Below are positions 1 through 41,916 of a stretch of 41,916 nucleotides of DNA, piece after piece. This DNA is from Deltaproteobacteria bacterium. Lineage in GTDB: Bacteria > Desulfobacterota > GWC2-55-46 > UBA9637. The number at the start of each line of letters is the position of its first letter. Position 1 is the first letter of the stretch. Under the pieces are notes generated by a model, which did not search any database, was not told the origin of the DNA, and was given only the letters and a program-made list of their open reading frames with translations. The translations under genes were made by a program, and so were the position numbers. The stretch covers positions 1 through 41,916 of the forward strand of contig JACQEJ010000118.1 in assembly GCA_016200645.1 (NCBI GenBank), written 5' to 3'.

Positions 1-11
1 CGGTAAAATAA

Positions 12-947
12 ATGCCCCTCTTTGACACTCTAATTAAAGAGTCTCCCGACCAAAAAGATGCACTTCAAAAATCTATACTGAAAAAGATAGAAGGAAAAAC
101 AGGACGCCCCATCATTGCTTATTTGTCAAGCTTTAGAGGCGAGGCGGCGATGATGTCACAAGAAGATAAATCGGCCATTGTTAACACGATAGTTGACCTA
201 GAGAAAGGTAGTGGTATTGATGTTATTATTCATAGCGGCGGTGGATTTGCTGAGGCTGCTGAAATGCTCGCTCACATACTTCGTTCTGAATTTAAACATG
301 TAAGATTTATAGTCCCACATTCTGCCAAGAGCGCTGCAACGATGCTCTGTTTAAGTGGTGACGAGATTCTCATGTATCCATCGTCTGAGCTTGGGCCAAT
401 TGATCCGCAAATTTCTGGGACTATAAGCGGCCCTGCCCAGTCTATCATAGATGGGTTTAATGACATTAAGAAGGTAGTTGAAAAAGACAAACGAGTGAAT
501 GGAGCGTTCATTCCGTTGCTCAACAAGATGGATGTGGCCACAATACAGAGATGCCAAAATGCCATCAATTACGGTAAGAAACTAGTAAAAGGATGGCTTA
601 CAGAATATATGTTAAATGGCGAGCGAGATGCTACCCAAAAAGCTGCATACATTGCAAAGTTTTTTAGTTCTCACAATAAACATTTGACCCACGGAAAGCC
701 AATAAAACTTCATGACCTTCAAAAAATGAAACTGAAAGTAAGAAACATTTTAACAGACTTTCCTGACATAGCAAATGATATATGGGAATTTTACTGTAGA
801 TACGAGCTAATATTCCAAGAAAAATCCGCTATTGCTAAAATCATTATGAGTAAAAATGGACTGATTGTTCGTATAACACCGCAGTTGCAATTGCAATTTA
901 CACCCCCAACGATTCCACAACCTCCGACATCTAAAATAGAAAAATAG
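12..947 (+). CDS. SDH-family (SppA/ClpP-fold) serine protease-like protein
   Basis: 311 aa ORF; 'IDVIIHSGGGFAEAAEMLAHILR', 'PHSAKSAATMLCLSGDEILMYPSSELGPIDPQI' match the ClpP/SppA-like serine protease core (nucleophile in the SAKSAATML segment). Confidence 0.8.
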   Translation: MPLFDTLIKESPDQKDALQKSILKKIEGKTGRPIIAYLSSFRGEAAMMSQEDKSAIVNTIVDLEKGSGIDVIIHSGGGFAEAAEMLAHILRSEFKHVRFIVPHSAKSAATMLCLSGDEILMYPSSELGPIDPQISGTISGPAQSIIDGFNDIKKVVEKDKRVNGAFIPLLNKMDVATIQRCQNAINYGKKLVKGWLTEYMLNGERDATQKAAYIAKFFSSHNKHLTHGKPIKLHDLQKMKLKVRNILTDFPDIANDIWEFYCRYELIFQEKSAIAKIIMSKNGLIVRITPQLQLQFTPPTIPQPPTSKIEK

Positions 948-1010
948 AAAAAGGGGACTGATTTATTTGCTCTTCTTCAGATTACTACTATTTTAGACGT
1001 AAAGGTTGGG

Positions 1011-1039
1011 TTGCAGAATAAATAGTTTTGGATTATAAT
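1011..1039 (+). promoter_or_regulatory. sigma70-like promoter TTGCAG-N17-TATAAT
   Basis: ttgcag (1011-1016), 17 nt, tataat (1034-1039), upstream of AAGGAAAT and ATG at 1071. Confidence 0.5.
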
Positions 1040-1070
1040 AAGCACAAAGATTTTAGAAAGGAAATATCTT

Positions 1071-1280
1071 ATGCTCAAGCAGACTATGCAGGGAGATAAT
1101 TGCAAAATGTCAACGGTTATAATGCCGCTAACAAATGAGGGTTATATTACTCCTCTAATCATGCCGGAGAGATTTAGCAGCACTTCTACACCGAGTAAAG
1201 TTCCCCTTATTCCTACAGAACTTAATTCTGTAACCGAACCGAAGGCATTTCAAGAAAGCCATGTTGTTATTCAACTATGA
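1071..1280 (+). CDS. small hypothetical protein (69 aa)
   Basis: ORF with plausible promoter and Shine-Dalgarno; overlaps next small ORF by ATGA. Confidence 0.4.
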   Translation: MLKQTMQGDNCKMSTVIMPLTNEGYITPLIMPERFSSTSTPSKVPLIPTELNSVTEPKAFQESHVVIQL

Positions 1281-1450
1281 AGAAGAAAATGACAAAAAAT
1301 ACAAAGAATTCATTAGAAATAAAAGAACGGTATCATCAAGAGATTATCGTAAAACCCGCCCAACGGCTATTGGAGGCTTTACTTAAAGCCGAAGCAAAGG
1401 AAGTATCTGCTCTTACAAAAACCCAAAAGGTTTCTACCGCTTCCCGATAA
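1277..1450 (+). CDS. small hypothetical protein (57 aa), possibly a truncated gene
   Basis: ORF MKKKMTKNTKNSLEIKERYHQEIIVKPAQRLLEALLKAEAKEVSALTKTQKVSTASR*, start overlaps stop of previous ORF (ATGA); below the ORF-track cutoff. Confidence 0.3.
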   Translation: MKKKMTKNTKNSLEIKERYHQEIIVKPAQRLLEALLKAEAKEVSALTKTQKVSTASR

Positions 1451-1535
1451 GTTCGAAAAACTCTTTCTTTGTAATTCCCATTACATCTGCCCATTCTTCA
1501 GCAATCAATTTTTTCTTTGCAACTCCATACCCGAA
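1441..1535 (-). pseudogene. C-terminal fragment of an unidentified small protein (possibly antitoxin-like)
   Basis: minus strand reads FGYGVAKKKLIAEEWADVMGITKKEFFELIGKR* with no upstream start in frame. Confidence 0.25.
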
Positions 1536-1634
1536 AAATCCCGCGCGCTCAAGGAATTGCAAAAACAGACGGCAGAGGATTTATCCGCCCTCAAGCAATC
1601 AATTCTTCATCAGGCATTCGACGGAATGCTGTAA
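1530..1634 (+). pseudogene. C-terminal remnant of a type I restriction specificity subunit (HsdS)
   Basis: reads PEKSRALKELQKQTAEDLSALKQSILHQAFDGML*, matching the typical HsdS C-terminus (LKQSILHxAFxGxL); no upstream ORF. Confidence 0.55.
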
Positions 1635-1635
1635 G

Positions 1636-1711
1636 GTGTTAAATGATCCCGCAGTGCGGTAATTTGTTGATTTTCCAATGCTTCATTGATATAGTTATCA
1701 AATACCAAGAA
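1636..1711 (-). pseudogene. possible second HsdS-like C-terminal remnant, opposite strand
   Basis: minus strand reads FLVFDNYINEALENQQITALRDHLTP, resembling the HsdS 'ENQxLTxLRDxLLPKL' tail. Confidence 0.35.
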
Positions 1712-2008
1712 TGTTAAAAAAACAAAGAGTGCGTGATATATATTTAAAAAGCCAACAAGGTGAGCTTATGCCTGCAGATGCTCTAAACAAATTAAAATAT
1801 CTGACGGATAAAAAGAAGTTGGCTGTTCAGAGGTTTGAAACCGCAGTCATGGATATGTTGTTGAATAATCTGATACTGCTGGAGGCCTTTGGTTCAAAGA
1901 TACGGGGCGAAAGAAATCGCAGAGAGTGAATTGCTCAAGGCAAACAGATTTATAAAAGAGATTAAAAGCTATATTGAGAAGGTGGATGTTGCAAGGCTTA
2001 AAAAGTGA
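1711..2008 (+). pseudogene. conserved-looking small protein split by an apparent frameshift
   Basis: ORF 1711-1929, then the +1/-1 frame continues as ...KEIAESELLKANRFIKEIKSYIEKVDVARLKK* to 2008, ending just before the cimA start. Confidence 0.4.
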
Positions 2009-2014
2009 GGAAAA

Positions 2015-3610
2015 GTGACTGTTAGACTCTACGACACAACACTACGGGACGGCACACAGGCAGAGGATATAAATTTCTCTGTTGAGGATAAAGTGCGCAT
2101 TGCCCAGAGGCTGGATGAGCTCGGCATCCACTATATTGAGGGAGGATGGCCGGGCTCAAATCCGAGGGATATTCAATTTTTCAAAGAGGCGAAGTCTGTA
2201 AAGCTATCAAATGCCAGGCTGGTTGCGTTTGGGAGCACGCAAAGGGCTGGTGTAAAGGCAAAGGATGATGCAAATATAAAGGCCCTTTTAAAGGCAGACA
2301 CCGGCGCTATAACAATCTTTGGCAAGAGCTGGGACCTTCATGTAAAAGAGGCATTAAAGATATCGCTGGAAGAAAACATTGACCTTATCCATGACTCTCT
2401 TAAGTTTTTAAAGGAAAGGGTGGATGAGGTATTTTACGACGCCGAGCATTTCTTTGACGGCTATAAAGCAAATCCGGAATATGCATTAAAGACACTGAAG
2501 ACTGCTGAGGAAGCAGGCGCAGACTGCCTTGTTTTATGCGATACAAACGGCGGGACACTGCCTGATGAGCTGATTGAGATTATAAGGGATGTGAAGCACC
2601 ATATGACAGCCCCTTTCGGAATCCATGCCCACAATGATTCAGAGACCGCTGTTGCAAACTCCATCCTTGCAGTAAAGGAGGGGGCAGTTCAGGTGCATGG
2701 CACAATAAACGGCTTTGGCGAAAGGTGCGGAAATGCAAATCTCTGCTCCATTATCCCCAATCTTAAGATTAAGTTTGGCATAGATTGTATCAGCTCCGAG
2801 CAATTAAGAAAATTGAGAGAGGTATCCAGATTTGTCTATGAGTTGGCAAATCTGCCCCACAACAAGCATCAGGCATATGTGGGAGACAGCGCCTTTGCGC
2901 ACAAGGCTGGTGTGCATGTGAGCGCAGTCCTTAAAAGGCCTGAAACTTATGAGCATATAAGACCGGACATGGTTGGCAATCATCAAAGGGTTTTAGTCTC
3001 TGATCTTTCCGGCAAATCAAACATCATTTATAAGGCAAAGGAATTTGGCATTGATATAAACAGTAAAGACCCGATTGTTCAGAATATAATCAAGACCCTC
3101 AAAGAGCTTGAGCATCAGGGCTTTCAGTATGAAGGCGCAGAGGCATCTTTTGAACTGTTGATGCAGAAGGCTATGAAGGCGAGGAAAAAATATTTTAAGC
3201 TCCTCGGCTTCAGGGTGATTGATGAAAAGAAAAAGGAGAGTGAGCCGCCATATGCTGAGGCAACGATAAAGCTTGAGGTTAACGGCAGGGTTGAGCACAC
3301 AGCCAGCGTAGGAAATGGCCCTGTCAATGCCCTGGATAATGCGCTGAGAAAAGCGCTTGAGAAATTTTATCCTCATTTAAAGGATGTTGAGCTTCTTGAT
3401 TTTAAAGTCAGGGTTTTGACCGCCGGAAAAGGCACTGCCGCATCTGTCAGGGTTTTGGTAGAATCAGGAGATGGAAAAGAAAAATGGGGAACCGTCGGCG
3501 TTTCAGAAAATGTGATTGAGGCAAGCTGGCAGGCGCTTGTGGACAGCCTTGAATATAAACTCTATAAAGATGGGAAGGCAAATGTCAAGAGGGGAAGAGG
3601 CAAACCTTGA
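2015..3610 (+). CDS. cimA: (R)-citramalate synthase
   Basis: [54 protein letters not shown]-like plus C-terminal LeuA-dimer/allosteric domain. Confidence 0.95.
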
Positions 3611-4106
3611 TAAGAAAGATGCAGATGGGCAGGCAAGGAACATTGCCCTCCTTATCATAGCCCTCTTCCTTTTCGTTATCTACTTCTGGAGAGAATTTTC
3701 CATCGCTCCCGAACGCATCCGGTTATCGAGTTCGCCTTTAAAAAAACAAACCATTGTTGAAATAGAAGAGCCTTCCGGTTTAAGCAGGGTCTATTCATTG
3801 CCGGAAGGATCGGAAATAAAAAACGGCTCAAAGATTACCCTGCATAAAGATGGCGCCATTGATGTCGGTTTGATGAGCGGAGAAAAGCATATCATCTTTT
3901 CCATCCCTCTTGATATAAATAAGGCTGCAGCGCAGGATTTCGAGGCCCTCCCGGACATTGGGCCAAAACTTGCTGAAAGGATTGTTGAGACAAGGGAAAG
4001 GCTTGGGGGTTTTAAGACGGTGCGAGACCTTAAGAGGGTAAAAGGGATAGGCGATAAAAAACTGAAAAAGATACAGGAATGGATAACCGTTGAAAGCAAC
4101 GGCTAA
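3582..4106 (+). CDS. ComEA-like helix-hairpin-helix protein with one TM helix
   Basis: TM segment [16 protein letters not shown]; HhH repeats '[45 protein letters not shown]'; start moved to ATG at 3582 to limit overlap with cimA. Confidence 0.8.
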
Positions 4107-4131
4107 AAAAACCGCAAGCATAAAATTTTCC

Positions 4132-4160
4132 TTGACAGCATGTTTTTTTTAGGATACAAC
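4132..4160 (+). promoter_or_regulatory. sigma70-like promoter TTGACA-N17-TACAAC
   Basis: ttgaca 4132-4137, 17 nt spacer, tacaac 4155-4160; upstream of merR/pilus cluster. Confidence 0.4.
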
Positions 4161-4282
4161 TGTAGAAAAATAAATATAAATCTAAATCAAAATCCAAATA
4201 TAAAAGGCTAAAGGTTGGAGAAAATCCTGCTGGAAGGCGAAGGACTCTTTTCTGCAGCCTCTCTAGCGGGAGAGAAAAAACT

Positions 4283-4531
4283 ATGAAGACATCTCAAATA
4301 TTGGAAAAGACAGGCATCCCGAGGCATAAACTCTATTACCTGGAGCAGAAAGGGTATATAACTCCGCAGCGCATTCCGATGGGAGACCTTGAGGCGCGGG
4401 AATACAGCGGCGCCGATGTAAAAAAGATAGAGCTTATATGGAAATACCTGAAAAAGGGTTTTAAGCATAAGGCTGCATATCAGAAGGCTATGGACGAGTT
4501 TGACGGGAGATCCGTTAAAAAGGGTAAATAG
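4283..4531 (+). CDS. MerR-family helix-turn-helix protein
   Basis: MKTSQILEKTGIPRHKLYYLEQKGYITPQRIPMGDLEAREYSGADVKKIELI, MerR-type wHTH. Confidence 0.75.
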   Translation: MKTSQILEKTGIPRHKLYYLEQKGYITPQRIPMGDLEAREYSGADVKKIELIWKYLKKGFKHKAAYQKAMDEFDGRSVKKGK

Positions 4532-4562
4532 ATGTTTCATTTTTCAATGGAGCGAAGCGACG

Positions 4563-6197
4563 ATGGTGTATGAAAAGTTTTTCTATTTAAAAGAGAATCC
4601 ATTTAGCATAACCCCTGACGCAAAATTTTTATATTTGAGCAAAAAGCATCAGGAGGCGTTGGACCTCCTTTTGTTTGGCATATCAGAGCGCAAAGGCTTC
4701 CTGCTGCTATCAGGTGAGGTTGGCACCGGGAAAACGACAATTTGCAGGGCGCTTCTCGATAAATTAAATTCAAAGGTGAAGAGCGCGCTGATACTGAATC
4801 CGCTTCTGTCTGACCTTGAATTAATTGGGGCTGTCAATGAAGACTTTGGCCTCAAGGCAAACAGATCATCCCTCAAGGAGCAGCTTGATATTTTAAATTC
4901 TTTTCTGCTGAAAAGGGCAGAGGACGGAGGAAATGCGGTTGTAATAATAGACGAGGCGCAGAATTTAAGCACGAAGACGCTGGAGATGATAAGGCTTCTC
5001 TCCAACCTTGAAACGGAAAAGATGAAGCTTCTCCAGATAGTTTTGGTTGGCCAGCCTGAGCTGCGGGAAAAACTTAAGCTGCCTGAACTCCGCCAGTTAA
5101 ACCAGAGGGTTGTAGTACGGTGCCATTTGAAGCCGTTACATTTTGAAGAGACCAAGGCGTATATATTTAAACGGCTTACCATTGCAGGCGGCAAGGGAAA
5201 TATAAGATTTACATCAACGGCGTTGAAATCAATATACGATGCGAGTTCCGGCATCCCCCGGCTGATAAATATCGTGTGCGATAGGGCATTGACAGCGGCC
5301 TTTGTAGCCGGTAAGAGGGTAATTGATGACGAGATAGAGAAAAAGGCGGTAGAGGAGCTGGATATGGACGGGACGTTGAGAAAGGATGTTGAGATACCCT
5401 ATAAAAAGTCAGGAATGAAAGGCCGAAAGTCAAGGGCCGGGCAGGTAATGTATCTGGCAGTGTCCGCTGTGAGTATTGCCGCAATATTTGCAGTGTGGTG
5501 GAATGGTAAAAAGCAGGAAGCCGTGGTTGCAATCACTCCGATTATAAAGTCTGCTGCAGAGCCCGTCAACCTGTCGTCTCCTCCAGTGAGTAAAATTGCT
5601 GACCAATCCTTATCATCGCAAAAAGATGTAAACTCCCCCGGAACCCTGCATACAGAAAGGGATAAAAAAGCCGACCAAGCAGGCGGCCTCAATGCAAAGG
5701 CATTGAACGAGGTAAAAGGAGATAAAGAGGTTTCGCGACCGCAGGCCGACATAAAAAGTGAGAAGGCAACTCAGGTTGTATCATCACCGGAATATAATTT
5801 AGAAAGCAATAAGGCACGGGCCATGCAAACTGAAGAGAATACGGTTCAACCGCCTGTGAAAGGTCAGGTGACATTCAAAGGTTTACTAGTCCTTGTCAAT
5901 GGAGTTGAACATACTATCTCCAACAGTGAAACATTGGAGGTTATGAAAGGGGATAAGCTCAAGATAGTTGATGCAACAGTGGAAGGCGCTGCCGGCAAGG
6001 ATGTATCGGTAAATCTACTCGGTTTCGTTCCCAAGGGGCCTGTCAATAAAGGCGAGGATAGAGGCTATCTGATTGACACCGCAAAAGACCTCCGGGTTAA
6101 ATATTCCATAAAAGGACAGGGTGTGCAATATCCGATTGTGGTAAAATTTGGAGATAACAAGATTGGAGAAGTTTTTATAAAAATAGTGAGCAGGTAG
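4563..6197 (+). CDS. ExeA/MshM-like AAA ATPase of pilus/secretion cluster
   Basis: MVYEKFFYLKENPFSITPDAKFLYLSKKHQEALDLLLFGI; Walker A GEVGTGKTT, Walker B VVIIDEAQNL; TM and periplasmic tail. Confidence 0.85.
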   Translation: MVYEKFFYLKENPFSITPDAKFLYLSKKHQEALDLLLFGISERKGFLLLSGEVGTGKTTICRALLDKLNSKVKSALILNPLLSDLELIGAVNEDFGLKANRSSLKEQLDILNSFLLKRAEDGGNAVVIIDEAQNLSTKTLEMIRLLSNLETEKMKLLQIVLVGQPELREKLKLPELRQLNQRVVVRCHLKPLHFEETKAYIFKRLTIAGGKGNIRFTSTALKSIYDASSGIPRLINIVCDRALTAAFVAGKRVIDDEIEKKAVEELDMDGTLRKDVEIPYKKSGMKGRKSRAGQVMYLAVSAVSIAAIFAVWWNGKKQEAVVAITPIIKSAAEPVNLSSPPVSKIADQSLSSQKDVNSPGTLHTERDKKADQAGGLNAKALNEVKGDKEVSRPQADIKSEKATQVVSSPEYNLESNKARAMQTEENTVQPPVKGQVTFKGLLVLVNGVEHTISNSETLEVMKGDKLKIVDATVEGAAGKDVSVNLLGFVPKGPVNKGEDRGYLIDTAKDLRVKYSIKGQGVQYPIVVKFGDNKIGEVFIKIVSR

Positions 6198-6220
6198 GGC
6201 AGGACATGTTCTGCCCCTAC
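6194..6220. repeat. small hairpin micro-repeat
   Basis: gtagggcaggacatgttctgcccctac imperfect palindrome followed by aattttttatg. Confidence 0.7.
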
Positions 6221-6228
6221 AATTTTTT

Positions 6229-7065
6229 ATGAGTTTAATACATCAGGCGCTTAAGAAAGCGCAGATACCGCAAGATACCGATGTTCTGGCCGCAGACAGC
6301 GAACAAGGGAAAGGACACATATACTTTCATATCCCTGCGGCAAGAGCGAGGTTTATTTTCATAGTTTTTCTGTTCATCGCTTTTTTTGCAGGATGGTGGA
6401 TTGCAGACAGGATCGGTTTGTTTGCTCCGCAAAAACAGCAGCCTCGCCTAAAATCTCCGGAGCAAGCCGCTCCTGTCCAGAGGATAGATGCCGCGGCGAG
6501 CGTGAAAAATAGCGGCATGACCGCATTGAACCAAACTGCCCCAGCGGGCGGAGAGCGGGGGAACCGTTTTGAAGCGGAGCTGGAAGCGGCAAGGACGCAG
6601 AATCTGAAGGGAATAGAGCTTTATCAACATGGTAAGATTTCTCTTGCCCTGAATGAGTTTCTGGCTTCCATTAAGACATTTCCGGAATATGCGGAGGCGT
6701 ATAATAATCTGGGATTAACCTACAAACAGCTTGGCGATATGAAAAGAGCGGAGGACAGTTATAACAAGGCTCTCCGCTATAAATCCGATTATCCCGAGGC
6801 CATGAATAATTACGGCGTTTTCTTAGAGGCAAAAGGCAATTCAAAGGCGGCTCAGGAATATTTCAAAAAGGCCATCCTGACCAAACCCGATTATCCCGAC
6901 CCGTATCTTAATATGGCTATTTCTCTTGAGAAAGACAGGAGATTCAATGAGGCGATAACTTACTATGAAGGCTTTCTGTCCCACAGCACGCAGGGGGATG
7001 ATCTTCTCGGCAAGGGTGTGAGCGAGAGGATACTTTATTTAAGGCTGAAGGCTGAAGAAAATTAG
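6229..7065 (+). CDS. TPR-repeat membrane protein (MshN-like)
   Basis: N-terminal TM; TPR units 'EYAEAYNNLGLTYKQLGDMKRAEDSYNKALRYKSDYPEAMNNYGVFLEAKG'. Confidence 0.85.
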   Translation: MSLIHQALKKAQIPQDTDVLAADSEQGKGHIYFHIPAARARFIFIVFLFIAFFAGWWIADRIGLFAPQKQQPRLKSPEQAAPVQRIDAAASVKNSGMTALNQTAPAGGERGNRFEAELEAARTQNLKGIELYQHGKISLALNEFLASIKTFPEYAEAYNNLGLTYKQLGDMKRAEDSYNKALRYKSDYPEAMNNYGVFLEAKGNSKAAQEYFKKAILTKPDYPDPYLNMAISLEKDRRFNEAITYYEGFLSHSTQGDDLLGKGVSERILYLRLKAEEN

Positions 7066-7081
7066 GCGGAAGGAGATTTCT

Positions 7082-8119
7082 GTGTTCATTTTTGACAGAG
7101 GCGGTCTTACCGGTGTTGATATAGGCTCTTATGCTGCAAAGGTCGTAAGGATAAAAGGGAAAGGGACTAACCGTTCCCTTGAGGCGGTCGGATACTCAAG
7201 GCTTGACCAAATAACGTTTCCCCATGACAGCTCAAAATTAAGCGAGATGCTTAGAAATCTTTTTAATGCCAACAGAATCAAGACAAAAAATGTTAGAGCG
7301 GCGCTTTCAGGCGGTTCTTTGGTTCTGACGCATCTGCATCTGCCCAATATGCCTAAAAAAGATTTGAAGGAGGCGGTGCGCTGGGAGATGCGAAAACAGG
7401 TTACTTTCCCTCCGGAAGAGCTGGTCTGCGATTTTACTACCCTTGGAGAAGCAAAAAGGGGCGAGGAATCCGCGCTTTCTCTGATGGCGTTTGGCGCCCA
7501 GAAAAAGGATGTGGAGCAATTGATGAGGATCCTTGAGGCTGCGCTCTTAGAGCCTGTTGCCGTGGATGTGGCGCCCATGGCCATGCTCGCATGTTTTGAC
7601 TATAACAATGTCTGGGAAAACGGCGTAAATTATTCCATGATAGATATTGGCGATTCAAAATCAACCCTTGCTATATTCAAAGACAAGAAACTTTTGTTCG
7701 CCAGAGAGATACCCATAGCCGGCAGGGAGATAACCATCGCTGTTATGAATAAACTGGCATGCAGTGAAGAGATAGCGGAAAGAGAAAAGATCAGATGCGG
7801 GATCGTGCGCTCAGGCGAAAGAGACGCCGAGGTTGTGGATGTCATATCAGCCGTTGTGGAAAGATTGGCTGCGGAGGCGCACAGGTCATTTGACTATTAT
7901 CAGGCGCAGTTCAGAGAAGGGGGCATCGGCAAGATTTTTCTCTGCGGCGGAACCGCACGGCTGAAAGGGATAGATGATTTTTTTGCAAACATCCTGGGGA
8001 TTCCCTGCTTTACAGACGACCCGCTGCGCAATATCAAGATAGAATCAAAAAGATTTGATGCGGCAAGAATCAGGGAGTTTGCTCCTGACCTTGCTGTCAG
8101 CGTGGGTTTAGCGCTATGA
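7082..8119 (+). CDS. pilM: type IV pilus assembly protein PilM
   Basis: TGVDIGSYAAKVVRIKG, actin-like ATPase motifs, gene order pilMNOPQ. Confidence 0.9.
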   Translation: MFIFDRGGLTGVDIGSYAAKVVRIKGKGTNRSLEAVGYSRLDQITFPHDSSKLSEMLRNLFNANRIKTKNVRAALSGGSLVLTHLHLPNMPKKDLKEAVRWEMRKQVTFPPEELVCDFTTLGEAKRGEESALSLMAFGAQKKDVEQLMRILEAALLEPVAVDVAPMAMLACFDYNNVWENGVNYSMIDIGDSKSTLAIFKDKKLLFAREIPIAGREITIAVMNKLACSEEIAEREKIRCGIVRSGERDAEVVDVISAVVERLAAEAHRSFDYYQAQFREGGIGKIFLCGGTARLKGIDDFFANILGIPCFTDDPLRNIKIESKRFDAARIREFAPDLAVSVGLAL

Positions 8120-8730
8120 TGGAGCGGATAAACCTTATTCCGGACGAGATGCTGAGGAGGAAGAAGGCCGGGCAGAAAAGGCCCCTTATTATCGGCGTTC
8201 TGGTTCTGTATGTCCTGAGTTTGGGAATGGTTTATTTTTATCAAAGGGCTAAGGTTAAAGAGAGGTTGAATAATATAGAACAGGCAATAAAGCAAAGGGA
8301 TGATCTGATAGCGCAGAATGCGCGATATAAAGAGGTCATCGAAAGAATAAACCTTGCGCAGAAAAAAGAGGAGGATATAAAAAAAAGGCTGGAGGTGATA
8401 GATTCTCTGCTCCAGGGGAGGGTATACTGGTCGGAGATACTGCGGGGCATAACCCATCTGATACCGGACGGAATATGGCTTGAGAGCCTGTCTACCTATG
8501 ATTTACCCCAGGGATCCGGCAAGCCCCCGACAGAATCCATCGGGGGCAAAGGCGTTAAATTTAACGGCACCGCGGTTTCAAATTCCAGGATCGCTGAATT
8601 TGTCTTTGCGCTGGAGAACTCCCGGTTTTTCAAAAATGTGCTTTTGACCTATTCCCAGAAAAGGGAATTGCAGGGCAGAGACTTTTATGATTTTGAACTT
8701 ACGGTGGATTTAAAAGAGGCAAAGAAATAA
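8116..8730 (+). CDS. pilN: PilN-like fimbrial assembly protein
   Basis: MMERINLIPDEMLRRKK, TM helix, coiled coil; overlaps pilM stop. Confidence 0.85.
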   Translation: MMERINLIPDEMLRRKKAGQKRPLIIGVLVLYVLSLGMVYFYQRAKVKERLNNIEQAIKQRDDLIAQNARYKEVIERINLAQKKEEDIKKRLEVIDSLLQGRVYWSEILRGITHLIPDGIWLESLSTYDLPQGSGKPPTESIGGKGVKFNGTAVSNSRIAEFVFALENSRFFKNVLLTYSQKRELQGRDFYDFELTVDLKEAKK

Positions 8731-8743
8731 GATTTACGATTTA

Positions 8744-8772
8744 CCCCCACACCAAAATCTTTGGTGTGGGGG
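8744..8772. repeat. perfect 13-bp hairpin
   Basis: cccccacaccaaa-atc-tttggtgtggggg. Confidence 0.9.
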
Positions 8773-8787
8773 TTTACGAATTAAAAG

Positions 8788-8873
8788 TCCCCCTTAACAA
8801 AGGGGGAGCAAGGGGTTGTAAAAGTCCATGCAGCAAAGCAGAAACAACCCCCTATCCCCCTTTGTTAAGGGGG
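8788..8873. repeat. nested inverted repeat of the cccccttaacaaaggggg type
   Basis: tcccccttaacaaagggggagcaaggggttgt ... acaaccccctatccccctttgttaaggggga. Confidence 0.9.
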
Positions 8874-8916
8874 AATAATCTAAAATCGCAAATCATATAA
8901 AAAAAGCGGAGCAAAA

Positions 8917-9498
8917 TTGGACCTAAAAGATTTAAAAGAAAAAATCGGCGAATACAGGGAGCTGATAATTATTTTGACGACTGCTGTTGCAATTGGTTTT
9001 TTCTTTTATCAGTATATCTATTTAAAGAATGCCGCAGAGATCCAAAGGCTGGATTCGCAAGCGCAAACAATCGCGGCGGATATAAACAAGGTTTCAGCAG
9101 AGGCGCAGGCGACGCAGCAGACTGCCCAGAGACTCAAAGATGCGATGGGAAGGCTCAAGGAGATGGAAGAGAAATTTATGATAACCCAGAGCAAACTTCC
9201 TTCTGAAAGGCAGCTGTCGTCAATATTAAAAGGCCTTGTCGGCGGTGAGGCGAAAAGAGGCATAAAGTTTACATCGTTGAAACCGCTTCCCCTGGAACAA
9301 AAGGGGGAATATTTTAAACTCCCCTTTCAGATAACCATGCAGGGGAGATTTCAAGCATTTGGCGAATATCTGGAAAGGATAGAAGATATGCCCCGGATAA
9401 TCACAGTAGAAAATTTCAGGCTTGATGCAAAAGAGGAAAGCCTGCCGCTTCTTTCCATCCAACTGTTTATGAATACCTATGTCCTTGGAGGGCAGTGA
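8917..9498 (+). CDS. pilO: PilO-like pilus assembly protein
   Basis: N-terminal TM, coiled coil, C-terminal ferredoxin-like domain; position in the pilMNOPQ operon. Confidence 0.85.
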   Translation: MDLKDLKEKIGEYRELIIILTTAVAIGFFFYQYIYLKNAAEIQRLDSQAQTIAADINKVSAEAQATQQTAQRLKDAMGRLKEMEEKFMITQSKLPSERQLSSILKGLVGGEAKRGIKFTSLKPLPLEQKGEYFKLPFQITMQGRFQAFGEYLERIEDMPRIITVENFRLDAKEESLPLLSIQLFMNTYVLGGQ

Positions 9499-9914
9499 TG
9501 AAAAACAGTTATCAGTTATCAGTTATCAGTTATAAAGGCATTATCTTCTGTTTACTGTTCACTGCTCACTGCTTTGCCCAGGATGTTATCAAAGAATCTC
9601 TGTCTGATTTAAACCGCATCCTTCCGGCAAAAAAGATTATGAATGAATCGTGGGGGAGGGACCCGTTTGCGCCCCTTACAGGCGACAGACTCATGCAGCC
9701 GGCTCATCTTGAGCTTACCGCCATCATCTACAATGATAAAAAACCATCTGCCGTTGTGAACCATAAAATAGTTTTCATAGGCGATGCTGTTGACGGGCAA
9801 AAAGTTATTGATATAACGAAGCATTATGTTATACTTCGTGGCATTAGCGGAACTTATAAACTGGAGATAGGCAGCAAAGCAGGGAAAGGGTATGAGATTA
9901 AGAAGACCGAATGA
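9498..9914 (+). CDS. pilP: PilP/MshK-like pilus protein
   Basis: 'WGRDPFAPLTGDRLMQPAHLELTAIIYNDKKPSAVVNHKIVFIGDAVDGQKVIDI' PilP/GspC-like; ATG overlaps the pilO stop (TGATG). Confidence 0.65.
   Translation: MKNSYQLSVISYKGIIFCLLFTAHCFAQDVIKESLSDLNRILPAKKIMNESWGRDPFAPLTGDRLMQPAHLELTAIIYNDKKPSAVVNHKIVFIGDAVDGQKVIDITKHYVILRGISGTYKLEIGSKAGKGYEIKKTE
9503..9575. repeat. micro-repeat within pilP signal-peptide region
   Basis: cagttatcagttatcagttatcagttata ... ctgtttactgttcactgctcactg. Confidence 0.8.
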
Positions 9915-11337
9915 TAAGTCAGGGGTCAGAAGTCAGAAGTTTTTATTCTGGATTCTGAATGCTGTATTCTGCATTCTACTTTCTGTTTTTGTTGCAGAAG
10001 CCGAAACCTACAACAACATAAGGGCCAAGATTGAAGGAGACACAACTGTCTTTACCATAGAGGTAAAGGATGCGGAGCTTAAGGATGTGCTGAGGGCCCT
10101 TGCCAGACAAAACAACCTCAATATTATTGTAGGGGAAGATATAACGGCCAAGGTGACTTTTAGTTTTGATAAAATAACATTCAAGGATGCGCTGGAGATT
10201 ATCACCAGGGCAAACGGGCTTAATTATGTTATCCAGAACAATGTCCTCTGGATTGGCAAAAAGGAAGATATTGCAAAGGCCGGAGAGGATTTTGTTATGG
10301 AGATAGTACAGCTCAATTATGCAAAGGCAGCGGATGTTGCCGGTCAGCTTAAAGGTGTTTTGAGTGAGAAGGGAAGCGCAGTGCCTGCTGCCAGAACAAA
10401 TGCCCTGATACTCAGGGACATGAAAAAAAATATAGAGGAAGCAAAGCGTCTTATCAAGTCTCTGGATACGAGGACCCTTCAAGTTGTTATAGAGGCAAGG
10501 ATTATAGAGGTTCAGAGCAGTTTTGCAAGGGACCTGGGTGTGCAGTGGGGCGCTGCTTACGCCGCGGTAGGCAGGGATAATTTTACCACAGCATTTGGCA
10601 GCACGGCAACACCGCCGCCAAGCACACTCACACCGAGCGGTTTTATAGGCTCAGGAGGGCAATTTGCTTCCCAGCCAAATTACGCTGTGAATCTTCCTGC
10701 AACCGGTGTCGTAGGGCCTGTGGGCGCTTTAGGTCTTTCCTTCGGCACATTGAGAGGAGACCCCCTGCTTCTAGACCTTCGCATATCTGCCGGCGAAAGG
10801 AACGGCCAGTTAAAGATAGTTTCCCAGCCAAAGATAACTACCTTGAATAATACACCGGCTACCATACACAGCGGGTTGACCTTTAAGGTGAGGACAACAG
10901 CAACATCTTCAACAACAGGCGCAACAACGGTTACCATAGGCACGACAGGCGCGGGACTGCAGGATATAACAACCGGCATAGATCTGACCGTTACCCCTCA
11001 GATATCAGCGGACGATTTTATCAATCTGAATATTGTTGCCAGCAAGAGCGAGCCGGATTTTTCGCGCAGCGTAGACGGAATACCCGGCGTCAGCGAGAAA
11101 AAGGCGAGCACATCCGTTCTCGTTAAGGATGGAGAGACTACCGTGATAGGGGGGCTTTATAAAAGCACAACATCCGATACGGATAATGGCATCCCCTATC
11201 TTTCAAAGATTCCGATTCTGGGCTGGCTTTTTAAATCCAACAGTAAGACTGCGGATAACGAAGAGCTCCTCGTTTTTATAACGCCGCGAATAGTTAAATA
11301 TGACGGAGAAGATATCCCTACGGAGGTGAGACCATGA
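9892..11337 (+). CDS. pilQ: PilQ/MshL/GspD-family secretin
   Basis: STN-like 'VKDAELKDVLRALARQNNLNIIVGEDITAKVTFSF', secretin core 'VSEKKASTSVLVKDGETTVIGGLYK', 'GWLFKSNSKTADNEELLVFITPRIV'. Confidence 0.92.
   Translation: MRLRRPNDKSGVRSQKFLFWILNAVFCILLSVFVAEAETYNNIRAKIEGDTTVFTIEVKDAELKDVLRALARQNNLNIIVGEDITAKVTFSFDKITFKDALEIITRANGLNYVIQNNVLWIGKKEDIAKAGEDFVMEIVQLNYAKAADVAGQLKGVLSEKGSAVPAARTNALILRDMKKNIEEAKRLIKSLDTRTLQVVIEARIIEVQSSFARDLGVQWGAAYAAVGRDNFTTAFGSTATPPPSTLTPSGFIGSGGQFASQPNYAVNLPATGVVGPVGALGLSFGTLRGDPLLLDLRISAGERNGQLKIVSQPKITTLNNTPATIHSGLTFKVRTTATSSTTGATTVTIGTTGAGLQDITTGIDLTVTPQISADDFINLNIVASKSEPDFSRSVDGIPGVSEKKASTSVLVKDGETTVIGGLYKSTTSDTDNGIPYLSKIPILGWLFKSNSKTADNEELLVFITPRIVKYDGEDIPTEVRP
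9914..9985. repeat. micro-repeat within secretin signal-peptide region
   Basis: aagtcaggggtcagaagtcagaag ... ttctggattctgaatgctgtattctgcattctactttctg. Confidence 0.8.
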
Positions 11338-11966
11338 GCATTGTTGAAAGTTTTAGCAAAAGGACAATTATTTTGCTGGTTGCGCTTGTAGTGATAGGCG
11401 GGGTGGCTGCCGCATATTTATTGTATTTTCGGGAGGCCGGTATTGCCCCAGCCCCTGAGCCTGAAAAGATTGCAAAGAGGATAAAGATAGAGGCCCCGCC
11501 TCCCCCTGAGGCAAAAAAAGAGGTAGCCCCAGGCGGCGGGCAGCAGGCGCCATCTGCACAGCAAGGCGCAGTAAAGCCCGTGGAGACAAAGCCGGAGGTT
11601 AAGAAAAAAGAGGAGACAAAGCCTGCGGTTAAAGAGGTTGTTACGGGGAAAAAGGCGGAGGTGAAAAAAGAGAAACCTGCCCCTCATAAGAAAATGGCAT
11701 ATAAATCATGGGCTGTGCATGTTGCGTCATACACATCAAAAGAAGAGGCTTTGGCGATGGTAAAGCAATTGAGGCAGGATAATTATAATGCATACATGAC
11801 GGAGTTTAACCTGAAGGGCAAACAATGGTATAGGGTCAGGGTAGGATTTTATGCATCGGAGAGAGAGGCAAAGGCTGAAGGCAAGAAGATATCTGACCGC
11901 CATCATATGAACGGCATATGGACAGTAAAACCTGCCAAAAAAGAGATAATGAGTCATCTGAATTAA
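11334..11966 (+). CDS. SPOR-domain membrane protein
   Basis: TM, Pro/Lys-rich linker, SPOR-like 'SWAVHVASYTSKEEALAMVKQLRQDNYNAYMTEFNLKGKQWYRVRVGFYASEREAKAEGKKI'. Confidence 0.85.
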   Translation: MSIVESFSKRTIILLVALVVIGGVAAAYLLYFREAGIAPAPEPEKIAKRIKIEAPPPPEAKKEVAPGGGQQAPSAQQGAVKPVETKPEVKKKEETKPAVKEVVTGKKAEVKKEKPAPHKKMAYKSWAVHVASYTSKEEALAMVKQLRQDNYNAYMTEFNLKGKQWYRVRVGFYASEREAKAEGKKISDRHHMNGIWTVKPAKKEIMSHLN

Positions 11967-12045
11967 AGTAAAATAGTTCTTACTATTTTATTTGATATAA
12001 GGTTTCGGTTACCAAAACATAATTATGTGAGGAGGGTTGATCATC

Positions 12046-13020
12046 ATGATTAAAAAACGATACCAGTGTTTCATTGTCATCTTTACACTCATAGGTTTAT
12101 GGCCTTATGTTAATTCTGTATGGGCATGCGGCTCCATCTCCAACCCCTGCGGCCTTACCGTCACCTATACAGTCTATCCGTATCCTTCCAATCTTACGAC
12201 CGGGACACCGAGCTACGCTAAAAACTATTTGAGTTGTTACAACCCCTGGACGCAGCAATACCTTGATTGCAAGTTTACTTTTAAGATTACCGGGTTGCAA
12301 GACAGCGCCGGCCACTACCACAACGATGATACCCATCCTTTGGGACAGTTGAGCGCAAGCGGCGGCTCGTCTATCTTGCAGCCCAGCAGCCTTGAGGTTA
12401 CAGGGCAGACTGCGAATACACAAGTAGCGATTACCCATACCATGCCGGAAGCATCAGGGACAATAGGCGCAGAGCTTTTTATTTATTCACCGCCTGGTTA
12501 TTCATGCGGTTACCCCTGCTACACTGAAACAAGCTACAGGGCTGTGGGGACTATTTACGTGGGAGTTCAGGGGTTGGGGCAAATACAGGAAAGCGGTAAT
12601 GGCTATTGGAGGTTGACAGGAGCATACGGTCAGCCTGATGTAAAATCCTTGCATTTTTGGAATCATTATGGAACTTCATCTGTAACAGGCGCTCTGTCAC
12701 TTATTGCATGGAGATATTTTGAGGAGACTGAAAGGAGCATGGGGATAAATGACATGAGCCTGCCAAAAGGTGGGTTGTTTGATATACATAATGACTGGAA
12801 ATCACCGCATGGGATGCTTGTTGGGACAGATAATCACCGGATTGGCAAGGCTGCGGACATTGATAGAGATGGGATTAACTGTGAGGATGACGCTGACCTT
12901 GCTGAAGCAGTTAAGTTTGTAAATAAGTACGGCTATGTATCCGGCGGTCAGCCTAAAGCTAAATTGCTGTGCGAACACGGTATAGGGTTTGAGGGGTTCA
13001 AGCATATTGATTTTAACTGA
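12046..13020 (+). CDS. exported protein with a C-terminal peptidase M15-like zinc motif
   Basis: signal peptide; 'NDMSLPKGGLFDIHNDWKSPHGMLVGTDNHRIGKAADID' ... 'EHGIGFEGFKHIDF' (HxxGxxxD and downstream H). Confidence 0.6.
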   Translation: MIKKRYQCFIVIFTLIGLWPYVNSVWACGSISNPCGLTVTYTVYPYPSNLTTGTPSYAKNYLSCYNPWTQQYLDCKFTFKITGLQDSAGHYHNDDTHPLGQLSASGGSSILQPSSLEVTGQTANTQVAITHTMPEASGTIGAELFIYSPPGYSCGYPCYTETSYRAVGTIYVGVQGLGQIQESGNGYWRLTGAYGQPDVKSLHFWNHYGTSSVTGALSLIAWRYFEETERSMGINDMSLPKGGLFDIHNDWKSPHGMLVGTDNHRIGKAADIDRDGINCEDDADLAEAVKFVNKYGYVSGGQPKAKLLCEHGIGFEGFKHIDFN

Positions 13021-13074
13021 TGTGAATGAGTCCCGGCTAACCCTTTATAACAATAGGAATGAGGGGTGTTCTAT

Positions 13075-14829
13075 ATGAGCCGAAAGAAAAGGATAGGCTG
13101 GATATTTTTCTTAGGTGCGGCAATCATCTTCTTATTATCTCCTCCTCAAGGCTATGCAGGCAGAGAGTTTGAAGAATGGGACTCGTTGCCGCGGATAGAA
13201 GATATTGTTTTTTCAAAGACATCTGTTGGATTTATTTCACAGGACCACCGCTACTTTATTATGGATAGAAAGTCCGGAGTGTTCCAACAGGTGCATGAAA
13301 AGTTATTCCGGGAAAATTTTTCTGATAGGTTACACCCTAAACCGCATGAAAAGATTAAAGGTCGAGATGCTATCAGGGCGTCAAATGGCAAGGAATTTCA
13401 ATCTGAGAGTGCATATTGTGGTGAGGGAGCAAATCAGCCTCATAAATTATGGCTGGATGGCAAGGTGTTCGTGGATGTTGCAAAACCATGTGATAGCATC
13501 AGCGCGGTTGAGATCATAGATAATCAACTTTGGTTAGGCACAGTTTACATGGGGGAAGGCGGCGAATATCCTGCTCATGGAATAATCGTTCAATCTCTTC
13601 AGTCGCCGAGGTTAATTAAACAGATTGACACTAACGGGGGACTGACTGGCGATCTGGTGCGGGTAATCCGCATAGATACAGAAAGTGATAAGGTCTGGGT
13701 GACAACAGAGCGGGGTTTAAATGAAGTAGATCATACATTTCATGTAGTTTCAACCCATTATTTTTATGAAGACTTTGACAAGGTTTCCGGTAAACCCACA
13801 GTCTTTCTCAGTTCGTCTCCGAAATCCAATAATCCACTTGCAGTAATCTCAAGGGTGCTGTCAATACGAGACTCAAAGGCCTTTTATGAGGCAGTAAAAT
13901 CGATACCGCAGACATTGCAAGACAAAATTACCCTCTACGATTTTTTTATGTACAGCATGCCACGTCCTGATTTTGTTCCGCCAGAAATGAATCCATTGAT
14001 CCCCTTTCTTATAGAAGCTGCGCAATCTGATCAGAGATATATCCGATGGCTTGCACTCTACAATATCTGCAGGTTTAAAGATAAAAAGGTTTATGATTTT
14101 ATGATAGATATGGAAAAGTTTAATCCGTCTGATTATGGAGAAGCTAAATCAGTGAAAGAGTGTCTTACTACATATGCTGAGCGAGGATTGATAGAAAAAG
14201 ACCAAGTTTTACAGCAGATCAAAATACTGACAGAACGGATGCAGAAGTGCTTAACCAGCATGAGGCAGTCAAACTCTTTGCCCTCTTGCGTTTCTTTTGT
14301 TGTGGAAGATGTCAAATCACTCAAGGCAATGGACAGCAATCGAGGCATAGAGATTCTTAACGATTATTTCCGCACAACCGACGGCAATTCCAAAGACGCG
14401 GTTCTATACGAAACCCTCTTTGAAAAGCTATGGTATGAAGATGAATTGATACCTGCGGCATTTGATGGCATTAAGAGACTTAAGGGTGGAGAAGGGGCTA
14501 TGCTTCGAGGCTGCATGTTTTTTGACATGCGTTCCAAACGCTTAACGAGCAGACGGTACGATGCAAGACATGTAGAAGCCATCATCATTGCGTTGGAACA
14601 TATGGTGGATCCTTATCAGTGGATGGTAGGGAAAGACCCTGACGATCCTTCTAAGTCGTATATATCGGTCGGCCCCTATAATCGGGCAATCAAAACATGC
14701 ACGGAGGCATTAAAATCTCAGCTGGCTAATGACAAGGTCAAAGAAAAATTTGTCAGAGAAATTTACCCCCACTTGTCAGGCAATCAGAGAGAATTAGCCG
14801 ACAAATTTGTTTTGAAAAGAAAGGATTAA
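13075..14829 (+). CDS. exported protein, propeller-like N-terminal part and helical C-terminal part
   Basis: signal peptide; 'DNQLWLGTVYMGEGG', 'RVIRIDTESDKVWVTTERGLNEV' Reg_prop-like blades. Confidence 0.5.
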   Translation: MSRKKRIGWIFFLGAAIIFLLSPPQGYAGREFEEWDSLPRIEDIVFSKTSVGFISQDHRYFIMDRKSGVFQQVHEKLFRENFSDRLHPKPHEKIKGRDAIRASNGKEFQSESAYCGEGANQPHKLWLDGKVFVDVAKPCDSISAVEIIDNQLWLGTVYMGEGGEYPAHGIIVQSLQSPRLIKQIDTNGGLTGDLVRVIRIDTESDKVWVTTERGLNEVDHTFHVVSTHYFYEDFDKVSGKPTVFLSSSPKSNNPLAVISRVLSIRDSKAFYEAVKSIPQTLQDKITLYDFFMYSMPRPDFVPPEMNPLIPFLIEAAQSDQRYIRWLALYNICRFKDKKVYDFMIDMEKFNPSDYGEAKSVKECLTTYAERGLIEKDQVLQQIKILTERMQKCLTSMRQSNSLPSCVSFVVEDVKSLKAMDSNRGIEILNDYFRTTDGNSKDAVLYETLFEKLWYEDELIPAAFDGIKRLKGGEGAMLRGCMFFDMRSKRLTSRRYDARHVEAIIIALEHMVDPYQWMVGKDPDDPSKSYISVGPYNRAIKTCTEALKSQLANDKVKEKFVREIYPHLSGNQRELADKFVLKRKD

Positions 14830-14830
14830 A

Positions 14831-16840
14831 ATGCACAGACACTTAGGCATATTCATTGGTTTCATCATGGTTGTATTATTAATAAAGCTTGCAATAGCAG
14901 AGCAAGTTGGCCTCATGCCAGTCCCCATCTTCACATATGCAAAGGTTGAGTCTCAGGTTGCCTACGATTCTGCAACAGGTCTTTATACCTACAGCTATAC
15001 TATAACAAACCCGGCAACCAATACTGGAGAAATTATTCATATTGATATAGACATTACTCGGCCATCTAATAGCGTAACCCTCAGCAGCGAAGGTTTAACA
15101 ATCCCTATCGGTAAAAAGATCAAGACCTTTGATGAAGTTATTGCTATGACAAACAATCCGAAATTATCACTATCACTGGTGCCTGTAGGTGAGCTGGTTC
15201 CGTCTGGCTGGACTGGCGGTCTTGCCCAGTTTGGGAGTAAAACAGGAGGAGATAGAATCACCCCTGGTGAGACACAAAGCGGATTTGAAATCATAAGCCG
15301 CGGACTTCCCTCAATCAGAGAAATTGAACTTGTGCCAAAATGGGTCTTATTAGTGGAATCCGAAGAAATGGTAACGCAAGAAGAAAAACAACTGGCCAGT
15401 CAAATTGAAGATTTTCTTCCCTATAAGACCAAAACCATCGCTCCCACTGCCCCGCCGTCTTCGTTTGACCCCAGTGCCTTCTTTGAAACCCTTAAAAGCT
15501 ATCTCAATGAGTCAGTTACGCTGGGTTGGCTGATAGATCCTACACTAACCACTACCCTTAAGACCTATTTAGATACAACCGGCGCATACATCGGTGCCAA
15601 TGACCCATCTAAGGCAAAAGCTGAACTCCAGCAATTCATGGCCACCATTGAGCAGGCCTCATCCAGCCAAATGGCCACAGAGGCCTATGGCCTTCTATAT
15701 TTCAACGCCAAGTATCTTAAAGATTGGCTGCCAGACACCTATATTCCACCGGTTCTTAAACTTAACCTTACTCCTTCAGAAGTAACCCTTACCATTGGAA
15801 TTGTTCACACAGTAACCGCCGCTTACACGGAGGATAACATCCCGATGCCTTTATCACCAAGTTGTCAGGTCACGCTCAAGGTAACAACAGGGCCAAATGC
15901 CGGCCTGACTTTCACAGCACCTACCGATGCCAATGGAAATGCAATCTTTAGCTATACAAGCGTCCTTGTTGGGACAGATCAGCTGGAGGCAGAAATTCCG
16001 GAAATACCCGATCTTTGCACAGGCGTCACCTCCCTACCAGCCCACGTGGTTTGGACAGGAGGGCCCGATTTGATAATCCCTCTTTTTTTCCCACCTTTGA
16101 TTAAAAAATCAGAAGGTGAAAAAACTATTTTTGTGAAGGACGCAACCTCTAATATCGGCAGCACCCCCTCTGCATCATCCATAACCAGATATTTCTTATC
16201 AGATACAGAGCCTATAGATCTTGCAACAGCCCTTGATATCGGTGAACGGGAGGTTCCTGCCCTTGAACCGGGTCAGGAAAATGAAAGTGGTAGCCAGGCC
16301 TTAACCCTTCCTTCTGACCTGCCAGCCGGAACCTATTATCTTGGCGCATGCGCTGATTCTGACAATGCAGTTGTAGAATTGAATGAGTCAAACAACTGTG
16401 AAACTAACAAACTTAATATATTTGTGCCGGTAGAACCATCCTCCAATCAACCACCGGATTGCACACAGGCTATTCCAAGCAATAATACCCTTTGGCCGCC
16501 GAACCATAAACTTGTTTTAATATCAATTAGTGGAATTACTGATCCTGATGGAGATCCGGTTGCCGTTACCATCACAGGTATCACCCAGGATGAACCTGTC
16601 AATGGTCTTGGTGACGGAGATACCTCGCCTGATGGATTTGGTGTGGGGACATCTCAGTCACAGATAAGGGCAGAACGTTCAGGTAAAGGCAATGGCCGTG
16701 TATATGCCATCTCATTTACTGCAGATGATGGTAAAGGAGGCAGTTGCTCTGGTCAGGTAAAGGTAGGTGTCCCCCATGACCAGGGAAAGGGTAAAAACCC
16801 TGTAGATGATGGACAGAATTATGATTCGACGATGCAATAA
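14831..16840 (+). CDS. large exported protein with Ig-like and CARDB-like domains
   Basis: 'CQVTLKVTTGPNAGLTFTAPTDANGNAIFSYTS' (Big_1-like); 'RYFLSDTEPIDLATALDIGEREVPALEPGQENESGSQALTLPSDLPAGTYYLGACADSDNAVVELNESNNC' (CARDB-like). Confidence 0.7.
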   Translation: MHRHLGIFIGFIMVVLLIKLAIAEQVGLMPVPIFTYAKVESQVAYDSATGLYTYSYTITNPATNTGEIIHIDIDITRPSNSVTLSSEGLTIPIGKKIKTFDEVIAMTNNPKLSLSLVPVGELVPSGWTGGLAQFGSKTGGDRITPGETQSGFEIISRGLPSIREIELVPKWVLLVESEEMVTQEEKQLASQIEDFLPYKTKTIAPTAPPSSFDPSAFFETLKSYLNESVTLGWLIDPTLTTTLKTYLDTTGAYIGANDPSKAKAELQQFMATIEQASSSQMATEAYGLLYFNAKYLKDWLPDTYIPPVLKLNLTPSEVTLTIGIVHTVTAAYTEDNIPMPLSPSCQVTLKVTTGPNAGLTFTAPTDANGNAIFSYTSVLVGTDQLEAEIPEIPDLCTGVTSLPAHVVWTGGPDLIIPLFFPPLIKKSEGEKTIFVKDATSNIGSTPSASSITRYFLSDTEPIDLATALDIGEREVPALEPGQENESGSQALTLPSDLPAGTYYLGACADSDNAVVELNESNNCETNKLNIFVPVEPSSNQPPDCTQAIPSNNTLWPPNHKLVLISISGITDPDGDPVAVTITGITQDEPVNGLGDGDTSPDGFGVGTSQSQIRAERSGKGNGRVYAISFTADDGKGGSCSGQVKVGVPHDQGKGKNPVDDGQNYDSTMQ

Positions 16841-16903
16841 AACAAGTATATAGGAATAAATGAACGAATAGGGACATTCTAATAGCTACCATTAAATTTA
16901 ACA

Positions 16904-18421
16904 ATGGAACCGCAATCCGATAAACAAGAAAAGTATCTCTTTATTGAGACCTTTGGATGCCAGATGAATGAGAATGATTCGGAGCGCATAATCGGCGTCA
17001 TGCGGCATCTTAATTTCAAAACTACCGACAGCCCTGATAAGGCAGATATCGTGATACTCAATACCTGCAGCATCAGGGATAAGGCTGAGCAAAAGGTTTA
17101 CAGCGCATTGGGTAGATTTAAAAAACTGAAGGCCGGCAAACCGGATTTAATCATTGGCGTTGGCGGCTGCGTGGCCCAGCAGGAGGGAGCCGGATTATTA
17201 AAGAGGGCGCCGCATCTTGATATTGTATTCGGCACCCACAATATCCACCGCCTCCCTGAGTTGATTAAAGAGGCTGCCGCTGCAGGGAAGGGGATTGCCG
17301 TTACAGAGTTTTCCGATTCGATGGAAGAAGAATCGTTTGCTTATACAGATGCGGAAGATGGGTTGGAAGAACCGTTGCATAAGGTTAAGGCATCGGTTGT
17401 TATCATGAGGGGGTGCGATAATTTCTGCACCTATTGTATAGTTCCGTATGTGAGAGGAAGCGATCGCAGCAGAAAATCTGCGGATATCCTGCAGGAGGTA
17501 AAACGGCTGGCAAAGGGAGGGGTGAAGGAGATAACCCTCCTCGGTCAAAATGTAAACTCATATGGGAAGAAAGGCGGGGATATTTCATTTCCAGAGCTTC
17601 TTAGATTGGTGTGCAAGGCGGGTGGGGTAGAAAGAGTCAGGTTTATAACCTCTCATCCCAAAGATATGTCCCATGAGCTTATAAAACTCTTTGGAGAGGA
17701 AGAAAGGCTTTGCAGGCACATCCATCTCCCGGTTCAGTCCGGCTCTAATGCCGTTCTGGGAAAGATGAGCAGAGGGTATGCCAGAGAAGAGTATTTGAAT
17801 AAGGTATATAAGCTGAAGAGGCTTTATCCTGATATGGGGATTACAACCGATATCATTGTGGGTTTTCCGGGGGAGACTGAGGCCGATTTTTCAGAGACGA
17901 TGAGTTTAATAAAAGAAACAGAGTTTGACAATATATTTTCATTTAAGTATTCTCTGCGGTGGGAAACAAAGGCAGCATCCTTTGACGGCCAGATTGCAGA
18001 TGAAGTCAAAGAAGAGAGGCTTGCGATCCTTCAGGAGGCGCAGAGGGATATAACCCTGCGCAAGAATCAGCAATTGGCGGGAAAGGTGATGGATGTTCTG
18101 GTAGAGGGGGAATCGGCAAGGAGTCAGGAGTCAAAAAAACAGTCATTAGTCAATAGTCATCAGTCATTAGTAAAAACCAATGACCAATGTCCAATGACCA
18201 ATGACCAAAAAGTATTCGAACTCCAGACTCAAAACTCCGACCCGCAATTCACAGGCAGGACATCATGCAATAAGGTGGTAAATTTTTCCGCCGATGAAGG
18301 GCTTATTGGAAAGATTGTGCCGGTTATGATTACAAAGGCTTCTTCGAATTCTCTGCTCGGTTTTCTTATAGGAAAAAATGAGATGCTGCAATTATACAGA
18401 TACAGAATGAGGAAGGGGTGA
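16904..18421 (+). CDS. miaB: tRNA-2-methylthio-N6-dimethylallyladenosine synthase, with in-frame repeat insertion in TRAM domain
   Basis: 'FIETFGCQMNENDSERIIGVM', radical SAM 'GCDNFCTYCIVPYVRGSDRSR', TRAM 'FTGRTSCNKVVNF'. Confidence 0.95.
   Translation: MEPQSDKQEKYLFIETFGCQMNENDSERIIGVMRHLNFKTTDSPDKADIVILNTCSIRDKAEQKVYSALGRFKKLKAGKPDLIIGVGGCVAQQEGAGLLKRAPHLDIVFGTHNIHRLPELIKEAAAAGKGIAVTEFSDSMEEESFAYTDAEDGLEEPLHKVKASVVIMRGCDNFCTYCIVPYVRGSDRSRKSADILQEVKRLAKGGVKEITLLGQNVNSYGKKGGDISFPELLRLVCKAGGVERVRFITSHPKDMSHELIKLFGEEERLCRHIHLPVQSGSNAVLGKMSRGYAREEYLNKVYKLKRLYPDMGITTDIIVGFPGETEADFSETMSLIKETEFDNIFSFKYSLRWETKAASFDGQIADEVKEERLAILQEAQRDITLRKNQQLAGKVMDVLVEGESARSQESKKQSLVNSHQSLVKTNDQCPMTNDQKVFELQTQNSDPQFTGRTSCNKVVNFSADEGLIGKIVPVMITKASSNSLLGFLIGKNEMLQLYRYRMRKG
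18121..18240. repeat. palindromic micro-repeat inside miaB
   Basis: gagtcaggagtc ... agtcattagtcaatagtcatcagtcattagt / accaatgaccaatgtccaatgaccaatgacc ... gactcaaaactcc. Confidence 0.85.
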
Positions 18422-18425
18422 ATAT

Positions 18426-18923
18426 ATGCAGTTAGAGATGAGGGTTTTTGGCCTTGCCATAGACCCGTTTACCAATGCGCCGATTATTATCCTGAAGGAT
18501 GCATCGGATAAAAATGTCCTTCCCATATGGATAGGGCCGTTGGAAGCGAGCGCCATTGCGACGGAACTGGAAAAGATACAGTTAGGCAGACCGATGACGC
18601 ATGACCTGGTAAAAGACATATTTAAAAATCTGGGTGTGGTTGTCAATAAGATTGAGATAACCAATCTGGAAGATAATGTCTATTATGCCGTAATCCATCT
18701 GATGCACGGAAACAGTTTGTATGCCATAGACGCAAGACCGAGCGATGCCATAGCTATTGCCTTGCGGGCAAATTCTCCCATATTCGTTGCGCAAAAGGTC
18801 TTGGAAAAATCAAAGAATATAGATGCCGGCAAAAGTATAGGGAAAGGCGGAGATAAACAAAACGACTGGCTGGATATGCTGGAGAATCTTTCTCCTGATG
18901 ATTTCGGGAAGTACAAGATGTAA
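18426..18923 (+). CDS. bifunctional nuclease (BFN/DUF151) family protein
   Basis: 'VLPIWIGPLEASAIATELEKIQLGRPMTHDLVKDI', 'DARPSDAIAIALRANSPIFVAQKVLE'. Confidence 0.9.
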   Translation: MQLEMRVFGLAIDPFTNAPIIILKDASDKNVLPIWIGPLEASAIATELEKIQLGRPMTHDLVKDIFKNLGVVVNKIEITNLEDNVYYAVIHLMHGNSLYAIDARPSDAIAIALRANSPIFVAQKVLEKSKNIDAGKSIGKGGDKQNDWLDMLENLSPDDFGKYKM

Positions 18924-18928
18924 GAGAT

Positions 18929-19010
18929 AGGCTATGGGCTATAGGCTATGGGCTATAGGCTATGGGCGAAGGGTTTTTCCTATTGCCCATTGCCTCTTGC
19001 CTATAGCCTG
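18929..19010. repeat. palindromic micro-repeat (ggctatgggctatagg type)
   Basis: ggctatgggctataggctatgggctataggctatgggc ... cctattgcccattgcctcttgcctatagcc. Confidence 0.9.
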
Positions 19011-19037
19011 TTTTTTCTTTTTTATGAGGTTGTGATC

Positions 19038-20435
19038 ATGGTGAAAAAGGTTGTTGCCGTTGGCTCCTGTTCAGGAGTGGAGGAAATCTTTTCTAAAAAA
19101 GGTTATGATGTAGAGCGTGTGGCGCAAAAGAACCTTCTTGATATTTTAAAGAATGAAGGCGTCGAGGCAGTTATTATAGATATGGATGATACTGCCAGGC
19201 CAAATGTCGTTATAAGCGGCATCAGGCACCTGTATCCGGGTTTATGGATAACGGCTATCGCTGACAATACGGAAGAGAAACATCGTTCTCTGGCATTCAG
19301 GTCCGGGGCAAGCAGTTATATTATAAAACCAGTGAATGAAGAAAAACTCGCGATAGGCGCTGAAGAGCCCTCCATGCCGCAGGATCTGCCGGAAGGGCAG
19401 CCCGGATTTACCCCTGAAATTAAAAGACAGATAAATCCTGCCGCTCTGGATGAATCTAAGAAAATATTTCCGTCGCGGTTTTATAATGCGTTTTTTATAA
19501 CAGAGTATGGCAAACTGGAGGTATTAAGGGCAGAGAGATACAATAAAAACTTTTCTATTATTCTCACCCACATAGAAGGGTTTAATAATCTCAAGAGAAA
19601 ACTGGAAAAAAAAGAACTTCTGGCGTTTCTCAAAGAGCTTATTAAAATGATGATGCATACCTTAAGAAATTGCGATGTTACCGGAATGGTGGAAGATAAG
19701 AAGATTGTTGTCATACTTCCGGAGACAGACTACTTTGGTTCATGCGTAACCGTAAGAAAACTGAAGAAGGCCGTTGAGAATGTAACTACAAAAGGAGAGC
19801 CGTATGCCTCTATTCTATTTTCCAATGTTTCCTATCCGAGGGATGGCAAGGGATATGGGGAGCTGCTGGCGGCAGCTGATAAAAGGATACAGGAGCAGAG
19901 AGAGGGGATATGGCTGAAACTGGGATTTGAGGATAAGCCTTTCTGGGAGATAATCTCTATACTCCTCCAGGGGAAAGGGTATGAAGAAAAAGATACAACT
20001 CCTTTTGATATTGGCAAAGGTTTTGACCAGCCCGTCTTCTTCCTTGACAGGCTTCAGGAGATGATGCTTCATGAGATATTACGGGAACCGAAGAAAAAGG
20101 GTATTCTGTATCTCGGGGCAAGAAAGATTACAGCGAACCTTCCTATTCTCAAGGCGCTGGACAGTTTAGGCATCACGACTGCAAAAATATTTATCGTTGG
20201 AGAAGGGGAGGAGAAAAAATGGAATATGCCGAATGCAACGCCGCTCTATCTATCCGACGCCCGTCTTTTAGAGACCTTCTTTATCTTTTTTCTGGGAGAA
20301 GATATTTCTTATGCAGTTGTGTGTAAAGAAAGATGGGGAGAACAATATTCATGTTTTCATACTGTTGATCCCTATCTTGTAGAGGGGTTAATAAATAAGT
20401 TTCAGAAGGAGTATTCGCTTCAGGAGCAGTTATAA
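19038..20435 (+). CDS. receiver-like plus degenerate GGDEF-like regulatory protein
   Basis: 'AVIIDMDDTARPNVVISGIRHLYPGLWITAIADNTEEKHRSLAFRSGASSYIIKPVNEEKL' receiver-like; middle domain with GGDEF-like layout but no GGDEF motif. Confidence 0.55.
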   Translation: MVKKVVAVGSCSGVEEIFSKKGYDVERVAQKNLLDILKNEGVEAVIIDMDDTARPNVVISGIRHLYPGLWITAIADNTEEKHRSLAFRSGASSYIIKPVNEEKLAIGAEEPSMPQDLPEGQPGFTPEIKRQINPAALDESKKIFPSRFYNAFFITEYGKLEVLRAERYNKNFSIILTHIEGFNNLKRKLEKKELLAFLKELIKMMMHTLRNCDVTGMVEDKKIVVILPETDYFGSCVTVRKLKKAVENVTTKGEPYASILFSNVSYPRDGKGYGELLAAADKRIQEQREGIWLKLGFEDKPFWEIISILLQGKGYEEKDTTPFDIGKGFDQPVFFLDRLQEMMLHEILREPKKKGILYLGARKITANLPILKALDSLGITTAKIFIVGEGEEKKWNMPNATPLYLSDARLLETFFIFFLGEDISYAVVCKERWGEQYSCFHTVDPYLVEGLINKFQKEYSLQEQL

Positions 20436-20440
20436 CGCAC

Positions 20441-22006
20441 ATGAACAACAAAAAGATTCTTATAGCATTCGGTGATAAAGAGGATCTGGCATCCATAGGC
20501 GAGTATCTCAAGGACAGGGGTTTTGAGATACTCACTGCAATGGACGGGGCGGCCGCTCTGGAGACTGCCTTGAATGAAAGACCTTCGGCGGTAGTGAGCG
20601 AACTAGCTCTCCCTGTTATAGACGGCGAGCGGGTCTTTCAAATACTCAGAAACAACCCTCATACAGCAGAGATACCCTTTGTTTTTCTTGCATCCGAGGC
20701 CAGGGAGATTAAAGGTTTTCGCAGGGATGTGGATGCCCTTTTGCTGCAGCCGGCAAAAAATGAAGAAGTTTTCAGAAGGGTAACAGGCGCATTGGCTGCC
20801 GGCAAAGAAGAGATTCAGGCTGCTATCGGAGATAAGGAGATTGAAGGAAGACTTTCACACATCTCTCTGGGAGACCTGCTGCAGATACTCCATCTCAACA
20901 GGAAAGAAGGTGTGTTAAAGGTCTCTTATGAGGAGAAAAAAGGTTTTATTTATATAAAAGAAGGAGTCATATACAATGCAGTTATAGACAGCATGGACAA
21001 GGAAAAGGCGTTGTTCAGGCTCCTGACCTGGCATGATGGCAAATTTGAATTTTCACCAAAGCCGATAGATACGCCTCAAAAGATCCACCGCACGGCAGGA
21101 AATCTCCTTATGGAGGGGATGCGTCAGTACGATGAGTGGAATAAAGCAAAGGAACAGCTGCCGAAGCCGGATTCCAGGGTTAAATTAAAGGTGGATATTT
21201 CCAGCCTGCCCAAAGGATTGAAACCCATCATATACGAGGTTCTTTTCCTGGTGGAGTATTATCCTGTGATCGGAGAACTGGTAGACCGCTGCACCTTCCC
21301 TGATTACGAAGTTTATCAAACCCTGGCGGGTTTAATACGAAAAGGGGTATTGGAAGAGGTTAAGGGGGAAAGGATAGCGGGTAAACAAATAGGGAGGCAG
21401 CGAGAGATACTTACTTCTCATCAGGCATTAAAGGTGAGGGAAAAGGTGGCTGCCAGGTGGAGTGATATGGAGGCTGCAACCTTTGGCAAGATATTCATAG
21501 TATCTACCAATGATAATCTAATTATGAGCCTTGTTGATTCTTTCAAAGAGATACCCGGTTTCTCCATCAACAGACAGTTTATTACATCCCCTGTTCACAG
21601 GGAAAATCCGCTGGGAGATATAGCAGCTTTAAAACTCTACGGCGGTATGGAAGCGGTTCTTTTTGCCATTCCTCTCCTCAATGAGAAAATGAGACCTCTA
21701 TGGAGAGCATTTTCAAGGAAAACGATAGGCATGATGATACTGTGTGATAAGGAAGGTATGAGCCATGCAAAAGAACTTGTCTCTTTTAAAAATTACATTC
21801 TTTCTATACGCCGCATACCTATACTGCATACCTTTGCCGCTGACCGCGAAATCGATACAGGGGTAGAAGAGAAGCTCAGAAGGGCGCTGGGGATGAGGAG
21901 GGATGAACCGATATTTATATTTGAACCCACGAACAGAGACAGGGTTTTTCAGATATGGAGCGCATTTTTCAGTTACCTTCTGAAGGATGAGTATATAGCG
22001 GCATAA
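20441..22006 (+). CDS. response-regulator/DUF4388 (PATAN) protein
   Basis: N-terminal receiver fold; 'EIEGRLSHISLGDLLQILHLNRKEGVLKVSYEEKKGFIYIKEGVIYNAVID' DUF4388. Confidence 0.7.
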   Translation: MNNKKILIAFGDKEDLASIGEYLKDRGFEILTAMDGAAALETALNERPSAVVSELALPVIDGERVFQILRNNPHTAEIPFVFLASEAREIKGFRRDVDALLLQPAKNEEVFRRVTGALAAGKEEIQAAIGDKEIEGRLSHISLGDLLQILHLNRKEGVLKVSYEEKKGFIYIKEGVIYNAVIDSMDKEKALFRLLTWHDGKFEFSPKPIDTPQKIHRTAGNLLMEGMRQYDEWNKAKEQLPKPDSRVKLKVDISSLPKGLKPIIYEVLFLVEYYPVIGELVDRCTFPDYEVYQTLAGLIRKGVLEEVKGERIAGKQIGRQREILTSHQALKVREKVAARWSDMEAATFGKIFIVSTNDNLIMSLVDSFKEIPGFSINRQFITSPVHRENPLGDIAALKLYGGMEAVLFAIPLLNEKMRPLWRAFSRKTIGMMILCDKEGMSHAKELVSFKNYILSIRRIPILHTFAADREIDTGVEEKLRRALGMRRDEPIFIFEPTNRDRVFQIWSAFFSYLLKDEYIAA

Positions 22007-22072
22007 AATTGCAAATTGAAAAATGCAAAATTTGCAATTTGCATTTTGTATTTTGTATTGGAGCGAAGCGAC

Positions 22073-22729
22073 ATGATAGATCTTCACACCCATTCGCTGT
22101 TAAGCGACGGCGAACTGCTTCCGTCAGAGCTTGTAAGAAGGGCAGAGGCCATAGGATATAAGGCCATTGCAATAACCGACCACAGCGATGCATCCAATCT
22201 TGATTTTGTCGTGGAGCGGATAATAAAGGTGTGCAGCGAATTGAAAGGGAGCGGAATACCTGTTATCCCAGGCGTGGAACTGACCCATATACCGCCACAG
22301 CAGATTGAGCGGATGGTAAGAAAGGCCAGGGCATTGGGGGCAAGGCTTGTCGTGGCGCATGGCGAGACTATTGTAGAGCCTGTCAGCCCTGGGACAAACA
22401 GGGCTGCTATACATGCAGGCATTGACATATTGGCGCATCCGGGACTCATCAGCGAAGAAGATGCGGGACTTGCGGCAGAAAAGTCGGTATATCTGGAGCT
22501 CTCGGCAAGAAAGGGGCACAGCCTCTCCAACGGCCATGTGGCTAAAGTTTCCAAAAAGTTTGGTGTAAATATGGTCTTGAATACGGACAGTCACGCCCCT
22601 TCTGACCTTATCAATGATGAAATGGCAATGAAAATAATTGTTGGGGCAGGTCTCACTGAAGACGATTTCAGGAGAATAACTAAAAATGCAGAAGAGATAT
22701 TACAAAAGGTTATGGGCTATGGGCTATAG
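22073..22729 (+). CDS. PHP-domain phosphoesterase (HisK/YcdX-like)
   Basis: MIDLHTHSLLSDGELLPSEL, 'AITDHSD', 'GVELTHI', 'LNTDSHAPSDL'. Confidence 0.9.
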   Translation: MIDLHTHSLLSDGELLPSELVRRAEAIGYKAIAITDHSDASNLDFVVERIIKVCSELKGSGIPVIPGVELTHIPPQQIERMVRKARALGARLVVAHGETIVEPVSPGTNRAAIHAGIDILAHPGLISEEDAGLAAEKSVYLELSARKGHSLSNGHVAKVSKKFGVNMVLNTDSHAPSDLINDEMAMKIIVGAGLTEDDFRRITKNAEEILQKVMGYGL

Positions 22730-24026
22730 GTTTAGAAATTCTAATATCCAAATTATAAATTTTAAATTTAAAATTTTAAGTTTAGAATTTAAAATTTATT
22801 TGCCTATTGCCCATCGCCTATTGCCCATCGCCTTTTGCCTATTGCCTGTCCTTATCAGCGGTTGCGCCGGCGGGCAGATAGCAAAAAAAGAGGTAAAAAC
22901 CCTTCCCTGGCCTACCTATCTCTTTAATCAAGAGAGGCAGGGGCGGACTGAAGATACGCTGGTTCCACCGCTCCGGTTTTCCACTTCCTTCATGATTGCC
23001 AGCGCGCCGGTATTCAAATTTTTTATTCCCTACGAGCCTGCAGAGTATTCATCCCCGGCAATAGTTGACAACATTGTATATGTAGGCACTGCAGACAAAT
23101 ATTTTTATGCCATAGACCTGATGAAAGGGCGGAAGATATGGGAATTCAAAACAACGGGCGCGGTGGAATCTTCTCCAACCGTAGCTGACGGCAGAGTATA
23201 TTTTGGAACAGGAGATGGCGTATTGTATTGTCTGGATACGAAAGACGGCCATGAGATATGGCGGTTTCAGGCTGCAACGGAGATAATCTCTTCTCCGGCA
23301 GCAGAGGGAGGGGTTGTTTATTTGAATTCCGCAGATGATAAATTGTATGCATTAAAGGCTGAAACCGGTGAAAAACTGTGGCAGTACAGCAGGAGATATG
23401 TAAATAAGATGGTCATGCGGACATTTGCCTCGCCTGCCGTGTATGGCGATAAGGTATACTGCAGCTTAGCCGATGGTTATGTGATTGCTGTTGAAAAATC
23501 TTCAGGCCGCGAGGTCTGGCAGAAGAAGGTGTCTGGGGAAGGCAAAGGCGGCGCTGCAAGGTTTACCCCAACCATCGATAATGGCATTGTCTATTGCATA
23601 AATGGAGATGGACTCCTTATTGCCCTGGACGCAGAGAATGGCGAAGAAAAGTGGAGATTTGACATTATCAAAATTAATGATTTTACCGTAAGCAAGGGTT
23701 ATATATTTATTGCGGGCTATGATGGCAGTATTATAGCGATGAACAAGGCAAGCGGAGAAATTATCTGGAGAAGAAGGGTCGGCCAGGGTATTCCCGTTTC
23801 TCTTATTGCAGCGGATAATTATGTGATAGTTGTCTCAAACTATAAAAGAGAGACCTTTTATTCCAGCACAGCAGGCAGTTATGCAGATATGTTTGATAGC
23901 GAGCACGGTATAAGGATATGGAATGAAAATATAGATTCAACCACCTCTACCTCGCTGGCAGCCGCATACAACCATCTCTTTCTGGTGACCGACAACGGAT
24001 ACCTCCGTATATACAAGAAACAGTAA
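22686..24026 (+). CDS. PQQ-binding-like beta-propeller lipoprotein (BamB-like)
   Basis: repeated blades 'GRKIWEFKTTGAVESSPTVADGRVYFGTGDGVLYCLDTKDGHEIWRF'; lipobox LISGC. Confidence 0.85.
   Translation: MQKRYYKRLWAMGYRFRNSNIQIINFKFKILSLEFKIYLPIAHRLLPIAFCLLPVLISGCAGGQIAKKEVKTLPWPTYLFNQERQGRTEDTLVPPLRFSTSFMIASAPVFKFFIPYEPAEYSSPAIVDNIVYVGTADKYFYAIDLMKGRKIWEFKTTGAVESSPTVADGRVYFGTGDGVLYCLDTKDGHEIWRFQAATEIISSPAAEGGVVYLNSADDKLYALKAETGEKLWQYSRRYVNKMVMRTFASPAVYGDKVYCSLADGYVIAVEKSSGREVWQKKVSGEGKGGAARFTPTIDNGIVYCINGDGLLIALDAENGEEKWRFDIIKINDFTVSKGYIFIAGYDGSIIAMNKASGEIIWRRRVGQGIPVSLIAADNYVIVVSNYKRETFYSSTAGSYADMFDSEHGIRIWNENIDSTTSTSLAAAYNHLFLVTDNGYLRIYKKQ
22710..22848. repeat. nested palindromic micro-repeats spanning the PHP C-terminus and PQQ signal peptide
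   Basis: ttatgggctatgggctatagg ... AT-rich aaatttaaaattttaagtttagaatttaaaattt ... cctattgcccatcgcctattgcccatcgcc. Confidence 0.85.
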
Positions 24027-24102
24027 ACTGTTAATTGTAAACTGTAAACTGTAAACATTAAGCTGTAAACAGTAAACAATTAACAGTTAACAGTTAACAG
24101 TA
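24021..24102. repeat. palindromic micro-repeat (cagtaaactg type)
   Basis: cagtaaactgttaattgtaaactgtaaactgtaaac ... gtaaacagtaaacaattaacagttaacagttaacagt. Confidence 0.9.
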
Positions 24103-24187
24103 ATTCTAATGGACAAAATTGTTTTGCACATTTGAATTTAGAATTTATTTGGGATTTGGATATTATAATTTAGGATTTGCTCCTCCT

Positions 24188-26413
24188 ATGAAGCCACTCA
24201 ACATAGCCTTTCTCTGGCATATGCATCAGCCCTTGTATAAAGACCCTTTCACCGGCGAGTATATCCTTCCGTGGGTAAGGCTTCATGGAACAAAGGATTA
24301 CTATGATATGGTGAGTATTCTTGAGGATTTTCCATCCCTCCATCAGACTTTTAATCTGGTGCCTTCTCTCATAGAACAGCTCAATGATTATGCAGAGGGA
24401 AAGGCGTCCGACAAATTCTTAAGCCTGACATTGAAACCGGCGCCGGATTTAACGTCGGATGATAAGGGCTTCATGATGAGAAATTTTTTTCTTGCCAACT
24501 GGGAACATATGATAAAACCCCTTCATGGGTATTGGGAACTCCTGAAAAAAAGAGGATTCTATCACCATGAAAATGAAATGGATGATGCTATCCGCTACTT
24601 TTCCGAACAGGATTTTCTGGACATGCAGGTATTATTTAATCTTGCATGGATAGATCCTGCCATAAGAGAAAATGACGGATTTTTAAAAGGACTTTCGCAA
24701 AAAGGCAAGGGTTTTACCGAAGAGGAAAAGAAGAAACTTGTCGCAAAACAAAAAGAGATTGTTAAAGGGATACTGCCTAAATATCGTGAAATGGAAAAAA
24801 AGGGGATTATTGAAATAACTACATCTCCTTACTATCATCCCATACTCCCTCTGCTCTGCGACAGCCATTCGGCAAAGGTGGCCATGCCCGGCGCGGAGCT
24901 GCCTCAAAAAAGATTTGTCTCTCCCGAGGATGCCGCCGAACAGATTAAAAGGGGCATAAAGCTGCATCAGGAGACTTTTGGCAGAAGGCCAAAGGGCATG
25001 TGGCCTTCCGAAGGGTCTGTAAGCGAGGCAATGCTGCCTATTATAGCGAATGAAGGCATACGCTGGGTTGCTACGGATGAAGAGATACTGGCCAATTCTC
25101 TCAAAAGGGGCATACGGCGGGATAGCGATGGCTATTGTCTCGATCCTGAAATTTTATACAAGCCGTATTATGTGACAGCGGAAGGTAAAAGGCTTTCCAT
25201 CATATTCAGAGACCATGTCCTTTCCGACCTTATAGGATTTGTGTATGCCGCATGGGATGCGGAAAAGGCGGCTGATGATTTTGCCGGCAGGCTTGTGAAA
25301 ATACACGACTCTCTTCCAAGTCCGGAAGGTTGTCTTTTGAGCATAATCCTGGACGGCGAGAATGCATGGGAGTATTATAAAAACGACGGCAGGGATTTTT
25401 TATGCGCCCTGTATGCGAGATTGGCAAAGCACCCCTTGCTCAGAGCAGTGACGGTGAGCGAATACCTGGAAGAATATCCTCCCAAGGAAGAGCTGCCGAC
25501 GCTTTACGCAGGTTCATGGATAAATCATAACTTCAAGATATGGATAGGCCACAGCGAAGACAATACTGCGTGGGATTATGTAAAAGATGCAAGAGATGCC
25601 CTTGTTGATTATGAAAAGATATTGAGACAATCCGGAGCCTACGAGCAGCATAAAGATCAGATAGCGGATGCGTGGCAGGAAATTTATGCAGCCGAGGGGA
25701 GCGATTGGTTCTGGTGGTACGGCGATGAACATTCGTCCATGAGTGATAAGGAGTTTGATGAGCTCTTCAGAAAACATATCAAACGGGTATATGCCCTTAT
25801 TGGAAAAGAACCTCCTCTGTCTCTTGAGGTTCCGATCATGATGGAGGAAAAGATATATGAACCGACCATTAAACCCACTGCATTCATAAACCCTGTTATT
25901 GACGGCGAGATTTCCGGTTATTTTGAATGGCTTTCCGCCGGCAGGCTTGAAAGAACAAACTACGGCGCTGCCATGCACAGAGAAACCAGAGCCGGTATTG
26001 TTGACAGCATTTCTTATGGCTTCAATCTTCAATCATTATTTTTCAGGTTTGACTATATCCATGACATTATCCCCTATGAACAAAAGTGGGATGTGATTAT
26101 CAATTTTCTTTTTCCAAAAATGAGAAAAATTAAGCTCTCCATAGAGGGTGGAAAGGCGGATGCGAAGATACTTGAGAAAGATAGCGATACAGGCGAATTT
26201 GTGGAAAAAAAGAAAATAGAATCTATTGCTGCAAAAGATGTGGTGGAGCTTGAAGTTCAGTTCAAAACGCTTGGTGTAAAAACAGGCGATGAGATGAGGT
26301 TTTTTATCACCATAGATGGGGGCGAAAGGGGTCTTGAGCGATGGCCGTCAAAAGGATATGTTGCAGTTGCCGTGCCGTCGGAGGATTTTGAAGACTATAA
26401 TTGGTGGGTGTAG
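24188..26413 (+). CDS. glycoside hydrolase family 57 protein
   Basis: 'MKPLNIAFLWHMHQPLYKDPFTGEYILPWVRLHGTKDYYDM', 'GMWPSEGSVSEAMLPIIANEGIRWVATDEEIL', 'DGENAWEYY'. Confidence 0.92.
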   Translation: MKPLNIAFLWHMHQPLYKDPFTGEYILPWVRLHGTKDYYDMVSILEDFPSLHQTFNLVPSLIEQLNDYAEGKASDKFLSLTLKPAPDLTSDDKGFMMRNFFLANWEHMIKPLHGYWELLKKRGFYHHENEMDDAIRYFSEQDFLDMQVLFNLAWIDPAIRENDGFLKGLSQKGKGFTEEEKKKLVAKQKEIVKGILPKYREMEKKGIIEITTSPYYHPILPLLCDSHSAKVAMPGAELPQKRFVSPEDAAEQIKRGIKLHQETFGRRPKGMWPSEGSVSEAMLPIIANEGIRWVATDEEILANSLKRGIRRDSDGYCLDPEILYKPYYVTAEGKRLSIIFRDHVLSDLIGFVYAAWDAEKAADDFAGRLVKIHDSLPSPEGCLLSIILDGENAWEYYKNDGRDFLCALYARLAKHPLLRAVTVSEYLEEYPPKEELPTLYAGSWINHNFKIWIGHSEDNTAWDYVKDARDALVDYEKILRQSGAYEQHKDQIADAWQEIYAAEGSDWFWWYGDEHSSMSDKEFDELFRKHIKRVYALIGKEPPLSLEVPIMMEEKIYEPTIKPTAFINPVIDGEISGYFEWLSAGRLERTNYGAAMHRETRAGIVDSISYGFNLQSLFFRFDYIHDIIPYEQKWDVIINFLFPKMRKIKLSIEGGKADAKILEKDSDTGEFVEKKKIESIAAKDVVELEVQFKTLGVKTGDEMRFFITIDGGERGLERWPSKGYVAVAVPSEDFEDYNWWV

Positions 26414-26454
26414 AGAGATGAAAAATCAAAACTCAAATAGCAAAAATCAAAACT

Positions 26455-26523
26455 GTAGAATCCAGAATTCAGAAGAAAAACTGTTTTTATTCTGAATTCC
26501 GACTCTTGACTTCTGTATTCTGC
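26455..26523. repeat. palindromic micro-repeat (cagaattcagaa type)
   Basis: gtagaatccagaattcagaag ... ttctgaattccgactcttgacttctgtattctgc. Confidence 0.8.
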
Positions 26524-26537
26524 TGTCATCATACTTC

Positions 26538-26566
26538 TTGACAATGCCGTTTTCTTGTCTTATATT
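26538..26566 (+). promoter_or_regulatory. near-consensus sigma70 promoter TTGACA-N17-TATATT
   Basis: ttgaca 26538-26543, exactly 17 nt, tatatt 26561-26566. Confidence 0.7.
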
Positions 26567-26588
26567 TACTGCATGTGACGAGGACGTT

Positions 26589-26620
26589 GTCGCGTCCCGC
26601 GCGGGCGCGTGGATTGAAAT
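26589..26620 (+). CRISPR. solitary type I-C-like CRISPR repeat (no array, no cas genes in window)
   Basis: gtcgcgtcccgcgcgggcgcgtggattgaaat, 32 nt, palindromic core and ATTGAAA(C) 3' end typical of I-C repeats; no second copy noticed. Confidence 0.75.
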
Positions 26621-26621
26621 C

Positions 26622-27410
26622 ATGCCATCTCCAAAAGCTATTCACCAAAGGTTAAACCAATCCCTCGAACAAATCATGAAGGAGAGATTTGTTCACAGCC
26701 TTTCTCATATCATCTATGACAGGATTTCACTCCTCTGGCACATTGATAAAGAATCTGAACAGCTCATGGCCCACATAGCCGCAAAGGTTGTGGCAGGGAT
26801 TTTTTGTTTGGAATATCTTTCCCATATCAATTCGCTGGTGAAGGAGAAGGCCGGCATCAAGGAAGATATTACAGCCATGGATCTGTCGAATGAAGAATTG
26901 ATAGCCGGTATAAAGACCAGGCTTTCCCGCAACAAGGAAGTTGCCGGACTTTTCAAGAATGCCGCCGGCCTGTTAAAGAAGTTTGTAGACGCCATAGATA
27001 TAAAAACCCTGAAGGGCTTAACAACCATAGCCCATACCAGCGATTACCTTTTATCTTCCCTGCAGGATATGAAGGATTCTCGCCACGATGAGTATGCCAT
27101 ATGGCTGTCTTCAATTCCATATTATTATGAAAAGGATTTGAAATATCTTGGCCTTGTTCACTATGAAGGACTCAAGATGCGCGATGCGAGTTTGGATATT
27201 GACAGCTTTGCAGTCTCTTTTTGGAATGAACAGTTTTCTAACGAGCCTTTTTGTCTGGAAAAGATACATTCCAACCACCGCATCAACCTTAATGCCCACT
27301 TGCCGTCAGAAGCGGCAAAGGAAGGCTACTTCCCCTGCACCGCTGCATCCGCCGGCAAGAACAAAAAAATTTTCACCCCCAGGGAGCAATCTGCACGGAC
27401 AAGGAGTTAG
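26622..27410 (+). CDS. uncharacterised protein A of a three-gene cassette
   Basis: ORF from ATG 26622 (MPSPKAIHQRLNQSLEQIMKERF...); helical; no family recognised. Confidence 0.65.
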   Translation: MPSPKAIHQRLNQSLEQIMKERFVHSLSHIIYDRISLLWHIDKESEQLMAHIAAKVVAGIFCLEYLSHINSLVKEKAGIKEDITAMDLSNEELIAGIKTRLSRNKEVAGLFKNAAGLLKKFVDAIDIKTLKGLTTIAHTSDYLLSSLQDMKDSRHDEYAIWLSSIPYYYEKDLKYLGLVHYEGLKMRDASLDIDSFAVSFWNEQFSNEPFCLEKIHSNHRINLNAHLPSEAAKEGYFPCTAASAGKNKKIFTPREQSARTRS

Positions 27411-27413
27411 GGT

Positions 27414-27839
27414 TTGCATATAAAAGAACAGATTCGGGGTATTGATTTCCTTATCAAGAAGATACGCGCAAATAGAAATTCTCTTATCCCCGCGAAGGCA
27501 AAATCAGGGGATATAGAGATGAAGCGGGATATAAAACACTCCTTTGATATACCTCCGAACCCTCACAAAAAGTTTTCCATCGCTGTCAGGGACAGGCTGT
27601 CATTCAGCCCGGGCGCAGGCCCGTTTGACATAGAGATAGTGGTTGTGGGTCTTGTTTTTCTCAAGGAAGAGATGAAGCCGTCTCAAATCAAGGCGCTTCT
27701 GAAAGACCGGGATAATACAAACTTTCTTATCAATCAATGCCTCCCCCATACATCCGCCGCAGTGGCTTACCTTACGGACCGGATGGGTTTCAGCCCAGTC
27801 ATACTTGCTCCAAAATTTCCTCTCTCAAGGGAGGGATAA
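27414..27839 (+). CDS. uncharacterised protein B of the cassette (TTG start)
   Basis: TTG start 8 nt after AAGGAG; tightly follows gene A. Confidence 0.65.
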   Translation: MHIKEQIRGIDFLIKKIRANRNSLIPAKAKSGDIEMKRDIKHSFDIPPNPHKKFSIAVRDRLSFSPGAGPFDIEIVVVGLVFLKEEMKPSQIKALLKDRDNTNFLINQCLPHTSAAVAYLTDRMGFSPVILAPKFPLSREG

Positions 27840-27842
27840 GGC

Positions 27843-28577
27843 TTGCGTGTTGACTTTCCTGTAGATGAAAGGTCGCTCAGATATATAGAGGCCATGGAGG
27901 ATGATCCCGACATAAAGGCGATTATTTCCATCCTTCTGGAGAAGCGAAAGGAGGATTTTTACAACTATGCCTCCATTGTATGTTTCTGTTATAAGGAAGA
28001 AGACCTGATAAACCTGCCGGATGTAAAACACCTTCCCAACAGGGTCAAGGCCTGGATAAAGCGGAAGAGTTTTGATCAGGACACTGAATATATTATCTTT
28101 TTTAAACATCTCTTCTCTCTTTACTCCGGCTTTGTTCAGAACTATGAAGGATGGGATAAGCTTGGCAAACATAGGAGTGTAATCCCGGAGGCCTATATTT
28201 ATCACAGGACAAAGGAGAGGTATGCAGGGAAGCCGGGCGCTAAAGTTGAACGAGAATGTTTTGTTGTTATAGATGGATGGGACAGCCGCAGAAACAGAAC
28301 CAAAGATGAGGGGCAAAAGGTTGATGTGGCTGTATGGGATGGGCCAGCCCAGCACGGTGAAGTCTATGAAGTGAAGGTCAAGGTATATATTAAAGAAAAG
28401 GAACACCAGCTTGAGTTTCTTGAGACAATACGAAAGGTATCCAATAAGAGGATAGATGTCATTCTTGCAAGCTTTGCCCCGAAGCATGTCGTGCTGCAGC
28501 ATCTCAAAACCTTTTTTCCGGGGAGGGACTTGAGCCAGATAAATATATTCGGGGTGGATGAATTGCAGAATCTGTAG
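27843..28577 (+). CDS. uncharacterised protein C with PD-(D/E)XK nuclease-like motif
   Basis: TTG start; 'GQKVDVAVWDGPAQHGEVYEVKVKVYIKEKEHQLEFLETI' fits D...ExK with a following helix. Confidence 0.55.
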   Translation: MRVDFPVDERSLRYIEAMEDDPDIKAIISILLEKRKEDFYNYASIVCFCYKEEDLINLPDVKHLPNRVKAWIKRKSFDQDTEYIIFFKHLFSLYSGFVQNYEGWDKLGKHRSVIPEAYIYHRTKERYAGKPGAKVERECFVVIDGWDSRRNRTKDEGQKVDVAVWDGPAQHGEVYEVKVKVYIKEKEHQLEFLETIRKVSNKRIDVILASFAPKHVVLQHLKTFFPGRDLSQINIFGVDELQNL

Positions 28578-28582
28578 AGATG

Positions 28583-28884
28583 GAAGCATCTAATATTTCG
28601 GCTTAAAGTTTGGTTTAGAGGCTCATATTGAAATTTTTCAGGGCAAAACCATTCCCACAGCGCAGATAGCGCGGCAGTGTGGGTCGAAATTTCCCTGAGC
28701 CAAGACCCCAATGAATGTGCTGCAACAAAACCTCTGGAAATCTGCCTTGCAATGCAAAATACGAAGGCGCCGGGGTCGGGGAAAGAAGCGCTGCAAAATT
28801 TGTTTTGTCCTGAAAAATTTCAATATGAGCCTCTGCCGTCCGCAGATCTTTTGGCTTCATTTCAAGCCGAAATTTTGGATGCTT
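28583..28884. repeat. ~300-bp element with ~70-80 nt inverted arms
   Basis: left arm 28583-28649 (gaagcatctaatatttcggctt...agaggctcatattgaaatttttcagggcaaaac); right arm 28802-28884 reverse complement (taagcatccaaaatttcggctt...agaggctcatattgaaatttttcaggacaaaac). Confidence 0.8.
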
Positions 28885-28894
28885 ACTGTAGAGA

Positions 28895-28927
28895 TAATCT
28901 GCTTGCACAGATTGTAAAAGCAGATTA
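28895..28927. repeat. hairpin taatctgctt / aagcagatta
   Basis: perfect 10-bp stem. Confidence 0.7.
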
Positions 28928-28935
28928 CACTGAAA

Positions 28936-28997
28936 TGTCATTCCGAGCGAGGAATCTCGGCCTTGAGATTCTTCGGGCTTTGCCTCAGAATGACAGT
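28936..28997. repeat. dispersed palindromic repeat (tgtcattcYgagcga...gaatgaca type)
   Basis: tgtcattccgagcgaggaatctcggccttgagattcttcgggctttgcctcagaatgacag; minus translation CHSEAKPEESQGRDSSLGMT is a widespread spurious peptide. Confidence 0.85.
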
Positions 28998-29060
28998 AAA
29001 CTGTCATCTGTGTAATCGTTTTGAGAAATCTGTGCAACCACCCTTTTATAGGAGACGGCA

Positions 29061-30512
29061 ATGAAAGAAGACGCTATACTGGTAGTTGATGATGAAAAGG
29101 GGCAAAGGGAGATTTTAAAGACAATTCTTGCCAATCAAGGTTACGAGGTTTCAACCAGTCCCAACGGCATGGAGGCGCTCAGGCTTTTTAAAGAAACTCC
29201 ATTTGATGTGGTTTTAACTGATTTAAAGATGCCGGGGTGGGATGGACTCGAACTTCTGCGAAATATTCTTAAAGAAAAAACCCCTGTAAGTGTTGTTATC
29301 ATGACTGCCCACGGCACCATCAATTCTGCTGTAGAGGCAATGAAGTTTGGGGCTTTCGATTATCTGGTTAAGCCATTTGAAATGGATGAGCTGCTGGTTG
29401 TTGCAAAAAAGGCTGTTGAGAAGACCCATCTTTTAAAAGAAAATACCTTTTTGAGAGAGCAGCTGGAGGAGAGATTCAGCATAGACGGCATAGTCGGCAA
29501 AAGTGGAATGATGTGGGAGGTGTTTAAGATTTTAAAAAAAGTCTGCGCAACGAATTCTACTGTTCTTATATATGGAGAAAGCGGAACAGGGAAAGAACTT
29601 ATAGCAAAGGCTATTCATTATAACAGCCCGAGAAGAGACAAGCCGTTTATGACGATAAACTGCGCGGCTATCCCGGAAACGCTTCTGGAAAGTGAGCTCT
29701 TTGGATATGAAAAAGGCGCATTTACAGGGGCAAATGCAAGGAAGATAGGGCTCTTTGAGGCAGCCGGCGGAGGAACCCTTTTCCTGGATGAGATAGCGGA
29801 ACTCCCTTTCGCTTTACAGGCAAAGCTCCTCAGGGCGCTTCAGGAAAGAGAGATGAGAAGGCTTGGCGGCAAGGATAATATAAAAATAGATGTGAGGATA
29901 ATTGCGGCAACGAACAAGAGACTGGAAGATGAGATAAAAAAGGGGAGATTCAGGGAGGACCTCTTTTACCGGCTCAATGTCCTTGCCCTTAAGCTGCCTG
30001 CGCTGAGGGACAGACCGGAAGACATTCCCCTTCTTCTTGATCATTTCATCAAAAAACACACCGGAACCCTTAACAAGAAAATAACAGGGGTTGCAAAGGA
30101 TGCGATGGAGATTCTTCTCAAGCATAACTGGCCCGGAAACGTCAGACAGCTGGAATCCACAATAGAGAGGGCAATACTGCTTGCCGACGACGGGGAAGAT
30201 ATAGATGCAAAGCTTCTTCCCGCGGACATCACCCGGCAGGCTTTTCAAGGCAGCAGGCTTGATTTTGATATTCCGTACGGCGGCATATCATTTGAAGAAT
30301 TGGAAAAAGAATTGATAATAAAGGCCATGGAAAAAACCGGTTTTGTGATTGCAAAAGCAGCCCAACTCCTCGGCATGAGCTACAAAACACTCCAGTACAG
30401 GTTGAACAAATTTAGCATCCAGAAAGGGGCTGGATCTGTTGCCAAAGGGCTATCATATACCCCAAATAAGGCATTAGATACCCTAAATGAGGCGGAAAAA
30501 GAGAAGATATAA
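29061..30512 (+). CDS. sigma-54-dependent NtrC-family response regulator
   Basis: receiver 'ILVVDDEKGQREIL', AAA+ 'GESGTGKELIAKAIH', 'GAFTGA', Fis-type HTH at C-terminus. Confidence 0.95.
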   Translation: MKEDAILVVDDEKGQREILKTILANQGYEVSTSPNGMEALRLFKETPFDVVLTDLKMPGWDGLELLRNILKEKTPVSVVIMTAHGTINSAVEAMKFGAFDYLVKPFEMDELLVVAKKAVEKTHLLKENTFLREQLEERFSIDGIVGKSGMMWEVFKILKKVCATNSTVLIYGESGTGKELIAKAIHYNSPRRDKPFMTINCAAIPETLLESELFGYEKGAFTGANARKIGLFEAAGGGTLFLDEIAELPFALQAKLLRALQEREMRRLGGKDNIKIDVRIIAATNKRLEDEIKKGRFREDLFYRLNVLALKLPALRDRPEDIPLLLDHFIKKHTGTLNKKITGVAKDAMEILLKHNWPGNVRQLESTIERAILLADDGEDIDAKLLPADITRQAFQGSRLDFDIPYGGISFEELEKELIIKAMEKTGFVIAKAAQLLGMSYKTLQYRLNKFSIQKGAGSVAKGLSYTPNKALDTLNEAEKEKI

Positions 30513-30556
30513 ATGTGAAATTAGGTAACAGATTGATTTTCTTATATCTTTTTGTG

Positions 30557-30573
30557 TTGGCACAATTTGTGCA
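30557..30573 (+). promoter_or_regulatory. sigma54 (-24/-12) promoter
   Basis: TTGGCACAATTTGTGCA: GG at 30559-30560, GC at 30571-30572, correct spacing; upstream of ORF 30621. Confidence 0.7.
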
Positions 30574-30620
30574 TAAATCTCTTATGATAAAACTAAAATA
30601 ATGAAAGGAGGTGAAAATTC

Positions 30621-30992
30621 ATGAAGAGAATACTGACACTGTTGGTCGCATTAACAGTTGCCGTAGCCTTTGGCGGTATGACCTTTGCAGCCGAAGAAAA
30701 GAAGGCAGAACCGGCAAAACCGGCAGCAGCACCGGTCAAGACAATTAAAGGTGGGAGCGGCGAGGTAACAGCAGTTGATGTCAACGCCAAGACAATAACG
30801 GTAAAGACGAAGAAGGGGAAAGAGTTTGTCATTGCCATCACAGAGGATTCAAAAATCACTGTTGGTAAAGAGACCAAGACTCTGGATCAGGTGAAGGTTG
30901 GAGAGAAAGTAACGGTAAGGGTTGTAAAGCCTGCAAAGAAGATAAAAAAGAAAGAGGAGAAGAAGGAAGAGAAGAAAGAGGAGAAGAAATAA
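30621..30992 (+). CDS. small exported protein with DUF5666-like beta domain and Lys/Glu tail
   Basis: signal peptide MKRILTLLVALTVAVAFGGMTFAAE; 'GEVTAVDVNAKTITVKTKKGKEFVIAITEDSKITVGKETKTLDQVKVGEKVTVRV'. Confidence 0.75.
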   Translation: MKRILTLLVALTVAVAFGGMTFAAEEKKAEPAKPAAAPVKTIKGGSGEVTAVDVNAKTITVKTKKGKEFVIAITEDSKITVGKETKTLDQVKVGEKVTVRVVKPAKKIKKKEEKKEEKKEEKK

Positions 30993-31000
30993 GTCTTTTA

Positions 31001-31030
31001 CCTGTCTGCGTGCATCGCACAGGCAGGCAG
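31001..31030. repeat. micro-repeat copy 1 (cctgtctgcgtgca)
   Basis: cctgtctgcgtgcatcgcacaggcaggcag; second copy at 31212. Confidence 0.8.
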
Positions 31031-31060
31031 GATTAACGGACGTTTTGTCTGTTACAACAC

Positions 31061-31097
31061 TTAAAAGGCATTGTCTCAAAAGGGCAATGCCTTTTAA
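31061..31097 (+). terminator. Rho-independent-like terminator
   Basis: ttaaaaggcattg / caatgccttttaa perfect 13-bp stem followed by atttt. Confidence 0.75.
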
Positions 31098-31201
31098 ATT
31101 TTATACGCATGAAACGCCATGCCGACTCATCGGCCTTCCTTTCTTGCTTGCAAAAGAACACTGAATGGGTTTATATCTATGAAACTCACATGACCTTAGA
31201 C

Positions 31202-31250
31202 AGGGAGGGGACCTGTCTGCGTGCAACGCAAGGCAGGCAAGCCCCTCCCT
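31202..31250. repeat. micro-repeat copy 2 nested in an agggagggg/cccctccct hairpin
   Basis: agggaggggacctgtctgcgtgcaacgcaaggcaggcaagcccctccct. Confidence 0.8.
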
Positions 31251-31300
31251 TACAAAAGGAAACAGGTGATTTTCAAGTGAAAATTAGCAGTATAAATCAC

Positions 31301-32431
31301 ATGAACCACTTAAGGATTTCTGAACAGATAAACCTTATCTTTAATAAATGGATGGAAGGAGAGGAGAGAGGGTTCTTGTTCTATCTCCTTGTTCCATTTT
31401 TATACATTACTTCCATTCTCTACGGTATCGGTGTAAGGTTAAGGCTTTTTCTCTACCGCATTGGCATCTTCAAAATAAAGAGACTTAACTGCAAGGTGAT
31501 TTCCGTTGGCAATATGACCCTTGGAGGCAGCGGCAAGACGCCTGTGGCAATATTCTTAGCAGAAAAGTTTAAAGAAAACGGGAAAAGGGTAGTTATAGTA
31601 AGCAGGGGGTATCAAGGCAGGGTAAAGAATACGGGTATTGTGTCCGATGGAGATAATATATTATTAACTCCGGAAGATGCCGGCGACGAGCCGTATCTTA
31701 TGGCTCTCAAATTAAAAGGTGTTCCGGTAATCGTCGGCAGGGATAGATATAAAGCCGGCATGCATGCGATAAAAAAATTCAAGCCGGATATGATTATCCT
31801 TGACGACGGTTTCCAGCATATAGGTCTGCATAGAGAGATAAATATCTTAGTTGTTGATTCGAGGAGGGGATTTGGCAACGGCTATCTTTTCCCATTGGGC
31901 ATGTTGAGAGAGCCGCTTAATGGACTCAAGAGGGCGTCCATGATATTAGTCAAGGAGTCAGGGGTCAGGAGCCTGCCCCCGCAGGCTTCAAGCGGGGGGC
32001 AGAAGTCAGAAAAAAAAATAAATGTTGCGCTAATTGAGCAGGCGAAGGATTGTCCGACTATATCTTTTAGCTATAAAGCCGGCGCAATTGTGAATCCGGC
32101 CAATGGCTCCAGAATGCCTGCGGATGTCTTGAAAGGCAAAAAAGTTGCCGCCCTTTCCGGCATAGCTGACCCAAAATCCTTTCGGAATACGTTGGAAAGG
32201 CTGGGGGCTAAAGTGGCAAAAGAAATCGTCTATCCTGACCATCATCATTACACTCCGGATGATTTAGATGATATCGTTGAACGAATAAAAGGCGCTGACA
32301 TGGTGATAACTACAGAGAAAGATGCCGTGAAGCTAAAAAGACTTTCCATAGAATCTTTGCCGATATATGCCCTGGAAATAGATTTAGGGATAGAAGATAT
32401 AACTATGTTAAAGAGAATTGCAGGGGTCTGA
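31301..32431 (+). CDS. lpxK: tetraacyldisaccharide 4'-kinase, with in-frame repeat insertion
   Basis: 'CKVISVGNMTLGGSGKTPVAIFLAEKFKENGKRVVIVSRGYQG', 'ILDDGFQHIGLHREINILVVD'. Confidence 0.93.
   Translation: MNHLRISEQINLIFNKWMEGEERGFLFYLLVPFLYITSILYGIGVRLRLFLYRIGIFKIKRLNCKVISVGNMTLGGSGKTPVAIFLAEKFKENGKRVVIVSRGYQGRVKNTGIVSDGDNILLTPEDAGDEPYLMALKLKGVPVIVGRDRYKAGMHAIKKFKPDMIILDDGFQHIGLHREINILVVDSRRGFGNGYLFPLGMLREPLNGLKRASMILVKESGVRSLPPQASSGGQKSEKKINVALIEQAKDCPTISFSYKAGAIVNPANGSRMPADVLKGKKVAALSGIADPKSFRNTLERLGAKVAKEIVYPDHHHYTPDDLDDIVERIKGADMVITTEKDAVKLKRLSIESLPIYALEIDLGIEDITMLKRIAGV
31951..32012. repeat. micro-repeat inside lpxK
   Basis: aaggagtcaggggtcaggagcctgcccccgcaggcttcaagcggggggcagaagtcag. 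Confidence 0.75.
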
Positions 32432-32433
32432 GA

Positions 32434-33372
32434 GTGTTTCAAAGATTTATACTTCAATGTTTAAAAGTTTTATGCTGGTTTATCGGGCATATACCTCTGG
32501 GGCTATGTCTCTGGTTCGGCAGCATGCTTGGAAGGCTCGGTTTTTATATGGATAAAAAACACAGGAAAATCGCATTGAATAACCTGAATACTGCGTTTGG
32601 ACAGGAAAAATCAGATGATGAAATGGATTTAATAGCAAAAAAGGTCTTTGAAAATCTTGGAATGAATTTTATGGAATTTTTCAGGCTCCCGCGGCTTAAA
32701 AAAGGAGATTTAACCGGATATGTTGAATGCGAAGGATTTGAAAATTTTGAAAGGGCGTATAAGAAGGGCAGGGGAGTGATATTCCTTACCGGGCATTTTG
32801 GGAACTGGGAGCTTATGGCCGTGTTTTATGCGCTGATGGGTTATCCGGTGAATATCGTAGCAAGGGATTTGGACAGCCCTGTTGTAGATGAATTTGTAAG
32901 AAGGGTGAGGACAAAGTCCGGAAACAGAATAATTGCAAAGGGACGCTCTATGAGGGAGCTCATTAGAATACTCTCAAAGGGTGGCGTTGTGGGAGTTTTG
33001 CTTGACCAGAATGTCACCTGGAGCGAAGGGGTATTCGTATATTTTTTTAATAAGCTGGCCTGCACCAATAAAGGGGGCGCCCTTCTGGCTGCGGCAAGCG
33101 GCGCTGCGGTTGTGCCGACCTTCATTATAAGAGATGGAAAAAAACACAAGATAATTATCGGAGATGAGATCGCAGTTATCAATACCGGAGATAGGATAAA
33201 AGACCAGCTGGAAAACACAGCATCATTCACAAAGGTTATAGAAGATTTTGCACGGCAATATCCTGAGCAGTGGTTCTGGGTTCATCAAAGGTGGAAGACG
33301 AGGCCAGAAAATGACCCTCGTCAAGGGACAGAAAATGCGGCGCCGGTCTATCTTGACAAACCGCGAAAATAA
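32434..33372 (+). CDS. LpxL/HtrB-family lysophospholipid acyltransferase
   Basis: 'GVIFLTGHFGNWELMAVFYALMGYPVNIVARDLDSPVVDEFV', 'GVVGVLLDQNV'. Confidence 0.9.
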   Translation: MFQRFILQCLKVLCWFIGHIPLGLCLWFGSMLGRLGFYMDKKHRKIALNNLNTAFGQEKSDDEMDLIAKKVFENLGMNFMEFFRLPRLKKGDLTGYVECEGFENFERAYKKGRGVIFLTGHFGNWELMAVFYALMGYPVNIVARDLDSPVVDEFVRRVRTKSGNRIIAKGRSMRELIRILSKGGVVGVLLDQNVTWSEGVFVYFFNKLACTNKGGALLAAASGAAVVPTFIIRDGKKHKIIIGDEIAVINTGDRIKDQLENTASFTKVIEDFARQYPEQWFWVHQRWKTRPENDPRQGTENAAPVYLDKPRK

Positions 33373-33449
33373 TCATGCGGTCTCAAAATTTCTGTTCTCA
33401 ACAAATACAAATGTTCCCTTTTACAACAAATGAAATGTCCGCTTTTTGA

Positions 33450-33638
33450 TTCGGCACGACGGGCAGAGGCGCGGGCAAGACGCTTGTCCTTGAGACCTTC
33501 TGTCCCGTCATCTTCGTAACGGCAAGGATGGCTAAAGGCTAAAGGCAAAAAACCCTTAGCCTTTAGCCATTTGCCATAAATCTCTTCAAATCGCATCTGC
33601 CTGACTTCTTGTGGCAACTCCGTCTGAGTCATGGTCAT
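33450..33638 (-). pseudogene. transposase N-terminal remnant (ISNCY-type HTH)
   Basis: minus strand MTQTELPQEVRQMRFEEIYGKW...CRYEDDGTEGLKDKRLARASARR; HTH region replaced by a micro-repeat; truncated. Confidence 0.6.
33530..33568. repeat. micro-repeat hairpin inside the transposase remnant
   Basis: ggctaaaggctaaaggc aaaaaac ccttagcctttagcc. Confidence 0.9.
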
Positions 33639-33720
33639 CCCCTGAAGGAATGAAAGCATGAACTTGCCCCGTTATGTATTTAATCTTCCTTTATACTTTG
33701 TATGGTTCTTATTTCAAGAA

Positions 33721-35730
33721 ATGCAGCTTCAAAAAACTATGACCTCTCTCGACCAACTCTGCATAAACACCCTCAGGTTTCTGGCTGTGGACGCTGTGGA
33801 ACAGGCCAAATCTGGACATCCGGGTATGCCTCTGGGCGCTGCGCCTATGACATACACGGTGTGGAATCGTTTTCTCCGGCACAACCCTAAAAATCCTTTG
33901 TGGTTCAACCGCGACCGTTTTATCCTTTCTGCGGGACACGGCTCAGCCCTGTTATATGCCATGCTTCATATGACAGGATACGACCTTTCCCTTGATGAGA
34001 TAAAACGCTTTCGCCAGTTGGGGAGCAAAACTCCGGGACATCCCGAATATGGACATGCGCCTGGTGTCGAGGCAACCACCGGGCCGCTGGGACAGGGTTT
34101 TGCTATGGGCGTTGGCATGGCTGTAGCAGAGAGATTTCTTGCCGCTCATTTTAACCGCCCAGGTTTTTCCATCGTTGATCACTGCGCCTACGCCATCGTA
34201 TCGGACGGCGATCTCATGGAAGGCGTATCTTCCGAGGCCGCATCCCTTGCGGGAACCCTCGGCCTCGGCAAGCTCATCTATTTATACGATGACAATGATA
34301 TTTCAATCGAGGGAAACACGGATTGCGCCTTTACCGAGGATGTCAAAGGCAGATTTGCCGCATACAACTGGCAGGTGATATCCGTAGCCGATGGGAATGA
34401 TATTGAAGGCATCGCATCGGCAATCAGCGCGGCAAAGGCGGAAGAGACAAGGCCGAGTCTCATCATCGTGAAAACCCATATTGGCTATGGCAGCCCAAAA
34501 CAGGATACTGCTGCTGCGCATGGAGAGCCGCTGGGTGCAGAGGCAGCGGAAGAGACAAAAAAGAATCTGGGCTGGCCGCTCTCTCCTCTGTTTTATATCC
34601 CTGATGAGGCGTTGAATCATTTCAGGCAGGCTGCGGAGCAGGGGAAAAAATGGGAAGCGGATTGGAATACGCTTTTTGAAAATTACAAACAGGCGCATCC
34701 TGAACTTGCGCTTCAATTTGAACAGGCGATTCACGGCAGGCTGCCGGAGACGTTGGAAAAGGCGCTCCCCCATTTTAAACCTGAGGACGGCGCTATCGCC
34801 ACGCGCAGCGCATCAGGAAAGATAATGAACAGCATCGCCGGAATCATGCCCCATTTTATGGGCGGCTCTGCAGACCTTGCGCCATCCACCATGACCTATC
34901 TGAACGGCTGCGGCGATTTCTCTTCTCAAAATCCCAAAGGCCGCAACCTCCATTTCGGCGTCCGCGAACATGCTATGGGAGGCATCGTGAACGGCATCTC
35001 CCTTCATCGCGGCGTCATACCTTACGGTTCTACCTTTCTGATATTTTCGGATTACATGCGGCCTGCCATTCGTCTTGCTGCGCTGATGCAGACCCACTCC
35101 ATTTTTATCTTCACCCATGACAGCATTGGTCTGGGAGAGGACGGCCCAACGCATCAGCCTGTGGAACAGCTGATGAGCCTCAGGCTCATACCGGGTTTTA
35201 CCCTTCTGCGTCCTGCGGATGCCAATGAGACTTTAGCCGCATGGAAGATAGCCCTTAAGCGGCGCAGGCCTGTTGCTCTGGCATTGACACGGCAGAAACT
35301 GCCGATATTGGATTCCAAAAAATATCCGATTGACGAAGGAGTTCCAAAGGGCGGCTATATTCTGGCGGATTCAGGGCAAGCTGATATTATATTGATCGCC
35401 ACTGGCTCCGAACTTCATCTCATTCTCTCTGCAAGAGAGGGGCTTTTAAAACAGGGCATCAAGGTGCGTGTTGTGTCCATGCCCTCGTGGGAGCTCTTTA
35501 ACGAACAGACGGAAGAATACCGGAATTCTGTGCTTTCGCCGAATATTCCTAAACTTGCTGTTGAGGCAGGAAGCCCTCTGGGGTGGAAAGGGTATGTTGG
35601 CGATAAAGGAGATGTGATAGGCCTGAACCGCTTCGGCGCGTCCGCGCCGGGAAATACCGTGCTGGAGACGCTGGGGCTTTCGGTGGAGAATGTGGTGAAG
35701 CGGGCGATGAAGTTGTTACGGCAAGCCTAA
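33721..35730 (+). CDS. tkt: transketolase
   Basis: '[69 protein letters not shown]'; alternative start 33739. Confidence 0.95.
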
Positions 35731-35819
35731 GGTATAATGAAATATTGATTTTTATCATATGCCTTTCTATCCTGCTGCTGCATAATAGAGTAAAAAACAA
35801 ACGCAGGAGGTAATACACT

Positions 35820-36497
35820 ATGGAAAAGATACTGGATGTGCGGGATACGGCTCCCAAGGAAAGGCATCCGAGGATATTTGAAACATTCAGGGGGCTTAAA
35901 CCGGGAGAATATTTTGTACTAGTCAATGACCATGAGCCAAAACCCTTATTGTATCAATTTCAAGCCGAGCATCACGGCGAGTTTGACTGGTGGGTTTTGG
36001 AGCAAGGGCCTCAGGTCTGGAGGGTAGCTATTGCAAAGAGAGAGGTGAATGATCCCAACAGGACAGTCACTGAATTCTTGCAGACAGACCACAAAAGGCT
36101 TGATAAAATATTTAACGGGTTTCTCAAGGCTGTTCAGGAGAAAAACTGGGGTGAGGCGGCGAAAGATTTCAGAGAATTCAGAACCGGGCTTAAAAGACAT
36201 ATAAGGGCCGAGGAGGAGATACTTTTTCCGCTTTTTGAAGTCAAGACAGGCATGTATGAAGGCGGCCCGACAACGGTAATGAGAATGGAGCATAAGGACA
36301 TACAGGAGCTGCTGGATAAGATACTTCAGGCAACGGACGCCAGAGACGATGCTCAGGTTCCTGCTGCCGCAAATAGAATCATGAGTATCCTGACAGACCA
36401 TAATATGAAAGAAGAGCACATCCTTTATCCTGAGTCTGATGAGTTTTTATCAGAGGCGGAGAGGGGAGAGGTTGTGAAGAAGGCCCAGCTCCTTTGA
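35820..36497 (+). CDS. DUF2249 + hemerythrin-domain protein
   Basis: 'ILDVRDTAPKERHPRIFETFRGLKPGEYFVLVNDHEPKPLLYQFQAEHHGEFDWW'; hemerythrin-like His/Glu motifs. Confidence 0.85.
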   Translation: MEKILDVRDTAPKERHPRIFETFRGLKPGEYFVLVNDHEPKPLLYQFQAEHHGEFDWWVLEQGPQVWRVAIAKREVNDPNRTVTEFLQTDHKRLDKIFNGFLKAVQEKNWGEAAKDFREFRTGLKRHIRAEEEILFPLFEVKTGMYEGGPTTVMRMEHKDIQELLDKILQATDARDDAQVPAAANRIMSILTDHNMKEEHILYPESDEFLSEAERGEVVKKAQLL

Positions 36498-36547
36498 TTG
36501 AAGACAATATCTAAATCCTAATATCTAAATCCTAAACGGGGTTGCTC

Positions 36548-37111
36548 ATGCCTCATAAATTTGAACCGACAAATATAGAACTCCTGATAAACAACGACAG
36601 GATAAAGGAATTAAATCCTGTTCAATTCCTGCGCGAAAATGGCCTGCAGGAGGGTATGTGCTTTGCCGATATCGGATGCGGCCCTGGTTTCTTTTCGATA
36701 CCCGCCGCCCATATCATTGGAGATAAAGGGATGGTCTATGCAATAGATATTCAGGAGGAGATGGTCAATAAGTTGAAACAAAGAAGGCCTCCGGAAAATT
36801 TAAAGATTATAATATCTCAGGAAAATACCATCCCTCTTGAAAATACTGCTGTGGATTTTGCCCTTCTTGCCTTCGTGTTGCATGAAACCGAAGACAGGAT
36901 TGCTTTTTTAAAAGAAGCGAAAAGATGTTTGAGGCCTCAGTCTATCTTGTTAGTTGTGGAGTGGGAAAAAAAGATTGAAGACAAAGGGCCGCCTTTTGAA
37001 GAAAGGATCGAGCGTGATGAAGCAGAGAAATTGATAGAAGCTGCAGGATTCAAGATACAGGAGACCGCGAGCCTGAACCCTTCCCATTATAAAATAAAGG
37101 CCCGGAAGTAA
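36548..37111 (+). CDS. class I SAM-dependent methyltransferase
   Basis: 'GMCFADIGCGPGFFSIPAAHIIGDKGMVYAIDIQEEM'. Confidence 0.88.
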   Translation: MPHKFEPTNIELLINNDRIKELNPVQFLRENGLQEGMCFADIGCGPGFFSIPAAHIIGDKGMVYAIDIQEEMVNKLKQRRPPENLKIIISQENTIPLENTAVDFALLAFVLHETEDRIAFLKEAKRCLRPQSILLVVEWEKKIEDKGPPFEERIERDEAEKLIEAAGFKIQETASLNPSHYKIKARK

Positions 37112-37238
37112 CCCTCCCGCCTTTCTCCATCCCTTTAGGTTTTTGCAATAGAGACTGGAATAACCCTTGCGCAACATTAGGTGTTTTGTTATAGTTAGAC
37201 AATTTTAACCGAGCCGTATTTGATATGCGGAGAGAACT

Positions 37239-37685
37239 ATGGCGGAGAAGGAACAATTTCTTTATGGGTTAGAAAAAGAGCATGCAAGTATAGTTGACTT
37301 ATTGAATGGGTTAGAGCCTGTATTGAAAAGCGGAGGAGTCAATGATGTTGCATCTATGGTAAGAAATCTCAATCAACTGAAGGAAATACTGACATACCAT
37401 CTAAAAAATGAAGACCGCATATTCTATCCTGACATGAAAAAAAGGGCTATTGAACTCGGACAGGATGCATTGCTCTCTGCACTGGATGTCTTTATAGAGG
37501 ATATGCATAAAATCTCAAAAAAGGTCTTTGATTTCTTTTCGAAATACAAAAGCGGAAACGATATTGCATCCGATAAAAAGGGGTTTATTCAGGGTATGAT
37601 TGATTTAAGAGACGCGCTGATTAAAAGGATAAACACCGAAGAAAAAACCCTGTACTACATTTACAAGGCATACTACGACATATAA
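37239..37685 (+). CDS. hemerythrin-domain protein
   Basis: 'EKEHASIVDLLNGLEPVL', 'LTYHLKNEDRIFYPDMKKRA', 'INTEEKTLYYIYKAYYD'. Confidence 0.75.
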   Translation: MAEKEQFLYGLEKEHASIVDLLNGLEPVLKSGGVNDVASMVRNLNQLKEILTYHLKNEDRIFYPDMKKRAIELGQDALLSALDVFIEDMHKISKKVFDFFSKYKSGNDIASDKKGFIQGMIDLRDALIKRINTEEKTLYYIYKAYYDI

Positions 37686-37690
37686 CCCTC

Positions 37691-38203
37691 ATGATAAAAC
37701 CTCACAAAGGCATACATCCAAAAATACATCCTGCAGCCTATATTGAAGAGAGCGCCCAGATTATCGGCGATGTGGAAATAGGCGAGCATTCCAGCGTCTG
37801 GTGCAATGCAGTGCTGCGCGGGGATGTTCACTACATCAAACTGGGCAAAAGGACAAATATTCAGGATAACTGCGTCCTCCACGGCACCAATGGCGTGTAT
37901 CCTGTAATGCTTGGCGATGACATTACCGTTGGCCACAATGTTACTTTGCATGGATGCGTTATCAAAGACAGATGCCTCATCGGCATGGGTTCAATCATAC
38001 TTGATGGCGTTACCATCGGTGAAGATTCAATAATAGGCGCAGGCGCATTGGTTACAGAGAAAACCATAATTCCGCCGAGAAGCCTCGTCATGGGCCTGCC
38101 TGGAAAGGTTGCACGGCAGCTTACAGACGAAGATGCGGCAAGAATCTTAAAATCTGCAAAAAATTATATTGAATATTCAAAGGACTATAAAGACAGGGGA
38201 TAG
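37691..38203 (+). CDS. gamma carbonic anhydrase family protein
   Basis: left-handed beta-helix hexapeptides 'SSVWCNAVLRGDVHYIKLGKRTNIQDNCVLHG', 'ITVGHNVTLHGCVI'. Confidence 0.93.
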   Translation: MIKPHKGIHPKIHPAAYIEESAQIIGDVEIGEHSSVWCNAVLRGDVHYIKLGKRTNIQDNCVLHGTNGVYPVMLGDDITVGHNVTLHGCVIKDRCLIGMGSIILDGVTIGEDSIIGAGALVTEKTIIPPRSLVMGLPGKVARQLTDEDAARILKSAKNYIEYSKDYKDRG

Positions 38204-38204
38204 A

Positions 38205-38257
38205 GACTGGAGGCTTGGGGCTGGTAAAAACCAGTCCCAAGTCCCTAGCCCCCAGTC
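38205..38257. repeat. micro-repeat hairpin (gactgg...ccagtc)
   Basis: gactggaggcttggggctggt aaaa accagtcccaagtccctagcccccagtc. Confidence 0.9.
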
Positions 38258-38268
38258 CCGGTATTATT

Positions 38269-38886
38269 ATGTTTAACAATCTCGGTCTTATAAACTTGCT
38301 TCAAAAAGGCGGCATTACGGTTATTGTGCTTGCCTTTTTTTCTATCCTTTCTATCGGCGTAATGATGGAGAGATTGTGGGTATTCTTTAAATTCAGAAAA
38401 GGCTTAAAAACATTTTTTCCGCAAATTCTAAGGGCATTCAAAAACGGCGGCAGGGAAGCGGCATCTGCAATTTGCGATACAGAAGAACCTGCGGCAAGGG
38501 TTTTAAAGGCAGGGCTTTCAAAATATCATGAAGGAAAGACAGCCGTTGGCGAGGCAATGGAGCTGGCAGCAAGGCAGGAAATACTCTCTTTGGAAAGATA
38601 TCTGGGTGTGCTGGGAACCATCGGAAGCACGGCTCCATTTATCGGCCTTTTTGGCACTGTGCTTGGCATTATCAGGGCATTCCATGACCTTGCTATTGCC
38701 GAAGGCGCTGGGCCGTCCGTTGTGGCAGACGGCATTGCAGAGGCGTTGGTCGCAACTGCCGCAGGCCTTTTTGTTGCGGTGCCTGCTGTTATGGCGTATA
38801 ACTATTTTACAAGAAGGATAAACAGCTTAAGCATTGAGCTTGAAGGCAAAGCAGCAGAATTTTTGGATGCGCTTTTTGAGCCGTAG
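38269..38886 (+). CDS. MotA/TolQ/ExbB proton channel family protein
   Basis: 'LGVLGTIGSTAPFIGLFGTVLGIIRAFHDLA', 'GIAEALVATAAGLFVAVPAVMAYNYF'. Confidence 0.93.
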   Translation: MFNNLGLINLLQKGGITVIVLAFFSILSIGVMMERLWVFFKFRKGLKTFFPQILRAFKNGGREAASAICDTEEPAARVLKAGLSKYHEGKTAVGEAMELAARQEILSLERYLGVLGTIGSTAPFIGLFGTVLGIIRAFHDLAIAEGAGPSVVADGIAEALVATAAGLFVAVPAVMAYNYFTRRINSLSIELEGKAAEFLDALFEP

Positions 38887-38938
38887 CGTTGGGGTTTATC
38901 CCCAACGAAAAACCGTTGCCCATAAAGGGCAACGCTAC
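38883..38938. repeat. double-hairpin micro-repeat
   Basis: gtagcgttggggtttatccccaacg aaaaac cgttgcccataaagggcaacgctac. Confidence 0.9.
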
Positions 38939-38953
38939 AAAAGGATTTTTATA

Positions 38954-39373
38954 GTGAAAAAATGGAGCCTTGCCAACAATAACAGAGAAAAGATTATCTC
39001 TGAGATAAACATTACGCCATTGACCGATGTTATGCTAGTCCTTCTTGTGATTTTTATGGTAACAACGCCGCTTTTAGTCATGCAATCCTTTAAAATCAAG
39101 CTGCCCAAGGCGGTTTCGGCGGAGGCTGAGCCAGGCAAGGGGATAACGCTTTCCATTGCAACAGGAGGGATGATTTATCTGAACAATAAGGCGGTTAAAA
39201 TGGAAGGGCTTTTTGATTCAATAAAATCCGAGCTTAAAACTGCATCCGACAGAACCGTAATAATAAAGGCGGATAAGGATATCCCGCATGGCATGGTTGT
39301 AAAAGTCTTGGATACGGCAAAACGCGCCGGAGCAGAGAAGTTGTCTATCGCAACAGAGCCGGAAAAGAAATAG
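38954..39373 (+). CDS. ExbD/TolR family protein (GTG start)
   Basis: 'ISEINITPLTDVMLVLLVIFMVTTPLL'. Confidence 0.9.
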   Translation: MKKWSLANNNREKIISEINITPLTDVMLVLLVIFMVTTPLLVMQSFKIKLPKAVSAEAEPGKGITLSIATGGMIYLNNKAVKMEGLFDSIKSELKTASDRTVIIKADKDIPHGMVVKVLDTAKRAGAEKLSIATEPEKK

Positions 39374-39394
39374 GTTCTTGCTGAAAAAAATGTT

Positions 39395-40507
39395 ATGAAA
39401 ATTTCTTTAAATAGCATCAGTAAAAACTGGAGAGGTAGCGTTCTTCGGGAAGAATCAACACTTCATCAGCTTTCTCCTTATTTAGGTAAGATGAAATCTT
39501 CAATGGCGAATTCGCTGGTTTCAGCGTTTACAAGCAAAGGTGATAATATATATGATCCATTCTGTGGATCGGGAACTATAGCTCTTGAATCGTGGGCGAG
39601 TGGGCGCAATATTATTGCAAATGATTTAAGTCCGTATGCGTTTACCCTTACACGAGCAAAGCTTTATCCCCACTATTCGATAGATGACACAAATGCTGAA
39701 ATTGAGGATATTGCTAAACAGGTATCTCTTTATATCAGCAAGGTAGATTTAAGACATATCCCTATGTGGGTGCGCTCCTACTTTCATCCCGAAACTCTAC
39801 GCGAGATTATTGCTTGGTTTCAAGTTCTTAAATTGAAGAAATCTTATTTTTTGTTGTCTTGCCTTCTTGGGATTCTTCATCACCAAAGACCGGGATTCTT
39901 ATCGTATCCATGTAGTCATACAGTGCCGTACAAGCGAGAAAAGAATTTTCCAAGGGAAGACTTCCCCGAGCTATACCAATATCGGCCGGTTCGAGAGCGA
40001 CTTGAAAAAAAGGTTGCGCGTGCATTAAAAAGAGTTCCTCATTTTGACAATGATTTAATTCGTATGTGTAATAGGTATGATGCTGCCAAACATATTCCGA
40101 AACAAAAGGTGAACGCTATTATTACAAGCCCACCGTATATGCGGCAGTTAGACTATGCAAGAGACAATCGGCTCCGCTTGTGGTTTTTGGGCGAACGGGA
40201 TTGGAAATCTCTTGACAGCGTTATATCACCAGCGGAAGCAGACTTCATTAGTCTTTTCAGGCGCTGTTTGAGTCAGTGGAAAAATGTCTTAATTCGCAGA
40301 GGATTGTGTGTCCTTGTGCTTGGAGATACACGAAGCCGGTTATATAACATGCTTCTGCCTGATGTTGTTGCTCATATTGCGACCAAAGAAGTTGGTGGTT
40401 ATTCCGTGTGTTGGAAGCATACCGAAGCGATTCCTAATGAACGACGTGTGCGCCGTGGTTGTTTTGGAAGCTTAACAGAAACTATTTTGGTATTACGGAA
40501 AAATTAA
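39395..40507 (+). CDS. DNA methyltransferase (TSPPY type, N4-cytosine/N6-adenine)
   Basis: motif I-like 'DPFCGSGTIALESWASGRNIIANDLSPYAFTLTRAKLYP'; motif IV 'NAIITSPPYMRQLDYARDNRLRLWFLG'. Confidence 0.85.
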   Translation: MKISLNSISKNWRGSVLREESTLHQLSPYLGKMKSSMANSLVSAFTSKGDNIYDPFCGSGTIALESWASGRNIIANDLSPYAFTLTRAKLYPHYSIDDTNAEIEDIAKQVSLYISKVDLRHIPMWVRSYFHPETLREIIAWFQVLKLKKSYFLLSCLLGILHHQRPGFLSYPCSHTVPYKREKNFPREDFPELYQYRPVRERLEKKVARALKRVPHFDNDLIRMCNRYDAAKHIPKQKVNAIITSPPYMRQLDYARDNRLRLWFLGERDWKSLDSVISPAEADFISLFRRCLSQWKNVLIRRGLCVLVLGDTRSRLYNMLLPDVVAHIATKEVGGYSVCWKHTEAIPNERRVRRGCFGSLTETILVLRKN

Positions 40508-41916
40508 ATGCAAAAAAATCTACCGGATAAAGAATTCTTTATTGGCAAGCCTTTGCCTGGCATGGAACATTATGTCATTGATGTGTATATAAATTCAGGT
40601 GGTAATGCACACATGTTTCGTGCATATTCATCTGCTTTGAATAATTATATGGCTTGCAAAATTATACCTAAAGCCAACTTGCCTATAAATAAATTAGGGC
40701 AGGATGCATGGTTTATCGAGCCACAAAAGGCTAACTCACTAAGGAACCATATGGTTGTTAAGTGTAACCATCATTTACTCTGGAAGGATGACACTAAAGG
40801 GATAGATTGTTTTGTGCTCTGCTATGAGTATGTTAAGGGTGAAAATTTAGCTGAGTATATCAAAAACAATAAGAAAGAAATATCAATCGAGTTTATATTA
40901 GATTTCTTGAAATCTGTATTAGAATTATTGATTGAAATGAAAGGGAAGGGAATCAAGCACGAAGATATGCATTCGAGGAATATATTGATCGAGTCACCGA
41001 ATGAATTCCAGATTAAGCCAAAAACGGCTTTTAGGGTTACAGATTTTGGCGTATGGCCGACAAGTGGTGATTTTTGGATAACAGATGATTATGAGCAACT
41101 CGCAATAACCTTGAAGGAATTGTTGGAATGTGTAAATTATAGTAGTGACGGCATAACTTCTAAGGAAAAATTTATTTTTAACTTTTTAGACAAGCAATTT
41201 AAAAGGCATCTTGTTGAGCACGATCCAATCAGAGATCCTATTGCGCGGCAACCTGAATTATTGTATAAAAAACTTGATAATCTTGATAAAGAATTCACGA
41301 GGTTAGAAAAGAATACTTTAAGTATTAAGCTTGTTAGCCCTTTTGATGGTTTGAGTTGCGAACAAATAAGCGAAGATAGTACGCTGAAGGCGCTTTATTC
41401 AGATAAATTCCTTGGTCTCGAGTATATACAACATCTAAACAATCTCATGCTAACCGGCCCTCGCGGTTGTGGCAAGAGCACTGTTTTTAAAAGTTTAAGT
41501 TTGCGTCATCGCGTTCTTGTTGATGATGATAAACCGGAAAATGTTAAGTATATAGGCATCTATTATAATTGCAATTCAGACCTTTATTTCGCCTTCCCAA
41601 GGTACCGACTTCCTGACGATAACGCTGCCTATGAGTTGCCACTTTATTACATAACTGCAACATTATTAATTGAAGTATTAGATACCATCAAGATTTGGGC
41701 AATGCGTCATTTTGAAAAGATATTTCTCGAAGTAGAACAGCGTGTTTCTAAAATGTTGTGGGAGGTGCTTGAGATTACACCACCTCAACAGCCAAATGCT
41801 AATAGCTTTATGACAATAATCGCATGGCTGGCGAATGAGAGAAAAAATGTTGCCGGCAAGTACAGGCTTTCTAATATACCTGATTACAATAAGGACAAAA
41901 CTTTTTTTAACCCTAG
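40508..41916 (+). CDS. protein kinase-like domain fused to P-loop ATPase (partial, runs off window)
   Basis: open frame with no stop from ATG 40508 to window end; 'YMACKIIP' (Lys), 'GIKHEDMHSRNILI' (HxDxxxxN), 'FRVTDFGVW' (DFG), 'LMLTGPRGCGKSTVFKSL' (Walker A); starts immediately after the methyltransferase TAA. Confidence 0.85.
   Translation, partial: MQKNLPDKEFFIGKPLPGMEHYVIDVYINSGGNAHMFRAYSSALNNYMACKIIPKANLPINKLGQDAWFIEPQKANSLRNHMVVKCNHHLLWKDDTKGIDCFVLCYEYVKGENLAEYIKNNKKEISIEFILDFLKSVLELLIEMKGKGIKHEDMHSRNILIESPNEFQIKPKTAFRVTDFGVWPTSGDFWITDDYEQLAITLKELLECVNYSSDGITSKEKFIFNFLDKQFKRHLVEHDPIRDPIARQPELLYKKLDNLDKEFTRLEKNTLSIKLVSPFDGLSCEQISEDSTLKALYSDKFLGLEYIQHLNNLMLTGPRGCGKSTVFKSLSLRHRVLVDDDKPENVKYIGIYYNCNSDLYFAFPRYRLPDDNAAYELPLYYITATLLIEVLDTIKIWAMRHFEKIFLEVEQRVSKMLWEVLEITPPQQPNANSFMTIIAWLANERKNVAGKYRLSNIPDYNKDKTFFNP

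Follow-up and report, generated by a model that had tools for sequence, protein, structure and literature searches.

A DNA methyltransferase–kinase–ATPase operon cut by a contig end belongs to a CARF-linked family and is a candidate anti-phage system

At the right end of the analysed stretch of DNA (the window: 41,916 nucleotides, the entire contig C169 of an assembly of 201 contigs), we identified the left part of an operon that almost certainly consists of three genes: an amino-group DNA methyltransferase (MTase), a fusion of a Ser/Thr protein kinase with an ORC-CDC6-like ATPase (STK::ORC), and a tandem-CARF protein. We consider it reasonably likely that the operon is a three-gene anti-phage system of the signalling type, gated by methylation. 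Such a system would join the marking of self and non-self by methylation with nucleotide sensing by CARF proteins, two lines of immunity that are usually treated apart, via a kinase fused to an ORC/CDC6-like ATPase.

The first two genes are seen in the window (Table 1). The stop codon of the MTase gene immediately precedes the start of the fusion gene (TAA then ATG, zero gap), and the frame from the ATG at 40508 stays open for 469 codons, reaching the last base of the contig, as the original prediction of an unlisted gene at this position had stated. The kinase landmarks named there are present (K51 in MACKIIP, H151-E-D153-MHSRN158 and D179FG), and the same chain carries Walker A (G317PRGCGKST). 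Residues 28–182 match the kinase family PF00069 and also PF07714 (3.5e-7), and residues 293–452 match the ORC-CDC6-like family PF24389, all above curated cut-offs; as the contig ends there, the PF24389 profile can be followed only up to position 177 of 571. Judged by these matches, the landmarks of both domains exceed chance. The catalytic motifs are conserved across homologues at 37–46% identity, the window fusion being 46% identical to its counterparts in Terriglobia (L064) and Bacteroidetes (L066) and 38% to that of Ca. Thiosymbion (L062). As the complete fusions of the last two are 826–836 aa long, the window ORF appears to be about 55% of a protein of ∼830 aa, cut by the contig end. The kinase Lys, the HxD Asp, the Asn and the DFG Asp are present in the window and in nearly all homologues, but kinase activity may not be universal among the fusions, since in the Ca. 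Thiosymbion member Arg replaces the kinase Lys and the alpha-C Glu is absent. In a structure model of a full-length homologue, the kinase half was good and matched PknB and GAK kinases, and the ORC ATPase half was poorly modelled (pTM 0.38).

Table 1. Features of the operon and its host flank in the window. Alignment A1 consists of three MTase sequences.
Feature	Coordinates	Strand	Evidence
exbD/tolR-like gene, host flank	38954..39373	+	orthologs 94% (G003) and 89% (G004) identical
370-aa amino-group DNA methyltransferase, operon gene 1	39395..40507	+	PF01555, 2.8e-13; 38–60% identity to orthologs heading the same operon
MTase motif I DPFCGSG, residues 54–60	39554..39574	+	invariant in alignment A1
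MTase catalytic motif IV SPPY, residues 245–248	40127..40138	+	invariant in alignment A1
STK::ORC-CDC6 fusion, N-terminal 469 codons of ∼830 aa	40508..41914	+	open to contig end; aa 1–469 align with L062 1–470 of 836 aa
Ser/Thr protein kinase domain, aa ∼20–185	40565..41062	+	PF00069, 3.7e-11
Kinase Lys	40658..40660	+	conserved in homologues
Kinase motif HEDMHSRN	40958..40981	+	conserved in homologues
Kinase motif DFG	41042..41050	+	conserved in homologues
ORC-CDC6-like region	41384..41914	+	PF24389, 1.3e-15, profile 16–177 of 571
Walker A GPRGCGKST, arginine within P-loop	41456..41482	+	11 of 12 aligned homologues have T-G-x-R-G-C-G-K

To find related loci, we scanned genomes with three aligned MTase homologues and also scanned viral contigs. 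We found nine, counting a Bradyrhizobium plasmid, in which kinase and ORC ATPase directly follow the MTase, and the MTase is retained beside its partner in several phyla. The partner is a fused STK::ORC protein in Spartobacteria (L059), Burkholderiales (L061), Ca. Thiosymbion, Terriglobia, Bacteroidetes and two IMG/VR contigs (L165 and L167); in Poribacteria (L060) the fusion is read in two overlapping frames, and on the Bradyrhizobium quebecense plasmid pBq66S1MBc (L054) kinase and ORC are split into two genes. The tightness of this link partly reflects the search route, as the MTase-based search supplied six of the nine loci; L165 and L167 were found via CARF and fusion alignments. Wherever the locus continues intact, the fusion is followed by a third gene encoding a CARF protein of ∼345 aa, and the intergenic gaps in the related operons are −17 to +9 bp. 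The operon with a DNA methyltransferase that had been predicted is therefore borne out by a gene order kept in related loci, but the predicted two-gene layout is not: complete relatives carry the tandem-CARF gene, and by comparison with them the layout in the window is an artefact that shows only the left portion of an operon with three genes. We infer the intact operon of the window genome from these relatives, its third gene being unseen in its own assembly (CARF profile A3 gave no match at E ≤ 1). Elsewhere, searches for close homologues gave only generic kinase matches among 97 relatives, only generic kinases in phage records and nothing in a single-protein scan of viral contigs. Among 399 genomes of the phylum of Ca. 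Thiosymbion, a sensitive search with A2 recovered that locus itself, one fused-type relative (G736) and kinase-only matches; as it gave no further trio, the trio appears to be rare.

The site at which the operon lies could be compared with two genomes of the same genus. In the window, the operon starts 21 bp past the stop of the exbD/tolR-like gene; in both sister genomes (G003 and G004), ppx/gppA directly follows exbD, giving an empty site, and from this comparison the window operon is an insertion at the exbD end. The GC content of the fusion ORF is 36.1% versus 44.7% across positions 1–39373, lower than in all 190 of 190 same-size windows to the left, in agreement with the AT-richness noted in the original prediction. 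Because the sister genomes show an empty site and the GC content of the ORF is low, horizontal acquisition is the best explanation for the operon. Viral contigs carry two of the complete relatives (L165 and L167), with the trio of L165 flanked by a minor tail protein gene on one side and a tape-measure gene on the other; one relative, the split one, is on a plasmid. An Rfam search found no match in the region, and promoter and terminator scans of it stayed near shuffle level. A few kilobases past ppx, both sister genomes carry restriction-modification-like genes (L148 and L149, from ORF starts only), which suggests that this part of their genomes is a variable region.

A contig end at this place could instead reflect a mutated, nonfunctional operon. 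Two relatives give grounds for this: the Terriglobia fusion is interrupted and ends at aa 746 shortly before its contig end (L064:10085–12325), with a C-terminal CARF piece near the end of another contig (L150:10086–10703), and the Poribacteria copy occupies the two overlapping frames mentioned above. Moreover, the remainder of the operon and ppx were both unfound in the window's own assembly, where a PF24389 search for the rest of the ATPase gave only chance P-loops and ppx only a weak partial match; one candidate from the PF24389 search (L018) was rejected as RarA-like. The window copy itself speaks against decay, with 469 stop-free codons, no kinase or Walker A residue lost and homology that continues to about 10 residues before the contig end, and an assembly gap with its break inside the insertion would be expected to leave out the flanking ppx as well. 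We regard a degenerate locus as improbable.

The MTase, which PADLOC matched to MTase_II, also occurs with other partners. Genes of the same family stand beside ParA-like ATPase and SIR2 genes in Pseudomonas, Dyella, a Salmonella plasmid and two IMG/VR contigs, and on a 91.9-kb viral contig (L178:6947–9839) an MTase 55% identical to that of the window is followed by a GmrSD_N protein (NsnA-like by PADLOC) and then by a HEPN-like gene. Trees of the two window genes disagree: in the MTase tree, window and L059 form a group (98/96), and a grouping of window, L064 and L066 is rejected (p-AU 3e-70), whereas the kinase–ATPase tree rejects window plus L059 (p-AU 5e-44); the groups compared were named after the trees had been seen. 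The trees indicate that the history of the MTase differs from that of its kinase–ATPase partner, and since several partner modules and this conflict point the same way, we regard the MTase as a self-marking cassette that can be exchanged and that SIR2 and GmrSD systems have in common with the operon. A defence role for the window operon is very probable because its MTase family pairs with ParA plus SIR2 and with GmrSD_N plus HEPN and because trios lie on phage contigs and the split one on a plasmid. The cassette in turn makes the operons with ParA+SIR2 and with GmrSD+HEPN candidates for modification-dependent defence. The loci with ParA-like ATPase, SIR2 and MTase (L063:6954–10101, L065:6922–10044, L056:7920–10979, L175:6920–9979 and L176:6926–9977) come in two gene orders and have the look of a SIR2 defence system, linked to methylation, that is as yet undescribed.

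The third gene of the relatives was characterised by profile and fold. Its protein matches the CARF6 models of PADLOC (1e-14), and fusion and CARF gene are colinear on the PADLOC model CARF_STK_AAA, residues 24–708 of the Ca. Thiosymbion fusion aligning with model positions 46–717 and residues 23–336 of the CARF gene product with 880–1182. Searched against PDB sequences, the CARF profile gave no match. For the AlphaFold2 model of the protein (pLDDT 76, pTM 0.83), the best PDB matches by Foldseek were Can1 (6sce, 1.5e-5), Cam1 and Csm6, with the SAVED proteins Cap5 and CalpL lower; the TM-scores were modest (0.27–0.43 on query) and the local matches confident. The motifs GFEDR, GSK(M/L)Q and STLDY are conserved, and on the predicted structure the third gene encodes a tandem CARF sensor. 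The operon shares this CARF/SAVED-like Rossmann sensor with the CARF effectors of type III CRISPR (Can1, Cam1 and Csm6) and the SAVED effectors of CBASS but, unlike them, has no fused nuclease, encodes neither Cas10 nor a CD-NTase, and pairs the sensor with an MTase and a kinase–ATPase. CARF proteins usually respond to nucleotide-making enzymes of the Cas10 or SMODS kind. The operon contains no ligand synthase, and neither Cas10 (Csm1 model) nor SMODS gave a match in the window's own genome, which weakens an explanation by type III CRISPR; the Csm1 model matched weakly in two other genomes only (G443 and G164), the metagenome-assembled genomes searched being incomplete.

The original prediction recognised no named system in the layout. 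None fits, but the nearest kin had been missed: Makarova et al. 2014 (PMC4012209) devote two sentences to a small family with the architecture Zn ribbon–kinase–AAA+ (with an arginine in the P-loop)–CARF–wHTH, suggest kinase-mediated signalling for it and, in these passages, make no mention of an MTase. PADLOC has a model for the same family (CARF6--CARF_STK_AAA, PDLC01925), and we found no functional report on it in the open-access literature. An MTase-linked version appears to be undescribed, although the 2020 CARF classification, Burroughs and Aravind 2020 and the MADS paper may mention the link. With this family the window shares the kinase domain and the AAA+ ATPase with the P-loop arginine, and the MTase-linked relatives share the CARF6-type sensor and the colinear order. 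The family has an N-terminal Zn ribbon where the window and its MTase-linked homologues begin straight at the kinase, and a C-terminal fused CARF where complete MTase-linked relatives have a separate downstream gene (off the contig in the window); identity between the two is 16–18% in the N-terminal part. By architecture, the window represents a sister branch of the single-chain family, lacking the Zn ribbon, with a separate CARF gene and with an MTase as the first gene. We recovered three single-chain Zn ribbon–kinase–ORC–CARF proteins (L045:1429–6313, L174:5283–10212 and L053:5590–11609), two of which (L045 and L053) open with a C..C...C..C segment; the single-chain relatives carry DLG where the window has DFG. 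In place of the DNA MTase, their gene 1 encodes a pyrimidine-nucleoside-phosphorylase-like protein at L045 (5e-17 to a solved structure) and L174 and a PUA-like calcineurin phosphoesterase at L053, partners that could act on the CARF ligand.

These other first genes bear on an alternative in which the CARF protein leads: a nucleotide ligand made during infection would make it activate the kinase–ATPase, and the MTase, instead of being the gate, would act as an effector or protect against something else. The single-chain relatives keep a fused CARF with a phosphorylase-like or phosphoesterase gene 1, so the MTase is not obligatory for the machine, and the CARF fold match agrees with such signalling. 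Yet the MTase comes first in nine of nine loci of the separate-CARF branch, most of them found through the MTase, its family elsewhere adjoins restriction or abortive modules, as a self-marking enzyme would, and the operon brings no enzyme to make a ligand. We hold CARF-led control to be rather unlikely, and prefer an MTase that marks self. The MTase-linked trio provides the kinase–AAA+–CARF family with a context that makes the gate testable.

BREX type 2 (Pgl) systems likewise bring together a DNA methyltransferase, a protein kinase and an ORC-Cdc6-type ATPase, with a core that lacks a classical restriction nuclease. The parallel drawn in the original prediction stands for this likeness of activities and fails in the parts: the MTase here is a 370-aa enzyme of PF01555 type and not a large one of PglX type, the kinase is fused to the ATPase, a CARF sensor is present, and PADLOC models for BREX components, PglZ and PglX included, matched nothing in the two window genes, the core trios or those flanks that were sampled (for PglW, see PMC12839542). 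The resemblance of the kinase, ATPase and MTase set to Pgl, together with the tight overlap of the three genes, would also suit a toxin–antitoxin-like arrangement in which the MTase or the kinase is toxic and its partners neutralise it. An ordinary MTase of this length, with conserved motifs and several unrelated partners, is unlike a dedicated toxin, however, and with PglZ and PglX unseen in the operon we see little chance of such an arrangement. MADS systems combine a methyltransferase, a protein kinase (MAD6) and an ATPase in about eight genes. The operon resembles them in its MTase with kinase and ATPase and differs in having three genes and a CARF protein. Its kinase matches MAD6 with 43 bits in the PADLOC scan and its ATPase is weakly similar to MAD8, but the former scores about the same as generic kinase families such as PD-T4-6, the NCBIfam score for MAD6 (25.3 bits) is far under the cut-off of 460, and PADLOC found no further mad genes in the trios and sampled flanks. 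A reduced member of BREX type 2 or MADS is, in our view, very improbable. The operon also differs from type II restriction-modification, as no cognate restriction endonuclease stands beside the MTase in the scanned proteins.

In the methylation-gated mechanism that we propose, the MTase would mark host DNA at its own site, and the AAA+ ATPase would engage unmarked invading DNA or respond to infection, turning on the fused kinase. The kinase would then phosphorylate host (or phage) proteins, so that growth or phage replication stops, and the CARF protein may gate or report the kinase step by binding a nucleotide ligand. For the gating of kinase signalling by methylation, taken by itself, we put the chances at about even. 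Scans of the window ORF and of trio proteins gave no nuclease domain, and an Mrr-like gene lies nearby only in Bradyrhizobium; with no recognisable nuclease among the core gene products, the operon probably acts by signalling, with dormancy or abortive infection as the result, and not by cutting DNA. More tentatively, and with the odds somewhat against it, the operon may be a stand-alone mobile system in which an ORC/CDC6-type ATPase reads unmodified DNA and fires a eukaryote-like kinase, with CARF nucleotide control outside CRISPR and CBASS and an MTase cassette shared with SIR2 and GmrSD operons.

ORC-CDC6-like ATPases also occur in other settings. The remaining PF24389 matches examined in the phylum (L047 and L050–L052) are STAND-like ATPases with TPR repeats and have no kinase. 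Two further kinase-less ORC-CDC6-like ATPases from the window's own phylum (L039:7501–10416 and L040:1119–3902) sit directly behind a PRTase-CE gene or a C5-cytosine methyltransferase, and on a viral contig a fused kinase–ORC protein (L168:5626–8196) lies near the transposase of a transposable phage.
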